Part shown: piece after piece, positions 1 to 58,181 of the stretch | How positions within the stretch are numbered: position 1 is the stretch's first letter | Layout of the letters: each line of letters opens with the position of its first letter | Assembly: GCA_035314825.1 (NCBI GenBank) | Contig: DATFYX010000067.1 | Coordinates: 1-58,181 of the forward strand | DNA length: 58,181 bases | Direction of reading: 5' to 3' | Source of the DNA: Candidatus Eremiobacteraceae bacterium | GTDB taxonomy: Bacteria > Vulcanimicrobiota > Vulcanimicrobiia > Eremiobacterales > Eremiobacteraceae | Made by a program: the position numbers and the translations under genes | The notes under the pieces: generated by a model | What the model was told of the DNA's origin: nothing | Database searches by the model: none | The model's input: only the letters and a program-made list of their open reading frames with translations

Positions 1-900
1 GCGACCGAAACCCAGTTGTTCGGCTTCCGCGATCCGTGGGGCGTGCGGCCGCTGTGCATCGGGCGCTATGGCAGCGGCTATGCGCTCGCGTCGGAATCGT
101 GCGCGCTTGCCACCATCGGGGCGGAATACATCCGCGAGGTAGAGCCGGGCGAGATCATCATCATCGACAAAGACGGCATGCGCAGCCGAATGGTCGAGAA
201 CGACATCAAGCCGGCCAACTGCATCTTCGAGTATATCTATTTCTCGCGCCCCGACAGTCAGGTCGCCGGCCGCGAACTCTACCTCGCGCGCTACCAGATG
301 GGACGCAACATCGCCAAGGAAGCGCCGGTGGAGGCCGACGTCGTCATGGGCGTGCCCGACAGCGCGACGGCAGCGGCGATCGGATATTCCGACGAGTCCG
401 GCATCCCGTATATCGAAGGCTTGATGAAGAACCGCTACATCGGGCGCACGTTCATCAATCCGGATCACCGCATGCGCGTGCAGGGCGTGAAGCTCAAGTT
501 CAATCCGTTGCACGCCAACCTCGCAGGCAAGCGGGTCGTGTTGATCGACGACTCGATCGTGCGGGGTACCACGACCAAGCAATTGGTCGCGCTGCTGCGC
601 AAGGCCGGTGCCAAAGAGGTCCACGTGCGGGTCACCTGTCCGCCGATGCGCCATCCATGTTTCTTGGGCGTGGACACGGCGACGTACGAAGAGCTCATCG
701 CCGCGAATCTGAGCGTGCCGGAGATCCAGAGCACGATCAACGCCGATTCGCTCGCCTATCTAAGCGAGGAAGGGCTCGTCGCCTCCACCGCGCGCGAACG
801 CAAAGAGTTCTGCATGGGCTGCTTCACCGGCCGCTATCCCGAGGGCATCCACGAGGAGCTCGACGGGCGCGTGCGCGAACCGGAAAAGGCCAAAGTCTGA
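1..900 (+). CDS. purF: Amidophosphoribosyltransferase, 5'-truncated by window edge
   Basis: First committed step of purine synthesis: PRPP plus glutamine gives phosphoribosylamine. The reading frame is open from base 1, so the N-terminal nucleophile Cys and most of the glutaminase domain lie outside the window. The visible part holds the end of the glutaminase domain (FGFRDPWGVRPL) and the whole phosphoribosyltransferase domain with the PRPP loop VVLIDDSIVRGTTT. Cysteines in CIFEYIYF, HPCFLG and the C-terminal CMGC pair match the [4Fe-4S]-type PurF of Bacillus, rather than the cluster-free E. coli type. The stop overlaps the probable start of the channel gene behind it. purM and purN lie 8 kb downstream, so the purine genes are near each other but not contiguous. 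Confidence 0.97.
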   Translation, partial: ATETQLFGFRDPWGVRPLCIGRYGSGYALASESCALATIGAEYIREVEPGEIIIIDKDGMRSRMVENDIKPANCIFEYIYFSRPDSQVAGRELYLARYQMGRNIAKEAPVEADVVMGVPDSATAAAIGYSDESGIPYIEGLMKNRYIGRTFINPDHRMRVQGVKLKFNPLHANLAGKRVVLIDDSIVRGTTTKQLVALLRKAGAKEVHVRVTCPPMRHPCFLGVDTATYEELIAANLSVPEIQSTINADSLAYLSEEGLVASTARERKEFCMGCFTGRYPEGIHEELDGRVREPEKAKV

Positions 901-1580
901 ATCCGCTGACCGCGGAACCATCGTCCTCCGAGCAAGACCGGGCGGATACGTCACCGCCCCACTCGTACCGCTACCTTTTTTTTGCCCTGCTTGCGCTCGT
1001 CTTGGCCGCACCGCTGGTGGTGCACACCTTTGCCGGCGGTCTGCCTGGACTTACGCTCGAATCCGTCGTGGTCATCGTGGCCGTATGGGCGATGTGGCGA
1101 AATCCAACGGTGCGCGCGTTTGCCATAGCGTTTGGCGCGCTCGCCCTAGCTGCCGACATTCTCGACTTGATCAGCCCCGGCCATCCCGAGCTGCGCGCAC
1201 TACTGGCCTTCAACTCGGCGTTCTTCATCCTGACCCTTGTCCGCGTGTTCCAACGCACCGTCCGCGCCGAGACGGTGACCGAGGACTCGCTCTACGGCGC
1301 AGCCTGCGTCTACCTGCTCATCGGTCTGACCTGGTCATACGCGTACTACGCCGCATGGGGCGTGTCCCAGGCCGCCTTTTCGACCGCCGGCGGAGGGGTG
1401 CTCAAAGCCTGGCCGGATTTCGTCTATTTCAGCTTCACGACGCTCTCCACGCTCGGATATGGCGACATCATCCCGATCGCTCCGGCGGTGCGCTCGATGG
1501 TCATCCTTGAGGTCATCGTCGGCGTGTTCTTCGTGGCGGTGATCATCTCCAAGCTGGTCAGCTTGTATCGGTTCCGTTAG
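897..1580 (+). CDS. Two-pore-helix type potassium channel-like membrane protein
   Basis: About 227 residues. Hydrophobic segments lie near residues 26-44, 54-67, 74-90, 99-117, 133-152 and 200-222. The last two flank a pore loop with the signature TLGYGD (185-190), a close variant of the potassium selectivity filter TVGYGD, so an Ion_trans_2 type channel is the clear reading. No ATG, GTG or TTG lies in frame between purF and the first membrane segment. The best start is a CTG at 897 that overlaps the purF TGA and has GGAAAAGG 7 nt upstream; a CTG at 906 is the alternative. No cytoplasmic RCK or cyclic-nucleotide domain follows the pore. Confidence 0.85.
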   Translation: MNPLTAEPSSSEQDRADTSPPHSYRYLFFALLALVLAAPLVVHTFAGGLPGLTLESVVVIVAVWAMWRNPTVRAFAIAFGALALAADILDLISPGHPELRALLAFNSAFFILTLVRVFQRTVRAETVTEDSLYGAACVYLLIGLTWSYAYYAAWGVSQAAFSTAGGGVLKAWPDFVYFSFTTLSTLGYGDIIPIAPAVRSMVILEVIVGVFFVAVIISKLVSLYRFR

Positions 1581-1594
1581 CAGGAGCGGAACCG
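1569..1594. repeat. Inverted repeat over the channel gene stop codon
   Basis: CGGTTCCG (1569-1576) and CGGAACCG (1587-1594) form a perfect 8-bp stem with the TAG stop of the channel gene in the loop. No T-run follows, so it is at best a weak terminator or an RNA-stabilising hairpin. Confidence 0.45.
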
Positions 1595-1598
1595 TGGT

Positions 1599-1633
1599 CT
1601 GACAAATGTCCTTCATATTATGACATTTGTCAG
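1599..1633. promoter_or_regulatory. Double palindromic operator of the Xre/RES toxin-antitoxin operon
   Basis: CTGACAAATGTC (1599-1610) and GACATTTGTCAG (1622-1633) are perfect 12-bp inverted repeats separated by 11 bp. Each arm is itself a small dyad of the form GACAnnTGTC, so two antitoxin dimers could bind side by side. The AT-rich spacer CTTCATATTAT contains a -10-like TATTAT (1616-1621), placing a promoter between the two sites. The antitoxin ATG follows 18 bp downstream. This is the expected arrangement for toxin-antitoxin autorepression. Confidence 0.75.
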
Positions 1634-1651
1634 CTGCGTGGACCGGATACC

Positions 1652-2062
1652 ATGAGCACTGCGAGCATCGCGAAGACGCTGGGCTTCCCCACCCGCGCAC
1701 GCGACCTGATCGACGTCACCCGCGCCGGGCTGCCGGCGAAGATCGCCGATCGGCTAGCGGAGCTGGGCGGTCTGACGCCGGAACAGCTTGCCGCCGCGCT
1801 AGGCGTGTCGACGCGCACGCTGGCCCGACAGCGAGCCAGGGCCCGCCTCGGCGCGGTCGAGTCCGACCGCGCGGTCAGGCTCGCGCGCGTGCTTGGCCTC
1901 GTGCATGATGTGTTCGAAAACCGCAAGACCGCGATCGGCTGGCTGCACGATCCGATTGTCGCGCTCGGCGGCAAAGCGCCGGTCGAGTTCTTGGACACGG
2001 ACGCCGGCGTGCGTCGGCTCGAGCAGATCTTGACGCGACTGGATTACGGCGGCATCAGCTAA
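1652..2062 (+). CDS. Antitoxin, Xre/MbcA/ParS (DUF2384) family
   Basis: 136 residues. A helix-turn-helix lies at about residues 40-60 ([20 protein letters not shown]). It is followed by the MbcA/ParS toxin-binding region with the family-typical [14 protein letters not shown] and a closing LDYGG. It should bind and neutralise the RES protein encoded directly behind it and repress its own promoter through the palindrome at 1599-1633. The stop TAA is immediately followed by the toxin ATG, with no base between, which indicates translational coupling. Order (antitoxin first), size and partner all fit the Xre-RES type II systems. Confidence 0.9.
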
Positions 2063-2536
2063 ATGCGTGTCTGGCGGCTGGTCCGGAGACGGCGGCTGCC
2101 GGATGCGTTTAGCGGCGAGGGCTCGCGGCTCGCAGGCGGACGGTGGAATAGCCCGGGCGTGCGCGTGGTGTATGTCAGCGCGACGCTGGCGCTTGCACAG
2201 CTTGAGTATCTCGTGCACGCCAATGCGCTTTTCGCGCCTCGTCACGTGTGCGCGATCTTCGCGGACATCCCGGATAGCGTGCGCATCGAAGACCTCGACG
2301 CGAGCGCGCTGCCTAAGAACTGGCGCCGCTATGAGCCGCCGGTCGAAGCGCTGCAAGCGTTGGGCGACGCGTGGGCGGCAAAGGGCAGATCGGCGGTCCT
2401 GCGCGTGCCGTCGGCCGTGGTGCCCCAAGAAAGCAATCTCATCCTCAATCCGGCGCATGCCGACTTCAAGCGCATCAAGATCGGAACGCCCCTGCCGGTC
2501 GAATTCGATCCCAGGCTGTTCGCAAGCAAACCTTAA
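2063..2536 (+). CDS. RES-domain toxin (NAD+-degrading)
   Basis: 157 residues, the usual length of RES toxins. The family landmarks are visible: WRL near the N-terminus, then GGRWNSPG with the conserved Arg, [16 protein letters not shown] with the conserved Glu, and [12 protein letters not shown] near the C-terminus, which carries the conserved Ser and the Asn-Pro-x-His pattern. Characterised RES toxins deplete NAD+ by phosphorolysis or hydrolysis. Nothing looks broken, so the pair is probably functional. It sits between housekeeping genes without mobile-element remains. Confidence 0.9.
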
Positions 2537-2627
2537 GCAGCTTTCGCACGTACTGAAGGTCATCGGCGGCGAGCGCGGCAAATCTGCCGGACGCCTCGCG
2601 GCGCCTCAGAGCGTAGGAGTGAAACAT

Positions 2628-3647
2628 ATGCAGCTCGGAATGATCGGTCTCGGCCGCATGGGCGCGAACATGGTGCGCCGCCTGATGCGCCACAAGCACG
2701 AGTGCGTCGTCTACGATCGAAACCAAGACGCGGTCAAGGCGCTCGCATCGGAGGGCGCGACCGGGGCTGCGACGCTGGCCGACATGGCGCGCGCTTTGTC
2801 GAAACCCCGCGCAGTGTGGCTGATGGTGCCCGCAGGAGTTGTTGACGCCAGCCTGGCGGCGCTGATACCGGTCCTCGAGCGCGGCGATATCGTCATCGAC
2901 GGCGGCAACTCGTATTACATCGACGACATCCGCCGCGCCGGCGAGGCGCGCGCCAAGGGCATCGAGTACGTCGACGTCGGCACGAGCGGCGGCGTCTGGG
3001 GGCTCGAGCGCGGCTATTGCATGATGATCGGCGGCTCCGACCAGACCGTGAGCCGTCTCGATCCGATTTTCAAAGCGCTCGCGCCGGGCGTCGGCGACAT
3101 CCCCCGCACGCCGGGCCGGCCCAGAGGCCGCGGCACCGCTGAAGAAGGTTACCTCCACTGCGGTCCCAACGGCGCGGGGCACTTCGTGAAGATGGTGCAT
3201 AACGGCATCGAGTACGGGATCATGGCCTCCTATGCGGAGGGTTTCGGCGTGCTGCAAGCGGCCGACATCGGCAAACAGGCGCAAACCGCTGATGCGGAGA
3301 CCACGCCGCTGCGCGATCCCCAAGACTATCAATACGACCTCGATCTTGGCGAGATCGCCGAGGTGTGGCGGCGCGGCAGCGTCGTCGCCTCCTGGCTGCT
3401 CGATCTCACCGCGCAAGCGCTGGTGAAGGATCCCGAACTCGCCGGGTTCGCAGGCCGTGTGTCGGACTCGGGTGAGGGCCGCTGGACGATCAAGGCCGCG
3501 ATCGACGAGGCGGTGCCCGCGCCGGTGCTCACCGCCGCGCTGTATCAGCGTTTCGACTCGCGCGGCAACGCAGAGTTCCAGAACAAGCTGCTCTCGGCGA
3601 TGCGCTTCGAGTTCGGCGGCCACGTCGAAGTGGATGCGAAAAAATGA
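2628..3647 (+). CDS. gnd: 6-phosphogluconate dehydrogenase (decarboxylating), short YqeC/GntZ-like form
   Basis: Oxidises and decarboxylates 6-phosphogluconate to ribulose 5-phosphate in the pentose phosphate pathway. 339 residues with the N-terminal Rossmann motif [13 protein letters not shown], the substrate-binding GTSGGVWG, the catalytic [14 protein letters not shown] (Lys and neighbouring Asn/His-type residues conserved) and a C-terminal RFEFGGH typical of the shorter YqeC-like subfamily (about 300 residues, against about 470 for E. coli Gnd). The ATG at 2628 is chosen because AGGAG (2615-2619) lies 8 nt upstream; an in-frame GTG at 2619 is less well placed. It is read towards the TonB receptor gene, with a palindrome between them. 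Confidence 0.93.
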
Positions 3648-3648
3648 C

Positions 3649-3677
3649 ATGGAGCGGTCGGAATTCGACCGCTCCAT
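3649..3677. repeat. REP-like palindrome between convergent genes
   Basis: ATGGAGCGGTCG (3649-3660), GAATT, CGACCGCTCCAT (3666-3677): a perfect 12-bp stem with a 5-nt loop. The same arm sequence recurs at 23494-23546. On the minus strand the hairpin is followed by GTCAT and TTTTTT, so it may also end transcription of the receptor gene. Confidence 0.75.
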
Positions 3678-3691
3678 AGGTAATCGGCGGG

Positions 3692-6600
3692 CTAGTTGCG
3701 CTGGGGCGGCGGCGTCTGGCCCGGGTTGGGGCGCACTAGATACAGCCCGAGTGACGGGCTGTAGTTGAGCGATGGCGGGCGCGCGAAGTCGAGCTTTTTC
3801 GCCTTGATCTGATCGGGCGTGCCGGTCGAGACATGTCCGCAGTTGAGTACCGCCGGAATTCGTGAGATGTCATCCAGCTGCAGCTCCGTCCAATATCCAC
3901 TTGCGGACTTGTGAAGCGTGACGGTCCAGCCCGGAGGCGGTGCCGCCGGCGGATTGCTCGGATCGAAAGCGGCGAAATACGTCTGCAGCGCGCCGAGCAG
4001 CGACGTCGCGGTCGGCTTCAGTTCGTCGGTGCACGACGCGGCAGAAGTGAGAGCAAAGGGCGCCGCAGGCGGCGCGGCCGGAAGCTGGTAGAGCCGGAAC
4101 TGCTCTTGGCCCGCCTGCTGCGGTTGGCGCACGACGTACAGCCCGGCTTCCGGCGCGTACGCGAGCGGGAAGCGGTTGAACGCGCTGGTCGGCGGGATGT
4201 ACAGATTGAGCGCCTTGGCGTCGTCGACCGATCCGACGTGCAGCGGCGCGCACGCGATGAAGCTGCGGATGGACCCGGCCTTCGTCTGAGTGAAGGTCAA
4301 CGCGTACGAGGTTGCGGTCTTGTGATACGCGACGTTGAGGCCGTCGATCGCCGGCGCCGTAGCGGGAGCAGCGTCGGGGTATCCCGTCGCGGACTTCGCG
4401 GCATCAACTGCCGCGACGTACGCTTTGATCTGGTCGAGCAGCGGCTTGACGGCCTTGACGTTATCGGACGTGCACTGTTGCCGCGACGTATCGGGATCGA
4501 GCGGATTGGCGGGTGGGGTGCTGGGCAGCGCAGCCAGTGCCGCGAGACCTCCACCGGGGCCGCCACCGCCGCCAGGCCCAAAGCCTCCGCCACGCCGCGC
4601 GCTGTTGGAGGCGTCGGCTTGCGCGAGCAGCGCAGGCGTGAAATTCGTCTGCGGCGTGTTGCCCAGCTTGACGGTGTACGTGACCGAGAATTGCCGCGGC
4701 GAAAGCGGGCGGGCCACGGTCGGCAGGAAGTTGCCGCCAGCCGTCTCGAGCGGCACGGAATTCGCCGCGGACGCGAAGTCGTATCCGTACTTATTGAAGA
4801 TATTGGTCTCCGCGAAGGTGAGCGATCCACGTACGAGGGTGACGACCACGCCGGCATCGGCGGTGACATACCCGGGCAGATTATTAGAGTTGTTGGCCGA
4901 GACGAAGTTCCCGTTGAGCAGCCACTCGACGTTTGAGCGCGGCGCCTTGTAATCGAACGTGAGGCCGCCGCGGTGCAGCGGCACCCCGGGGACCTGTGCG
5001 CCCGAAATAGTCAGCGAGTACGGATTATCGATGAGCGGGCTGACCGAATTCGCGACCGTCTGTGTGATGTCGTAATACGGCTCCGCCACCAAGTTCTGAC
5101 CGATGCGGAAGCCGGCGTTGAAACGTGCGCCTTGATACACGCGCTGCACCCCGGCGATCGGCTGGCTGATGTACAGATTCGCCGGGCCGAAGGGCAACGA
5201 TGTGCCGCAGCCCGAGCTCGATTGATAGATCGTCTGTGCGAGCGCGAAATAGCCAGGCGGGAAGTAGCCCGGCGGCAACACCGATCCGTTCACCTGGGTG
5301 TTCAGCAACACGTCATCTTGCAGCTGTTGATACAGCGTCAGGGCGAACTGTCCGGTCTTCAGGCGCCGCTGATAGGTGAGACTGTACGACGTCGAGCTTG
5401 TCGGTCCGGGCAGATCGCCTGGTCCGGCGCCGTAGCCCGCGCCTGCGTTGCAGTCGAAGCGCAGCGCCGCCGGGTCCGTGAGCGGGGTGACGCGCGACAA
5501 GCCCGCACCCGCGCCGCCGATGTCGATGCTGCCGACGAACGAATCGACGGCGGTGGGCGTCCAGGTGGCGCTTGCGCCGCCGATGATCGAGTTGGAGGTC
5601 TGCGGCGAAAAACTCATGCCCAGCCGCGCGCCGAGGGTCAGCTTCGGACTTGAATTGATCTTGTCGCTGAGCTGGATCGTGCTGTAATCGGAGCTGCTCG
5701 ACGCGTTCGAGAACGGCGAGGTGGACGAGATGATGCCCATCGTCGTGAGAATGGCGTGCGAGGTCGTGGCCTGGATCGACAGCGTATGCCTCTCGCGCGA
5801 AGGCAGCATGGCATTGAGCGTCGCCCCGGTCGAGCGGTTATCCGTGACCGTGCCGAACGGGTCGGGGATGCCGGCGACGTAGCGGTTGAGCAGGTCGCGG
5901 TTATACGTCGAGCTGGTGCCGAACAGCGCGAACTGCAACCCGACCTCGCCCACGAGCGCCGTATCGGTGAGCGTGGCGAAGGTGAGATGGTTGTCGCTGT
6001 AGTTGTCGGGGCCGTACCCGCACGGCACCGGCCCGGTGAAGCGATTGCAGATCAGACCGGTGTCGCCATAGGTCGAGACGTACGTCGCCGTCAGCGTCTG
6101 CGCGCTGCCGAGCGGCGTGCGGATCTTCAAGAGCGTGCCGTCGTTCAACGACGCGCCGTCGTGCGTGTAGTCCAGTCCGCTCGCATCGAGATACGTCTGG
6201 CCGTTGAGCGGACTGTAAGTCCCGCGCGATGCCTCGGTGAGCGCGATGCCGATCCGGCCGGCCGTTCCCGACAACGACAAGATGCCCGCCGCGTTGCCGA
6301 ACGTGCCGACCGATGCGGTCACCTTGCCCTGCCAGCTCAGCGTCGGCTCGATCGAGCGGAAACCGACCGTGCCGCCGAGGGCGCCTGCGCTCGGTCCGAA
6401 GTTCGTGCTCGCGCTGCTGAAGAGGTCGGTGTTGATCGAGCGCAGGTCGCCGGACACACCAGGTGCATTGAGCGGCACGCCATCGAGCGTGAGACCCGTC
6501 TGCGTCGGATCGTGACCGTCGAGCGAGACCGTCACCTGCGCGTCCGAGTCGCCGTTGGGGTCGCTGGACACCGTCACGCCGGACAGCTTGCCGAGCGCGT

Positions 6601-7063
6601 CGGTCAGGGTGGACGAGAGCTTGCGCACCGCGCTGTTCTCATCCACCGTGGTCGAGCTTATCACCGCGGTCGAGCGCACGGTGACCGTGCCCAACGACTT
6701 GACCGCCGGCTTGGCGAGCGCCACCGCGACGGTGATGTAGTGCCCTTCGAGCACTTCGAATTGCGCCGAGGTGACGGAATCATAGCCCGACTTGGCCACG
6801 CGCGCTCGATAGATGCCTGGCGGCACGTCGGTGAACTTCACCGCCCCACCCGGGGACGATAGCTCGCTCGTTATGACCGGCCCGTCCAGCAGCACGCGCG
6901 CGAGGCCGAGCGGCGCGTGGGTTGCTGCGTCGGTGATGGTGATGGTGATCGAGCCGGTGTCGTCGGCACTGGCGGCAAGCGGCGCACCGGTCGCGAGAAG
7001 CAGACATGCGAACGCTGTCGTGGCGGCAGGGAGCAGCCGGCGAACGGCGTGCATGCGGTCCAT
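3692..7063 (-). CDS. TonB-dependent receptor with carboxypeptidase-regulatory domain and duplicated C-terminal domain
   Basis: 1123 residues. A signal peptide ends near residue 34 (ASADD). A carboxypeptidase-regulatory-like beta-sandwich follows (about 36-115, with GIYRARVAKSGYDSV), then a plug domain (about 130-240, with LTLDGVPLNAPG) and a beta-barrel to about residue 800 (last strand PRQFSVTYTVKLG). It should import an unknown large substrate across the outer membrane with TonB energy. Unusually, about 320 residues follow the barrel: a Gly-rich linker (about 824-840) and two related domains (about 864-978 and 1011-1113). Both show CT..., YHKTATSY/LHKSASGY, a second Cys, and GLYVVRQP/GLYLVRPNP. 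The aminopeptidase gene lies 71 bp upstream on the same strand. Confidence 0.93.
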   Translation of the reverse strand: MDRMHAVRRLLPAATTAFACLLLATGAPLAASADDTGSITITITDAATHAPLGLARVLLDGPVITSELSSPGGAVKFTDVPPGIYRARVAKSGYDSVTSAQFEVLEGHYITVAVALAKPAVKSLGTVTVRSTAVISSTTVDENSAVRKLSSTLTDALGKLSGVTVSSDPNGDSDAQVTVSLDGHDPTQTGLTLDGVPLNAPGVSGDLRSINTDLFSSASTNFGPSAGALGGTVGFRSIEPTLSWQGKVTASVGTFGNAAGILSLSGTAGRIGIALTEASRGTYSPLNGQTYLDASGLDYTHDGASLNDGTLLKIRTPLGSAQTLTATYVSTYGDTGLICNRFTGPVPCGYGPDNYSDNHLTFATLTDTALVGEVGLQFALFGTSSTYNRDLLNRYVAGIPDPFGTVTDNRSTGATLNAMLPSRERHTLSIQATTSHAILTTMGIISSTSPFSNASSSSDYSTIQLSDKINSSPKLTLGARLGMSFSPQTSNSIIGGASATWTPTAVDSFVGSIDIGGAGAGLSRVTPLTDPAALRFDCNAGAGYGAGPGDLPGPTSSTSYSLTYQRRLKTGQFALTLYQQLQDDVLLNTQVNGSVLPPGYFPPGYFALAQTIYQSSSGCGTSLPFGPANLYISQPIAGVQRVYQGARFNAGFRIGQNLVAEPYYDITQTVANSVSPLIDNPYSLTISGAQVPGVPLHRGGLTFDYKAPRSNVEWLLNGNFVSANNSNNLPGYVTADAGVVVTLVRGSLTFAETNIFNKYGYDFASAANSVPLETAGGNFLPTVARPLSPRQFSVTYTVKLGNTPQTNFTPALLAQADASNSARRGGGFGPGGGGGPGGGLAALAALPSTPPANPLDPDTSRQQCTSDNVKAVKPLLDQIKAYVAAVDAAKSATGYPDAAPATAPAIDGLNVAYHKTATSYALTFTQTKAGSIRSFIACAPLHVGSVDDAKALNLYIPPTSAFNRFPLAYAPEAGLYVVRQPQQAGQEQFRLYQLPAAPPAAPFALTSAASCTDELKPTATSLLGALQTYFAAFDPSNPPAAPPPGWTVTLHKSASGYWTELQLDDISRIPAVLNCGHVSTGTPDQIKAKKLDFARPPSLNYSPSLGLYLVRPNPGQTPPPQRN

Positions 7064-7134
7064 AGCGCGATTCTACGCGCGCTTCCTTAGGACAGGTTTA
7101 GGACCCACGGTGGCGGGGTGGTATTAACGCGGCT

Positions 7135-8754
7135 TTAATGAGCGCGCCTGCGCGCGCGGACGCGGCCGCTCGACTTGCCATTCCCCCCGTGGGCCGAGGC
7201 GTTGCCGCTCGATCCGTCGGCCAGCCTGCGATATGCGGCTTCATCCGCGCGCCCATGCACGGCGTGTTCTGCCAGCAAGTCGGCGAGCCGAACCAGTGGG
7301 CGCAGTCCCACGGCACTGGGGCCCTTCACGAGCGCACCCGAATCGCGATCCGCCCATGACGTGCCGGCGATGTCGAGATGGATCCACGGCGTGTCGCCGA
7401 CGAACTCTTTGAGGAACATGGCGCCGAAAATGGTGCCGGCCTGGCGCCCGCCGCTGTTCTTCATGTCTGCGATGGGACTCTTGATGAGCTCGGCGTATTC
7501 CGGGAACAACGGCAGCTCCCAATAGCGCTCGCCATACGGCAAGGTGGCGCGATGAAACGTATCGACGAACTCCCGATCGTTGCTCATCACGCCGGTCGAC
7601 GTGTGGCCGAGCGCGATGACGACCGCCCCGGTCAGCGTCGCGATGTCGACCAGATGTGTCGCGCCCATCTTGCGCGCATAGACGAGTCCATCGGCGAGCA
7701 CGAGACGGCCTTCGGCGTCCGTATTGATCACTTCGATCGTCTTGCCGTTCATGGCGCGCACGACGTCACCGGGTTTGGTCGCCTTGCCCGAGGGCATGTT
7801 CTCCGTCGCGACCACGATGCCGACGACGTTGACCTTCGGCTTGAGCCGCGCGATCGCGGCGAGCGCCGCCAGCACGGTCGCGCCGCCCGCCATGTCGCCC
7901 TTCATCGCGTCCATATCCAGCGCCGGCTTGAGCGAGATGCCGCCGGTATCAAAGGTGATGCCTTTGCCGACCAGCCCGAGCTTGGTCTTCGAACTCTTGT
8001 CGCCCGTGTATTCGAGGGCGATGACCTTCGACGGCTGATCGCTGCCCGCGGCGACCGACAGAAACGATCCCATCCCCAATTTCTTCATCTGAGGCTCGTC
8101 GAGGACGGTCACCTTGAGACCGAGCCGTTTGCCGAAGTCCTTCGCGATTTGTGCGAGATGCGTCGGCGTCATGTGGTTGGCCGGCGTGTTGACCATGACG
8201 CGCGCTTCGTTGGCGGCTTCGCCAAGAATCGTGCCGCGCGCAACGCCGGCTTTGATCGCGCGTTCGTCCGCGCCACGCGGGACGAGCAGCGTCACCGTGG
8301 CCACATCCGTCCGCGGCGCTTCATTTTTCGTGCGATACGGCGCAGGATCAAACGTCGCCATGATCGCGCCTTCGGCGAACAGCTCGCCGACGGAGCTCGG
8401 GTCGACGCCCGGCAGTTCGGGCAGGACGAATGCGAGAGACTTCACGCCGCGGCGCTGAGCAGCGCGCACCGCGGTACCCGCGAAGCGTGCCATGGCGGCT
8501 GCATTGCGATTGGCCGGCGGGCCCAGTCCGACCGCGAAGACCCGCTTTGCCTTGAGCCTAGGCGTCGGCAGCACGTGCAATTCGTCCTCGCGGCCCCTGA
8601 TCTCACCGCCGCGGAACATATCTCTGACCACGTGGCCGAGCGGTTTGTCGAGCGCCTTGACGGTGTCGGGCACCTCGCCATCGGAGAAGATGGGTATCGC
8701 GACGGCGTCGGCGGCGACGCGTAACGGATTCTCAGCGCGGACGTGGATCTTCAT
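7135..8754 (-). CDS. pepA: Leucyl aminopeptidase (M17)
   Basis: Cytosolic dizinc aminopeptidase that trims N-terminal residues from peptides. 539 residues, slightly longer than the usual 500 because of a low-complexity basic C-terminal tail. The M17 catalytic core is intact: KGITFDTGG (metal-binding Lys and Asp), MKGDMAGGA (Asp) and the signature NTDAEGRLVLADGLVYA with the metal Asp/Glu and catalytic Arg. The ATG at 8754 is used. A TTG four codons upstream is possible, but its only SD-like GAAAGG is 2 nt away. Divergent from purM across 139 bp in which I see no clear promoter. Confidence 0.95.
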   Translation of the reverse strand: MKIHVRAENPLRVAADAVAIPIFSDGEVPDTVKALDKPLGHVVRDMFRGGEIRGREDELHVLPTPRLKAKRVFAVGLGPPANRNAAAMARFAGTAVRAAQRRGVKSLAFVLPELPGVDPSSVGELFAEGAIMATFDPAPYRTKNEAPRTDVATVTLLVPRGADERAIKAGVARGTILGEAANEARVMVNTPANHMTPTHLAQIAKDFGKRLGLKVTVLDEPQMKKLGMGSFLSVAAGSDQPSKVIALEYTGDKSSKTKLGLVGKGITFDTGGISLKPALDMDAMKGDMAGGATVLAALAAIARLKPKVNVVGIVVATENMPSGKATKPGDVVRAMNGKTIEVINTDAEGRLVLADGLVYARKMGATHLVDIATLTGAVVIALGHTSTGVMSNDREFVDTFHRATLPYGERYWELPLFPEYAELIKSPIADMKNSGGRQAGTIFGAMFLKEFVGDTPWIHLDIAGTSWADRDSGALVKGPSAVGLRPLVRLADLLAEHAVHGRADEAAYRRLADGSSGNASAHGGNGKSSGRVRARRRAH

Positions 8755-8893
8755 TATAAGAAGCAAAGCCTTTCGGTTGAAAAAGGGTCAGCGAGGTGGC
8801 GGCTGCCGGAGCAGGACGCGGTTCGCCGCGGCCCAGGCGCGAACCTGGAAGTGGCGCGTAGGGGGTGGCTCGGTTGCAGCGAAACGCTGACGC

Positions 8894-9901
8894 GTGTCAG
8901 ACGCATATGCGAAAGCCGGCGTGAACATCGACGCCGGCAACGAAGCGGTCGCACGTTACAGGGCGGTCCTGCCGAAGCAGCGCGATCCGCGCGTGCTCGA
9001 AGGCATCGGCGGGTTCGGCGGCTGCTTCGCGATGACCGGCATGCGCGATCCGGTGCTGGTCGCGTCGACCGACGGCGTGGGGACAAAACTGCTGGTCGCT
9101 GCTGAACTGGGCCGCTACGACACGATCGGGCGCGACCTCGTCAACCATTGCGTCAACGACATCTTGTGCCTCAATGCAGGCCCCTTGTTCTTCCTCGACT
9201 ACCTCGCGGTCGGCAAGCTCGACCCCGCGATGGCGGCCGCGGTCGTCGGCGGCGTCGGCGCGGCGTGCGCGGATAACGGCATGTCGCTGCTGGGCGGCGA
9301 GACGGCCGAGATGCCAGGACTGTACCAGCTCGGGCATTTCGACCTGGCGGGGACGATCGTCGGTGCGGTGGAGCGCGCGGAGCTGATCGATGTGACGCGC
9401 GTGGCAGCGGGCGATGCTATCGTCGGGTTGCCGTCCAACGGTTTCCACACCAACGGCTACTCGCTCGTACGTACGGTTCTTCCGCCTGCGCGCTGGAGCG
9501 AGCCGATCGGCGCAGGCACGATCGCCGACGCCCTGCTGGCCATCCATCCTTCGTATCTGAAGGCGGTGCGCGCGGCGCAGGCGGCCGGTGTTTCGATCCG
9601 CGCGATGGCGCATATCACCGGTGGCGGCCTGGTAGACAATCTGCCGCGCGCACTGCCGTCAGGGGTCGCGGCGCGCCTATATCCGTCGCGCTGGCGAGTG
9701 CCGCCGATCATGGAGCTCGCCGTGCGCGAAGCCGGGCTCGACCGCGACACGGCTTTTCGCACGTTCAACATGGGCATCGGCTTCTGCGCGATCGTGCCGC
9801 AAGAGCAATCGAGTGCCGCGACCGGCGCGATGCCCGGCGCCATCGTCATCGGAGAGGTCGAGCCGCTCGGGCCGTGTGCGCCCAGCGTGATCTTCGCGTG
9901 A
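8894..9901 (+). CDS. purM: Phosphoribosylformylglycinamidine cyclo-ligase (AIR synthetase)
   Basis: Closes the imidazole ring in purine synthesis (FGAM plus ATP gives AIR). 335 residues, standard length. Diagnostic stretches: STDGVGTKLLVA, GRDLVNHCVNDI, GGETAEMPGLY, LPSNGFHTNGYSLVR and HITGGGLVDNLPRALP. The GTG start at 8894 is the first in the frame that keeps the full N-terminus. The stop overlaps the purN start (GTGA), so purM-purN are translationally coupled, and purN is followed without a gap by pyk. Confidence 0.97.
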   Translation: MSDAYAKAGVNIDAGNEAVARYRAVLPKQRDPRVLEGIGGFGGCFAMTGMRDPVLVASTDGVGTKLLVAAELGRYDTIGRDLVNHCVNDILCLNAGPLFFLDYLAVGKLDPAMAAAVVGGVGAACADNGMSLLGGETAEMPGLYQLGHFDLAGTIVGAVERAELIDVTRVAAGDAIVGLPSNGFHTNGYSLVRTVLPPARWSEPIGAGTIADALLAIHPSYLKAVRAAQAAGVSIRAMAHITGGGLVDNLPRALPSGVAARLYPSRWRVPPIMELAVREAGLDRDTAFRTFNMGIGFCAIVPQEQSSAATGAMPGAIVIGEVEPLGPCAPSVIFA

Positions 9902-10551
9902 GCGAATCCGCGCCGCGGTATCCGACCGCGGTCCTCGCCTCGGGCAGCGGCACGAACCTGCAGGCAGTGCTCGATTCGGTGCGCGCCGGCACGCTGCCGC
10001 TGGACGTGCGGCTCGTCGTGTCCGATCGTGCGGACGCGTATGCGCTCGAGCGCGCGCGAAGCGCCGGCGTCGCGACATCGGTGATGGCGTTCGCGCCCGC
10101 CTCGCAGTCGCGCGCCGAGTACGCCCGAGATCTCGCCGCAGCGGTCAAGCGTAGCGGAGCGCGGCTCGTGCTGCTGCTCGGTTGGATGCACGTGCTCGCT
10201 CCTGAATTCTTAGAGGCCGGACTCGACGGCGTCCTCAACCTCCATCCATCCTTCTTGCCGGACGATCCCTCGGCCGATCGCGTGCAGCTGCCCGACGGCA
10301 GCGAATCGCCGGTCTTTCGCGGCGCGCGCGCGCTCGCGGATGCGCTCAAGGCCAAAGCTACGGTGACGGGCGCGACGCTGATCGAGATCACGCCTGCAGT
10401 GGACCGAGGTCCAGTGCTGGCACGCCGGCCGTTCACGCTGCGTGCCGACGACACGGTTGAATCCGCGTTAGCGCGGCTGCATCCGGTCGAGCAAGAGGTC
10501 GTGCGCGAGGGCGTGTTCGAGTGGTTGCGCAGAAACGGTCGACAGGGGTAA
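9898..10551 (+). CDS. purN: Phosphoribosylglycinamide formyltransferase (GART)
   Basis: Transfers a formyl group from 10-formyl-THF to GAR. 217 residues. The N-terminal ASGSGTNLQAVLDS and the catalytic LNLHPSFLP (Asn and His) and AVDRGPV (Asp) are present. Compared with the usual fold there is an insertion of about 15-20 residues between HPSFLP and the FRGARALADAL helix (around the segment DDPSADRVQLPDGSESPV), which could alter the GAR-binding loop. The GTG at 9898 overlaps the purM stop; an upstream in-frame GTG at 9874 is possible but lies inside purM. Confidence 0.93.
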   Translation: MSESAPRYPTAVLASGSGTNLQAVLDSVRAGTLPLDVRLVVSDRADAYALERARSAGVATSVMAFAPASQSRAEYARDLAAAVKRSGARLVLLLGWMHVLAPEFLEAGLDGVLNLHPSFLPDDPSADRVQLPDGSESPVFRGARALADALKAKATVTGATLIEITPAVDRGPVLARRPFTLRADDTVESALARLHPVEQEVVREGVFEWLRRNGRQG

Positions 10552-11979
10552 GTGGTGGATCGCATACGACGCACCAAGATCGTCGCCACGCTCGGTCCCA
10601 GCTGTCGCGCACCGGGTATGGTCGACCGGCTGATCGGCGCGGGCGTCGACGTCTTTCGCGTCAACCTCTCGCACGCGACGCTGGCCGAGCTCGATGAGTG
10701 GATCGCGCTGGTCCGCACGTCGGCCGCGGCGCGCGGCCGCACGGTCGGTGTCCTCGCTGACCTGCAGGGCCCGAAGCTGCGCTTAGGGGAGCTTGCCGAT
10801 CACAAGCCTGTCAGCCTGAAAGACGGCGCGACGGTCGAGATCACGACGCGCGCGATCGAAGGAACAAGCGCGCGCCTCTCGACCCGCTACGCGGCTTTGC
10901 CGCGCGACGTCAAGCCAGGCGACCGCATCCTATTGGCCGACGGCGCCGTCGAATTGCGCGTCGAGGCGACGGACGCCGACACCGTCCGCTGCACCGTCAT
11001 CCACGGCGGCACTATCAAAGAGCACGCCGGCATGAATCTGCCCGGCGTGGCGGTCTCGTCACCCGCGCTCACCGAGAAGGATCGCGTCGATCTCGAGCAT
11101 GCGGTGCGCGCCGGGGCAGACTTCATCGCGCTCTCGTTCGTCCGCCAGCCCCACGATCTCGTCGAGGCCAAGGCTGCTGTCGCCGCGGCGGGCGGCGACA
11201 CGCCGGTGCTGGCCAAGATCGAGCGGCCCGAAGCGATCGAACACCTCGACGAGATCATCATCGAGTCGGACGCGGTCATGGTCGCACGCGGCGACTTGGG
11301 CGTCGAGATGCTCGCGGAGCGGGTGCCGATGCTGCAGAAGCTGATCATCAAGCGTGCCGGCGCGCTGCTCAAGCCGGTCGTCACCGCGACGCAAATGCTC
11401 GAATCGATGGTGCATTCCGCGCGACCGACGCGCGCCGAGGCATCGGACGTTGCCAACGCCATCATCGACGGAACCGATGGCATCATGCTGTCGGAGGAGA
11501 CGGCCGCCGGAGAGTTCCCGCTCGAGGCGGTGGAGACGATGGTGCGCATCGCGCTCGAGACCGAAGAGTTCTTTCCGCCGCGCGTGCGGCGCAGCCAGCG
11601 CGTGGAAAGCGATTCGCACGCGATCTCGCACGCCGCGTGCAGCATCACCGAGAGCATCGACGTGCGCTGCATCGCGGCGTTCACGCGCAGCGGCTTTTCC
11701 GCGCGCATCGTCAGCAAGGATCGGCCCAAGGTGCCGATCTACGCGTTCGCGCCCGACGACGTCATCGGCAGACGGCTCGCGCTGGATTGGGGCGTCATCC
11801 CCTGCATCGCGACGTTTGGCGGCACCACCGATGAGCTAGTCGCGTCGGTCGAAGGCGACCTGCTGGCCCGCGGTGCGATCTCGCCGGGCGATGCGGTCGT
11901 CGTCGTCGGCGGCACGCCGATGGGCGTGCGCGGCAAGACCAACTTCTTGAAGATCGTGCGGCCGGGAGGCTCGGGTTAA
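10552..11979 (+). CDS. pyk: Pyruvate kinase
   Basis: Last step of glycolysis: phosphoenolpyruvate plus ADP gives pyruvate plus ATP. 475 residues. Recognisable segments are RRTKIVATLGPSC at the N-terminus, VFRVNLSH, the ADLQGPKLR loop, the signature VLAKIERPEAIEHLDEII, MVARGDLGVE, KPVVTATQMLESM, and the C-terminal allosteric domain ending in NFLKIV. The GTG start directly follows the purN TAA, with a GTG repeat as the second codon, so the gene is the third member of the purM-purN-pyk unit. Confidence 0.96.
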   Translation: MVDRIRRTKIVATLGPSCRAPGMVDRLIGAGVDVFRVNLSHATLAELDEWIALVRTSAAARGRTVGVLADLQGPKLRLGELADHKPVSLKDGATVEITTRAIEGTSARLSTRYAALPRDVKPGDRILLADGAVELRVEATDADTVRCTVIHGGTIKEHAGMNLPGVAVSSPALTEKDRVDLEHAVRAGADFIALSFVRQPHDLVEAKAAVAAAGGDTPVLAKIERPEAIEHLDEIIIESDAVMVARGDLGVEMLAERVPMLQKLIIKRAGALLKPVVTATQMLESMVHSARPTRAEASDVANAIIDGTDGIMLSEETAAGEFPLEAVETMVRIALETEEFFPPRVRRSQRVESDSHAISHAACSITESIDVRCIAAFTRSGFSARIVSKDRPKVPIYAFAPDDVIGRRLALDWGVIPCIATFGGTTDELVASVEGDLLARGAISPGDAVVVVGGTPMGVRGKTNFLKIVRPGGSG

Positions 11980-11989
11980 GAAACGAGCT

Positions 11990-12139
11990 TTAGCCGTGCC
12001 AGCCGCTGCGCACCAAGAGCACGGCGTAGACGATGAACGCCAGCAGGACGATCAGCACGACGATGCCGCATCCGGCGAGCCATAAGCCGAAATCGCGCGC
12101 GAACTCCTTGCGTTCGCCGCGCGGGTATTCACCAGGCAA
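11990..12139 (-). CDS. 49-residue single-pass membrane protein
   Basis: Starting from TTG at 12139, a 49-residue product begins MPGEYPRGERKEFARDFGLW, continues with one strongly hydrophobic helix (about residues 22-42, GIVVLIVLLAFIVYAVLLV) and ends RSGWHG. A basic and acidic amphipathic N-terminus followed by a single membrane span is typical of small bacterial membrane proteins. The start lies 11 bases inside the 3' end of tsaD, so the two are likely one transcript. Function is unknown. The alternative is chance coding in the gap, but the sharp hydrophobic pattern argues for a gene. Confidence 0.6.
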   Translation of the reverse strand: MPGEYPRGERKEFARDFGLWLAGCGIVVLIVLLAFIVYAVLLVRSGWHG

Positions 12140-13145
12140 AGTTCGGGTCCGCGTGCAGCGCAGCCACGGGGACGCGCGCTGCGTCGCCGCGATAGAACGC
12201 CGCGGCGGCGATCATCGCCGCGTTGTCGGTGCAATACGCAAGCGGCGGGATCATGACGCGCAAGCCCGCCGATTCGCCCGCGGCACGCAGCCGGGCACGA
12301 AGCGCAGAGTTGGCCGACACGCCGCCGGCCAGCGCCACCGTGTCCACTCCAAGATCCGCAGCCGCGCGCAGGGTCTTTGCGCACAGCACGTCGACGACCG
12401 CCGCTTGGAAGCTCGCGGCGACGTCGGCGGCGCGCTGCGATGCATGTTCCGGGTGAGCGTCGAGGTGGTAGCGCACCGCCGTCTTGAGACCGGAGAAGCT
12501 AAAGTCGTGCGCTGAGTCGGCGAGCAGGCTGCGCGGAAAGTCGAATGCGCCCGGATCGCCGGAGCGCGCGAGCTCGTCAAGCAAGGGTCCCCCGGGGAAA
12601 CCGAGCCCAAGCATGCGCGCGACTTTGTCGAACGCCTCGCCGGCTGCGTCATCGCGCGTGCGGCCGATGATGCGGTGGCGTGCCGGGGATTCGACGTGGA
12701 TGAGATCGGTGTGGCCGCCGGACACGATGAGGCACACGAACGGCGCGTCCGGCGGCGCTTGGCCGGGCGCATCCGGATTATCGAGATAGTTCGCGAACAG
12801 ATGGCCGTGCAGATGGTTGACCGCATACGCCGGCAGATCGCGCGCGAATGCGATCGCCTGCGCCGCCGCCACGCCTACGACGAGGGAACCCGTCAGGCCA
12901 GGGCCGCACGTGACGGCGACGCCGTCGAGCTGGCCGAACGACCGGCCCGATTTGGCCATCGCCTGTTCGATGACGGCGCCGATGACCTCGGCATGCCGCC
13001 GGCTCGCGATCTCGGGCACGACGCCGCCATACTCGCGATGGAACTCATCCTGCGAGGCGAGCACGTTTGCGTGGACGATGCGGCCGTCTTCGACCACCGC
13101 CGCCGCGGTGTCGTCGCATGACGTCTCGATGCCGAGCAGCAACAT
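12129..13145 (-). CDS. tsaD: tRNA N6-threonylcarbamoyladenosine transferase
   Basis: Transfers the threonylcarbamoyl group to A37 of ANN-decoding tRNAs, together with TsaB/TsaE. 338 residues, the normal length. The ASKHA-fold marks are clear: LGIETSCDDTAAAVV at the start, the metal-binding NHLHGHLF (two His), IVSGGHTDLI, GEAFDKVARMLGLGFPGGP, DFSFSGLKTA and LAGGVSANSALR near the C-terminus. It is followed on the same strand by the 49-residue membrane protein. The 51 bp to the divergent DUF11 gene must hold both promoters. Confidence 0.97.
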   Translation of the reverse strand: MLLLGIETSCDDTAAAVVEDGRIVHANVLASQDEFHREYGGVVPEIASRRHAEVIGAVIEQAMAKSGRSFGQLDGVAVTCGPGLTGSLVVGVAAAQAIAFARDLPAYAVNHLHGHLFANYLDNPDAPGQAPPDAPFVCLIVSGGHTDLIHVESPARHRIIGRTRDDAAGEAFDKVARMLGLGFPGGPLLDELARSGDPGAFDFPRSLLADSAHDFSFSGLKTAVRYHLDAHPEHASQRAADVAASFQAAVVDVLCAKTLRAAADLGVDTVALAGGVSANSALRARLRAAGESAGLRVMIPPLAYCTDNAAMIAAAAFYRGDAARVPVAALHADPNFAW

Positions 13146-13196
13146 GACGGTCCATTCGACAGGTCCGACCTCACTTTCTGCCGATAGAGTATAGAT

Positions 13197-16100
13197 ATGC
13201 GGCGTATGTTCGCGGCGTTGTTTGTCCTTGGCGTCGTGCTCGGCTGGTCAGTGCTGGCGCGTTCAGCCGGCAGCGTCGGCATCAACAAAGCGTTCACCCC
13301 TTCGAGCGTCAATTTCGGCGTGGATTCGACGATGGTCATCACGCTGCTCAACACCGATCCCACGACTTCGGTGAACGTCACGAGCATCACCGACAACCTG
13401 CCGGCCGGTTTGACCGTTGACGGCACCGTCACTCCCACGACGACCTGCGCCGGCGGCGTGGTCACCACCACCGCCGGCTCCGTAACGCTGACGGGCGGCG
13501 TCATCCCGCAAGCCCCCGATCAGTTCAATCCGGGCACGTGCACGATCAGCGTCGCCGTCTACGGAGCGGCGGCGCAGAACTACCTCAACATGATCCCTGC
13601 CGGCGCGCTGCAGACAAACGCAGGGACCAACAACACGCCCGCCTCCGCGACGCTGCAGGTCGTCAATCCCGGCAATATCGGCGTGGCCGTGGCAGTCGTA
13701 CCGACGTCGGTCCCTGAGACGGCATCGCCGGTCTTCACGGTCACGGTGACCAACCCGAATTCGTTGCCGCTCACCAACGTCACCATCCCGGGAACGCTCA
13801 CCTCGCCCTCGGGCGGTGCCACGCTGCACATCGTCTCTGTGACGACGACATGCGGCGGCGTCCCCACGTTCAACAACGCGGTATCACCTCCGACCTTCAC
13901 CGTGACCGGTGCGACGATTCCGGCGAACGGCTCGTGTACCGTCACCGTGACGACCAGCGTCAACGGTCAGTTCTCGAACAGCGTGCGCACGCAGCAGCTC
14001 GCCGTGGCAGCTCAGGGCATCACCTCGGCGCAGGGGGTCACCAATAACAGCTCCGGCCAGGCAACGGTCACCTACTACCCGATCACGCCGACGCTCGCGA
14101 AAAGCTTCGTCCCGAACACGACGACGCCGGGGTCGACGGTGTCGCTGCATATCTCGGCGGTCAATCGCGACACCGTCGCGTTGACGAATTTCGGTTTCAC
14201 CGACGCGCTGCCCGGCGGGCTCACGCTTGGCGCGCCGCCGAACTTGGCCAACAGCTGCGGCGGACCGGTCGGGTCGATCTCAGGCACCACGACGGTGATC
14301 GTCACCGGTCTGTCGCTCACCGCGGCGCCGAGCTTGGGCAGCAGCGGCCCGACCTGCGTCATCTCGTTCGATGTGCTCGTGCCGGCGGCGCCGCCGTCGC
14401 AGACGCCGACGAACACGGTCAGCGGCAGCAGCGTCACCAACGATCAGGGCCTGCATTCGCTCAACAATCCGGCAGCGACGCTGACCGTCGGCCCGACGCC
14501 GACGCCGGTGGTCACGTTCAGCAAGGCGTTCGCTCCCACAAGCATCGCGCGCGCCAATACCTCGACGCTTTCCATCAACATCGTGAACCCCGCGGGCGCC
14601 CTCGCGCTCAGCGCCGTCGCCCTGACCGATAATCTGCCGGCAGGCTTGATCGTGGCGGCAGCGCCCACCGCCAACGCTAACTGCGGATCGCCGACCTTCG
14701 TCGCGCCGATCGGCGGCACGTCGATCGTCATGACGGGCGGTACGATCGCCGCCGGCGCGCGCACCTGCACGGTCAGCGTGCTCGTCACCGCCACGGTCGG
14801 CCAGCCTTACAACGTCGTGCTCAAGAATGATATACCGCCGGGGGGCATCACCGCGACGCGCTCGGACAGCGTGCACATCTCAAACGCCGCGGACGTCGTC
14901 TCAAACCTGACCGTGACGCACGGCTTGACGCTGGTGCACTATTTCTCTGCAAGCGGGTTGACGACGGTCGGAGCGGCACCGATCAAAGGCAACATCACGG
15001 TGACCGACAAGATCACATCGACCGCCGGCGCCGACGACCACAACCTCGTCGCGACCTTCACCCTCAACGCCGCGGGAACGGCGGTCACCCTCTCAGCGGT
15101 CCCCAACTTCAATTACACGTGCACCAAGGGCTCCGTGCTGACGTTCACGCCGGGAGCCGGCGGCCTCACCTATACGGCGACGTCGCCCGATTTCATCTTC
15201 AAAGATACGTGCACGATCACATACTCGGTGACCTCGCTGACCGCCGGCACGTTCACCGCGGGCAAGATGACCGTGGCGAGCACAGAAGACAACATCCAGA
15301 ATCTGACCGGGTCCAACAACGTCGTGTTCGTGCCGCCCTCGCAGATCAACGTCAACAAGACGTTCAGCCCGAACACGATCCCGGCGGCCGGCGTGTCGCA
15401 TCTCCAGATCACGCTCTCGAACAATGCGAATGCGCTGCCGGGCGGCATCACCTTCTCCGAGACCGGCGTGGCGTTGACCGACACGCTGCCGACCGGCATG
15501 ACGGTCAACTCGCCGCCCAACGCGAGCACGACCTGCGCGAGTGCCACGCTGGTCGCGCCGGCCGGCGCCACGAGCATTCAGATCAGCGGTGTGAGCCTGC
15601 CCTCGCGCACGGCGGCCGGCGCGCTGCAGCCGTGCACGATCACGGTGGACGTCACTGCAGCCGTCCCCGGCAACCTCACCAATACGATTCCAGCGAATTC
15701 CATCACCTCGAATTCCGGAGCGACCAATCCGTTCGGCACGAGCGTGACGCTGACGTCGTCGGCGAACATGGGGCTGACGAAGACGTTCCTCGCCGCGCAG
15801 ATCCCGCCGGGAGGCACGACCTGGATCGCGCTGACGTTCACCAACGGCTCCAACGCGATCGAGGCTATCACCAACGTCACCGACAACCTGCCGGCCGGCA
15901 TCGTCGTGAAGGACACGACCACGCAGCCTCCGCCGCAGGGCGGCGCACCCCCCAACTGCGGCGCGACGGTGACCGGCACGCCGGGCGGCAGCTCGTTCAC
16001 GGCGAGCAACTTCACGCTTTCGCCCGCGGCGAAGTGCGTCACCTACCTCTATGTCACCACGGCGACGCCGACGCAATTCGGCACGTTCACGAACACGATT

Positions 16101-16499
16101 CCGGCCGGTGCGGTCATCACGCCCAGCGGCTTGACCAACTTGCAGGCCGCGTTCGCCAACATCACCGTCGCGACGGTGTCCATGTCGCTCGCCAAAGTCG
16201 TGCGCAACGTGACGCAGGGCGGCTCGAACGCCACCTCGGGCACCGCGCTGCCCGGCGACACCTTGCTCTACACGCTGACGTACACGAACACGAGCCCGTT
16301 CCCGGAGCAGAACATCGCGATCAAAGATACGGTGCCTACGAACACGACCTTTGTGAGCGCGGTGTGCGGCACGCTCGGAGCGGGGTTGACGGCATGCACG
16401 CCGTCCGGACCGACGGCGGGCGTGGTCACCTGGACGCTGACCGGCACGCTCAATCCGGGCGCCACGGGTACCGTCATGCTGACGGTGACGGTGCAGTAA
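13197..16499 (+). CDS. Large exported DUF11-repeat surface protein
   Basis: 1100 residues with a signal peptide (about 1-25, ending in ARSAGS) and little else than tandem immunoglobulin-like DUF11-type domains of about 130-150 residues. Each shows a variant of the turn motif: ITDNLPAGLTV, FTDALPGGLTL, LTDNLPAGLIV, LTDTLPTGMTV, VTDNLPAGIVV and KDTVPTNTTF. Single Cys pairs per domain could form disulfides. Composition is very rich in Thr, Ala, Gly, Val and Asn, as in secreted stalk proteins. No C-terminal sorting signal is seen. A TATAGAT sequence ends just before the ATG, so translation could be leaderless or start at the next ATG (13206). It lies near, but on present evidence is separate from, the DUF11 operon at 18.5-28 kb. 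Confidence 0.85.
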   Translation: MRRMFAALFVLGVVLGWSVLARSAGSVGINKAFTPSSVNFGVDSTMVITLLNTDPTTSVNVTSITDNLPAGLTVDGTVTPTTTCAGGVVTTTAGSVTLTGGVIPQAPDQFNPGTCTISVAVYGAAAQNYLNMIPAGALQTNAGTNNTPASATLQVVNPGNIGVAVAVVPTSVPETASPVFTVTVTNPNSLPLTNVTIPGTLTSPSGGATLHIVSVTTTCGGVPTFNNAVSPPTFTVTGATIPANGSCTVTVTTSVNGQFSNSVRTQQLAVAAQGITSAQGVTNNSSGQATVTYYPITPTLAKSFVPNTTTPGSTVSLHISAVNRDTVALTNFGFTDALPGGLTLGAPPNLANSCGGPVGSISGTTTVIVTGLSLTAAPSLGSSGPTCVISFDVLVPAAPPSQTPTNTVSGSSVTNDQGLHSLNNPAATLTVGPTPTPVVTFSKAFAPTSIARANTSTLSINIVNPAGALALSAVALTDNLPAGLIVAAAPTANANCGSPTFVAPIGGTSIVMTGGTIAAGARTCTVSVLVTATVGQPYNVVLKNDIPPGGITATRSDSVHISNAADVVSNLTVTHGLTLVHYFSASGLTTVGAAPIKGNITVTDKITSTAGADDHNLVATFTLNAAGTAVTLSAVPNFNYTCTKGSVLTFTPGAGGLTYTATSPDFIFKDTCTITYSVTSLTAGTFTAGKMTVASTEDNIQNLTGSNNVVFVPPSQINVNKTFSPNTIPAAGVSHLQITLSNNANALPGGITFSETGVALTDTLPTGMTVNSPPNASTTCASATLVAPAGATSIQISGVSLPSRTAAGALQPCTITVDVTAAVPGNLTNTIPANSITSNSGATNPFGTSVTLTSSANMGLTKTFLAAQIPPGGTTWIALTFTNGSNAIEAITNVTDNLPAGIVVKDTTTQPPPQGGAPPNCGATVTGTPGGSSFTASNFTLSPAAKCVTYLYVTTATPTQFGTFTNTIPAGAVITPSGLTNLQAAFANITVATVSMSLAKVVRNVTQGGSNATSGTALPGDTLLYTLTYTNTSPFPEQNIAIKDTVPTNTTFVSAVCGTLGAGLTACTPSGPTAGVVTWTLTGTLNPGATGTVMLTVTVQ

Positions 16500-16503
16500 A
16501 GCC

Positions 16504-16523
16504 CCCGCGCTCGAGAGCGCGGG
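16504..16523. terminator. Hairpin between convergent genes
   Basis: CCCGCGCTC (16504-16512), GA, GAGCGCGGG (16515-16523): a perfect GC-rich stem between the DUF11 stop and the thrS stop. No U-tract on either side, so it may act as an imperfect bidirectional terminator. Confidence 0.5.
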
Positions 16524-16524
16524 A

Positions 16525-18297
16525 CTACGTCTTGGCGATGACCTCGTCGCGCAGCTTGATGCCGAATTCCTCGAGCGACATCGTCGCCTGATCGCCCGCG
16601 CGCGAGCGCACGTTGACCGTGCCGTCCGCCACTTCGCTCTTGCCGACCACCAGCATGTAGGGCACCTTGCGCATCTGCTGCGTGCGGATCTTTTTCTGCA
16701 GGCGTTCGTTCGAGCGGTCGATGTCGACGCGGAAGCCGGCCGACGACAACGACGCCGCCACGCGCTCGGCGTACGGCAGCTGATCTTCGGAGATCGGCAG
16801 CACGACCGCCTGCACCGGCGCCAGCCAGGCCGGAAATGCGCCCGCATAGTGCTCGATGAGCACGCCCATGAAGCGCTCGAGCGAACCGCACAGCGCGCGG
16901 TGGATCATCACCGGCTGGTGCTCGGCGCCGTCGGGCCCGGTGTAGGTCAGTCCGAAGCGCTGCGGCAGGTTGAAGTCCACCTGCACGGTCGAGAGCTGCC
17001 ACTCGCGGCCGATGGCGTCGCGTACTTTGACGTCGAGCTTCGGCCCATAGAAGGCGCCGCCGCCCTCGTCGATCTCGTACTTGAGGCCGGCGTGATCGCA
17101 CGCTGTCTTGATCGCCTCGGTCGCGCGTTCCCATAGCGCATCGTCGCCCAACGCGTTTGGGGGCTTGGTCGAGACGAACAGCCGGTAGTCGTCGAACTTG
17201 AACGCCTTGAGGACCGTGAGCGCGGCGTCGACCGTGTTCTCGAACTCCGCCTGCAGCTGATCGGGCGTGCAGAACAGATGCGCGTCGTCCATGGTGATCA
17301 TACGCACGCGCAGCAGCCCGTGGAGCGTGCCGGAGCGCTCGTATCTGTACACCGTGCCGAACTCCGCTAGGCGCAACGGAAGCTCGCGATACGAGCGCGG
17401 CCTCGACTTGTAGATGAGGATGTGGCCGGGGCAGTTCATCGGCTTGACGCGATAGCGCTCTTCGTCGAGCTCGAGCGGGCCGAACATGCTCTCCGAGAAA
17501 GACTCGAGGTGGCCCGAGATCTCGTAGAGCCGCTCGCGCACGGCGTGCGGCGTGTGCACGGGCTCGTAGCCGCGCCTGCGCAGTTCGCCGCGGATGAACT
17601 CCTCGATCACCTCGCGCACTCTGCCGCCGGCTGGATGCCAGAAGATCAGGCCGGGACCCGCGTCCTCCTGGATCGAGAACAGATCGAGCTCTTTGCCGAG
17701 GCGGCGGTGATCGCGCTTCTCCGCTTCCTCGAGCTGCTTGAGGTAGGCATCCAACTCTGCCTGCGTCGGAAACGCGGTGCCGTAGATGCGCTGCAGCATC
17801 GGGTTCTTCTCGTCGCCGCGCCAATACGCGCCGGCGAGCGAGAGCAGCTTGACCGCTCCCACCTGCGAGCTGCGCTCCACGTGGCCGCCGCGGCACAGAT
17901 CGGTGAACTCGCCGATGGTGTACATCGAAAGCGGTTCGTCCGGAGGGATGCCGGCGAGGATGTCGAGCTTGAACGGCTGATCCAGCTTCTTATAGTAGGC
18001 GTCGGCGTCGGCCCGCGAGATGGGGCTGCCCGTCATGGCGACGTCGCGCACCATGAGCTCGCGCATGCGGGCTTCGATGCGCTCGAGGTCCTCCGGGACG
18101 AACGGCGTGCTCTTCAGGAAATCGTAGTAGAAGCCGTTGTCGATCGCGGGCCCGATCGCCAGCTTCACGTCGGGGCCGTACAAATCGACGACGGCGTGGG
18201 CGAGCAAGTGCGCCGCAGTATGGCGCATGTGCGCCAGGTCACGTTCTTGGTCTTTGATCGTCATTGCGGGACGTTTCTTAGAAATCTCAGCCGGCAC
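16525..18297 (-). CDS. thrS: Threonyl-tRNA synthetase lacking the TGS domain
   Basis: Charges tRNA-Thr. 590 residues against about 640 in E. coli. The N-terminal TGS domain is missing and the protein starts almost directly with the editing domain (HTAAHLLAHAV, residues about 26-36, then AIGPAIDNGFYYDF). The class II core follows: motif 2 with the RYERSGTLHGLLRVR region, the zinc ligand in MNCPGHILIYKS, QVDFNLPQRFGLTY, motif 3 near HRALCGSLERFMGVLIEHY, and the anticodon-binding domain at the C-terminus. The start is either the GTG at 18297 or the ATG at 18264; neither has a strong ribosome site. Editing residues look intact, so loss of TGS is the only oddity. Confidence 0.95.
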   Translation of the reverse strand: MPAEISKKRPAMTIKDQERDLAHMRHTAAHLLAHAVVDLYGPDVKLAIGPAIDNGFYYDFLKSTPFVPEDLERIEARMRELMVRDVAMTGSPISRADADAYYKKLDQPFKLDILAGIPPDEPLSMYTIGEFTDLCRGGHVERSSQVGAVKLLSLAGAYWRGDEKNPMLQRIYGTAFPTQAELDAYLKQLEEAEKRDHRRLGKELDLFSIQEDAGPGLIFWHPAGGRVREVIEEFIRGELRRRGYEPVHTPHAVRERLYEISGHLESFSESMFGPLELDEERYRVKPMNCPGHILIYKSRPRSYRELPLRLAEFGTVYRYERSGTLHGLLRVRMITMDDAHLFCTPDQLQAEFENTVDAALTVLKAFKFDDYRLFVSTKPPNALGDDALWERATEAIKTACDHAGLKYEIDEGGGAFYGPKLDVKVRDAIGREWQLSTVQVDFNLPQRFGLTYTGPDGAEHQPVMIHRALCGSLERFMGVLIEHYAGAFPAWLAPVQAVVLPISEDQLPYAERVAASLSSAGFRVDIDRSNERLQKKIRTQQMRKVPYMLVVGKSEVADGTVNVRSRAGDQATMSLEEFGIKLRDEVIAKT

Positions 18298-18393
18298 CTA
18301 GCAGCGCTCTAAGGGCAAAGTCGCTTCGCGCAAACCGTAATATCTGCGCCGTTTCCGCGTTTTCGGGCGCGTTTACCGATATCTTTATCAAGC

Positions 18394-18445
18394 GGCGACC
18401 GTTACAGAACGTCTGTAGCTCGGGTCACACACACGTGCGGTCGCC
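18394..18445 (+). promoter_or_regulatory. Nested dyad upstream of the DUF11 operon, possible structured leader
   Basis: Outer arms GGCGACCG (18394-18401) and CGGTCGCC (18438-18445) pair perfectly. Inside them lies a second perfect dyad, TACAGA-ACG-TCTGTA (18403-18417), and an unpaired stretch with CACACACACGTG. The first operon gene starts 22 bp downstream after a strong GAGGAAAG ribosome site. It could be a cruciform operator or an RNA with a closing stem and an internal hairpin. It matches no riboswitch class that I recognise. Confidence 0.45.
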
Positions 18446-18467
18446 ATTTTGGGGGACGAGGAAAGCT

Positions 18468-18956
18468 ATGCGTTTACTAGCTCGGAGTGTTTTCGTGTGC
18501 CTGGCGGCCATCGCGCTGTCGGCCACGGCCGCCGTTGCGCGGCCCGACGTCACGCTGCATCTGACCGGTGCCACCGTCGTCAAGACGGCACAGGGCGAGA
18601 AGCTCGTACCGGTCGATCCGAACGTCAAACTCAAGACCGGCGAGGTCGTCCGCTGGACGATCGTCGGCACCAACAAAGGCTCTGATCCGGCGCTGCATTT
18701 CGAGCCGTCGGATAAGATACCCGCGGGCATGGCGTACGTCGCCGGGTCTGCGACCACCACGGGCGGCAAACCCGAGTTCTCGACCGATCAAGGGAAGACG
18801 TGGTCGAGCAAGCCCATGGTGACGGTTCAGACCCAGACCGGTCCGGTGGAGAAGCCGGCGGATCCGTCTGCATACACTACCATCCGGTGGATTGCCGACA
18901 AACCGCTGGCGCCGAAGGGGAGCGTCCGGTTCAGTTACGAGGTCCGGGTGAAGTGA
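18468..18956 (+). CDS. Exported DUF11-like single-domain protein
   Basis: 162 residues. The signal peptide spans about 1-24 (LLARSVFVCLAAIALSATAAVA). One compact beta-rich domain follows, resembling a lone DUF11-like unit: VTLHLTGATVVKTAQGEKL, then GEVVRWTIVGTNKGSDPA and DKIPAGMAYVAGSAT. It ends RFSYEVRVK, so there is no membrane anchor. The ATG at 18468 is preferred because GAGGAAAG sits at 18458-18465; an in-frame GTG further upstream (18435) lacks a ribosome site. First gene of a five-gene exported-protein operon; 35 bp separates it from the next gene. Confidence 0.8.
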   Translation: MRLLARSVFVCLAAIALSATAAVARPDVTLHLTGATVVKTAQGEKLVPVDPNVKLKTGEVVRWTIVGTNKGSDPALHFEPSDKIPAGMAYVAGSATTTGGKPEFSTDQGKTWSSKPMVTVQTQTGPVEKPADPSAYTTIRWIADKPLAPKGSVRFSYEVRVK

Positions 18957-18991
18957 TCTTTACCAGCACATTGACAAGGAGAAGCAAACCC

Positions 18992-21325
18992 ATGAATTCC
19001 TGGTACACATCACTGACGCGCGCGGCGGCCGGCTTGGCCTCGGCCGCGTTCGTCTGCTTGGCCCTGATCGCTTCAGGCCAGCCCGCGGCGGCGGCCACAG
19101 CGGCCGGCACGCAGATCTCGAACACCGCGTCGGCGACGTATACGGACAGCAACGGCGTGAACTATTCGACGCAGTCGAATACCGTCGTGGTCACGGTGCA
19201 GAGCGCTCCAAGCTTGACCGTCACGACGAACAACGGCGTGCCGCCCGGCACGAATTCGGGCGTGCCTAACTCGTGCTTCGTCGACGTCTACACGCTGACG
19301 AACACCGGTAACGGCCCCGGCTACTTCCAAGTGACGAACGCCGCGCCGGCCTTCGGCGGCAACGATGGAGGCTCCGCGGCCCTCACCAACTTCACGGTCT
19401 CGGTGAACGGCGGAGCCAATCAGATCTTCGCGACGGTCGGTGCGATGAACACCTACCTCAACACCGCGGCCGGCAAAGTGCTGTCCGGACAGATCGTGAG
19501 CATCACGATCAACTACTGCCAGACCAATCCGCCGAACGTGCCCGGCCTGATCACGACGACGGTCGTCGCCACGATCACGCAGAAGGCCGCGGATATCCCT
19601 GGCACGGTGGACACGACGTCCGCGAGCCAGCAGAACACGTACAACGACAGCATCATCGCTGAGGCCCGGCTCGACCTGCAGAAGTCGGCCGTCGTGAGCG
19701 GCACGGCGGGCGCGCCGATCGTGACCTACACGGTCCTTGGCAACAACGGCGGCGGCGCGCCGGCGCGCATGCTCAACTCGCTCAACTCGGGAGGCTTCGG
19801 CTTCCCGACAGCGGGCGTGCTGATCGCGGACAAGATCCCGGTGTTCAACGCCACCGTGCTGACGCTGAACGGAACGCCGACCGTGACCACGAGCGGGGCG
19901 AATGGGTTCCCGGCCACGGCCACAGCGACGATCTACTACACGACCGATCCAACGGGCGCTACGGGCTGGACCTCGACGAAACCGGCGACGCCGCTGTGGA
20001 TCGGCGTGTTCATCGCGGGCGGCGCCATCGCGCTCAACTCGCATGCAGGCTCATCTGCCGGCAACGTGCCCGCAGCGGCGGTCACGCTGACCTTCGCGGT
20101 CAACGGACCGACCGGACCGGGCTCGGGCAACGCCTGCGCCGGCCTTGTCGGACCGGTCACGAACATCGCGAACAGCGTGATCGGCGGTAACGCGCAGCCA
20201 CCGGCGGTCACCACGCCGCCGCAGATCATCGGACCGACGATCACGACCTTGGTCAGCGATGACGGCACCGCGACCGCGGTCAACGCGATCAAGGGCGCGC
20301 TCCAGAACACGACCACGGTGGCGGGTCCGAGCGGTGCATCGAACGGCACCTGCTCGTCGATGCCGGCCAACTACTCGGTGCTCAACGGACCGCGCGGCGC
20401 GCCGGGCGCAACGGGCAGCTACGACGGCGTTGTGGCCGTGAACAACAACGACGACTTCACCGACGTCGGATTCACACAAGCAGCCGCGTTCAACATCATC
20501 AACGCCGGCACCGTGCCGGGCACGCCGAACGGCAACAACTTCACGGCGGCCATCAGCGGCATCAACGTGCCGAACGCGGTGATGAACGCCGGCAACATCA
20601 ACGACACCTATACGATCGTCGCCACCGCGCCGGCCCTTGCGGGCTGGACGGTCCAGCTGCTGGTGGACAACGCCGGCGTGCCCGGCGGTCCGCTCGGCGG
20701 CGCGACAGCGGGTGCGACGTCGACGGCAAGCGGCGTCGTGGTCGCATCGGGTGCGACGCTCAACTACTGGACGCAGTACACCTCGCCGAACGGGACCAAG
20801 ACACTGACGCGCTACGACGCCAACATCGTCGCGACGAGCACCGGCAACCCCGCGGTGAACAACGGCACGCACAACGAGCTCTACGCGGGCTTCATCGCGC
20901 TGACCAAATCGACCGCGATCGTGACCAACTGCTCTGGCGCAGTGCCGGCGAACGGCGTCTGCCCGGGCGGCACGATCACGTACACGGTCGACTACCGCAG
21001 CATCGTGACGTTCCCCGGTACGGGCAACACGGAACCGGCAGCCGCGATCCTCATCAGCGCGGCGGGTCAGTTCACCATCAGCGACGACGGCACGCTCGCC
21101 CCCAACAACTGGGCGACGTTCACGAACGGTCTGAACGCTGCCGCGACCGACACGACGGGCGGAACGCTGTTCACGTATACGCCGGGTCCAGGCCCAGCCG
21201 GAGCGACGAAGTTCACCGCCCAGGTGGGCGGCGCGGCGTTCCAGCTGCAGCCCGCGGGCTCGGGCGGCTGCCTCAACACGAACGGCTGCTCCGGACAGAT
21301 CGCGTACGCCGTGACGGTCAAGTAG
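18992..21325 (+). CDS. Exported DUF11-family surface protein, 777 residues
   Basis: The ATG at 18992 follows AAGGAGAAG at a good distance. The signal peptide ends near residue 36 (QPAAAAT). Right after it comes a module shared with the next gene: GTQISNTASATYTDSNGVNY, then SNTVVVTVQSAPSLTV. The rest is beta-rich, Asn/Thr/Gly/Ala-heavy sequence with several immunoglobulin-like segments (for example LTNTGNGPGYFQVTNAAPAF and the terminal ITYTVDYRS). Cys residues are few and paired. No transmembrane anchor or enzymatic motif is visible. It probably forms part of an extracellular layer or fibre together with its operon neighbours. The following gene begins 24 bp downstream. Confidence 0.8.
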   Translation: MNSWYTSLTRAAAGLASAAFVCLALIASGQPAAAATAAGTQISNTASATYTDSNGVNYSTQSNTVVVTVQSAPSLTVTTNNGVPPGTNSGVPNSCFVDVYTLTNTGNGPGYFQVTNAAPAFGGNDGGSAALTNFTVSVNGGANQIFATVGAMNTYLNTAAGKVLSGQIVSITINYCQTNPPNVPGLITTTVVATITQKAADIPGTVDTTSASQQNTYNDSIIAEARLDLQKSAVVSGTAGAPIVTYTVLGNNGGGAPARMLNSLNSGGFGFPTAGVLIADKIPVFNATVLTLNGTPTVTTSGANGFPATATATIYYTTDPTGATGWTSTKPATPLWIGVFIAGGAIALNSHAGSSAGNVPAAAVTLTFAVNGPTGPGSGNACAGLVGPVTNIANSVIGGNAQPPAVTTPPQIIGPTITTLVSDDGTATAVNAIKGALQNTTTVAGPSGASNGTCSSMPANYSVLNGPRGAPGATGSYDGVVAVNNNDDFTDVGFTQAAAFNIINAGTVPGTPNGNNFTAAISGINVPNAVMNAGNINDTYTIVATAPALAGWTVQLLVDNAGVPGGPLGGATAGATSTASGVVVASGATLNYWTQYTSPNGTKTLTRYDANIVATSTGNPAVNNGTHNELYAGFIALTKSTAIVTNCSGAVPANGVCPGGTITYTVDYRSIVTFPGTGNTEPAAAILISAAGQFTISDDGTLAPNNWATFTNGLNAAATDTTGGTLFTYTPGPGPAGATKFTAQVGGAAFQLQPAGSGGCLNTNGCSGQIAYAVTVK

Positions 21326-21349
21326 CGGAGAGCGACAGGAGCTAAGGCG

Positions 21350-23494
21350 GTGCTCCGCTCCCTCGTCCTGGTGTTGGCGGCAGCCGGCGCCGGTTGGGTT
21401 GCCATGGCGACCCAGCCGGCGCTTGCCGCAACACCGGCAGGCACGATCATCAGCAACACGGCGTCCGCGACCTACGCGGACAGCTCGGGGACCTCGTATG
21501 CCACCGACTCGAACACGGTGGTCGCGCAGGTGCAGGCGGTCGCGTCGCTGACGGTCACGCCCAAAGAGACCGCGGTCAACCCGGCCTTGGACTCCTACGC
21601 GGTCGGCAATCCGGTGACGCGCCGCTTTATCATCACCAACACCAGCAACCTCACCGACGCATACACGATCCAGGCGGCGAGCACCACCAAAGGCGCCATC
21701 ACCTCGATCAGCTTCGTCGTGCCGCCGTCTGGGCCGACCATCCCTGTGACGGTCGGCAGCACGGTCTCACCCAGCGTCGTGCCGGGCGGCACGATGTTCG
21801 TGGACGTCACGGTCAACACGACGGGCGTGCCGGTCGGCACCTCGTGGTATATCAACCTCACCGCACAGACGACCGTGACGGGAACGGCCAACGGCCTGCA
21901 ATCGGATACAGGCCAGCGCTGGGCGATCGCGGTCCCCGGTCCCAATCTCAGCGGCGTCAAGAAGCTGGTCGGCGGAGAGCCTTCTATCCAGGCCGCACCG
22001 AGCAGCACCGTCACGTTCACGATCTCGTTCACCAACTCGGGCGGACTGCCCGCGAACAACGTCGTGATGACCGACGTCGTGCCCACCGGCCTGCACCCGA
22101 TCCTCAGCTCGGTCCTCATCAACGGCGTGCCGGCGGGCGCCCAAGCCACGCTTGCCGGTCAGACGCTGACGGTCACGATTCCGACCGTGGCGGCCGCACA
22201 GGCGATCACGATCCAGTTCCAGGCGACCGTCGATCCGGCTGCGGCGCTGGGTTCGACCTACGTCAACACCGCGCAGGTCAGCGCGACGGGCGTCGGCCCC
22301 TTCAGCTCACCGCCGGCCAGCGTCTTCGTCGGCACCGGCAACATCGTCTACGACGGCCTCGCGGGGCCGGCGCACCCGATCGCCAGCGCGCTCCTCACGA
22401 TCACCTCGTCGTCGGGCATCACGCCGATCACGCTGACGGGAACGGGCGTCGCGCCGAACAACCCGAACGCCAATCCATATACGACCGGCGGGCCTGGGAC
22501 GTACTCGTTCGGCTTCGGCCCCGGCCAGTTCGGCGGCGCGCCCGGCGACTCGCACTATCATCTGACGATCACGGCAGCCGGATATCTGAACCGGCAGCTC
22601 GACGTCATGCTGCACGCCGATCCGACCGGCACGCTGTACACCGCGACGATCAAAGCGCTCGACGGCCAGCAGCTCGCGGTCCCCGGCGGTTTCACGCTCA
22701 CGCCCGGCCCAGTCGTGCTGACCGACGTCTTCAACATCCTCGGCAACATCCCGATGTTCACCGCGCACCCGATCCAGATCGCCAAGACCGTGGATCAGCA
22801 GGCCGTGATCACCGGCAGCCGCGTCATCTTCGCGGTGGCGTTCTCCAACGCGTCGCTGGCGACGCTGACCAACGCGACTTTGGTTGACACGCTGCCGCCT
22901 GGGATCGCCTACGGTCCGGGCACCGCATTGGTCGACGGCGTGCATCAAGAGCCGGTCGTCAACGGCCGCACGCTCACCTGGACGTTCGGCACGCTCGCGC
23001 CCGGCGCGTCGCACACGGTCGTCTATGCCGGCCTCGTGCTGCCGCAAGCCGTCGTCAACAGCACGCTGACCAATGTCGCCACGCTCAACGCGTTTGCGGC
23101 CGGCACGGACCTCGCCGCTTCGGCGGAGGCATCGGTCTACATCCTGAGCGGCGGCGCGTTCTCGTATACGATCCCCATCACCGGGCGCGTCTTCGTCGAT
23201 CCCGGCGGGCTGGGCACGTTCGTTCCCGGCGATCAAGGCGTGCCCAACGTGCGCCTGTACCTCGAAGACGGCGAGTACGTCGTGACCGACGCCAACGGGC
23301 GCTATTCGTTCCCGGCCGCGCGCCCTGGCATGCACGTGATCCGGCTTGACACGACGACCTTACCGGCCGGCGTGCGGCCGTCCCCCGATGCGCTGAACAT
23401 CGAGAGCCCGCGCAGCACCACGCGGCTCGTCCACGGCATCCTCGACACCGGGCTGCTGCAAGACATCAACTTCGCGCTGCAGGTGGCCAAATGA
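21350..23494 (+). CDS. Exported DUF11 protein with C-terminal SdrD/CNA-B-like domain
   Basis: 714 residues, GTG start with AGGAG upstream. The signal peptide ends at about residue 26 (QPALAAT). The same N-terminal module as in the previous gene follows (AGTIISNTASATYADSSGTS, then SNTVVAQVQAVASLTV). Two classic DUF11 units come next (MTDVVPTGLHPI at about 245 and LVDTLPPGIAYG at about 510). The C-terminus is a SdrD B-like/carboxypeptidase-regulatory unit (GRVFVDPGGLGTFVPGDQGV, DANGRYSFPAARPGMHVIRL) that ends in LLQDINFALQVAK. In some large surface proteins I know, such a module runs directly into an outer-membrane barrel; here the barrel is a separate gene overlapping the stop by 4 bp. Confidence 0.85.
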   Translation: MLRSLVLVLAAAGAGWVAMATQPALAATPAGTIISNTASATYADSSGTSYATDSNTVVAQVQAVASLTVTPKETAVNPALDSYAVGNPVTRRFIITNTSNLTDAYTIQAASTTKGAITSISFVVPPSGPTIPVTVGSTVSPSVVPGGTMFVDVTVNTTGVPVGTSWYINLTAQTTVTGTANGLQSDTGQRWAIAVPGPNLSGVKKLVGGEPSIQAAPSSTVTFTISFTNSGGLPANNVVMTDVVPTGLHPILSSVLINGVPAGAQATLAGQTLTVTIPTVAAAQAITIQFQATVDPAAALGSTYVNTAQVSATGVGPFSSPPASVFVGTGNIVYDGLAGPAHPIASALLTITSSSGITPITLTGTGVAPNNPNANPYTTGGPGTYSFGFGPGQFGGAPGDSHYHLTITAAGYLNRQLDVMLHADPTGTLYTATIKALDGQQLAVPGGFTLTPGPVVLTDVFNILGNIPMFTAHPIQIAKTVDQQAVITGSRVIFAVAFSNASLATLTNATLVDTLPPGIAYGPGTALVDGVHQEPVVNGRTLTWTFGTLAPGASHTVVYAGLVLPQAVVNSTLTNVATLNAFAAGTDLAASAEASVYILSGGAFSYTIPITGRVFVDPGGLGTFVPGDQGVPNVRLYLEDGEYVVTDANGRYSFPAARPGMHVIRLDTTTLPAGVRPSPDALNIESPRSTTRLVHGILDTGLLQDINFALQVAK

Positions 23495-26400
23495 TGGAGC
23501 GGTCGAATTCATTCGACCGACGGTCGAGCAAGCTCGACCGCTCCATATGCTTTGCGTTCGCAGCAGTGCTTATGCTCTGGGCGGCGCCGGTGCGTGCCGA
23601 TGTGCCCGTGGCCGCCGACCTGACCAACCTGACGTACACGGCGACGGGCGATCTCAGCGCGACCCTGGTCGACCCGGCACCCGGCAGCGCAGCGCGCACC
23701 ATCGCGTCGAAGATCCTCGTCTCGACGGTAGCGGGCGCGGGTGTCGAGCTGCGCGTGAACGAGCGGCTGATCTCGAGCAAGCAGATCGGCATGCGCACGG
23801 TCAACAAGAAGACCGGCGAAACGCGCTACGAGTACTTCGGCGTCGTGCTCGCCGAAGGACCGAACGCCGTCGAGGTCACGCCCCTCGGCGCGTCCGGTTC
23901 GCGCGGTCCCACCAGCCATTACATGCTGTACGGACCGGGCCGGCCTGCGCACTTCACGTTTTCGCTCGACCGCGCGCTGCGCGCGGACGGCGGCACCACG
24001 GTGACGACGCTGAGCATCGGCGCGACGGATCGCTGGAACCATCCGGCCATGCCCGGCGCGATCATCAAGCTCAACATCACCGCCGGCGACTTGCACTTCC
24101 TCGTCGCCACGTCCGGCGCGCAGGGCCAGCCGATGCACTATCACCTCGCATCTGCGGTCGAGATGCCGATCGCATCCGGAGGGCTCGAGCAGATCGAGCT
24201 CAGCGGCGGATTGCTGCCGGGTGAGGTCACGCTGCAATTGACCGCGGCCGACACCGTGTGCACCGAGCGCTTCTACGTCGAGCCGAACTTACGCAAGCCG
24301 CTGGTCGCGGGCTTGGTCACGGTCGGCGCCGGCCCAGTGCCGGGTTTTGCGGGCATGCCGGCCGCGGTTCCCGACGGCCAGCAAACGCGGCAAGGCCGGA
24401 TCGCGGTGTTCGCGACCGGCACGATCTTCAACGACGTGCTGGCGACCGCGGCCTACGACACGGCAAACGTGCTGCAGCAGACGCTCCAGGGCCCCTATGT
24501 CGCCGATCCATACGACCGGCCGTTCCAGACGTACGGCGACACCAGCTATTTGCACGACGATGCGCTGTCAACCGATCACCTCTACGCGCGTTTCGATCGC
24601 AACCAGAGCAGCCTCACGTGGGGCGAGTTCCGCCCTGACACCGGTTCGACCGATCCGGACGGCGCGTATCACCTGCTGGTCGACGGCGCCAAGCTCGAAC
24701 TGGGCACGAGCCGCACGCGCGTCGTGGCCTTCACCGCCAACAACGCGTTCGCGTACGCCCGCCAGCAGTTCAACCCGACCGGGCTCTCGATGAGCGGACA
24801 GATCCTGCATCCCGACATCGTCGTCGGTTCGGACGTCGTGATGCTCGTCGTGCTCAACTCGCGCACCGGCGCGGTGCTCAGCCAGACGATCATGGTGAAC
24901 AACGTCGACTACACGCTCGACTATAGCACCGGCATGCTGCGCTTCATCAACATCCCGCTGCCCTATGACGATCACTTCAATCCGCAGGTCATCCAAGTGC
25001 AGTACGAGTACGGCGGCGTGGGCGTCACCTCGGAGACGAGCGGCGGCCGCGCCAGCGTGCTGCTCGACAGCACTGGCTCGCTGCAGCTGAACGTCGGATA
25101 TGTCAACGATTTCACCGGCGTGGCGAACTTCTCGCTGTTCGAAGAAAGCTTGCAAGGGACCACGCACGGCGGGGCATGGAGCATCGCGCACGTGTCGTCC
25201 AACGGTCCGCCGCTCGGCGGCTTGCCGGGCGCGAGCCAGACCGGCTCCGAGGTCCACGCCACGTTCTCGCAAGTGTCGGGCTCGAACCGCTTCGCATTCG
25301 AGTTCGAGACCGCGAGCGCCGACTTCGACAATCCGTTCGGCGGCTTCGCGACGCCGGGCCTCACGAGCTACAACCTGGATGCCAAGCACCTGTTCAACCC
25401 CGACAGCGACATCGCCGTCAACTTCAACTTGCAGCACAACATCAGCGCGAGCGGCGCAGAAGATCAGTCGCAGGCATCGGCCGTCTATCACCACGTCTGG
25501 AAGGACCGCTTCACGATCAAAGCGGGGCTGCAGACGAACGTCGTCTCCAACGTGGCCTCCACGCTGTCGGGCGGCACGGTGACGGGCTCGAACCTGCAGT
25601 CGATCATCGGTTTCGGGTACAAGTTCACGCCGCGCCTGGCGTTCGGCGTCGAGGACATCGCGAACATCGGCGGCGGCACGCTCGCGCCCAGCGAGCCGGC
25701 GCAGGCGCTGGCGCAGATCACCTACTCCGTGCTCAACAACACGAAGTTCTACGTCCGCGATCGCTGGAGCTCCCAGCCGACCGAGACGTTCGCGACGTCC
25801 TCCGCGCCCTTCACGACCGCATCGCAGGCCACCCAGTCGTTGGCCATCGGATTCACGCGCGACATGTCGTCGGCCACTGCGGTCGACGCGGAGTGGGGCG
25901 TCGATCATACGAACAACGGCCCGGACATCTATTCGGCGTACGGCATACGCGAGAAGTTCACGCTGGCCAAGAACGTCAAGGGCGACGCGTTCTTGCAGGA
26001 CGGCAACGCCGTCGGCGGCGGCTTGGAAGGGTTCGCCGTCTACGGCGTCAACGCGTCATATCAGAACACGCATAACTTCACCGCGGCGGCGTCATGGCAG
26101 AACCGGACGGGCTCGCAGCCCGGCAGCAGTCTGACGGCCGGCTTCTCGGGCCCGCTTGGCCCGAGCTTCGCCGTACAAGGGACAGTGCAAGATTCGTGGA
26201 CGCCGCTCGCGTTCGACGATCAGGACCGCATCGGCTTCGCATGGCGGCCGTCGCTCAACGATCGCGGCGCGACCCTGGTCGAGTGGGACCATCGCATCGG
26301 CAGCATCACGACGCTGAGCGAGCAGACCGACGTCATCTTGTTCCAGCAGGTGTATCGTCCGACGCACACGCTGGAACTTGCTGCGCGCTATGCGTATAAG

Positions 26401-26706
26401 ATCGACGGCGGCGCCTATTACTTGCCGCACACGACGCTCGCTGGGTTACGTGCGGATCAACGCTTTGGGCCGCGCTACGACTTAGGCATCGAGACGCAAG
26501 TCGTCGAGCCGGCGGGCATCCCGGCGGCCAAATCGACGGACTTCGCGGTGGAGAACGGCTACCGGATCGGCGGAGCCGCTCGCCTAGCGGTCGGATACAA
26601 CTTCTCGGGCTCAGCGGACCCGACGCTGACGGGTGCGCCGGTGCGGCGCGGCGCATACGTCACCTTGACGTCGGTCGTCGATCACATCTTCGGCTGGGGC
26701 CGTTGA
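23491..26706 (+). CDS. Putative outer-membrane beta-barrel protein of the DUF11 operon
   Basis: 1071 residues. The start ATG overlaps the previous TGA (ATGATGG). The first 17 residues (MMERSNSFDRRSSKLDR) are encoded by a REP-like palindrome and precede a normal signal peptide (about 18-38, ICFAFAAVLMLWAAPVRA). An N-terminal beta-rich region of about 280 residues follows, then the recognisable stretch YGDTSYLHDDALSTDHLYAR with WGEFRPDTG at about 350-385, which recalls the barrel part of large DUF11/SdrD proteins in other diderms. From about residue 500 to the end, alternating amphipathic strands (FAFEFETASADF, VYHHVWKDRFTIKAGLQTNV, LAVGYNFSG) suggest an outer-membrane barrel. It may anchor or export its operon partners; that role is inferred. 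Confidence 0.7.
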   Translation: MMERSNSFDRRSSKLDRSICFAFAAVLMLWAAPVRADVPVAADLTNLTYTATGDLSATLVDPAPGSAARTIASKILVSTVAGAGVELRVNERLISSKQIGMRTVNKKTGETRYEYFGVVLAEGPNAVEVTPLGASGSRGPTSHYMLYGPGRPAHFTFSLDRALRADGGTTVTTLSIGATDRWNHPAMPGAIIKLNITAGDLHFLVATSGAQGQPMHYHLASAVEMPIASGGLEQIELSGGLLPGEVTLQLTAADTVCTERFYVEPNLRKPLVAGLVTVGAGPVPGFAGMPAAVPDGQQTRQGRIAVFATGTIFNDVLATAAYDTANVLQQTLQGPYVADPYDRPFQTYGDTSYLHDDALSTDHLYARFDRNQSSLTWGEFRPDTGSTDPDGAYHLLVDGAKLELGTSRTRVVAFTANNAFAYARQQFNPTGLSMSGQILHPDIVVGSDVVMLVVLNSRTGAVLSQTIMVNNVDYTLDYSTGMLRFINIPLPYDDHFNPQVIQVQYEYGGVGVTSETSGGRASVLLDSTGSLQLNVGYVNDFTGVANFSLFEESLQGTTHGGAWSIAHVSSNGPPLGGLPGASQTGSEVHATFSQVSGSNRFAFEFETASADFDNPFGGFATPGLTSYNLDAKHLFNPDSDIAVNFNLQHNISASGAEDQSQASAVYHHVWKDRFTIKAGLQTNVVSNVASTLSGGTVTGSNLQSIIGFGYKFTPRLAFGVEDIANIGGGTLAPSEPAQALAQITYSVLNNTKFYVRDRWSSQPTETFATSSAPFTTASQATQSLAIGFTRDMSSATAVDAEWGVDHTNNGPDIYSAYGIREKFTLAKNVKGDAFLQDGNAVGGGLEGFAVYGVNASYQNTHNFTAAASWQNRTGSQPGSSLTAGFSGPLGPSFAVQGTVQDSWTPLAFDDQDRIGFAWRPSLNDRGATLVEWDHRIGSITTLSEQTDVILFQQVYRPTHTLELAARYAYKIDGGAYYLPHTTLAGLRADQRFGPRYDLGIETQVVEPAGIPAAKSTDFAVENGYRIGGAARLAVGYNFSGSADPTLTGAPVRRGAYVTLTSVVDHIFGWGR
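23494..23546. repeat. Compound REP-like palindrome inside the start of the barrel gene
   Basis: Outer arms ATGGAGCGGTCGA (23494-23506) and TCGACCGCTCCAT (23534-23546) are perfect inverted repeats. Between and overlapping them are two tandem hairpins, CGGTCGAAT-TC-ATTCGACCG (23500-23519) and CGGTCGAGC-AA-GCTCGACCG (23521-23540). The arm sequence is the same as in the palindrome at 3649-3677. The element lies in frame within the coding start of the barrel gene. Confidence 0.8.
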
Positions 26707-28175
26707 ACGCAAAGGTAGTAGCGCGTTTTTCTAAACGCGCGCTCGCTGGTACCGCGCTGCTGCTCGCATGCGCGGTCGGCGCGCTTGCGGCGGTCAATGG
26801 GCCCGGCCCGCCTGTCAGCGTATACGAGACCACGTTCAACGGCGTAACCACCGGGCCGACCGGGTCCGATCCAGCGCATTTCAACACCACCGTCTGGGGC
26901 TCCGCCGCGCCCCCGGTTGGGTCGCTGCTCGCCAACACCTCGACGTACAACGGCGCGCTGATCAACCAGCTCACCACCGGAAACCAGTTCGACGGCACTC
27001 AATTGTGGACGTGCACTGCTGCTCTGTTCACATACTGCACGGGCACGCAAGCCGTCGGGTCGACGGTCGGCAACAACGCGCAGGTGTTCGAGTTTGCGAT
27101 CGTCCAGTCGTGGCCGTTCTACGTCGACTCCGGCGCCGCGTCCAACGTCAATCCGGGCGCATTCACCGCCGAGACGACCAGCGACGACGGTTCGTGGCTG
27201 GTCGTCGGCCCCAGCGCGCTCACCTACGCCCAACCTGCCAACTTCAAAGGCGTGACGGGCCTGACCGCCGGCACCGCGGTAGTGAGCAACTCGGCCGATC
27301 AACCGCCGACGAGCAAGACCGGCACGTTCACGGTCGCGAGACAAAGCGGTTGCGGCGACAACTTGTATTGGTTCACCATGGAGTACGACGAGGCTGAAGG
27401 CGGCGACGCGCAGATCGAGTATTCATGGCAGCCGCCCGGCTCCGGTGCGCTCGGCCGCGCCACGCAAGGCGTGGTGTACGGCCAAGTGCGCTACACGGGC
27501 ACGGGTACAGCGGGCGAGTCCGTGCAGGTGACCGACCCCAACGGCGGCACCCACACGCTCACGACTGATGCTAGCGGTTGCTACGGCTACAACTACGCGG
27601 CGTTCAACGGCACGCAGCCCGTCACGATCACCGCGACGGAGTCCGTGCACGGCAGCGGCTCGGCCGCATCGACGGTGAACCTGCCGATCGGCGGCGCGGT
27701 GCGTCAAGATTTCGATTTCCCCCCGCCCAACGTCCAGCTCATCAAACGCATCACGCAGGTCAAGACGCTTGGCCCGACTCCCGGTCCGACGACCACGCCG
27801 CAGACGATCACGCCGACGCCCGATCCGGGGAGTCTGGCGGGCGTCAACGGCACCGCGAACTACTCGCCCGGATTCTATCCCAAGGACGTGGTGACGTACA
27901 CGATCTACTTCCGCAACATCGGCGGGTTCCCGGCGCAAGGCGCGGGCGGCGTCGGGCCGACGTTCAGCGACGTGCTGGCCAACCCGCTCGTCTACGTCGC
28001 GTCATCGCAATCGTTCACGTGCTGCGCGAGCCCGGTGGTGACCATCGCCGCGACGTTCACGCAGACCGGCCAGACGCTCAAATGGGCGATGGCAGCGCCG
28101 CTTCCCACGCCGAATCCGGCGGGAACCGCCGGGCCGATCCAGGGCAATATGAACTATCAGGTGACGGTTCCGTAG
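26703..28175 (+). CDS. Exported PA14-like/DUF11 protein, last gene of the operon
   Basis: 490 residues. The TTG start at 26703 overlaps the previous TGA (TTGA). A signal peptide or N-terminal anchor covers about residues 10-30 (LAGTALLLACAVGALAAV). Residues about 36-245 look PA14-like: TTSDDGSWLVVG and LYWFTMEYDEAEGGDAQIEY are typical of that carbohydrate-binding fold. A small carboxypeptidase-regulatory/CNA-B-like unit follows (GQVRYTGTGTAGESVQVTDP, with DASGCYGYNY), then a Pro/Thr linker and a C-terminal DUF11 unit (VVTYTIYFRNIGGFPAQGAG). Binding of surface polysaccharide is plausible, but no residue proves it. Confidence 0.75.
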   Translation: MNAKVVARFSKRALAGTALLLACAVGALAAVNGPGPPVSVYETTFNGVTTGPTGSDPAHFNTTVWGSAAPPVGSLLANTSTYNGALINQLTTGNQFDGTQLWTCTAALFTYCTGTQAVGSTVGNNAQVFEFAIVQSWPFYVDSGAASNVNPGAFTAETTSDDGSWLVVGPSALTYAQPANFKGVTGLTAGTAVVSNSADQPPTSKTGTFTVARQSGCGDNLYWFTMEYDEAEGGDAQIEYSWQPPGSGALGRATQGVVYGQVRYTGTGTAGESVQVTDPNGGTHTLTTDASGCYGYNYAAFNGTQPVTITATESVHGSGSAASTVNLPIGGAVRQDFDFPPPNVQLIKRITQVKTLGPTPGPTTTPQTITPTPDPGSLAGVNGTANYSPGFYPKDVVTYTIYFRNIGGFPAQGAGGVGPTFSDVLANPLVYVASSQSFTCCASPVVTIAATFTQTGQTLKWAMAAPLPTPNPAGTAGPIQGNMNYQVTVP

Positions 28176-28198
28176 AACCGGGCGTCTAGGGTTCGCTT

Positions 28199-29281
28199 CT
28201 AGTGTCCGACGATAAGGGAACGAGAGAACACGCCGACCCACGACGGCTCGGTGGTCGGCTGTTGCGATCTGCTCACCACGTAGAGATCGCCATCTGAAGC
28301 GCCCGAAGCGACGCCGGCGACGTACGCTCCGAGATTGGCGTCGGTGCCGGCGATCAGGCGGATAGGAACCGCGTTGCCGGTCGCATTGGGCGCGTAGACG
28401 GTGATGCTGCTGCTGCCGAAATTCGTCACGTAGATGTAGCCGGCCGCGTCGACCGCGACGCTTTGCGGCACGTCCAAACCGGTCTTGTCGCCGGTGATCG
28501 TTCGCTCGGGCGCGGCGTCGCCGCTGGCCCCCGGCGCGAAGACGATGATGCTGTCGATGCCCAGATTCACGCGCCCGCTATTGACGACGAACAGATCGCC
28601 GTGCGGTCCGACCGCCAGCCCGAGCGGCGTATCGAGCGTCGTGCGCGACCCGGTGATCGCCCGCACCGGCGTCTCGTCGGCAGCAGCGCCCGGCTTGTAG
28701 ACGGTGATGGAGTTCGGCGCATTGACCATCGCGCCATAGTTCGAGACGTAGATGAAGCCGCGCGCGTCGAAGGCCACTGCCTTGGGCGTGACGATATCAT
28801 TGGTGATGTAACGCAGCGGAGCTACGTCGCCGTTCGCACCCGCCGCGAAGACAAGCACGCGGTCTTGTCCGAGGACGCTGCTGCCTGCGCCGCTCACGCC
28901 GGCGTTCGCGACGTATAAGATTCCTGCGGAATCGACCGCCAGGCCGCCGGGCCGCGTCAGTCCGGTACGCCCTCCAGAGATGGTTCGCGCGGCAGCGACG
29001 TCGCCATTCGCGCCGGCTGCATACACCGTGACGCTATCTTGTTTGGATGCGAGGTCGCCGTCGTTTGACACGTACACCGCGCCCGCGGAGTCGACGGCGA
29101 CACCGCTCGGCCACAGGAGGCCGGTCATCGCGCCCTTGATCGTGCGCACCGGCGTCACGACTTGGTCGCTCACGTCGGCGGCTGTGGCCGGCACTCTCGA
29201 ATCGAGCGTGACAACGGCCGCCGAACAGGCAGCCGCGAACGCGAAAAGCGTAGCGCGCCGGCGCATAATGGCTCGTCTCAT
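28199..29281 (-). CDS. Exported NHL-repeat beta-propeller protein
   Basis: 360 residues with an N-terminal signal sequence (about 8-34). Six or so NHL-like repeats follow, each with the pattern 'P.G.AVD.AG..YV.N' followed by 'SITVYAPGA.GD..P.RTI.G': for example WPSGVAVDSAGAVYVSNDGD, RPGGLAVDSAGILYVANAGV and VPQSVAVDAAGYIYVTNFGS. It is a likely six-bladed propeller outside the cytoplasm; no catalytic residues are visible and the ligand is unknown. Its ATG overlaps the final TGA of the peroxiredoxin gene (ATGA), so it depends on ribosomes that have read through the whole peroxiredoxin frame. Confidence 0.85.
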   Translation of the reverse strand: MRRAIMRRRATLFAFAAACSAAVVTLDSRVPATAADVSDQVVTPVRTIKGAMTGLLWPSGVAVDSAGAVYVSNDGDLASKQDSVTVYAAGANGDVAAARTISGGRTGLTRPGGLAVDSAGILYVANAGVSGAGSSVLGQDRVLVFAAGANGDVAPLRYITNDIVTPKAVAFDARGFIYVSNYGAMVNAPNSITVYKPGAAADETPVRAITGSRTTLDTPLGLAVGPHGDLFVVNSGRVNLGIDSIIVFAPGASGDAAPERTITGDKTGLDVPQSVAVDAAGYIYVTNFGSSSITVYAPNATGNAVPIRLIAGTDANLGAYVAGVASGASDGDLYVVSRSQQPTTEPSWVGVFSRSLIVGH

Positions 29282-29736
29282 CGGGTTCCCGGTTCGTGCT
29301 CCGCGCCGGAAAGCCCCGCGAGTATCTCGTCGGTCTTTGGAAAACCGCGCTCGTAGAATGCGATGCGGCCGTCTCTGCCGATGCCGACGACCGTGCGGTC
29401 GATATAGCGAAATGGACCGAAGCGTTTGACCGCATCGTACTGCGCCGACACCTTCAAGTCTCGATCGCTGAGCAGGCGCGCGGTGAAGCCGTGGCGCCGC
29501 CGAAAGGCACGGTGGGAGCGGACGCTCGCGCCATTGATGGCGAAGACGTCCACACCCGCCGCGGCGTACCTGTCCGCATCGCCGCGCACGGCGGCGAGTT
29601 GAATGTATCAGCCGAGGGTGTGGTCCAAGACGTAGAAGATCAAGACCGCGCGACTGCGCGTGAGCACATCCGACAGCGTGACGGGGACGCCGTCCTGGTC
29701 GGCCAGGGTGAAGTCAGGCGCTTGCCGGCCGACCAT
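29278..29736 (-). CDS. Peroxiredoxin with in-frame TGA at the peroxidatic position (candidate selenoprotein)
   Basis: Read as one frame from ATG 29736, the product has 152 residues, with an in-frame TGA as codon 43 (29608-29610). The frame is a PrxQ/BCP-like peroxiredoxin: VGRQAPDFTLADQDG, then FYVLDHTLG just before the TGA. In homologues FYPKDDTPG is followed by the peroxidatic Cys, so the TGA is exactly at the catalytic position. The conserved Thr three residues earlier is kept, and the downstream half (LLSDRDLKVSAQYDAV, YIDRTVVGIGRDGRIAFYERG) is intact. No Cys occurs elsewhere in the protein. A SECIS-like hairpin follows. The gene starts 7 nt after ku and overlaps the NHL gene. Selenocysteine is the best reading; a nonsense-mutated pseudogene is the alternative. 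Confidence 0.78.
29579..29597 (-). promoter_or_regulatory. SECIS-like hairpin after the peroxiredoxin TGA
   Basis: On the coding strand TCGCCGC-CGTGC-GCGGCGA forms a perfect 7-bp stem with a 5-nt loop. The loop starts 17 nt after the TGA and has G as its second base. That agrees with the bacterial SECIS description: a small apical loop with G in the first two positions, roughly 16-37 nt behind the UGA. Confidence 0.6.
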
Positions 29737-29743
29737 AGGCGCG

Positions 29744-30604
29744 CTACGCGCGCGCCGCGACCTTCTTCTTAGCGTGACCGTTCGAAGCGCTCTTGGCCTT
29801 GCCATTGGCGGCAACCGGCCGCTTCTTGGCGCTCTGCTTGAGGCTCTCTTGAAGCACATCCATGAGGTTGACGACGTCGGTCGCGGGTTTGGGCTTGGCG
29901 GCGGCTTTCGCGCGCGTCGGCTTGCCCTTGGCGCGCGCATCGATCATGGCCATCATCGCATCCCGATAGCGGTCGCGATACTCTTCGGGCTGGAACTTGC
30001 CGGCCATCGTATCGATGAGCAGCTTGGCGGCTTTCATCTCGCCGGCCGAGACTTTCTCTTTGGACGGCGGGAAATCGAAGTCGGCGGCGTCGACGATCTC
30101 GTCGGGGTAATGCATGAGCTCGAGCACGAGCGCGTCGCCGTTGGGCTTGAGCGCGCACAGGTACTCCTTGGTGCGGATGACGACGCGGGCGATGCCGACC
30201 TTGCCGGCGCTGGCCAATGCATCGCGCAGCAGCGCGTACGCGTGGCGGCCTTTCTTCTCCGGCTCGAGATAGTACGGCTTGTCGAACAGGATGGGATTGA
30301 TCTCGGACAGATCCACGAACTCGGTGATGTCGATCGACTGCGTGGCCTCGATGCTCACGCTCTTGATGTCCTCATCCGTGATGAGGACGTAGTCGCCGTC
30401 ACCGACCTCGTAGCCCTTGACGATGTCGTTCCACTCGACTTTCTTTCCGTCGATCGCGCAGACGCGCTGGAAGTTGATGCGTCCTTTATCTTTCTTATGG
30501 AGCATGTTGAAGTGGATCTCGTTCTCGCGGACTGCGGTGAACAGCCGAACGGGAATCGTCACCAATCCGAAATTGATCGAGCCGTTCCAGATCGCGTGTG
30601 CCAT
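29744..30604 (-). CDS. ku: Ku protein, non-homologous end joining
   Basis: 286 residues, homodimeric ring protein that binds DNA ends and recruits ligase D. The N-terminal Ku core is clear: AHAIWNGSINFGLVTIPVRL, INFQRVCAIDGKKVEWNDIVKGYE and SIDITEFVDLSEINPI. It is followed by a Lys/Ala-rich C-terminal tail (KPTRAKAAAKPKP and AKKKVAARA) typical of bacterial Ku tails that contact DNA. The ATG at 30604 is chosen; an upstream in-frame start would only add a non-conserved stretch. No ligD is in the window. A -10-like TATAGT (complement of 30627-30632) lies upstream. First gene of a ku-peroxiredoxin-NHL unit. Confidence 0.95.
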   Translation of the reverse strand: MAHAIWNGSINFGLVTIPVRLFTAVRENEIHFNMLHKKDKGRINFQRVCAIDGKKVEWNDIVKGYEVGDGDYVLITDEDIKSVSIEATQSIDITEFVDLSEINPILFDKPYYLEPEKKGRHAYALLRDALASAGKVGIARVVIRTKEYLCALKPNGDALVLELMHYPDEIVDAADFDFPPSKEKVSAGEMKAAKLLIDTMAGKFQPEEYRDRYRDAMMAMIDARAKGKPTRAKAAAKPKPATDVVNLMDVLQESLKQSAKKRPVAANGKAKSASNGHAKKKVAARA

Positions 30605-30678
30605 GGCTTCCAGTCCCCTCTCTTCTACTATACTTCCCATCGGCACCGAACGTGTGCTCCATCACAGGCCGGGAAGGA

Positions 30679-30711
30679 ATCGAACATAGGGCCGACAAAC
30701 ATACGTTCGAT
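30679..30711. promoter_or_regulatory. Inverted repeat upstream of the winged-helix gene
   Basis: ATCGAACATA (30679-30688) and TACGTTCGAT (30702-30711) match with one mismatch over 10 bp and a 13-bp spacer. Located between ku and the winged-helix gene, 45 bp before the latter's ATG. It is a plausible operator for that regulator. Confidence 0.5.
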
Positions 30712-30756
30712 ATACCCTTGTCTTCGCTCGCGCTCACAGACCGGGGGTAGGGGAAC

Positions 30757-31113
30757 ATGCATAAGAAGCAACTCGCGGAGCAGTTCTGCAGCAGATTGTG
30801 GGATTCGTTCTTCACCTCGCTGCGCGGCACCGAACTGCTCACGCCGTGCGAGAAGCGCGTGCTCGAGAAGCTCTGGCTTCTCGGGACGATCAAGACCTCG
30901 ACGTGCGATGCCTATCCGGGCCATCCGGAATTCGCGCGCTCGCTGCGCGTCTCCGAGCATCGCGTCAAACTTGCGCTCAAGAAGCTCGAGATGAAGGGCT
31001 TCATCAAGAGCGTCCGACGGGTCAGGTCGTTCGCGTACCTCCTGAATCCGCTGCTCCTAGAGGCGGCGTACGACAGCACCAAGCGAGATTATCCCGATCT
31101 GCTCGCCTCGTAG
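30757..31113 (+). CDS. Small winged-helix DNA-binding protein
   Basis: 118 residues. A helix-rich start (MHKKQLAEQFCSRLWDSFFT) precedes a winged-helix domain (about residues 28-100): LTPCEKRVLEKLWLLGTI, then the recognition region FARSLRVSEHRVKLALKKLE and the wing KGFIKSVRRVRSFAYLLNP. Fold and size suggest a transcription regulator of GntR/MarR-like topology, but there is no ligand domain. GGGGTAGGGG directly before the ATG is the ribosome site. An inverted repeat at 30679-30711 may be its operator. Target genes are unknown; ku is divergent from it. Confidence 0.75.
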   Translation: MHKKQLAEQFCSRLWDSFFTSLRGTELLTPCEKRVLEKLWLLGTIKTSTCDAYPGHPEFARSLRVSEHRVKLALKKLEMKGFIKSVRRVRSFAYLLNPLLLEAAYDSTKRDYPDLLAS

Positions 31114-31173
31114 CTGAGCGCCGCGTCTCCCGGGAGCGAGGAGTTCCCAAGCGGGCCATGGGAGCCTGGGGGA

Positions 31174-31935
31174 GTGGACGTCCTGGCACCGTTTCGTCTC
31201 GACGGACGCGTTGCGCTCGTCACCGGCGCGTCGAGCGGTCTCGGCGCGCGTTTCTGTCGCGTCCTCGATGCCGCAGGCGCGAAAGTGGTGCTCGCGGCGC
31301 GTCGAGTCGAGCGCCTGAGCGCCCTTGCGTCGGAGCTGCACGACGCGCTGCCGGTCGCGTGCGACGTCACTCACGAAATAGATGTAGCGCGCGCGGTCGC
31401 CGCTGGTATTGCGCGGTACGGGCGGATCGACGTGCTCGTCAACGCGGCCGGCGACGCCGATCCCTATCGGGCAGAAGAAGAGCCGCTCAAGTCGTTTGCC
31501 GACATCGTCGCGCTCAACCTGACCGCGGCATTCTCCATCTCGCAGCACGTCGCGCGGCACATGCTCGAACGCGGCAGCGGCAGCATCATCAATATCGCTT
31601 CGGTGCTGGGATTGGTCGGCGGCGGCATCCACCCCACGCCCGGCTACGCCGCCAGCAAAGGCGGTCTCATCAATCTCACGCGCGAGCTGGCGGTCGAGTG
31701 GTCGGGCCGCGGAGTGCGGGTCAACGCGATCGCGCCTGCCTATTTCGAGAGCGAGATGACGGCGGAGATATTCGCCAGCAAGAAGGCGCTCGATATCATC
31801 GCGCGCATGATCCCGATGCACCGGCCGGGCCACGTGCACGAGCTGGACGGCCCGCTGCTGTTCCTCGCGAGCGACGCGTCGAGCTACGTGACCGGGCACG
31901 TGCTTGCCGTCGACGGCGGCATGCTGGCCACGTAG
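31174..31935 (+). CDS. Short-chain dehydrogenase/reductase (SDR)
   Basis: 253 residues, classical SDR. TGASSGLG (cofactor loop), NAAG, the active-site Ser in IINIASVLG, and the catalytic YAASK (Tyr and Lys) are all present, and the end has SSYVTGHVLAVDGGM as in FabG/gluconate 5-dehydrogenase-like members. An Arg-rich AARRVERL after the second strand favours NADP(H). GTG start at 31174 after GGGGGA. The substrate cannot be read from sequence. It ends 7 bp before the large regulator gene and is probably co-transcribed with it. Confidence 0.88.
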   Translation: MDVLAPFRLDGRVALVTGASSGLGARFCRVLDAAGAKVVLAARRVERLSALASELHDALPVACDVTHEIDVARAVAAGIARYGRIDVLVNAAGDADPYRAEEEPLKSFADIVALNLTAAFSISQHVARHMLERGSGSIINIASVLGLVGGGIHPTPGYAASKGGLINLTRELAVEWSGRGVRVNAIAPAYFESEMTAEIFASKKALDIIARMIPMHRPGHVHELDGPLLFLASDASSYVTGHVLAVDGGMLAT

Positions 31936-31942
31936 GCGCGCG

Positions 31943-34927
31943 ATGGCAGAGGCCGAGCGAGCCGCATCATCGATCATCCGGCGCGAACGTCTGCTGGCGC
32001 AACTCGCTGCGGCGCAGCCGCGCATCATCGCGCTGATCGCTCCGGCCGGATTCGGCAAGAGCTCGATGGCTCGCCAGTACTGCCAGAGCCAGCCCGCATG
32101 GGCGGTGTGCGATCTCGCGGGAGTCGATGACGAAGCCGAACTCGCGCGCCGACTGACATCGGCGCTGGAGCGCGAGGACCCGGCGCGAGGTGCCGAGCTT
32201 TCCCACCTGCAGCTTTCGATCACGGAAGGCGGCCCATCGGACACCGACAAGATGAACCTGTTGCTGCAGGCGTGGGCGCGACCATGCGCTCCTGCGGCGT
32301 TCGTCTTCGAGAACGCAGAGCGCGTCGACGCCGCGTCCGCAGTCCAGGAGTTCTTGTGGCGATTGCTCGCGGCGCGGCCGGAATCGAGAGTCGTCGTGAT
32401 CTGCTCGCGCACGCCACTGCGGGCGCGCCTCAGCCGCTTCGCCGACCCGCATCACATCGTGACCTTGCGGGCGCCGCAATTGAGTTTCGACCGCGCCGAA
32501 CTGGTCGAGGCGTTCGGCGGCGTCGCGATCACGCCGCTCGAGCTGGAGCGCGTGATGGAGATATCGCGCGGCTGGCCGATCGCCATCTTGCTGTTCGTCC
32601 GGTTTGCGCGCGAGGGCACGCTGCACGAATTGCTCGGCCATCTGGATGACGTCGCCTTCGAGAACCTGCATGACTATCTCGCCGAGCAAGTGCTCGGGTC
32701 GTGGTCGCGCGAGGCGCTCGACGTGCTGGCGGCATGCGCGTGCATCCCGCTCGCGACGCCCGACGACGTCGCCTTCGCCCTCGGGACGGCCGACGCGCGC
32801 TCCACACTCGATGAATTCGTGCGAAACTCGCCATTCGTCGTGCGCACGCCCGCCGGCGCCTACGAGGTCCACCCGTTGCTCGCCAGCGCGCTGCTGGAAG
32901 CGAATACAGACCGTCGCCACTCGTTGCTGGCAACGGCTGCGAAGCGTTGGATGGAGAAGGCCAACCTCTTGCGCGCGGCGCGGCTCTATCTCGAGTGCGA
33001 CGACGCAGCGTCTGCGGCTGAGGCGCTCAACCAAGTCGATACCTTCATGACGCAGATATGGCCCCCTGAGTACACGAGCGTGCTGGCGAGCATCCCAACG
33101 GAGATCGTCGCGCGTTACCCGCGCCTTTGGTACGCGACCGTGCACATGCGCCGCTACCGCATAGACAATCGGCTGATCCTGCGCGAAACCCAGGCGCTGT
33201 GGAGAGAGACTGCAGCATTCCCGCCTATGCAGCGCACTATGGTGGCCGTGTTTCTCGCGTTGCTGGGAAGCGATTTCGGAGATCACGAGGGGGCGCTGCG
33301 GATGCTGCGCGCGTTCACCGATGAGCTGGGGACGAACGATCCGTCGTCGCCCGCGGTCGCATCGGTCACCCATATCCACGCTGCGGTGCTCGCGCGCACC
33401 GGTCGCTTAGAGGAAGCCGCGCGGATTTTCGACCGCGCGTGGCCCGTCGCCAGCCAGCGCAACGTCTCGGCGGCGATCGCCTCGCTCAACCGATCCTCGA
33501 CCATCGAGCGCATGCTCGGACGGCGCCAGGAGGAGCGAGAGCTGCTCGAACTAGCCCTCGAGCATGCGCACAAGTCGGGCTTCGCGACGATGGTCTCGCG
33601 AACGATGGCGGAGATCGCGTTCGGCGCCTGGTTCGCCGGCGAGCGCGAGCTGTTCGAAGAGTCTGCGACGCGGCTCGAGGAGCGGGTGGCGGCTGACGCG
33701 ATCCGAGGACTTTCCCATTTCGCTTCGTGCGCGGCGCGCCGTGAGGACGCCGCACCCGTCGGCATCGAAGAGCCGATGTGGCTTGCGAGAGCGCACCTGG
33801 TCGCCTGGAGCTACGAGCCTGACGACGAGCGCGCTGGTGAACACGCAAGGGCCGCGACCCGGGCTGCCGACGCGTACAAGGATCCTGCACTGCAGGTCAT
33901 AACCCGGGTCGCCCACGCTCTGGTCGCGCCACGACAGCGCGCGGCGCTGTTCGACGAAGCGCGCGAGCAGGCGAAGCTGGTCGATTCGGACGCGCTCCGG
34001 CACGCGGTCGAAGCGGCCAGCCGCCGAGCGCCCGATGCCGGCATACTCGGACCGCTGGTCGCAATGCGCGCGTCGCAAGCGAGCGCGGTGGCCGCACCGC
34101 TGCTCGAGATCGACTTTCTCACCATCTCGGTGCGCCGTCTTGGCCAACCGGTCGCGCTCGGCGAGCGCGAACGGGATGCGCTGTTCGCCATCGCGCTGTC
34201 GCGCCGCGCCGCGCCGCCGGAGCAGCTCGCGGCAAGCTTATGGCCAGCGATGGAGCCGCAAGCCGCGCTCGATGCGCTCGACTACAGTCTCATCCGCCTG
34301 CGGACCGCGATCGGTGCCGATGCGGTGCCGTTGACTCCCGAAGGCCATCGCCTATGCGACGGCGCGCAGGTCGATCTCTGGGAGATCGAAGATGCGGCCG
34401 CCGATGTGCGTGGGACCGACAAGCTCGGCGACGCGGAGCGCGAACGTCTCCGCGCGCTGCACGACCGGTTCCGGCTCTCGGAGGATACGAAGACGCCTCG
34501 GTCGCCGGTTTTCGAAAAAGCCGAGCGACGGATTCGGGAATACCGGCGCGAGATCGCCGAACGGCTCGGCCGCGACGCCCTGGCACGGCGCGCTGGCCGC
34601 GAGGCGCTTGCGTACGCGCGCGAGATGGCGACCTACGATCGCTGGGACGAAGCCGCGCGTGAACTGGCCATCCAAGCGCTGCTCGCCGCGGGCGACAAAG
34701 CCGGTGCGCTCAAGGAGTTCGAGGAATATCGCCAGGTGCTCAAGACGGAGCTGCATGCCGAACCATCAGGCCGCCTGGTGGATCAGGTGAAAGGCGCGGT
34801 CGGCGCGTTGCTGCATCCGGACACCTTGTTCGACGTCGGTGCGGACGCTCTGAATCTGGTCGTGCCGGGCGGCGGCATCGCGCTGCGCGTCGTCAAAGCG
34901 ATCGCCGCAAAACGAAAGGAGCATTGA
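31943..34927 (+). CDS. MalT-like ATPase regulator with C-terminal BTAD domain
   Basis: 994 residues. The N-terminal NTPase domain (about 10-260) has the Walker A loop APAGFGKSS (33-41) and RVVVICSRTPLRARL, as in MalT-type STAND ATPases. A winged-helix-type and helical region follows (VHPLLASALLEAN), then TPR-like helical repeats (about 330-650). The C-terminus contains a degenerate winged-helix unit (about 715-790, with GERERDALFAIALSRRAAPP) and a bacterial transcriptional activation domain (about 860-960, with AYAREMATYDRWDEAARELA and ALKEFEEYRQVLKTELHAEP). This is a SARP/AfsR-like signal-integrating activator. It stops 1 nt before the NmrA-like gene, which suggests a coupled pair. Confidence 0.85.
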   Translation: MAEAERAASSIIRRERLLAQLAAAQPRIIALIAPAGFGKSSMARQYCQSQPAWAVCDLAGVDDEAELARRLTSALEREDPARGAELSHLQLSITEGGPSDTDKMNLLLQAWARPCAPAAFVFENAERVDAASAVQEFLWRLLAARPESRVVVICSRTPLRARLSRFADPHHIVTLRAPQLSFDRAELVEAFGGVAITPLELERVMEISRGWPIAILLFVRFAREGTLHELLGHLDDVAFENLHDYLAEQVLGSWSREALDVLAACACIPLATPDDVAFALGTADARSTLDEFVRNSPFVVRTPAGAYEVHPLLASALLEANTDRRHSLLATAAKRWMEKANLLRAARLYLECDDAASAAEALNQVDTFMTQIWPPEYTSVLASIPTEIVARYPRLWYATVHMRRYRIDNRLILRETQALWRETAAFPPMQRTMVAVFLALLGSDFGDHEGALRMLRAFTDELGTNDPSSPAVASVTHIHAAVLARTGRLEEAARIFDRAWPVASQRNVSAAIASLNRSSTIERMLGRRQEERELLELALEHAHKSGFATMVSRTMAEIAFGAWFAGERELFEESATRLEERVAADAIRGLSHFASCAARREDAAPVGIEEPMWLARAHLVAWSYEPDDERAGEHARAATRAADAYKDPALQVITRVAHALVAPRQRAALFDEAREQAKLVDSDALRHAVEAASRRAPDAGILGPLVAMRASQASAVAAPLLEIDFLTISVRRLGQPVALGERERDALFAIALSRRAAPPEQLAASLWPAMEPQAALDALDYSLIRLRTAIGADAVPLTPEGHRLCDGAQVDLWEIEDAAADVRGTDKLGDAERERLRALHDRFRLSEDTKTPRSPVFEKAERRIREYRREIAERLGRDALARRAGREALAYAREMATYDRWDEAARELAIQALLAAGDKAGALKEFEEYRQVLKTELHAEPSGRLVDQVKGAVGALLHPDTLFDVGADALNLVVPGGGIALRVVKAIAAKRKEH

Positions 34928-34928
34928 T

Positions 34929-35819
34929 ATGCACGTGCTCGTCGTCGGTGCAACGGGTCTTGTCGGAGCAGAGATCTGCGGGCGCCTCGCGGCGTCCGGC
35001 CAGCAGGTGCGCGGGCTGGTGCGCTCCACATCGGATCCGGCTATCCGCCACACGCTTGCGCAGGAGGGCGTCGAACTCGTCGAAGGGGATTTGAAAGACC
35101 CGGCGTCGCTGGCCCGTGCGTGCACCGGAATGGACGTCGTCATCTCGACGGCGAACTCGGCTCGATCCCGTGCCGCGGGGGACTCGATCGAGACCGTCGA
35201 CCTGAACGGACAGAAAAACCTCGTGGACGCCGCGCGCACCGCGGGCGTGCGGCGCTTCGTCTATATCTCCTTCTCGACGGGGAAGAGCGCGTTGTCCTAT
35301 GCGTTCAAAGATGCAAAGCTCGCGGTCGAAAAGCATCTGCAGGCCAGCGGAATGGACTATGTGATCCTGCGGCCGGCGATCTTCATGGAGGTCTGGCTGT
35401 CGCCGCCGCTTGGGATCGACGCGGCCGCCGGCACCGCGACGTTGTATGGCAGCGGAGAGAACCCGGTCAGCTACGTCTCGGCGTTCGACGTCGCGAACGT
35501 AGCGGGATTGGCGGCGACTACGCCCGGCATTGAGAATCGGGTTTTCATGCTGGGCGGACCCGAAGCGGTGAAGCCCAACGACGTGGTCCGAGCGTTCGAG
35601 AGGCGGACGGGCCGCCCGATCGCCGTGCAGCACGTGCCGGAGGAAGCATTGAAGGCCCAATATGAATCGGCTACCGATCCGCTAACTCGATCGTTCGCCG
35701 CGATGATGCTGATGTACGCGGGCGGCGATCCGGTCGACATGCGCGAGACGCTCGCCGCATTTCCGGTAACGCTTAAGTCCGTCGCCGATCACGTGGAACG
35801 GGCCGCCGCCCGTCCGTAG
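34929..35819 (+). CDS. NmrA-like NAD(P)-binding protein
   Basis: 296 residues, extended (atypical) SDR fold. The Rossmann motif is VVGATGLVGAEICGRL, followed by VRGLVRSTSD, EGDLKDPASL, RFVYISFSTGK and ILRPAIFMEVW. The classical catalytic Tyr-x3-Lys appears degenerate (YAFKDAKLAVEKH), so either a reductase of unknown substrate or an NADP-sensing protein of the NmrA/HSCARG type is possible. Separated by a single base from the regulator gene upstream; a cofactor-sensing partner for that regulator would make sense but is only inferred from position. Confidence 0.85.
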   Translation: MHVLVVGATGLVGAEICGRLAASGQQVRGLVRSTSDPAIRHTLAQEGVELVEGDLKDPASLARACTGMDVVISTANSARSRAAGDSIETVDLNGQKNLVDAARTAGVRRFVYISFSTGKSALSYAFKDAKLAVEKHLQASGMDYVILRPAIFMEVWLSPPLGIDAAAGTATLYGSGENPVSYVSAFDVANVAGLAATTPGIENRVFMLGGPEAVKPNDVVRAFERRTGRPIAVQHVPEEALKAQYESATDPLTRSFAAMMLMYAGGDPVDMRETLAAFPVTLKSVADHVERAAARP

Positions 35820-35826
35820 GAAAAAG

Positions 35827-36258
35827 CTACGCTTGGCGGACCGCCACCAGCGCAAGCGCGATGGTGACGATGTCTTCGCCTAACGCAACCACGATATCGG
35901 GCAGCCTGCCCGACCGGGTCAAGAGCCGGCGCAGTCCGTAGCCGCCATACGCGCCGATCAGCGCGCCGACTACTCCGGCCCCGGCAGAGAACCACGGCGC
36001 GATATCAGCGCGTGTCAGGAAATAAGCTGACGCCCCTCCGGCGAGGCATCGAAAGAAGAGCGGCAGCGGGCTCGTGCGCGCCGGTACCTTTGGCAGCTTG
36101 TCGCCTACTAACTCGATAAGCGCCAGCACCGCGAAAAGAATCCACAACGATGAGTTGCGCGCGTACGCCACCGCTGTCGGTGCGATCATCGTGCGCAGCC
36201 CGGCGACGATGCCTATGAGCAACGCGTGGCCGATCGCTACTAGTGTGCCATCATCCAT
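35827..36258 (-). CDS. DUF4126 family membrane protein
   Basis: 143 residues with four hydrophobic segments (about 8-24, 36-52, 64-80 and 88-110). Family-like features are the opening GIVAGLRTMIAPTAVAYA, ELVGDKLPKVPARTSPLP and the closing glycine-rich GALIGAYGGYGLRRLL. The role is unknown; the family is widespread in bacteria with integral-membrane topology. It faces the NmrA-like gene with only 7 bp between their stops. Confidence 0.8.
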   Translation of the reverse strand: MDDGTLVAIGHALLIGIVAGLRTMIAPTAVAYARNSSLWILFAVLALIELVGDKLPKVPARTSPLPLFFRCLAGGASAYFLTRADIAPWFSAGAGVVGALIGAYGGYGLRRLLTRSGRLPDIVVALGEDIVTIALALVAVRQA

Positions 36259-36434
36259 GCTGGAGATATTGGTGAATGATCATGACACGAAAATGCGTTG
36301 GCGCAGCAAAGCGATTCGCCCTGTTAAGATGCAACGCGCGACGAAGGAAATGTTCGCACGTTTCCGCAATTCTGACTTCCAGTTCTGCACCATGTACGAT
36401 GGATGCATGAACACGTTGCAAAAAGGGGTAAAGA

Positions 36435-36557
36435 ATGGCAAAACGGAGAGCCGCGCGGAAAGCAAAGCGCACGGTGAAAAAGGCCGGTCGCAAGGTCAAA
36501 CGGGCCGTGCGGAAGGTAAAGCGTAAGGTCCGCAGAGCGGCGCGCAAGGCCAAGTAA
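36435..36557 (+). CDS. 40-residue Lys/Arg-rich protein (histone H1-tail-like)
   Basis: The ORF encodes 40 residues, of which 12 are Lys and 11 Arg, with no acidic residue; the rest is mainly Ala (9) and Val (5). It begins MAKRRAARKAKRTVKKAG, and the second half repeats a K/R-V-K/R-R-A/V rhythm. This resembles the AlaLysArg tails of bacterial H1-like proteins (AlgP, HctB type) and would bind nucleic acids electrostatically. AAGGGG lies 8 nt before the ATG and a strong rho-independent terminator follows 20 bp after the stop, so the gene has its own transcript. No family can be named with certainty. Confidence 0.7.
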   Translation: MAKRRAARKAKRTVKKAGRKVKRAVRKVKRKVRRAARKAK

Positions 36558-36577
36558 CCAGGGTTCTACGCTACAAG

Positions 36578-36600
36578 GGCCGGCATCTGCCGGCCTTTTT
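36578..36600. terminator. Rho-independent terminator
   Basis: GGCCGGCA (36578-36585), TC, TGCCGGCC (36588-36595), then TTTTT (36596-36600) and CTT. A textbook terminator for the small basic protein gene. The convergent hydrolase gene ends at 36602, so the stem may serve both directions. Confidence 0.88.
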
Positions 36601-36601
36601 C

Positions 36602-37441
36602 TTATGCCGTTGGCGAGAAGAGGCGTTTGAGAAACGCATCGTGCTTGAAGGACGACGACTTGCCGAAGTGCACGACGACCGTGCGCAGCGACGGTACGAC
36701 GTACATCGCCTGGCCGGCAGCGCCGCTCGCATAGACAAGGTCGGACGGGGCATGAGGGCTTCCGAGCCACCAAGCCAGGCCATAACGCGGGTTGGGTGGC
36801 GATCCGTAAAAACATTCGTCGAATTCGTGGCGCTGATCGCAGACGAACTGTCCGTACTTCAACCACTCGCGCGCGGAGACGAATGCGCCGGTCGGCAGTG
36901 GGCTTGTCTTATCGGAAAGCGCACGCCATTTGTCGACCTTCATGCCGATCGTATCGAGGATCTGCTGCTTCAAGTATTCGTGCGGTGTTAGGCCGCGAGG
37001 CTCCAGCTTGCGCGCGAGGACGGCTCCAAAGACCTGCAGCGGAATCCCGCCATAGGTGAACACCGTTCCCGGTTCGTTCTTCAGCTCAACCGCGAGCGCT
37101 TTCGCATAGGTCGGAACGGCCGTGCCTAATCCGCCGAACCCGATGCCGCTGGTGAGTTGCAGCAGTTGGCGCAACGTGACCTGGCTCTTCCATGGATCGC
37201 GTTTCCATTCCGGAAACGTCTCGGCGACGCACTCATCCAAGCGCAGCAGCCCTTGCCGCTGTGCGATAAGTGCGGTCGTCCCCCAGAAGCTTTTCGTGCC
37301 GCTGTAGAGCGCGTGCGGCGTCGCCGCGTCATGGCCTTGACCGTAGGTCTCGGACACGATGCGCCCGTCGTGCGCAACGACGAGCGCGTGCAAGACATGC
37401 TTTTGTGCGTACTCGAGCGCGCCGGGTGTCAGGGTGACCAT
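36602..37441 (-). CDS. Serine beta-lactamase-like hydrolase
   Basis: 279 residues from the ATG at 37441. The class C beta-lactamase/penicillin-binding-like SxxK motif is SGTK (Ser47, Lys50). FTYGGIPLQVFG occupies the place of the YxN element and GLAWWLGSP with YASGAAGQ the third motif region, so YxN is not canonical. No signal peptide is seen from this start. An upstream GTG (37528) would add 29 residues but no export signal either. Activity may be esterase or peptidase rather than beta-lactam cleavage. It is divergent from the S53 peptidase gene. Confidence 0.82.
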   Translation of the reverse strand: MVTLTPGALEYAQKHVLHALVVAHDGRIVSETYGQGHDAATPHALYSGTKSFWGTTALIAQRQGLLRLDECVAETFPEWKRDPWKSQVTLRQLLQLTSGIGFGGLGTAVPTYAKALAVELKNEPGTVFTYGGIPLQVFGAVLARKLEPRGLTPHEYLKQQILDTIGMKVDKWRALSDKTSPLPTGAFVSAREWLKYGQFVCDQRHEFDECFYGSPPNPRYGLAWWLGSPHAPSDLVYASGAAGQAMYVVPSLRTVVVHFGKSSSFKHDAFLKRLFSPTA

Positions 37442-37531
37442 GACTTTGAGGGTTCTGAGCTGGGCTGCAGGAATCGTGCCGTCCCGCCGCCTTAGAGAGC
37501 CGTCACATAGGACTCGCGGGGGGACCACGAG

Positions 37532-38929
37532 ATGATATCGAGCCGGCTTGCCATCTTACGATTGACTGCGTTGGTCGCTGTCTTGGCGCTCGGTGCGATC
37601 GGAGGCGCGTGCGGCGGTGGCGGCGGCACGAGTATGGGACCTCCGCCCCCGCCCCCGACGTCCACACCCACTCCTACTCCGAAGCCGGTGAATTGCCTGG
37701 TCGCGCACGCCGCTCACGCAATGGCCGCCTGGGTCGGTGTCCGTCCGACAAAACCCGCGGCGATTCCGAGACGGCTCGGGTCAGGTCCGGCCGTGCACGT
37801 CTGCGGCAACGCCGGTCCGGGTTACATGCGCTGCATGGCATGGAAGCGCACGGACTGGGCCTCCCCAGCCATTCCCGGAGGCTACGGGCCGAGCGATCTG
37901 CAGGGCGCCTACAACCTCCCTTCGGGCACCAACGGAGTTGGTCAGACGGTGGCGGTCGTCGACGCGTATGATGATCCAAAAGCCGAAGCCGACCTCGGAG
38001 TGTACCGCTCGACGTTCTCGCTGCCGGCGTGCACGACAGCGAACGGCTGCTTCTTGAAGGTCAACCAGAGCGGCGGCACGAGCCCGTTGCCCGTCCCCGA
38101 TCCGATGCCGTGCAGTGGTCCGATGGGATGTTGGGAGGAAGAAGAAGCGCTCGATATCGACATGGTGTCGGCCACCTGTCCGAACTGCCACATCCTGCTC
38201 GTCGAAACTGACAGTCCCAATAATACCGATCTGTACGCCGGCGAGGATGCGGCCGCAACGAAGTGCGGCGCGAACGAAATCTCCAATAGCTGGAGCGGTG
38301 GGGAATATTCCTCTGAGGCAACGGACGACGTGCACTTCAATCGTCCGGGAATACCGATCACCGTGGCGAGCGGCGACAGTGGTTACCCTGGCGGCTATCC
38401 GGCAGCATCGCAGTATGTGACCGCCGTCGGCGGCACAACCCTTTGTACTACTTCGAATACAAGTGGACCGTGCAATGGCACCCCGTCGGAAACCGTCTGG
38501 AAGCTCACGGGAAGCTTGTGCAGCATCTACATTAACCAGCCATCGTGGCAAAGCAACTCACCTACCGTCATGAACAATTCGGGTGTGTGCTCGATGCGGA
38601 TCAATAATGATGTGTCCGCAGTCGCTGATACAGCCACGCCCGTCGCTGTCTACACGACCTTTGGCAGCGACCACGGCTGGCTTGGATTCGGTGGCACGAG
38701 CGTCGCCACGCCCATCATCGCGGGGGTCTACGCCTTGGCGGGTAACGGTACGTCGATCCACGACGGCTCGTACTCGTACAGCCACACGAGTTCGCTGCAC
38801 GACATCACGAGCGGCAACAACGATCCGTGCGGCCTTCCCCCGGCCAATAACTCATACGTCTGCACCGCCGGCGCCGGCTATGACGGGCCAACAGGCAACG
38901 GCACGCCCAACGGGGTCGGCGCGTTCTAA
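37532..38929 (+). CDS. Exported S53 (sedolisin/kumamolisin) family serine peptidase
   Basis: 465 residues. A hydrophobic signal (about 8-26) leads to CGGGGG, possibly a lipoprotein signal though the residues before the Cys are not canonical. A Pro/Thr linker follows. Catalytic residues: Glu204 and Asp208 in EEEEALDID, oxyanion Asp282 in SGDSG, and Ser390 in FGGTSVATP. The C-terminal YDGPTGNGTPNG matches the calcium-site segment (YDxxTGxGTP). The large propeptide of kumamolisin is replaced by only about 60 residues. Acid-active extracellular proteolysis is the family norm. Three bases separate it from the glutaredoxin-like gene. Confidence 0.9.
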   Translation: MISSRLAILRLTALVAVLALGAIGGACGGGGGTSMGPPPPPPTSTPTPTPKPVNCLVAHAAHAMAAWVGVRPTKPAAIPRRLGSGPAVHVCGNAGPGYMRCMAWKRTDWASPAIPGGYGPSDLQGAYNLPSGTNGVGQTVAVVDAYDDPKAEADLGVYRSTFSLPACTTANGCFLKVNQSGGTSPLPVPDPMPCSGPMGCWEEEEALDIDMVSATCPNCHILLVETDSPNNTDLYAGEDAAATKCGANEISNSWSGGEYSSEATDDVHFNRPGIPITVASGDSGYPGGYPAASQYVTAVGGTTLCTTSNTSGPCNGTPSETVWKLTGSLCSIYINQPSWQSNSPTVMNNSGVCSMRINNDVSAVADTATPVAVYTTFGSDHGWLGFGGTSVATPIIAGVYALAGNGTSIHDGSYSYSHTSSLHDITSGNNDPCGLPPANNSYVCTAGAGYDGPTGNGTPNGVGAF

Positions 38930-38932
38930 GGC

Positions 38933-39157
38933 ATGGCGAAGACAATTATCTACACGAAACCCGGCTGCCCATATTGCGCTGCAGCGATGGAAGACATGCG
39001 GACGCGCGGCGTCGCGTTCGACGAGGTCGACGCACAGGGCGACTCCAAGGCCCGCAAGGAAATGCGGCGGCTCTCCGGCGGGCTCACGGTACCGGTCATC
39101 GTGAGTCCCGACGGCTCGGTAAGCGTCGGTTTCGGCGGAGGCTGAACGATCCACTGA
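38933..39157 (+). CDS. Glutaredoxin-like protein with C-terminal TGA (candidate Uxx-star type selenoprotein)
   Basis: The frame from ATG 38933 gives a short glutaredoxin: YTKPGCPYCAAAMEDM with the CPYC active site (12-15), VDAQGDSKARKEM, then VPVIVSPDGSVSVGFGGG. A TGA comes as codon 71 (39143-39145), followed by only ACG ATC CAC and a second TGA. I recall a glutaredoxin-like family (called Uxx-star) that ends with GGG plus Sec or Cys close to the C-terminus; the arrangement here (GGG-TGA-three residues-stop) is very similar. A SECIS-like hairpin follows the first TGA. If TGA is simply a stop, the protein is 70 residues and lacks the family's terminal Cys/Sec. Confidence 0.7.
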
Positions 39158-39174
39158 CCGGCGTGACCGGTCGG
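39154..39174 (+). promoter_or_regulatory. SECIS-like hairpin after the glutaredoxin TGA
   Basis: CTGACCGG-CGTGA-CCGGTCGG forms an 8-bp stem (one G-T wobble) with a 5-nt loop beginning 16 nt after the TGA and G as the second loop base. Stem position, loop size and loop start CGTG match the hairpin behind the peroxiredoxin TGA. A terminator role is the alternative, since two convergent genes meet here, but no T-run follows. Confidence 0.55.
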
Positions 39175-39178
39175 CCTG

Positions 39179-40582
39179 TCAGCGGCTCAAGTGGCGTTCA
39201 TCTCGCACGCGGCGCGACTTCAAGTCCGTGCGCGTGAGCGAATCCGGCTTGCACAGCTCGACCGATGGACGCACGCCCAGCACCCGACGAAGCGACGCGG
39301 TGACCCGCTCCGCCAGACCGCTTGGTGCGTCGCCGCCCGGAGCGGTTTCGACCCGCACGCGCAGATCATCAAGCTGATTGTCGCGCGTCACGACGATCTC
39401 GAACTCCGTTCCAAGCTCTGCGAAGCCTCGCAGCACATCCTCGATGGCGCTTGGATAGACGTTTTCGCCGCGGATGGTGAGCATATCGTCGATCCGGCCG
39501 ATGATGCCGCGCGGGAAGCGCGGGTACGTCCGCCCGCAGGCGCATGGCGCATCGGTCCATTCGGCTAGATCGCCCGAGACGAGCCTGATCATCGGCTGGG
39601 AGCGCCGTTCAAGGGTCGTGTAGACGGGCGTCCCCGCGCTGCCATCGGGCGTGCGCCGCCAGGTCTGCGGATCGAGCACTTCCCCATAGACCAGATCTTG
39701 CCACAGATGCATGCCCGTCCGCTGCGCGCATTCGGCGATGTTCATCCACGGCGTCACTTCACCCATGCTGCCCGAGTCGATGCAGATCGCACCGAACGTC
39801 GATTCGATCAAGCGCTTCATCGAAGGGATGCCGGCACCCGGCTCTCCGGAGAAGAACATGATGCGCAGGCCAAGCGAACGAGGGTCGATGCCTTCGGCGC
39901 GCGCGACTTCCGCCAGACGCAGCGCATACGACGGCGTTCCGTAAAACGCGGTCGGACGCATCTGGCGCATCCACTGGATCGCCTGCCCGGTTTGGCCCGC
40001 GACGCCCGCACCGAACGGAAACGCGGCCGCTCCCAAGCGCTCCGTACCGAGCAGAGTCCCCCACGACCCGACGTAGAGCGAGAAGATCGACCCGATGAAC
40101 ACCGTGTCGGACGGCCGCAATCCGAAGCTCCACATGATGCGCGCGTGCGCCTCCGCGATGCGCGCCATGTCGTCCCCCGGCCAGGCAAACGCGGTCGGTC
40201 TGCCGCTCGTCCCTGAGGTTCCATGGATATGCGCGATCTCTCCGGGCTCGATGCACAGGTACGAACCGTATGGCGGATGCTCCGCCTGGTCAACGCGCAG
40301 GTCGGCCTTCGTTATCCTGGGTACTTGCTCGAAATCGTCGAGCGAGCGGATGTCGCCGGGCTCCAACCCCGCTTCGGACCAACGGCGTCGATAGAACGGT
40401 GCTCGCTTGTGCGCCCAGCGCATCACCGCCTGGATCTTCGAAAGGATGAGCGACGCGCGCTCGTCGGCCGACATCGTCTCGCGGCCGCGATCCCAGTACG
40501 GCTCCGCTGGTCGCGGGCGATAGCGCGCATCATAGACCGGCGGCCAAGCCTGGGACTGCGTGATGCCCGCCGCGTCGGACAT
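39179..40582 (-). CDS. hcl: PaaK-like acyl-CoA ligase, probable 2-hydroxyisobutyrate-CoA ligase
   Basis: 467 residues of the adenylate-forming superfamily, phenylacetate-CoA ligase branch. The ATP loop is IHGTSGTSGRPT, a second core motif is DSGSMGEVTPW, and the hinge is GRIDDMLTIRGENVYPSAIE. The C-terminal domain is complete, with a basic RTDLKSRR end. Its start lies 3 bp after the stop of the mutase small subunit, so it belongs to the mutase operon. In Aquincola tertiaricarbonis the 2-hydroxyisobutyryl-CoA mutase genes neighbour a PaaK-like ligase of similar size that activates 2-hydroxyisobutyrate. With the mutase residues seen here, that substrate is the best guess; an aryl or other short branched acid is possible. 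Confidence 0.8.
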   Translation of the reverse strand: MSDAAGITQSQAWPPVYDARYRPRPAEPYWDRGRETMSADERASLILSKIQAVMRWAHKRAPFYRRRWSEAGLEPGDIRSLDDFEQVPRITKADLRVDQAEHPPYGSYLCIEPGEIAHIHGTSGTSGRPTAFAWPGDDMARIAEAHARIMWSFGLRPSDTVFIGSIFSLYVGSWGTLLGTERLGAAAFPFGAGVAGQTGQAIQWMRQMRPTAFYGTPSYALRLAEVARAEGIDPRSLGLRIMFFSGEPGAGIPSMKRLIESTFGAICIDSGSMGEVTPWMNIAECAQRTGMHLWQDLVYGEVLDPQTWRRTPDGSAGTPVYTTLERRSQPMIRLVSGDLAEWTDAPCACGRTYPRFPRGIIGRIDDMLTIRGENVYPSAIEDVLRGFAELGTEFEIVVTRDNQLDDLRVRVETAPGGDAPSGLAERVTASLRRVLGVRPSVELCKPDSLTRTDLKSRRVRDERHLSR

Positions 40583-40585
40583 GAC

Positions 40586-40999
40586 CTATGCCTTCGTCCG
40601 GCCCGATTCTCGCTCGGCGACGAGTCGCGTGATCCCGTCGACGAGGTCCTGTGTCGTGGCTTCGGCGTCGAACAGGGCGGCAACGCCCAATGCTTTCAGG
40701 CGCGGCATGTCTTCGGCCTGGATGACGCCGCCGCCGATCACGATCATATCCTCGACGCCGTGCTCCTTGAGAAGGTTCATCACTCGGGGGAACACCGTCA
40801 TGTGCGCGCCCGACAGGATGCTGACGCCGATGACGTCGACGTCTTCCTGGATCGCCGCGTTGACGATCATCTCCGGCGTCTGATGCAGCCCGGTGTAGAT
40901 GACCTCCATGCCGGCATCGCGCAACGCGCGGGCCACGATGCGCGCACCGCGGTCATGACCGTCAAGGCCCGGCTTGGCGACGAGCACTCGGATCGGCAT
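40586..40999 (-). CDS. hcmB: Acyl-CoA mutase small (B12-binding) subunit, HcmB-like
   Basis: 137 residues, just one cobalamin-binding Rossmann domain. The base-off/His-on signature is complete: DGHDRGARIVARAL (DxHxxG, His is the lower cobalt ligand), GVSILSGAH (SxL) and VIGGGVI (GG). Stand-alone small subunits of this size occur in two-subunit mutases such as isobutyryl-CoA and 2-hydroxyisobutyryl-CoA mutase, while typical methylmalonyl-CoA mutase carries the domain on a 700-residue chain. The gene begins 4 bp after the large-subunit stop. Confidence 0.88.
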   Translation of the reverse strand: MPIRVLVAKPGLDGHDRGARIVARALRDAGMEVIYTGLHQTPEMIVNAAIQEDVDVIGVSILSGAHMTVFPRVMNLLKEHGVEDMIVIGGGVIQAEDMPRLKALGVAALFDAEATTQDLVDGITRLVAERESGRTKA

Positions 41000-41003
41000 G
41001 GCC

Positions 41004-42689
41004 TTAGAAGACCGGCTTTTCGACGTACACGCCGAACAGCGGTTTGAGCGACTTCACGATCTCGCCGATGGTGGCGCGCGCCCGTACGGCTTCGATGGTC
41101 GCCGGCATGACGTTCTCATCCGTGCCCGCGACGCGTACGAGTTCGGCCAACGCCGCGTCCACCGCCGGCTGCGTGCGCCGCGAACGGGTGTCGGCCAAGC
41201 GTTGCAGTTGCCGGTTCGCCGCTGCCTCGTCGACGCGGTGCACGTCGAGCGCGGGGCTCGGGCCCTCGTCGCGATATTTCGTCACCCCGACGAACTCGAA
41301 CTCATGGCGCTCCTTGCGCCCGTAGAGATCGTACGCGGCGTCAGCCAATTCTGACTGGAAGAAGTTCGCGTCAAGGCACGCGACCACGCCGCCGCGCTGG
41401 TCTATCCGTTCGAAGTACTCATTGCAGGCGTGTTCGATGTCGGACGTCAGACGCTCGACGGCGTACGAGCCGGCCAGCGGATCGATCGTGCCGACGACGC
41501 CGGTCTCTTCGGCGATGATCTGCTGGGTGCGCAGCGCGATCCTCATCGCCGTTTCGCTGGGTATGGACAAAGCCTCGTCGTAGCCGTTCGTGTGCAGCGA
41601 TTGCGCGCCGCCGAGCACGGCCGCCAAGGCCTCGATCGCCGTGCGCGAGATGTTGTTGAGCGGCTCGCGCGCCGTGCACGATGCGCCGGCGGTCTGGCAG
41701 TGGAAACGCAAACGCATCGATTCGGACCTTTTCGCTCCGAATCTATCCTTCATGATGCGCGCCCACAGGCGACGCGCCGCGCGGAATTTCGCGACCTCCT
41801 CCAAGAAATCGATCTGCGCGACGAAATAAAACGAGAGTCGCGGCGCGAAGCTGTCGACGTCGATGCCCAGCTTGAGCACTTCCTCGACGTATGCGATGCC
41901 GGCCGCGAGCGTGAACGCGACCTCTTGGATCGCGGTGCTGCCTGCCTCGCGCGTGTGGTAGCCGCTGATGTTGACCGGATTGTAGTGAGGAAGGTTGCGT
42001 GAGCCGAACACGATCGTGTCGCGCACGATGCGGATCGAGGGTTTGGGCGGATAGACCCATTCCTTCTGCGATATGTATTCCTTGATGATGTCGTTCTGCG
42101 TCGTGCCCGAGAGCTTTTTCCAATCGAAGCCGCGCTCTTGCGCCGCCACAAGGTACATCGCGAGCAGTATCCACGCGGTCGGGTTGATCGTCATCGAGAC
42201 GGAGATCTTCTCGAGATCGATGTCGCGATACAGCTCGAGCACGTCATCGACCGTGTCGACCGCGACACCCTCGCGCCCCACTTCGCCCTCGCTGCGCGGA
42301 TCGTCGCTGTCGTAACCCATGAGGGTGGGCATGTCGAAGTCGGTCGAGATGCCGGTCTGGCCTTGGGCGATCAGATAACGAAAGCGTGCATTGGTGTCTT
42401 CGGCGGTGCCGAAACCTGCGATCTGACGCATCGTCCACGGCTGCGCGCGATACATCGTCGGATACGGGCCGCGCGTGTAGGGAAACTGGCCGGGGAAGCC
42501 GGCGTCGGCGAGGTAGTCGTGATCGGCCAGGTCCTCAGGCGTATAAAGCCGCTTTAACTCAGAACCGCTAAAGGTGCGGAAGACCTCGCGCCGTTCCGGA
42601 CGCTTCTCGACGAAAGGAAGCAGCGTCATCTGCTCCCAATCGCGGGCGGCTTGCGCAAGTGGAACTCGCTCTCGAGTCTGTGCGCTCAT
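41004..42689 (-). CDS. hcmA: Acyl-CoA mutase large subunit with 2-hydroxyisobutyryl-CoA mutase signature
   Basis: 561 residues, TIM-barrel substrate domain only. From the ATG at 42689, residue 90 is Ile (WTMRQIAGFGT) and residue 117 is Asp (GISTDFDMP). In methylmalonyl-CoA mutase these positions are Tyr and Ala. Ile90 and Asp117 are the known determinants of 2-hydroxyisobutyryl-CoA mutase HcmA, which is also about 562 residues, so even the numbering agrees. The rest is standard: TRGPYPTMY, NISGYHTREAGS, LRFHCQTAG, GGAQSLHTNGYDEAL. Expected reaction: 2-hydroxyisobutyryl-CoA to (S)-3-hydroxybutyryl-CoA with adenosylcobalamin. First gene of the mutase-ligase operon; no MeaH-type chaperone GTPase gene is seen nearby. 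Confidence 0.9.
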   Translation of the reverse strand: MSAQTRERVPLAQAARDWEQMTLLPFVEKRPERREVFRTFSGSELKRLYTPEDLADHDYLADAGFPGQFPYTRGPYPTMYRAQPWTMRQIAGFGTAEDTNARFRYLIAQGQTGISTDFDMPTLMGYDSDDPRSEGEVGREGVAVDTVDDVLELYRDIDLEKISVSMTINPTAWILLAMYLVAAQERGFDWKKLSGTTQNDIIKEYISQKEWVYPPKPSIRIVRDTIVFGSRNLPHYNPVNISGYHTREAGSTAIQEVAFTLAAGIAYVEEVLKLGIDVDSFAPRLSFYFVAQIDFLEEVAKFRAARRLWARIMKDRFGAKRSESMRLRFHCQTAGASCTAREPLNNISRTAIEALAAVLGGAQSLHTNGYDEALSIPSETAMRIALRTQQIIAEETGVVGTIDPLAGSYAVERLTSDIEHACNEYFERIDQRGGVVACLDANFFQSELADAAYDLYGRKERHEFEFVGVTKYRDEGPSPALDVHRVDEAAANRQLQRLADTRSRRTQPAVDAALAELVRVAGTDENVMPATIEAVRARATIGEIVKSLKPLFGVYVEKPVF

Positions 42690-42775
42690 CGCTCGATCAC
42701 CATGACCCTTCGAGACGAGCACGAGGAAGTGCTCAGGTCCGAGCTATTAGAGGGGCTCGCGTGACGGTCCTAGGG

Positions 42776-43765
42776 TTAGGTGGTGTAGCCGTGTGCTCGG
42801 TACCAGTCGACGGCGCGCGCCAGCGCGGCGTGGACCGGTCCCGCTTGGAACCCGAGCTCGCGGATGGCCTTGCTTGAGTCGACGTACTGGAACTCGCGTG
42901 ACATCCGGACGCCCTCGAGCGGCACGAATGGCACCGCATCCGGTTGAAGCCGGCAGCGAAGTTCGTCGGCGTACGCGGCCAAGACGGTCAGCCCGTAGGG
43001 CACGCGCCAGGTCGGCGCAGGCCGTTGCGTCACCTCAGCGAGCAATTCCCACACTTGATCGAACGACAGGTTTTCGCCGCCGACGATGTAGCGTTCTTTG
43101 GGCTTGCCGCGCTCGATCGCGCCGACGTGCGCGCGCGCCACGTCCTCGACAGCGACCAGGTTGAAGCCGCCGGTGCTGGGCCGCGCGCCGATCCGGCCGC
43201 GCGCGAAGTCGAGAACGAGGCGGCCGGTCGGCGTCGGTTTGCGATCTCCCGGGCCGACGGGTGCTGTCGGCAGCACCAGCACAACCGGAAGATCCGCGGC
43301 GAGCGCAACTTGTTCTTGCTCGACCTTAGAGCGGTGATACGTCGAAGCGTGGGCGTCCACCAAAATATCTGCTTCGGTGGCCGGTACGCCGTCGTGCGCG
43401 GGTCCGACAGTGGCCGCGCTCGAGGTCACCACTGCACGCTCGACGCCGGCGGTGCGGGCCGCTTCCAAGACGCTCGCGGTTCCGGCGACGTTGACGTCGC
43501 GTATCGCAGCGCGATCTCGCGGCGCGAAGGAATACAGCGCCGCGCAGTGGACCAGGTACCGGCAGCCGCGCATCGAGGGGATGACATCGCTTGCGTTGCG
43601 CACGTCGCCCTCGACCCATTCGATGCCGGCTGGGGCGTAGCGAGGTGGCTCGTGAGGCGCGTGCGCGAGGGCACGGACACCGTAGCCCGAAGCGATGAAT
43701 TCGCGCGCGACGTGAGCGCCGATAAAGCCGCTCGCGCCGGTGATGAAGACGAGGTTCCGTGACAC
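42776..43765 (-). CDS. NAD-dependent epimerase/reductase, HpnA/dihydroflavonol-reductase-like
   Basis: 329 residues, extended SDR. TGASGFIGAHVAREF is the NAD(P) loop, YHRSK carries the catalytic Tyr and Lys, and ERYIVGGENLSF is typical of hopanoid-associated sugar epimerase HpnA and dihydroflavonol-4-reductase-like enzymes. The GTG at 43765 is the only start that leaves a clean N-terminus. It shares the 7 bp GTGACAC with the GTG of the divergent amine oxidase gene. Without hopanoid genes in view, the HpnA role is only a possibility. Confidence 0.82.
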   Translation of the reverse strand: MSRNLVFITGASGFIGAHVAREFIASGYGVRALAHAPHEPPRYAPAGIEWVEGDVRNASDVIPSMRGCRYLVHCAALYSFAPRDRAAIRDVNVAGTASVLEAARTAGVERAVVTSSAATVGPAHDGVPATEADILVDAHASTYHRSKVEQEQVALAADLPVVLVLPTAPVGPGDRKPTPTGRLVLDFARGRIGARPSTGGFNLVAVEDVARAHVGAIERGKPKERYIVGGENLSFDQVWELLAEVTQRPAPTWRVPYGLTVLAAYADELRCRLQPDAVPFVPLEGVRMSREFQYVDSSKAIRELGFQAGPVHAALARAVDWYRAHGYTT

Positions 43766-45060
43766 GACCCTACGCTTCGGGCAGCAGCAGCTCTCATACT
43801 TGCGACGTTCTGGTGATCGGCGCCGGAATGGCGGGCGTGACGGCCGCGCGGGCGCTCGTGCGGGAGGGATTGCGCGTCCGTGTGCTCGAGGCGCGGCAGC
43901 GGATCGGCGGGCGCATCCACACGCTGCGCGATTTGTGCGATGCGCCGGTCGAAGCGGGCGCCGAGCTGATCCACGGACAGGGGGCACAGACGTGGCCCGA
44001 GGTCCGAGCCGCTGGCCTGACCGTACGGCCCAACTCGCACGCCGTCAGCGCGTTGATGGTCGACCTCGGCCACGGCACACAATGGTTGGCGCGTGCGTTG
44101 CTGCATCCGGAGACGTGGCAGTCGTTCACGATCCTGCGGCGTCTGGCGCGACGTGAACCGCGCGACATGGCTGCAGCTGAGTTCATCGAACGCGGCGGCT
44201 ATCGCGGCCGGGCCCGCTCGCTCGCTGAAATGGTGTTCACCACGCATCTGCCGGGAAGCACGCACGAGATCGGAATCCATGGCTTGCTCGACGATGGAGT
44301 GCTAGAATTGGAGACCAGCGGGGATTACCGCGTCAACGAAGGCTACGACCGCATCGTCGAGCACATCGCTCGCGATCTCGAGATCGAATACGGTTTCGTC
44401 GCTACAGAGATTGAATGGGCGCATGACGGAGTGGCGATCCGCGATGGCAGTGGACGCGAACGCGTCGCGCGGGCCGCTATCTCGACGCTGCCTGCGGGCG
44501 TCTTGCAATCCGGGGCGGTCCGCTTCAAACCCGAGCTTCCCGAAAGCAAACGCGAGGCGCTGCGTGCGATGGTCAGTGGTCCGGTCTTGAAGGTCATCAT
44601 GCGTTTTGAGGAGCCGTTTTGGCCGCGACGCTTGGCTGCGGTGATCTCGAGCGCGGGGCCAGTCGCGCTCTATTGGAACGTATTCTATAAGGCGAAGTCA
44701 GAGGCGCCGGTCCTGACAGCATATTGCGTCGGCGAGCGCGCCGCGACGCTGGCTCGAATGAGTGAAGAAGAAGCTCTCGCGCGGATCATCGGAGATCTGT
44801 GCCGCCATTTCCCGAAGGCCAGGCCGAAACTCGCAGGCTCGCGACTGATCGATTGGAGCGCCGACCCGCTGTCGTGCGGCGGCTATACGCTGTTGCGTCC
44901 GGGTGGGGCTGGAGCGCGCGCGCGCTTAGCGACAGCGGACACGGGCGCGTTATTCTGGGCGGGTTCCGAAACCGCGACGCAACCGATCGCCGCCACGGTC
45001 GCGGGAGCGTACACCACTGGTCTACGCGCTGCGCTAGAAGTCGCGCTAACCACCTCTTAA
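43759..45060 (+). CDS. Flavin-containing amine oxidase
   Basis: 433 residues. N-terminal FAD motif VIGAGMAGVTAARALVREGL (about 19-38), then LEARQRIGGRIHTL (the GG-R motif of the monoamine oxidase family), and the C-terminal FAD-binding LFWAGSETATQPIAATVAGAYTTGL. Oxidative deamination of an amine or a related desaturation is expected; the substrate is unknown. No signal peptide. The GTG start at 43759 interlocks with the start codon of the divergent epimerase gene, so its promoter must be inside that gene. Confidence 0.88.
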   Translation: MTRPYASGSSSSHTCDVLVIGAGMAGVTAARALVREGLRVRVLEARQRIGGRIHTLRDLCDAPVEAGAELIHGQGAQTWPEVRAAGLTVRPNSHAVSALMVDLGHGTQWLARALLHPETWQSFTILRRLARREPRDMAAAEFIERGGYRGRARSLAEMVFTTHLPGSTHEIGIHGLLDDGVLELETSGDYRVNEGYDRIVEHIARDLEIEYGFVATEIEWAHDGVAIRDGSGRERVARAAISTLPAGVLQSGAVRFKPELPESKREALRAMVSGPVLKVIMRFEEPFWPRRLAAVISSAGPVALYWNVFYKAKSEAPVLTAYCVGERAATLARMSEEEALARIIGDLCRHFPKARPKLAGSRLIDWSADPLSCGGYTLLRPGGAGARARLATADTGALFWAGSETATQPIAATVAGAYTTGLRAALEVALTTS

Positions 45061-45071
45061 TCAGCGCGCGG

Positions 45072-45099
45072 TATAATTGAACCGCTTGCTGACAGCAAG
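45072..45099 (+). promoter_or_regulatory. -10 element and hairpin upstream of tonB
   Basis: TATAAT (45072-45077) is a perfect -10 hexamer; no good TTGACA lies 17 bp upstream. Directly after it, CTTGC-TGACA-GCAAG (45085-45099) makes a short hairpin in what would be the 5' leader of the TonB gene, about 70 bp before its start. Confidence 0.5.
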
Positions 45100-45170
45100 G
45101 CCACGGCCCGCCTTCTGCACGGCGCATCCGACAGTGCGATTCTTGACCGGGCAGAAAGGGCACGACTGGT

Positions 45171-45908
45171 TTGGCCACGACCCCCAACGCGCAGCCGGAT
45201 TCGCTCATCACGCCGCCGCTGTCCACCAAGCGCAGCCACTATGCGTTTATCTATCTTTCGGCCGGCTTCATCATCTTGTCGGCTACCGCGCATTTCATCA
45301 TGGGCGCCGCTGGCGAGCGTTTCTTCCCGCAGTTCAAAGAACAAGCGACGCCGCCGCCACAAAAAGTCACGGTCCAAACACTGATCAAGCCGCCGCCGAC
45401 GACCAAACCGACCCCGCCGCCGACACCCACGCCGCTGCCGACGCCTACTCCGCCGCCGTCCCAGAGCACGCCGCCGCCCGCGCACCTCAAGATGAACGTC
45501 ATCAAAACGCACAACGAAGGTGGCACAGGCCCAGCCGAAGTGGCGTATACATCGGCGCCGCACGGCGACGAGAACGGCGTGCCGCAAGGGCCGCCGACCA
45601 CGGCCCCAGCCGCGCCCGCCGCCGAGCCGGCAAGGCCGCAGGAGCCGGTCGGCATCACGGACGCGGAGTACAAGTACAAGGCGCCGGTGGACTACCCTGA
45701 ACCTGCTAGGCAGCAGAGCACCCAGGGCACCGCCATCGTGCTGGTCACGATCGGCACGAGCGGAGAGCTAGTGGCCGTCAAGATCTATCGGTCGTCGGGC
45801 AGCCCGCTGCTCGATAACGCGGCCCTCAGGGCCGCGCGAGCGAGCCTCTTCAAACCGCCGTCCGTGCAAACCGACTACTTGCTCGAATACGTCTTCCAGC
45901 TCGAATAG
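45171..45908 (+). CDS. tonB: TonB energy transducer
   Basis: 245 residues with the TonB layout: short cytoplasmic N-terminus, one membrane helix (about 25-48), periplasmic Pro/Thr-rich rod (about 60-110, with repeated PTPPP units) and a C-terminal TonB domain (about 165-245). The latter has VDYPEPARQQSTQGTAIVLV, SGELVAVKIYRSSGSPLLD and NAALRAARASLFKPP, all family-typical. TTG start. It would link a proton-motive ExbBD motor, not present here, to receptors such as the one at 3692-7063. Confidence 0.92.
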   Translation: MATTPNAQPDSLITPPLSTKRSHYAFIYLSAGFIILSATAHFIMGAAGERFFPQFKEQATPPPQKVTVQTLIKPPPTTKPTPPPTPTPLPTPTPPPSQSTPPPAHLKMNVIKTHNEGGTGPAEVAYTSAPHGDENGVPQGPPTTAPAAPAAEPARPQEPVGITDAEYKYKAPVDYPEPARQQSTQGTAIVLVTIGTSGELVAVKIYRSSGSPLLDNAALRAARASLFKPPSVQTDYLLEYVFQLE

Positions 45909-45942
45909 GCGAGTCTAAGCGCTGCCACCGGAGCGGTGTCGA

Positions 45943-46260
45943 TCAGTGATGTGGCCGCAAGGCTTGCGGCAGAGTGCTGCTCGCGCGTGAGGTGGGACCG
46001 AAGCGTTTGAGCGCGCGAGCCTTGGCCCGCGCGGCTTCCTCGTGCCGATTCTTAGGCGGTGCGGTCGTCTCGAGCGAGCGAAGTAGACGAGTCGAGGCGC
46101 GGGCTATCTCATCGACGGCAGCGTCGAAGGCGACCTCGTTTGCTTTGGAAGGTTTCGTGAAACCGCTGATTTTTCTTACGAACTGAAGCGAAGCCGACCT
46201 GACGTCACCTGCGCTCACTGGCGGCTCGAAGTTGAAAAGTGTCTTTATGTTTCTACACAT
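45943..46260 (-). CDS. DUF2277 family protein
   Basis: 105 residues. The start MCRNIKTLFNFEPPVS, then RSASLQFVRKISGFTKPSKA and FDAAVDEIARASTRLL, are the highly conserved core of DUF2277. The C-terminal tail is Arg/Lys-rich and variable. Function unknown; homologues are small cytosolic proteins found across many phyla. The ATG at 46260 fits the MCRNI start. The gene faces tonB with 34 bp between the stops. Confidence 0.9.
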   Translation of the reverse strand: MCRNIKTLFNFEPPVSAGDVRSASLQFVRKISGFTKPSKANEVAFDAAVDEIARASTRLLRSLETTAPPKNRHEEAARAKARALKRFGPTSRASSTLPQALRPHH

Positions 46261-46338
46261 CGTCACAATGCCTCGGTGGGACGATTTGATTTGTGCAACG
46301 TCAAAACCTACTCGACCGCTCGTTCTCTATTTTCCCCC

Positions 46339-46363
46339 TCGATTGGTCGGCGCGGCCGATCGA
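46339..46363. repeat. Long stem-loop in the 46.3-46.45 kb intergenic region
   Basis: TCGATTGGTCG (46339-46349), GCG, CGGCCGATCGA (46353-46363): an 11-bp stem if two G-T wobbles are allowed when read on the plus strand. It lies in the 191-bp gap between DUF2277 and the next exported protein. It has no T-run and I recognise no RNA family. Nothing else is seen in this gap. Confidence 0.4.
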
Positions 46364-46451
46364 ATTGCATAGGGAGACTGCCAGCGCGGTCGCAGTTATT
46401 GAACAGACGGTTGGTCGTACGATGACGCGTGATAACACGAACCTCACGCCT

Positions 46452-47465
46452 TCATGGTTGCACTGAGGTACGGAACACCCGCACGTCATAGTTGATCGGT
46501 TGACTTCCGAGAATCCACATAGCGAGTTTCACGGAAACACTCTGGCCCGGCTGCAGCGTCAGACCGTCCGGTAGCTTCAAGGAGAAGTATGGCGAGCCGA
46601 GCGGTTCAATAACCTTTGTCCTGCCTCCGCCGGTGACCACCGTCTTTGATGGAAGATTGGAGATCACGACGTAAAGCGACCCTGGCAAGGGGATCGAAGA
46701 AGCGTTGATAACGCGCAGCGTTTGTCCATACGTGCTCGTCAGCGCATTGAAGGGTGTGATTTGCGCCGTCAGACGGTCAATTCTCACTTGCGGGGTGACT
46801 TCGATCGGTGGAAGTGGATGCTGCGGATCCTCGACCCAGAAACTTGCAAAGGCCTTGCGGCCTGCGTTGACCACACTGACGATGGCGATGCCGAAGCCGG
46901 TCGCCCGAACATTCCCATCCGCACTGACTCTTACAATGCCCGTATCGCTCGAGCGGTAGGCCGTCCCGGTCGTAGACGAAGTCAAGTCGCGCTCAATCCC
47001 ATTGGAGTACATGCCCTGCACGTAAATGTTTTCGGTTGCGCCTGGCGCCCTCATCATGAACGTTGCTTGGGTCAGAGATATGCGCTCCGGCGCGTTCGAA
47101 GAACGTACGATGATCGTGACGGATTGGCCCTCGACAGGTGTCTGGTCGGTACCGATGACCGCTGGCGAGATCGTCAGCGGGCCCGCGAAAGACTCGGGAA
47201 TCTTGAAGCTGGCCTGGAATGTCGAGCCGTTGTAATTGGTCCCTTGCAGTATGCCGACACCCGGTGCGCCGACACCGACGTAGCCCGCCGCCGCGGGGAT
47301 CTGCGTTGTGACGGTGATTACGACGGTATCTCCGGGAGCGAATACTTGCCCGGCTTGCGGCGATGTGATTTGCACTCGGGAATCGACTCGCGCCGCGGCC
47401 AGCGCAGGCGCGGTGAGCGCTAGTCCGGTAAGCGCAAGCAGGCACAGCGATACGAAGTGCCTCAT
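46452..47465 (-). CDS. Exported immunoglobulin-like (BIG-type) repeat protein
   Basis: 337 residues from the ATG at 47465. The signal peptide ends after about 24 residues (TAPALAAA). Three beta-sandwich segments follow: VQITSPQAGQVFAPGDTVVI, a middle BIG2-like unit (YSNGIERDLTSSTTGTAYRS, DGNVRATGFGIAIVSV), and a C-terminal unit with VSVKLAMWILG. BIG2-type domains are common in adhesins and cell-surface proteins; no anchor is seen. It is divergent from the metalloprotease gene across 111 bp. Specific role unknown. Confidence 0.75.
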   Translation of the reverse strand: MRHFVSLCLLALTGLALTAPALAAARVDSRVQITSPQAGQVFAPGDTVVITVTTQIPAAAGYVGVGAPGVGILQGTNYNGSTFQASFKIPESFAGPLTISPAVIGTDQTPVEGQSVTIIVRSSNAPERISLTQATFMMRAPGATENIYVQGMYSNGIERDLTSSTTGTAYRSSDTGIVRVSADGNVRATGFGIAIVSVVNAGRKAFASFWVEDPQHPLPPIEVTPQVRIDRLTAQITPFNALTSTYGQTLRVINASSIPLPGSLYVVISNLPSKTVVTGGGRTKVIEPLGSPYFSLKLPDGLTLQPGQSVSVKLAMWILGSQPINYDVRVFRTSVQP

Positions 47466-47576
47466 GATGAGACGCTCATTTCGACGAGCCTGAAACTCGT
47501 ACATCTTCTATTCGCGAGTGAAGCCAAAGGTCCAGTCCAGGGCGGGCGGACCGGCGCCGCGAAGCGGGGGCTTGCC

Positions 47577-48863
47577 ATGAAGCAGCGTTTCATCCTTGCG
47601 TTTGCGTTATTGCTCGCCGGCTGTCTTGCGTTTGTGCGAGCGACGCCATCCGACGCGCAGCCTCCAGATATCGACCTCATGACGATCCACGTGCGCATGG
47701 AGGCCGTCATCCTATCGGATGACAACGGCGCCAACCCGAAGGGCGTGCTTAGCCTCAAGCAACTCAAACAATGGATCGACAACGAGAACGAGTCGCTGCG
47801 CGCTTCGAACGCGCACATCGTCGTCGACTTCGACGCGGCGCACGATCTCGATCGCGTGAAGAACTCCACCATCAATCACCTCGCTCATAACAACGACCGC
47901 GTGGCCTCACGGCAGGCTGCGCGCTACCCGGGCAAGATGGTCGTCTTTTTCCGAGCGTACGGTCCGGCGGGCTCGGGTATCGGCGTGACGGGCAACGGCT
48001 ACACCGCCTACAACGCATACGTGCCGGTCGGCAGCATCGGGTGCAGCGGCAGTACGACGACGGATTGCAGCGCGAGCTATACGGTCATGCCTTCGGTCTA
48101 CTGCGGCACGACCGTGGCGACCGATCCGGTCGATTCCAAACATCCGAATCCACCGATCGCCTCCGACGGCTCCGGATGCACTTATGCCCCGTCATCGTGG
48201 TACGTGTACCAGAACTTCAGTCAACTCTCGCACGAGGTCGGCCACTACTTCGGATTGCCGCACACATTTCCGGGCACGTACGACTTCTTATCGACGCCCG
48301 CGGCCTTGCAAAGCTGGTACGATGGAAACCCGCGCTCGGGCACGACTCGGTCGATCAAGATCTACGACGGCGACTCGCCGGCCGGCCCGCTGATCTCCGA
48401 TGGAACGAATCTCACCAGCGGCTGGACGTTTACGGTCACCGACACGCCACCCGATGCGGGCGCCCATCTCTTCAACGACAACAACATCGGCTTTTGCCAC
48501 CCTCCGACGGGCAAAACGCTCAGCGATGGCAGCGGCGCGACGATCGTGTTCAACGGACCCAGCTACACGCTGCACGCACTATTCAGCGGCAAACCGGTTT
48601 CGCTCACGTTTCGGCCCGATAAGGACGACGTGATGAGCTACTTCGTGTGCCGCAAGCCGATGCTGTTCACGCGGAGCCAAGTGGCGACCATGCGCCACAA
48701 CCTGATGCAGGATCCGCAACGCAGCTATCTCTTGTGCACGAATCCGCAGGACGTCGATTTAAAGCCCTATATGAACTGCCCGACGGCCGTTCCCCACTTC
48801 GTCTATCCACATCCGCGGACCGGCCCCACTGTCAAACCGGGTGGTCCAATCACGCAGTTCTGA
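47577..48863 (+). CDS. M43-like metzincin metallopeptidase, lipoprotein
   Basis: 428 residues. The lipobox LLAGC (Cys16) predicts a lipid-anchored exported protein. The zinc site is HEVGHYFGLPH (His219, Glu220, His223, His229) and VMSY near residue 380 is the Met-turn of metzincins; the GLPHTF extension is typical of pappalysin-like M43 peptidases. Several Cys pairs suggest disulfides. The ATG at 47577 is preceded by GGGGG. Together with the S53 peptidase it indicates an extracellular proteolytic capacity. It ends 17 bp before the next exported protein gene. Confidence 0.85.
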   Translation: MKQRFILAFALLLAGCLAFVRATPSDAQPPDIDLMTIHVRMEAVILSDDNGANPKGVLSLKQLKQWIDNENESLRASNAHIVVDFDAAHDLDRVKNSTINHLAHNNDRVASRQAARYPGKMVVFFRAYGPAGSGIGVTGNGYTAYNAYVPVGSIGCSGSTTTDCSASYTVMPSVYCGTTVATDPVDSKHPNPPIASDGSGCTYAPSSWYVYQNFSQLSHEVGHYFGLPHTFPGTYDFLSTPAALQSWYDGNPRSGTTRSIKIYDGDSPAGPLISDGTNLTSGWTFTVTDTPPDAGAHLFNDNNIGFCHPPTGKTLSDGSGATIVFNGPSYTLHALFSGKPVSLTFRPDKDDVMSYFVCRKPMLFTRSQVATMRHNLMQDPQRSYLLCTNPQDVDLKPYMNCPTAVPHFVYPHPRTGPTVKPGGPITQF

Positions 48864-48880
48864 AGTCGAGGTCTCTTGCC

Positions 48881-49384
48881 GTGATCCACATATCCATCGC
48901 CGCTGTCCTGGTGGCAGGACCGGCCAATGCCCTAGCTTCGTACGACGGCCCTCCGCCAAGTGCCGTAGAGTCTCCGGCGCTTCCCTGGCCGGCTACTAAC
49001 TCGTTGTGCTCGAATACTCAAGTCGAGACGGCGGGCCCGCGGCTGCTTGACCCCACCAAGCTTAGCGCTGCGGCCCAGGCGCGGCTCAATTCCGGCGGGG
49101 CGCTCACGCAAAGCGAAATCAACCAGGCAGGCGCTTGGGAGAGCGGTGGTGTCGCCATTTCGTTCACCAATGGGATCAGCGTGGTCGATTACGGCACGAA
49201 CGCGATTGACGCGTACGAGCGCCCTGGCGACAGGGTTCAGGTGTGTCTGATCTACGTCCCATCCGAGAGCGAATGCCCGAATGTGGCGAGCGATCAGCGA
49301 GGGCGCGTGTATCGTGTGTACGATTATAAGGCGCAGGCGGCATATCGCATTCAGAATTCACAACACGGATGCGGGGGTGCTTGA
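48881..49384 (+). CDS. Hypothetical exported protein
   Basis: 167 residues from the GTG at 48881, with GAGG about 9 nt upstream. A short hydrophobic leader (about 3-18, HISIAAVLVAGPANALAS) suggests secretion. The mature part has four Cys residues (LCSNTQVE, QVCLIYV, ECPNVA and the terminal HGCGG), probably two disulfides, and a Tyr-rich segment RVYRVYDYKAQAAYRI. I recognise no family. It follows the M43-like peptidase gene with 17 bp spacing, so co-expression is likely. Confidence 0.6.
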   Translation: MIHISIAAVLVAGPANALASYDGPPPSAVESPALPWPATNSLCSNTQVETAGPRLLDPTKLSAAAQARLNSGGALTQSEINQAGAWESGGVAISFTNGISVVDYGTNAIDAYERPGDRVQVCLIYVPSESECPNVASDQRGRVYRVYDYKAQAAYRIQNSQHGCGGA

Positions 49385-49393
49385 GCAGGCCAG

Positions 49394-49873
49394 TCACGGC
49401 GCGGGAATAATGAAGCGTGCCGCTTTGTACCCATGGCTCTCGCTGCAGGACGAGCACTCCACCAACAGCGTGGTGGGGACGAGCGCCTTGTCGACGGTGA
49501 ACAGTCCACTAAGGTGGACAGCAACGCCTTGATGGATGTTGAGGCTTGAAGGTCTTATGTCCCTAGCCCGGGGCCCGATGCCGTTCTTATCTTCAAGCGT
49601 GTACGTGACAACGCCGGTATAGGCAGAAGACACGCTGTCCGTCAAAAGCACCCGCATCGCCATGAGCCTTTGGCCGGGCAACACGGGAATCTGGTCGGGA
49701 TTGTCGGCCGGCGTCGCATCGCGCAGATCCTGGATTGTCACGTTTAGGCTGCCGAAGGCGACGCTTTGCCGAAGTGACCCTGTGAGCGGCGTGGCTTGGG
49801 GGATGGGCGTTGAATAACCGTTTCCGGTAGTTCCAAAAGCGATGACGGTAATGGCGAGTAAAACTGCAACCAT
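49394..49873 (-). CDS. Hypothetical exported protein, DUF4352-like fold possible
   Basis: 159 residues. An N-terminal hydrophobic segment (about 2-20) is a signal peptide or anchor. The beta-rich body (SVAFGSLNVTIQDLRDATPA, GQRLMAMRVLLTDSV, YTGVVTYTLEDKNG) has the rhythm of telokin-like DUF4352 domains that sense or bind at the cell surface, but I cannot confirm this by eye. AGAGGAG stands at a good distance before the ATG. Confidence 0.6.
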   Translation of the reverse strand: MVAVLLAITVIAFGTTGNGYSTPIPQATPLTGSLRQSVAFGSLNVTIQDLRDATPADNPDQIPVLPGQRLMAMRVLLTDSVSSAYTGVVTYTLEDKNGIGPRARDIRPSSLNIHQGVAVHLSGLFTVDKALVPTTLLVECSSCSESHGYKAARFIIPAP

Positions 49874-49930
49874 GATGTGCGATCTCCTCTGGTCATTCTG
49901 ACCGTTTGCGCAAGGGAAGGGATGCGCCTC

Positions 49931-50818
49931 TTAGACCTCTTTGGATCTGCTCGACGCTAACAACGTGGCGCGGCGTAGTAGATCCGGTACTTTCATTCGA
50001 CGGGAGAGGCGATCGAAGTTCGACCGCGATCCTTTCCAGTGAAGGTCGTCGACCGTATCAAAGACCGACACATCCAGCTGCAAAGTCGCGAGCGTGCGAA
50101 ACAGCAGGGCATCGCTCCATGCGTTGAAGAGCGCCTCGGACAGCGTACGTGCTCGAGGAATTGAAGGATGCCACTTGCGCCAGTCCTTCGGAATTTCTTC
50201 AAGGTGGTAGTACCGCGACAAGGTCGCGGCCGCGGCCTTGGGACCCCATCCAGGCACACCGGGGAATCCATCCGCGCTATCCCCGACCACCGCCAGGTAA
50301 TCCGGAATCGATTTCGGTGTCACCCCGAACTTGGCCACCACGGCCGTCTCGTCGCGCACGATGTCGCGCCGGCGGTCCTGTTGAACGACGCGCGTGCCCA
50401 CAACGCACTGACTCAGGTCCTTGTCAGGCGTACAAATATAGACGCGATTTACGCGAGCATCTTGCGAAGCCTTGGCGGCGGCGGATGCTAAAGCGTCATC
50501 GGCCTCGTAGTAAACCATCGGCCAGACTACAACGCCCATTGCCTCAAGGGCCTCTTCCAGAATAGGGAACTGCGAGAGTAGTTCGGGAGGCACACCTTCG
50601 CTGGTTTTGTATCCGCGGTACAAGTCGTTCCGAAACGACTCTACGACGTGATCGGTCGCGACACCGACGTGCGTGGCGCCGCGCTCGAGCATGGACAGAA
50701 CCGAAGCCAGGACACCCCGTACGGCGCCGACCTCTCGTCCTTTCGCGTCGGCAGAAGATGGTAAGGCGAAAAAATGGCGGAACAATTCATAGGTCCCGTC
50801 AATCAAATATACCTGCAC
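49931..50818 (-). CDS. 5'-3' exonuclease (PolA N-terminal/flap endonuclease type)
   Basis: 295 residues, a stand-alone version of the polymerase I 5'-3' exonuclease domain (compare Xni/ExoIX). Metal-binding acids are visible in YLIDGTYELFR, YYEADDALAS, ICTPDKDLSQ and VGDSADGFPGVPGWGPKAAA; the last also forms the helix-hairpin-helix that holds duplex DNA. Expected role is 5'-flap removal in replication or repair. It sits alone among envelope protein genes. Confidence 0.9.
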   Translation of the reverse strand: MQVYLIDGTYELFRHFFALPSSADAKGREVGAVRGVLASVLSMLERGATHVGVATDHVVESFRNDLYRGYKTSEGVPPELLSQFPILEEALEAMGVVVWPMVYYEADDALASAAAKASQDARVNRVYICTPDKDLSQCVVGTRVVQQDRRRDIVRDETAVVAKFGVTPKSIPDYLAVVGDSADGFPGVPGWGPKAAAATLSRYYHLEEIPKDWRKWHPSIPRARTLSEALFNAWSDALLFRTLATLQLDVSVFDTVDDLHWKGSRSNFDRLSRRMKVPDLLRRATLLASSRSKEV

Positions 50819-50908
50819 GCGTTACCTTGGCCTTGTGGCATCGTCCGCGGCGTCACAGAAGCCGGTCTAACATCGAAACAGACATGATTCCGGCGCCGCA
50901 TATTTGAG

Positions 50909-50947
50909 CGGCGGCGGACACCGGGTGACATGGAATCGCCGCCGCCG
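50909..50947. repeat. GC-rich inverted repeat in the 264-bp gap before the CHASE2 stop
   Basis: CGGCGGCGG (50909-50917) and CCGCCGCCG (50939-50947) pair over 9 bp around a 21-nt loop. It lies downstream of the CHASE2 gene on its strand. No T-run. The gap otherwise holds only the presumed upstream region of the exonuclease gene. Confidence 0.4.
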
Positions 50948-51082
50948 AGGCCGGCGCTCGATTCGCACACGCAACGATAGCGAACACTGAGCTAAGGTGA
51001 ACGACGATCAGAAATACGAACCGCAGCCTCGAACAGCGCGAAGCCCCGCCGGTCCGTGCTCGACCTCGGATACAGTCGCGCG

Positions 51083-52546
51083 TCATGGCTTGGGGGAGCG
51101 CTTCATAAGCCGAGCGACTCTCTCGTGCGACCGTGAGATCACTTCGTGGAGCATCACGCCTGCCAGCGGTACGACGCTGTCCACCCAAATCCCGGCGTTG
51201 AACGCTACGAGTCCGAGCGTCAGTGTTCCGATCGCGATGGCAGCGACGACGACCGCCAACGCGTATGCAGGCGGCACGAGCGCGAACACGAGGCTCACAA
51301 ATAGTATCAGCGCGATTTCAAGCGCATACCGCCCCACGACCCCCGGCTCCCGAAGCACATCTCCACGCTCGAGCGAATTCACCTCGTTGATCAAGACGAG
51401 CGAGCCCGGCATTTCGCCTATCGGCGTGCGATGCACGTCGAGCGGGTCCCAGCTCGAGCCGATCACGACGATGCGGTCCTGGAGAGCCGCGCCGGCCGAT
51501 GAGTCTTGAGTGATAGAACCGGCCGGCACGACTTCGCCGAGCATAGAGCCGCGAACAGCCTCATTTGAACCATCCCATGAAATCCGATACACGATGCGGC
51601 GCTGCAAGCCGCGCTCCGTCAGGATCAGAGAATGCGGTGGATTCCCGATCCCAGTCAACTCGTTTTCAAGCGATCGGTTTGATTGCGGCGCCAGGCCGCT
51701 GACTTGCGCACATGCGGACTGGTGCGGTTGCACGGCATCGCGGATCTCCGAGAGGGGCAGTCGTTGCTCCGCGACCGCGAGCAGTACGATGGACGGAGTC
51801 AGGACGGACGCGCCATGGGCGCTGCACGAATCCTCCCATAAACGCCACCGGCGAACCATCCCATCCGGGTCGTGATCCGTAGTGACCGCTCCCCATTGCA
51901 CGTGACCGGCGGTCTTCCAGGGGTCATCGGGCGACGTGCCCAGCGGCTGGTCGAGGAAAGACCATCGAGCGACGTTCACCCGCCCTGCTTGCCCAGGATA
52001 TGCGTTCTCAACACCGTCATCAAAAGCGCGCACGAGTAGGATTGGCGGGGAGCACGCTCCCGGACAGCGGCTATATTTTTGAAGGACGCGTACGAGCGCC
52101 TCGTCCGAGCGGCTCGGGGTCGAAAAATCGACGTCGACGACCACTGCGCGCGGTTCGTGCTGCATTGCGAAGTCGATGAGAGCCGCCAGCTTGTCGCGCC
52201 GCGTCACAAGCGGTTCACCCCACTCGCGATACGTCTTCTCATCGACGTCGACCCATGCGATCTCGGACGCGCTATCCACACCCTTGAGCTTGTCCATTTG
52301 CCAGTTGATCAGGCCATCTTGGAGCGTGGCAACAGCCGCGTTCTTCTGCACGAATGGCAGCTCAAGAACGAACATCAGCACGAGTCCGATCGCTACGTTG
52401 ATCGCGAAATGCCGGAGGAAGCGCGTCCAGCGCGCGCCGGCATGAGTCGAAGGAGTCGCCAGATAGACACTCCCGGGTCGAAGACGCCCGACGCAGCGGC
52501 ATTGGCGGCCCGTATCAGGTTTCCCGCCGCTTCGAAAGGACAGCAC
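51083..52546 (-). CDS. CHASE2-domain membrane protein without output domain
   Basis: About 487 residues from a GTG at 52546; a TTG at 52561 and a CTG at 52462 are equally arguable, because no ribosome site decides. One N-terminal membrane helix (INVAIGLVLMFVLELPF) is followed by an extracytoplasmic CHASE2 sensor (ASEIAWVDVDEKTYREWGEP, AVVVDVDFSTPS, DRIVVIGSSWDPLDVHRTP), and then three C-terminal membrane helices. There is no kinase, cyclase or GGDEF domain after them, unlike most CHASE2 receptors. In some bacteria, CHASE2 proteins occur beside CHAT proteins; a CHAT gene is 2 kb away here. Confidence 0.85.
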   Translation of the reverse strand: MLSFRSGGKPDTGRQCRCVGRLRPGSVYLATPSTHAGARWTRFLRHFAINVAIGLVLMFVLELPFVQKNAAVATLQDGLINWQMDKLKGVDSASEIAWVDVDEKTYREWGEPLVTRRDKLAALIDFAMQHEPRAVVVDVDFSTPSRSDEALVRVLQKYSRCPGACSPPILLVRAFDDGVENAYPGQAGRVNVARWSFLDQPLGTSPDDPWKTAGHVQWGAVTTDHDPDGMVRRWRLWEDSCSAHGASVLTPSIVLLAVAEQRLPLSEIRDAVQPHQSACAQVSGLAPQSNRSLENELTGIGNPPHSLILTERGLQRRIVYRISWDGSNEAVRGSMLGEVVPAGSITQDSSAGAALQDRIVVIGSSWDPLDVHRTPIGEMPGSLVLINEVNSLERGDVLREPGVVGRYALEIALILFVSLVFALVPPAYALAVVVAAIAIGTLTLGLVAFNAGIWVDSVVPLAGVMLHEVISRSHERVARLMKRSPKP

Positions 52547-52573
52547 ACTTAAGGGGTTCAATACACGCGCGTC

Positions 52574-53476
52574 ATGCGTTTCACTGCGCGCGTCGTTATG
52601 TTTTGCCTGACCACGCTCAGCGTGCTCATGTCGACGGTGCCAAGCGTCGCAGATTCGCCGAGTCCGGCGCCCGCGGCGAGCCTCGCGCCTGCTGAGAATC
52701 CTGCGCCGACGGCCACGTCGGTCGATCAATCAGCGTTTTACGGAGTCACGCCGCGATCGTACGATCAAATACCTTATCCTGATTTCAATTTCTTTATCGG
52801 ATTCGGCGGCGCAAGACACATCAGCGATTTTCCTCCGCCGCCGACCTTCATGCCGCTGTGCTCGGTCTCGGGGATATCCTCGCCCGACGGCCTCCTAAAA
52901 GGAGTGACCGACCTCAAGGGGACCGATCTTGAGATCACGAGCGACGTGACGGTCGCGTACCGCGACCTGGATGATCTGCTCTATCGGTTGCGCGCGTGCG
53001 ACTACTATATGTCGATCTACGCGTGGAACACGCGAAAGATCTCGCACGACGAGATATTCAATTTCTCTTGGCAGATCGGATGCAACTCCTTCGAGAACGA
53101 GCACTCGGCGACGGCGCTGTCCGGCGCGGCGTATCCCCTGTTGTCGACTACCGGGACCCCCGAGCAGCGCAAGCAAGCGCTCGCCAAATTCCTCTTCAAG
53201 TACTACGACCAATATGCCGACCTTTTTGAACGCGTCCAATCTTGCTCGGAGATCGTCAACAATCTGACGTACGGTGCGAATAAGCGGCGTTTCTTCTGTA
53301 ACTACGGCGGCTTCATGGGCGCCGTGTTGACCGCAAGCGCAATAGCGTTTGGCAAGCACTGGGGCGGCTCGAGCAGCTCCACGCAGGCCCAAGTGCAAGC
53401 CCTCGGCACCGTGATGCTCGCATTGCCGGGGCTGTGTCAGAACTTCGGCGCTTCACCCGCCAAAGGCAAGGGCTGA
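52574..53476 (+). CDS. Hypothetical exported protein
   Basis: 300 residues. Signal peptide (about 1-26, ending PSVADS), then an Ala/Pro linker and a mostly helical body of unknown family. Notable are IPYPDFNFFIGFGG, four or more Cys residues (PLCSVSG, RACDYYM, IGCNSF, SCSEI), and a late hydrophobic FMGAVLTASAIAFGKHWGG that may be a membrane segment. Divergent from the CHASE2 gene across 27 bp, with the two start regions close together, so they may share regulation. It ends 1 bp before the stop of the following convergent gene. Confidence 0.65.
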   Translation: MRFTARVVMFCLTTLSVLMSTVPSVADSPSPAPAASLAPAENPAPTATSVDQSAFYGVTPRSYDQIPYPDFNFFIGFGGARHISDFPPPPTFMPLCSVSGISSPDGLLKGVTDLKGTDLEITSDVTVAYRDLDDLLYRLRACDYYMSIYAWNTRKISHDEIFNFSWQIGCNSFENEHSATALSGAAYPLLSTTGTPEQRKQALAKFLFKYYDQYADLFERVQSCSEIVNNLTYGANKRRFFCNYGGFMGAVLTASAIAFGKHWGGSSSSTQAQVQALGTVMLALPGLCQNFGASPAKGKG

Positions 53477-53477
53477 C

Positions 53478-54434
53478 CTAGTCCGTCGCTTCGACCAGCA
53501 GGAAGCGCAGCGGCTGCACGTTGGGATACGTGTCGGGCGCCGTTGCGAGCTGCTGATATGCAGCGAGGTTCCACTCGTGGTGCGGCCCCTTTTTCGCCAG
53601 CATCCCCGCGGAGAGCGGAACGCTGAGGCTCGCGGGGAGGTGCTTGAGCTCCTCTTGTTCGTCGTCTGAAAGCTGCGGTATCGCGTTGTCAGCGACGATA
53701 TCGAACGTTCCCGTCGCCTTTGCGCCCGAACTGTCCACGATCTCGACCCTATAGGTTCCCGGGCTCAACCCTGAATCGAAACGCTCTTCATTGGTCATGA
53801 CGTTCGGCTTGTCAGCGATGGGCTGGTCCCCCGCGCCCAAGAAAAGGCGGACGTGGAAGGGAGCTTTACCGTTCAGCCAAGGGATCGTCAGCGCGCCGTT
53901 GTTCAAAGAAACGCCCGCGCGCGGAGTCGTGTGCAGCAAGGGAGCTGCCGGTGCCGCGGGCGGCCCGCGCGACGTCATCTGATCGACCTTGCTGCTATAG
54001 TAATCTTCCTGCGCAGCTGCGAAGAGCGGTGCGACCGACGCGAACATGTTCTGCAAGACGGTCGCAACCGTGCCCGCGGGTCCCGCACCTTGGGCGGTGT
54101 ACGACCCGCATATGCCCTCGCTAGCTCCGACGCAGTACGGGCGGCTGCCATCGACGATCTCTTGCTTGCCATTGATCGAGAGCGTTATCGTCATCTTCGT
54201 CCCAAGGTTGTCGGACGGGACGACGACGCTCACTCGATCGCTCGGCTGTAGCAGAAGGAGCGGCGCGACAGCCAGCGGCTTGCCAGATCGACTGATCTGA
54301 TAGGCAGATGCTGGCCCATTATACGATGACACATACGAGGCGACTGGTTGCGCCGCGTCCGCGACCACCGCAAGCGGAACACCGGCGACAAGCGAGAGCG
54401 GCACAAGCAGGCGAACCAGAGACCGAACAAGCAT
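53478..54434 (-). CDS. Hypothetical exported beta-rich protein
   Basis: 318 residues. Signal peptide (about 1-28, VVADAAQ). The N-terminal half contains VAPLLLLQPSDRVSVVVPSD and a Cys pair (RPYCVGASEGICGSY). The C-terminal half is an immunoglobulin-like unit (NGALTIPWLNGKAPFHVRLF, SGLSPGTYRVEIVDSSGAKA). In cyanobacteria, CHAT/TPR proteins are accompanied by exported beta-domain proteins; this gene is divergent from the CHAT gene across 54 bp and may have a comparable role, but I recognise no named family. Confidence 0.65.
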   Translation of the reverse strand: MLVRSLVRLLVPLSLVAGVPLAVVADAAQPVASYVSSYNGPASAYQISRSGKPLAVAPLLLLQPSDRVSVVVPSDNLGTKMTITLSINGKQEIVDGSRPYCVGASEGICGSYTAQGAGPAGTVATVLQNMFASVAPLFAAAQEDYYSSKVDQMTSRGPPAAPAAPLLHTTPRAGVSLNNGALTIPWLNGKAPFHVRLFLGAGDQPIADKPNVMTNEERFDSGLSPGTYRVEIVDSSGAKATGTFDIVADNAIPQLSDDEQEELKHLPASLSVPLSAGMLAKKGPHHEWNLAAYQQLATAPDTYPNVQPLRFLLVEATD

Positions 54435-54488
54435 ACGCTAGTCCTCCAATGCTGGCGTTCAATGCGTTGGTTTCAGGAGCCTGTCTGA

Positions 54489-57400
54489 ATGTTCCGCGGC
54501 ATCGTCATCGTGTCGTTTATCTTGCTGTTCGGCGTTTCGTCGGTGGCCAGCCCCACCAGCTCGCTGACCGCGCCCCCGGCGACTCCTAACGCGACGGATG
54601 CTGGGTTCCCGAGCGTGCCCGGCGCGTACCACCTGCTCTTTGTCGATAGCACACGATTGCAGATGGCCGCAGGCTCGAAATCGATATTGGATCAGTTCGA
54701 CACGCACCTGACGCAGAAGCTCTTGGCGCTGTTCCCAGGGGCGCAGATCACCCCGGCAGCACTGGCCAACGACCAACCACCCGCCATCGCTCAGGCGTGT
54801 GCCGATGACCAGGCCATCGGCGTTGTCACGACTCTTCCTGGTTGGGGAGCGCAGGTAGGGGGATTCCAGAACACTGTTTCGGACTTGGTCGCTATATTCG
54901 ATTGCTACGGTCAAATCGACTGGGTTTCCAGGAAGTTCGAAGTCGTGAAGCCCTCGAGCGACGCCACAACCGTCAGCGAGCAGCAGATCATCAGCACACT
55001 CGATGACCTCAGCGATCAAGAAGTTGCGGAGATCCAAGCCACGCCTGGAAAGTACGCGGCCTCGCGCCTTGAGAATTTTCTCAGGTACGGCTACGCGATC
55101 GGCACCGGAGAACATCGACCCTACTTCGGCCTTGGGCGGGACCCGTCGGGTGCGCGTGTCACCTTTGCAACCGTGTTCGGAAGCGCCGCGCGCGCCGGGC
55201 TAAAGCTGGGGGATCTCGTCACAGCGATCAATGGTCAGCCAACATTAGGACTTTCACAAGATCAACTCAACCTCACCAGAGACCGATTGATGTCGCCCCC
55301 TAACAACTATGTCTTGGAAGTGCAAGCGGCGGACGGATCGAAAAAGACCATAACTTTCGAGGCTGAAGATATAGGGTGGTACTTGAAGCAGCCCGCAATC
55401 GCCCTAGCAGCTTCTCCGGCGCCTTCGGCCGCCCAAAGCATCGATCCAACCACCCAGCAACTGAGCGCACTCGTTCGGGCAGGAGTCGATGCGAGATCGA
55501 ACGGAGATTCGAAGACCGCCCTTTCGAAATACCAAGAAGCGCTGACTTTGGCGCAGCGGGTCGGGAACCGCGAATACGAAGCCCGCTCTCTCGCCGGCGT
55601 CGGACTCGCAGACGAGAGCCTCGCACAGTATGCGGATGCACTGAGCAACCTCCAGCAAGCGCTGGCGCTTGCCCAGCAGCTCGGTCTGCACGACATCGAA
55701 GCCATTGCATCGGCCAACATCGGCTTTGTCTACACAAAGACCGGGTATTACGACAACGCGCTCACCTATGCGAGACAAGCGGTCGTGATAGATAGGCAGT
55801 TCAATATGCCTGGCGACTTACCACCGCTATTGATGCAAGTCGCAGAGATCGAACAGAGCATGGGCCGGCTCGGAGACTCTTTGGAGGCTTCAAAAGCGGC
55901 CTTGGCTATCGCGACGGAACGGGGAGACACTCAATGGGAAGCTGGGGCAAGCCTCGACATAGGCAACATCATGCAAGCGTTGAGCCGCTTTCCGGAAGCT
56001 CTCACGCTCTATCGCGGCGCACTCGATGGCTATCGCCAATTGAAAAATCCCGCCGAGCAGGCCGCGATACTCTTCGACATAGGGCTCGTTCAGCGGAAGC
56101 TTGGACGGTATGCGGATGCGATGGAATCGCAGAACGAGAGCATCGCCCTCGCCCAGCAAGCGAATAATCCGGAAACCCAAGCCGCCGCCCTGAACCAGAT
56201 CGGAGCCATACAAGATCAGCTCGGACTGTTTCAGGCGGCTTTGCAATCGAACGGCGACGCTCTGGAACTCCAGCGCACGAGGGGAGTCCCCCTCCGTGCC
56301 GCCGAGAGTCTCGCAACGCGCGGCAGCATCGAATTAGATCTGACCGCGTACAGCGAAGCCGAATCCGATTTCCGTCAAGCGCTGGCCGTCTTCAACCAGA
56401 TCGGCGCTCAGACCGACATCGCGCTCGCGCTTGAAAACCTTGGGAGGATTCAAACTTCCCAACAGCAATACACGGCCGCTCTAGCGTCGTATCTTAACGC
56501 GCTTGCGGCGTTCGTGAAGCTCGATGATCGCGCCAACGAGGCGACCGTCTTGAGCTATGCAGCCGACGCGCAGCAGCAGTTGGGTCAGTTTGCCGATGCC
56601 CTCGCCAGCGCACAGCGCTCCCTCGCTTTGAATCGGGCCATCGGGTCGCCGGCATGGCGAAGTCTAAGCGCAGCGGCCCACGCGCAGGCCTCGCTCAACG
56701 ATCCCAAAGACGCGATCTCGAATTACGAGGCGGCGATCGGGGAGATCGAGCAGCTCCGCGGCGCGCTTCCGGAGGCCGGCAGCCGCACGGCATTTTTCGA
56801 GCGGGCGTTATTCGTCTATGACGATTACATCGGTTACCTGCTCGATTTGGATCGGCGTTTTCCGGGCAAAGGCTACGATCGCAAGGCGCTCGACGTTTTT
56901 GAGCGTCGACAGTCGCGCACGCTGCTCGAGGAGATCTCGCAGAGCGCCGCGCACGGCTTTTCCGGCGTCCCACGCACCGTCAGCGATCAAGAGAGCATCT
57001 ATATCGCGGAAATCGCGCAACTCAAGACGAGTCTCGCGCAAGCGCGCTCTACGAGCCAAACCACTCCAGCGAGAATTGCGTCGCTGGAGACCGAGCTCGG
57101 CGTCCTTGGCCAAAAGAGCGATGCGCTCGAAGCGGACATCCGTTCCCGCTATCCCGCGTACTACGCGTTGCAGCATCCGAGCCCGATCGGCGTTTCAACC
57201 CTACAACAGCATGTGTTGCGGACAGGCGAGGCGATGCTCGTATATGACGTGCTCGGGAACCGCACCGCGCTCTGGGTCATCACGCCGGTGACGTTCCGCC
57301 TGTTCGAATTGGAGGGAGGCTCCGCGGAAGTTCAAAGCAAGGTCGCTGGGTTTTTGAGCTCGACGCAGTCGGTGCAATCGGCTATCGACAACGGCCTCAG

Positions 57401-58181
57401 CGGCGCGGCGGTCCGCCGCCTCGCCGCGCAAACGCTCCCCTCCTTTGCAGAGACCAGCGCGGCGCTATACCAGTGGTTGTTCCCCGTCGGCGCCCGCTCG
57501 ATGATCGCAGCTTCCAGCGATCTGTATGTCGTGCCGACCGGCGCGCTGTATGGCGTTCCGTTTGAGGCACTTGCGACGCGAGCCGGGAATGGTCAAGGCG
57601 TACGATACTTGGTCGAGGATCATTCCGTCTCGTACCTGTCGTCGGCGTCGCTGCTCGCCGTGCTTCGCGCGGGGCTTGAAAAGCGGCGTCAGGGCGATCA
57701 ACAGCCCCTCGTGGCGTTCGCAAATCCCACGTTCGCCGACACGGCCACACCCGAGCCAAGCGCCACACCAACCCTCGCGACGATGCAAACACGTGCTGTC
57801 TCTCGCATCGTCACGCGCGGAGCGCAGTCCTCTGTTTTCCCGGCGTTACCCGGAAGCGAAATCGAAGCCAAGGATGTGGCGACGACAATCCGAGGCGCAG
57901 CCGCGGACATCTATCTGGGGGACGACGCGTCCGTTTCGACAGTCAACCGGCTCAATGCCGACGGGAGCCTCAAGGGTTTTCGGTACGTGCTGTTCGCCAC
58001 GCATGCCGCCTTGCCGGACACGATCAGCGGCATCGCCCAGCCTTCGCTCGTGCTCGCGCATCCTACCTCAGACGGGTTCTTGACGATGGGCGACGTCTTC
58101 GGCCTATCGCTGGACGCCCAACTCGTGATGCTCTCCGCGTGCGAAAGCGGCGGCGGCGTGGCGACCAAAGGCGAGGGCGTG
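54489..58181 (+). CDS. Exported PDZ-TPR-CHAT protein, 3' end outside the window
   Basis: Open frame of at least 1231 codons running off the end; ATG at 54489 with AGGAG 9 nt upstream. Order: signal or anchor helix (about 3-19), an N-terminal region of unknown fold, a PDZ domain (about 200-300, with VFGSAARAGLKLGDLVTAIN), around ten TPR units (about 325-760, with YQEALTLAQRVGN and LQQALALAQQLG), a coiled-coil-like linker, and a caspase-like CHAT domain from about 900. The CHAT dyad is present: His1172 (FATHAALPDT) and Cys1218 (MLSACESGGG), so peptidase activity is plausible. It would act outside the cytoplasmic membrane, which is unusual for CHAT. Neighbours include CHASE2 and two unknown exported proteins. 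Confidence 0.88.
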   Translation, partial: MFRGIVIVSFILLFGVSSVASPTSSLTAPPATPNATDAGFPSVPGAYHLLFVDSTRLQMAAGSKSILDQFDTHLTQKLLALFPGAQITPAALANDQPPAIAQACADDQAIGVVTTLPGWGAQVGGFQNTVSDLVAIFDCYGQIDWVSRKFEVVKPSSDATTVSEQQIISTLDDLSDQEVAEIQATPGKYAASRLENFLRYGYAIGTGEHRPYFGLGRDPSGARVTFATVFGSAARAGLKLGDLVTAINGQPTLGLSQDQLNLTRDRLMSPPNNYVLEVQAADGSKKTITFEAEDIGWYLKQPAIALAASPAPSAAQSIDPTTQQLSALVRAGVDARSNGDSKTALSKYQEALTLAQRVGNREYEARSLAGVGLADESLAQYADALSNLQQALALAQQLGLHDIEAIASANIGFVYTKTGYYDNALTYARQAVVIDRQFNMPGDLPPLLMQVAEIEQSMGRLGDSLEASKAALAIATERGDTQWEAGASLDIGNIMQALSRFPEALTLYRGALDGYRQLKNPAEQAAILFDIGLVQRKLGRYADAMESQNESIALAQQANNPETQAAALNQIGAIQDQLGLFQAALQSNGDALELQRTRGVPLRAAESLATRGSIELDLTAYSEAESDFRQALAVFNQIGAQTDIALALENLGRIQTSQQQYTAALASYLNALAAFVKLDDRANEATVLSYAADAQQQLGQFADALASAQRSLALNRAIGSPAWRSLSAAAHAQASLNDPKDAISNYEAAIGEIEQLRGALPEAGSRTAFFERALFVYDDYIGYLLDLDRRFPGKGYDRKALDVFERRQSRTLLEEISQSAAHGFSGVPRTVSDQESIYIAEIAQLKTSLAQARSTSQTTPARIASLETELGVLGQKSDALEADIRSRYPAYYALQHPSPIGVSTLQQHVLRTGEAMLVYDVLGNRTALWVITPVTFRLFELEGGSAEVQSKVAGFLSSTQSVQSAIDNGLSGAAVRRLAAQTLPSFAETSAALYQWLFPVGARSMIAASSDLYVVPTGALYGVPFEALATRAGNGQGVRYLVEDHSVSYLSSASLLAVLRAGLEKRRQGDQQPLVAFANPTFADTATPEPSATPTLATMQTRAVSRIVTRGAQSSVFPALPGSEIEAKDVATTIRGAAADIYLGDDASVSTVNRLNADGSLKGFRYVLFATHAALPDTISGIAQPSLVLAHPTSDGFLTMGDVFGLSLDAQLVMLSACESGGGVATKGEGV

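Follow-up and report, generated by a model that had tools for sequence, protein, structure and literature searches.

Selenocysteine (Sec)-containing peroxiredoxins (Prx) with a TxxU active site have been on record since 2006 at the latest (PMC1794560; GOS survey PMC2398784; review PMC13188914). They are defined by a T/SxxU motif whose U aligns with the peroxidatic Cys (PMC1794560), and the longer motif PxxxTxxU, a usual trait and not a requirement, has been called highly conserved in the review PMC13188914. As Sec peroxiredoxins are already known, an in-frame TGA in a gene of this family is by itself no surprise. In the animal Sec-glutathione peroxidases, a different thioredoxin-fold family that uses GSH as reductant, it has already been proposed that Sec replaced Cys and made the resolving Cys dispensable, which was then lost (PMC8614756). 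No bacterial Sec peroxiredoxin without a resolving Cys stood out in our search of the openly accessible literature, and no report of selenoproteins or selenocysteine in Eremiobacterota was found in the literature searched.

Here, we describe an apparently unreported, divergent lineage of the known Sec peroxiredoxins, found in a stretch of 58,181 nucleotides (contig DATFYX010000067.1 of a Candidatus Eremiobacteraceae bacterium, assembly GCA_035314825.1), hereafter the window.

A peroxiredoxin frame that continues through an internal TGA

The gene (prx) and its internal TGA are located as follows:
29278..29736, minus strand: gene for a Sec-containing PrxQ/BCP-like peroxiredoxin, 152 residues plus a stop TGA at 29280-29278, with the ATG at 29736
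29608..29610, minus strand: internal TGA, codon 43, read as selenocysteine at the peroxidatic position (TLGU), with TGA in four genomes and a Cys codon in the Cys homologues

The first-pass annotation, which gave no strand, had described a single continuous frame broken only by a TGA at codon 43, in a protein with no other Cys. Both statements were borne out by the minus-strand translation of 29736-29278, which with the TGA read as Sec gives 152 residues (MVGRQAPDFTLADQDGVPVTLSDVLTRSRAVLIFYVLDHTLGUYIQLAAVRGD...GTR) and contains no Cys codon. TGA is normally a stop codon, and with this reading the gene yields just a 103-residue fragment starting with GTG, so that prx would probably be overlooked by automatic annotation. 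The Pfam domain AhpC-TSA (PF00578) spans the internal TGA, from residue 2 to residue 126, with an E-value of 1.1e-23 and a score of 84 bits compared to a cut-off of 26. None of the NCBIfam cut-offs was reached by the window prx, including that of PrxU (NF040737), of which it is not a member and which it matched weakly over residues 2-79 (E=5e-7, 29.6 bits for a cut-off of 270). The terminal TGA, codon 153 of prx, is taken as a true stop, as the homology stops near this point and the gene of a genome of the same genus, G001, ends at a TAG a few codons earlier.

Active-site residues

The comparison set was obtained by a search of 198 related genomes and of GTDB contigs, and the alignment located four further active-site positions:
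29629..29631, minus strand: Val36, replacing the motif Pro (PxxxTxxC to VxxxTxxU)
29617..29619, minus strand: Thr40 of the TxxU motif, kept
29593..29595, minus strand: Ala48, replacing the PrxQ resolving Cys (Cp+5, five residues after the peroxidatic Cys)
29395..29397, minus strand: Arg114, kept, the catalytic residue conserved in peroxiredoxins, which is Arg in every Prx row that was extracted correctly

The alignment with Cys homologues, together with the AhpC-TSA match, places the TGA at the peroxidatic Cys of PrxQ/BCP proteins, as had been proposed; this column is Cys in 39 of the 39 Cys homologues placed in the tree. The suggested check of codon 43 across homologues returned Cys or Sec with a single exception, a Ser in one remote homologue (L034), so the column is not absolutely Cys/Sec. 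The active-site Thr is retained as Thr40, in agreement with the first-pass annotation, and TLGU fits the T/SxxU definition. However, the claim that the rest of the family pattern is undisturbed does not hold, since the motif Pro of PxxxTxxC, normally near-invariant, is Val36 and the resolving Cys of PrxQ is Ala48. This joint loss in the Sec forms had gone unmentioned.

All four Sec forms (the window gene, G001, G015 and G082) have Val at the motif-Pro position, whereas Pro is present in all the other Sec and Cys alignment rows and in every Cys homologue examined. At Cp+5, the four Sec forms present Ala, Ala, Asn or Ser, and none of them a resolving Cys; a Cys is found there in most Cys homologues aligned, being absent from L028, L029 and L035. 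One locus (L101) was excluded from the motif alignment and the tree, the wrong segment having been extracted automatically, and its Sec motif was read directly. The window protein is like the described bacterial TxxU peroxiredoxins in its AhpC-TSA fold, in a Sec placed three residues after Thr, in a candidate SECIS-type hairpin and in having widespread Cys homologues, and unlike these PxxxTxxU proteins in the Val that its clade has for Pro and in the absence of a resolving Cys.

Conservation of the TGA and origin of the Sec forms

The TGA is found in the same column in G001 (72% identity), G015 (53%) and G082 (54%), which are all Eremiobacterota and independent assemblies, G001 (contig JAFAKE010000035, Candidatus Eremiobacterota) belonging to the same genus as the window genome. 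A motif search with TGA in 117 genomes of the class gave exactly four Sec carriers, one of which is the window genome. Three relatives with 41-49% identity (G099, G116 and G025) have Cys in the TGA column, and the nearest Cys relative has TGC. Compared with G001, the window gene has a dN/dS of 0.27/1.47 upstream of the TGA and of 0.23/1.30 downstream, i.e. about 0.18 on both sides, which indicates that purifying selection acts equally on the two parts. Close relatives, in which frame damage was to be looked for, present none and carry the TGA.

These data bear on the possibility of a decaying peroxiredoxin pseudogene, or of a sequencing or assembly error, with a TGA fallen at the catalytic codon by accident. 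A change from TGC to TGA, Cys to stop, takes a single base, and two other normally conserved residues have been lost as well; but the TGA occupies the same column in four independent assemblies from two families, the dN/dS of about 0.18 is maintained downstream of it, the frame is otherwise undamaged and the genome holds the full Sec machinery (see below). We consider both decay and error very unlikely.

In the tree, the Sec forms make up one clade (support 97/93) nested within the Cys forms. The nearest neighbour of this clade is G099, which has Cys, the motif Pro and the resolving Cys, the branch that joins them being weaker (96/72). Because the Sec clade sits inside the Cys forms, the simplest history would be one Cys-to-Sec switch that coincided with the loss of two residues, the resolving Cys and the motif Pro, and that may have taken place at the orthologous locus adjacent to the thioredoxin reductase gene (trxB) described below.

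Selenocysteine machinery and other selenoprotein genes

The search for the Sec machinery that had been suggested found selA, selB, selC and selD, all intact, in the window genome, which is 97% complete. The tRNA-Sec (selC) scores 76 bits and has the anticodon UCA, selA scores 522 bits, and selD, on contig C1, 380 bits. SelB has its C-terminal winged helix and reaches 305 bits with its neighbours in frame; selA and selB overlap on contig C66, and selC lies about 3.5 kb from them. A strong tRNA-Sec is present in the four carriers of the Sec-Prx. Among the Cys carriers, it is present in G099 and G116, and G025 and G086 are without one.

At least three further genes of the window genome have an in-frame TGA at classic Sec positions, a count that is a lower bound as the selenoprotein genes were sampled by family search (FdhA, AhpC-TSA). 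One is a formate dehydrogenase alpha (FdhA)-like gene (L112, G000:C1:102610-105360), in which the UGA lies in the classic Sec site ENQARIUHSS and is followed by a perfect hairpin; individual stretches of the protein score below the NCBIfam FdhA cut-off. Another (L069/L097, G000:C1:11308-11700) encodes a second, canonical Sec PrxQ with the motif YPKDHTSGUTNEASQF; in this HTSGU family, with relatives in G006 and G080, the Cp+5 Cys is absent too and the motif Pro is retained. The third (L101, L103; G000:C88:26105-26911) has an AhpC-like domain with FTEGUTIEA (TGA) in the same frame as a TlpA-like domain with FFASWCAPC, and is a candidate two-domain exported selenoprotein, judged from its sequence, with a relative in G010.

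The machinery and these genes also speak to the reading of the TGA as another amino acid, for instance Trp through a general code change, or as a regulated truncation after 42 residues. Sec-free readthrough exists in principle, with no pointer to it here. On the other side, the homologues have Cys in the TGA column, the window genome has SelB and a tRNA-Sec whose anticodon is UCA, the remaining in-frame TGAs observed there fall at known Sec sites (FdhA-like, PrxQ), and prx itself terminates in TGA. Recoding as another residue or a regulated truncation is accordingly held to be just as improbable as decay or error. The selenocysteine peroxiredoxin put forward in the first-pass annotation is supported by the TGA in four genomes, the purifying selection, the Sec machinery and the other selenoprotein genes with TGA.

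Two further groups were observed during the search. A Prx-like group with TGA in YRGHWUPFC or a similar UxxC motif comprises L064 (Burkholderiales), L072, L073, L074 and L076, several of its members being from Eremiobacterota of the same class. In addition, a tandem fusion of two Prx domains (L075, genome G187) has an in-frame TGA at both catalytic positions (FTGGUTAELQ and FGRGUTLQVC).

The hairpin downstream of the UGA

A compact hairpin follows the UGA:
29579..29597, minus strand: candidate SECIS hairpin UCGCCGC-CGUGC-GCGGCGA, 7 bp, with G at loop position 2, then U

The bacterial SECIS model has a loop of 3-9 nt, a stem of 4-16 bp, a G at loop position 1 or 2, a spacing of 16-37 nt and an energy of at most -7.5 kcal/mol (PMC13188914). 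The compact hairpin begins 10 nt past the UGA, with its loop CGUGC 17 nt from the UGA, and agrees with this published model, but so do 100% of the synonymous recodings of the window gene, and across four genes the loose published model accommodates 82-100% of recodings. With a strict definition, the hairpin survives in 38% of the synonymous recodings of the window gene. The z-score is only -0.9. A strict hairpin with a loop starting CGUG also occurs in G001, G015 and G082, i.e. in four of four Sec-Prx genes compared to none of the four Cys homologues tested; the strict test is passed by all four selenoprotein genes found in the window genome and by about 6% of random in-frame positions in the window's genes.

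No covariation was seen in the hairpin among the compared sequences, and Rfam gave no relevant match. In G001, the compact hairpin differs from the minimum-energy fold. Another, longer hairpin, with its loop GGACAG at 32 nt from the UGA, likewise agrees with the model in the window genome, where it is of lower energy, and is not conserved in G001. A SECIS-like hairpin is present at the right distance, as had been noted, and fits the model, but it had been given too much weight, since it does not exceed the expectation from synonymous recoding. As a GC-rich gene is expected to form such hairpins under recoding, the hairpin is weak evidence, and as independent proof of Sec it was rejected, synonymous recodings forming such hairpins too and covariation being absent.

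Genomic neighbourhood

The prx gene is tightly packed between two genes on the same strand:
29744..30646, minus strand: gene for Ku (NHEJ), immediately upstream and separated by 7 nt from the prx ATG (PF02735, E=1e-49)
28199..29281, minus strand: NHL-repeat beta-propeller protein gene, directly downstream, its ATG overlapping the prx stop (ATGA)

Both the ku-prx and the prx-NHL adjacency are retained in G001. G015, G082 and G099 share one location of the gene, flanked by an epimerase/DUF1731 gene and by trxB. In the window genus prx adjoins ku, not trxB; a trxB, 65% identical, is present in the window genome. The ku and prx genes are probably on the same transcript, and the tight packing of ku, Sec-prx and the NHL gene (28199-30646) points to a possible co-expression of DNA end-joining and peroxide defence.

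Predicted fold and proposed mechanism

The AlphaFold2 model presents a confident PrxQ fold, with a pLDDT of 94.6, and the structures closest to it are PrxQ/BCP and the 1-Cys AhpE. With PrxQ/BCP proteins (PDB 5enu, 3drn and 5epf), the window protein shares a phmmer match (E=7e-12), a predicted-fold TM of 0.83-0.87 and the catalytic Thr and Arg; it differs from them in having Sec for the peroxidatic Cys and no Cp-x4-Cr pair. Mycobacterium tuberculosis AhpE (PDB 1xxu), described as a 1-Cys Prx, has a similar fold (TM 0.87), but is a Cys enzyme.

From the sequence, the homology, the TGA conservation, the machinery, the synteny and the tree, we infer Sec insertion, a peroxidase activity and the reductant as follows. 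SelB, Sec-tRNA(Sec) and the hairpin just after the UGA would decode codon 43 as Sec. The selenolate, placed by Thr40 and Arg114, would then attack the O-O bond of the peroxide, and an external thiol would have to reduce the resulting Se-OH directly, as the protein has no resolving Cys or second thiol anywhere. The most likely reductant would be thioredoxin/TrxB, considering that trxB stands beside the gene in relatives, that the window genome has a trxB and that no BshC- or GshB-type gene was found. Bacillithiol and GshB-type glutathione were rejected as reductants on the same ground, neither the bacillithiol gene BshC nor a GshB-type glutathione synthase being found in the window genome.

Alternatively, Sec could be inserted in a protein that is not mainly a peroxidase, for instance a redox relay or sensor, or a factor linked to repair and expressed together with Ku. 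The missing motif Pro and resolving Cys, and the position of prx between ku and the NHL gene in the window genus, are in line with such a role, but the protein retains the peroxidatic-site Thr and Arg and has a PrxQ fold, and orthologues adjoin trxB; we find this alternative rather improbable.

Discussion

A Sec peroxiredoxin of the PrxQ/BCP type, with Sec decoding, reduction by an external thiol and one Cys-to-Sec switch accompanied by both losses, is highly probable on the comparative evidence. Against a firm reading stand the missing motif Pro, the unexceptional hairpin, ku instead of trxB as neighbour, and the Ser of L034. The proposed course, a gain of Sec with loss of the resolving Cys, would be like that of the animal Sec-glutathione peroxidases. 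It is conceivable, although we lean slightly against it, that with Sec in place neither the resolving Cys nor the motif Pro was needed any longer, so that a PrxQ fold came to hold a one-selenol catalyst resembling the glutathione peroxidases.

For Eremiobacterota, a little-studied phylum, the data add a complete Sec-decoding gene set and no fewer than four selenoprotein genes, of which we found no earlier report. Furthermore, orthologues occur in one and the same setting, from the epimerase/DUF1731 gene to trxB: the Cys form of G099 has the Pro and the resolving Cys, and the Sec forms of G015 and G082 have neither. Such a Cys/Sec orthologue pair allows a test of whether the resolving thiol and the motif Pro cease to be necessary when Sec is present.
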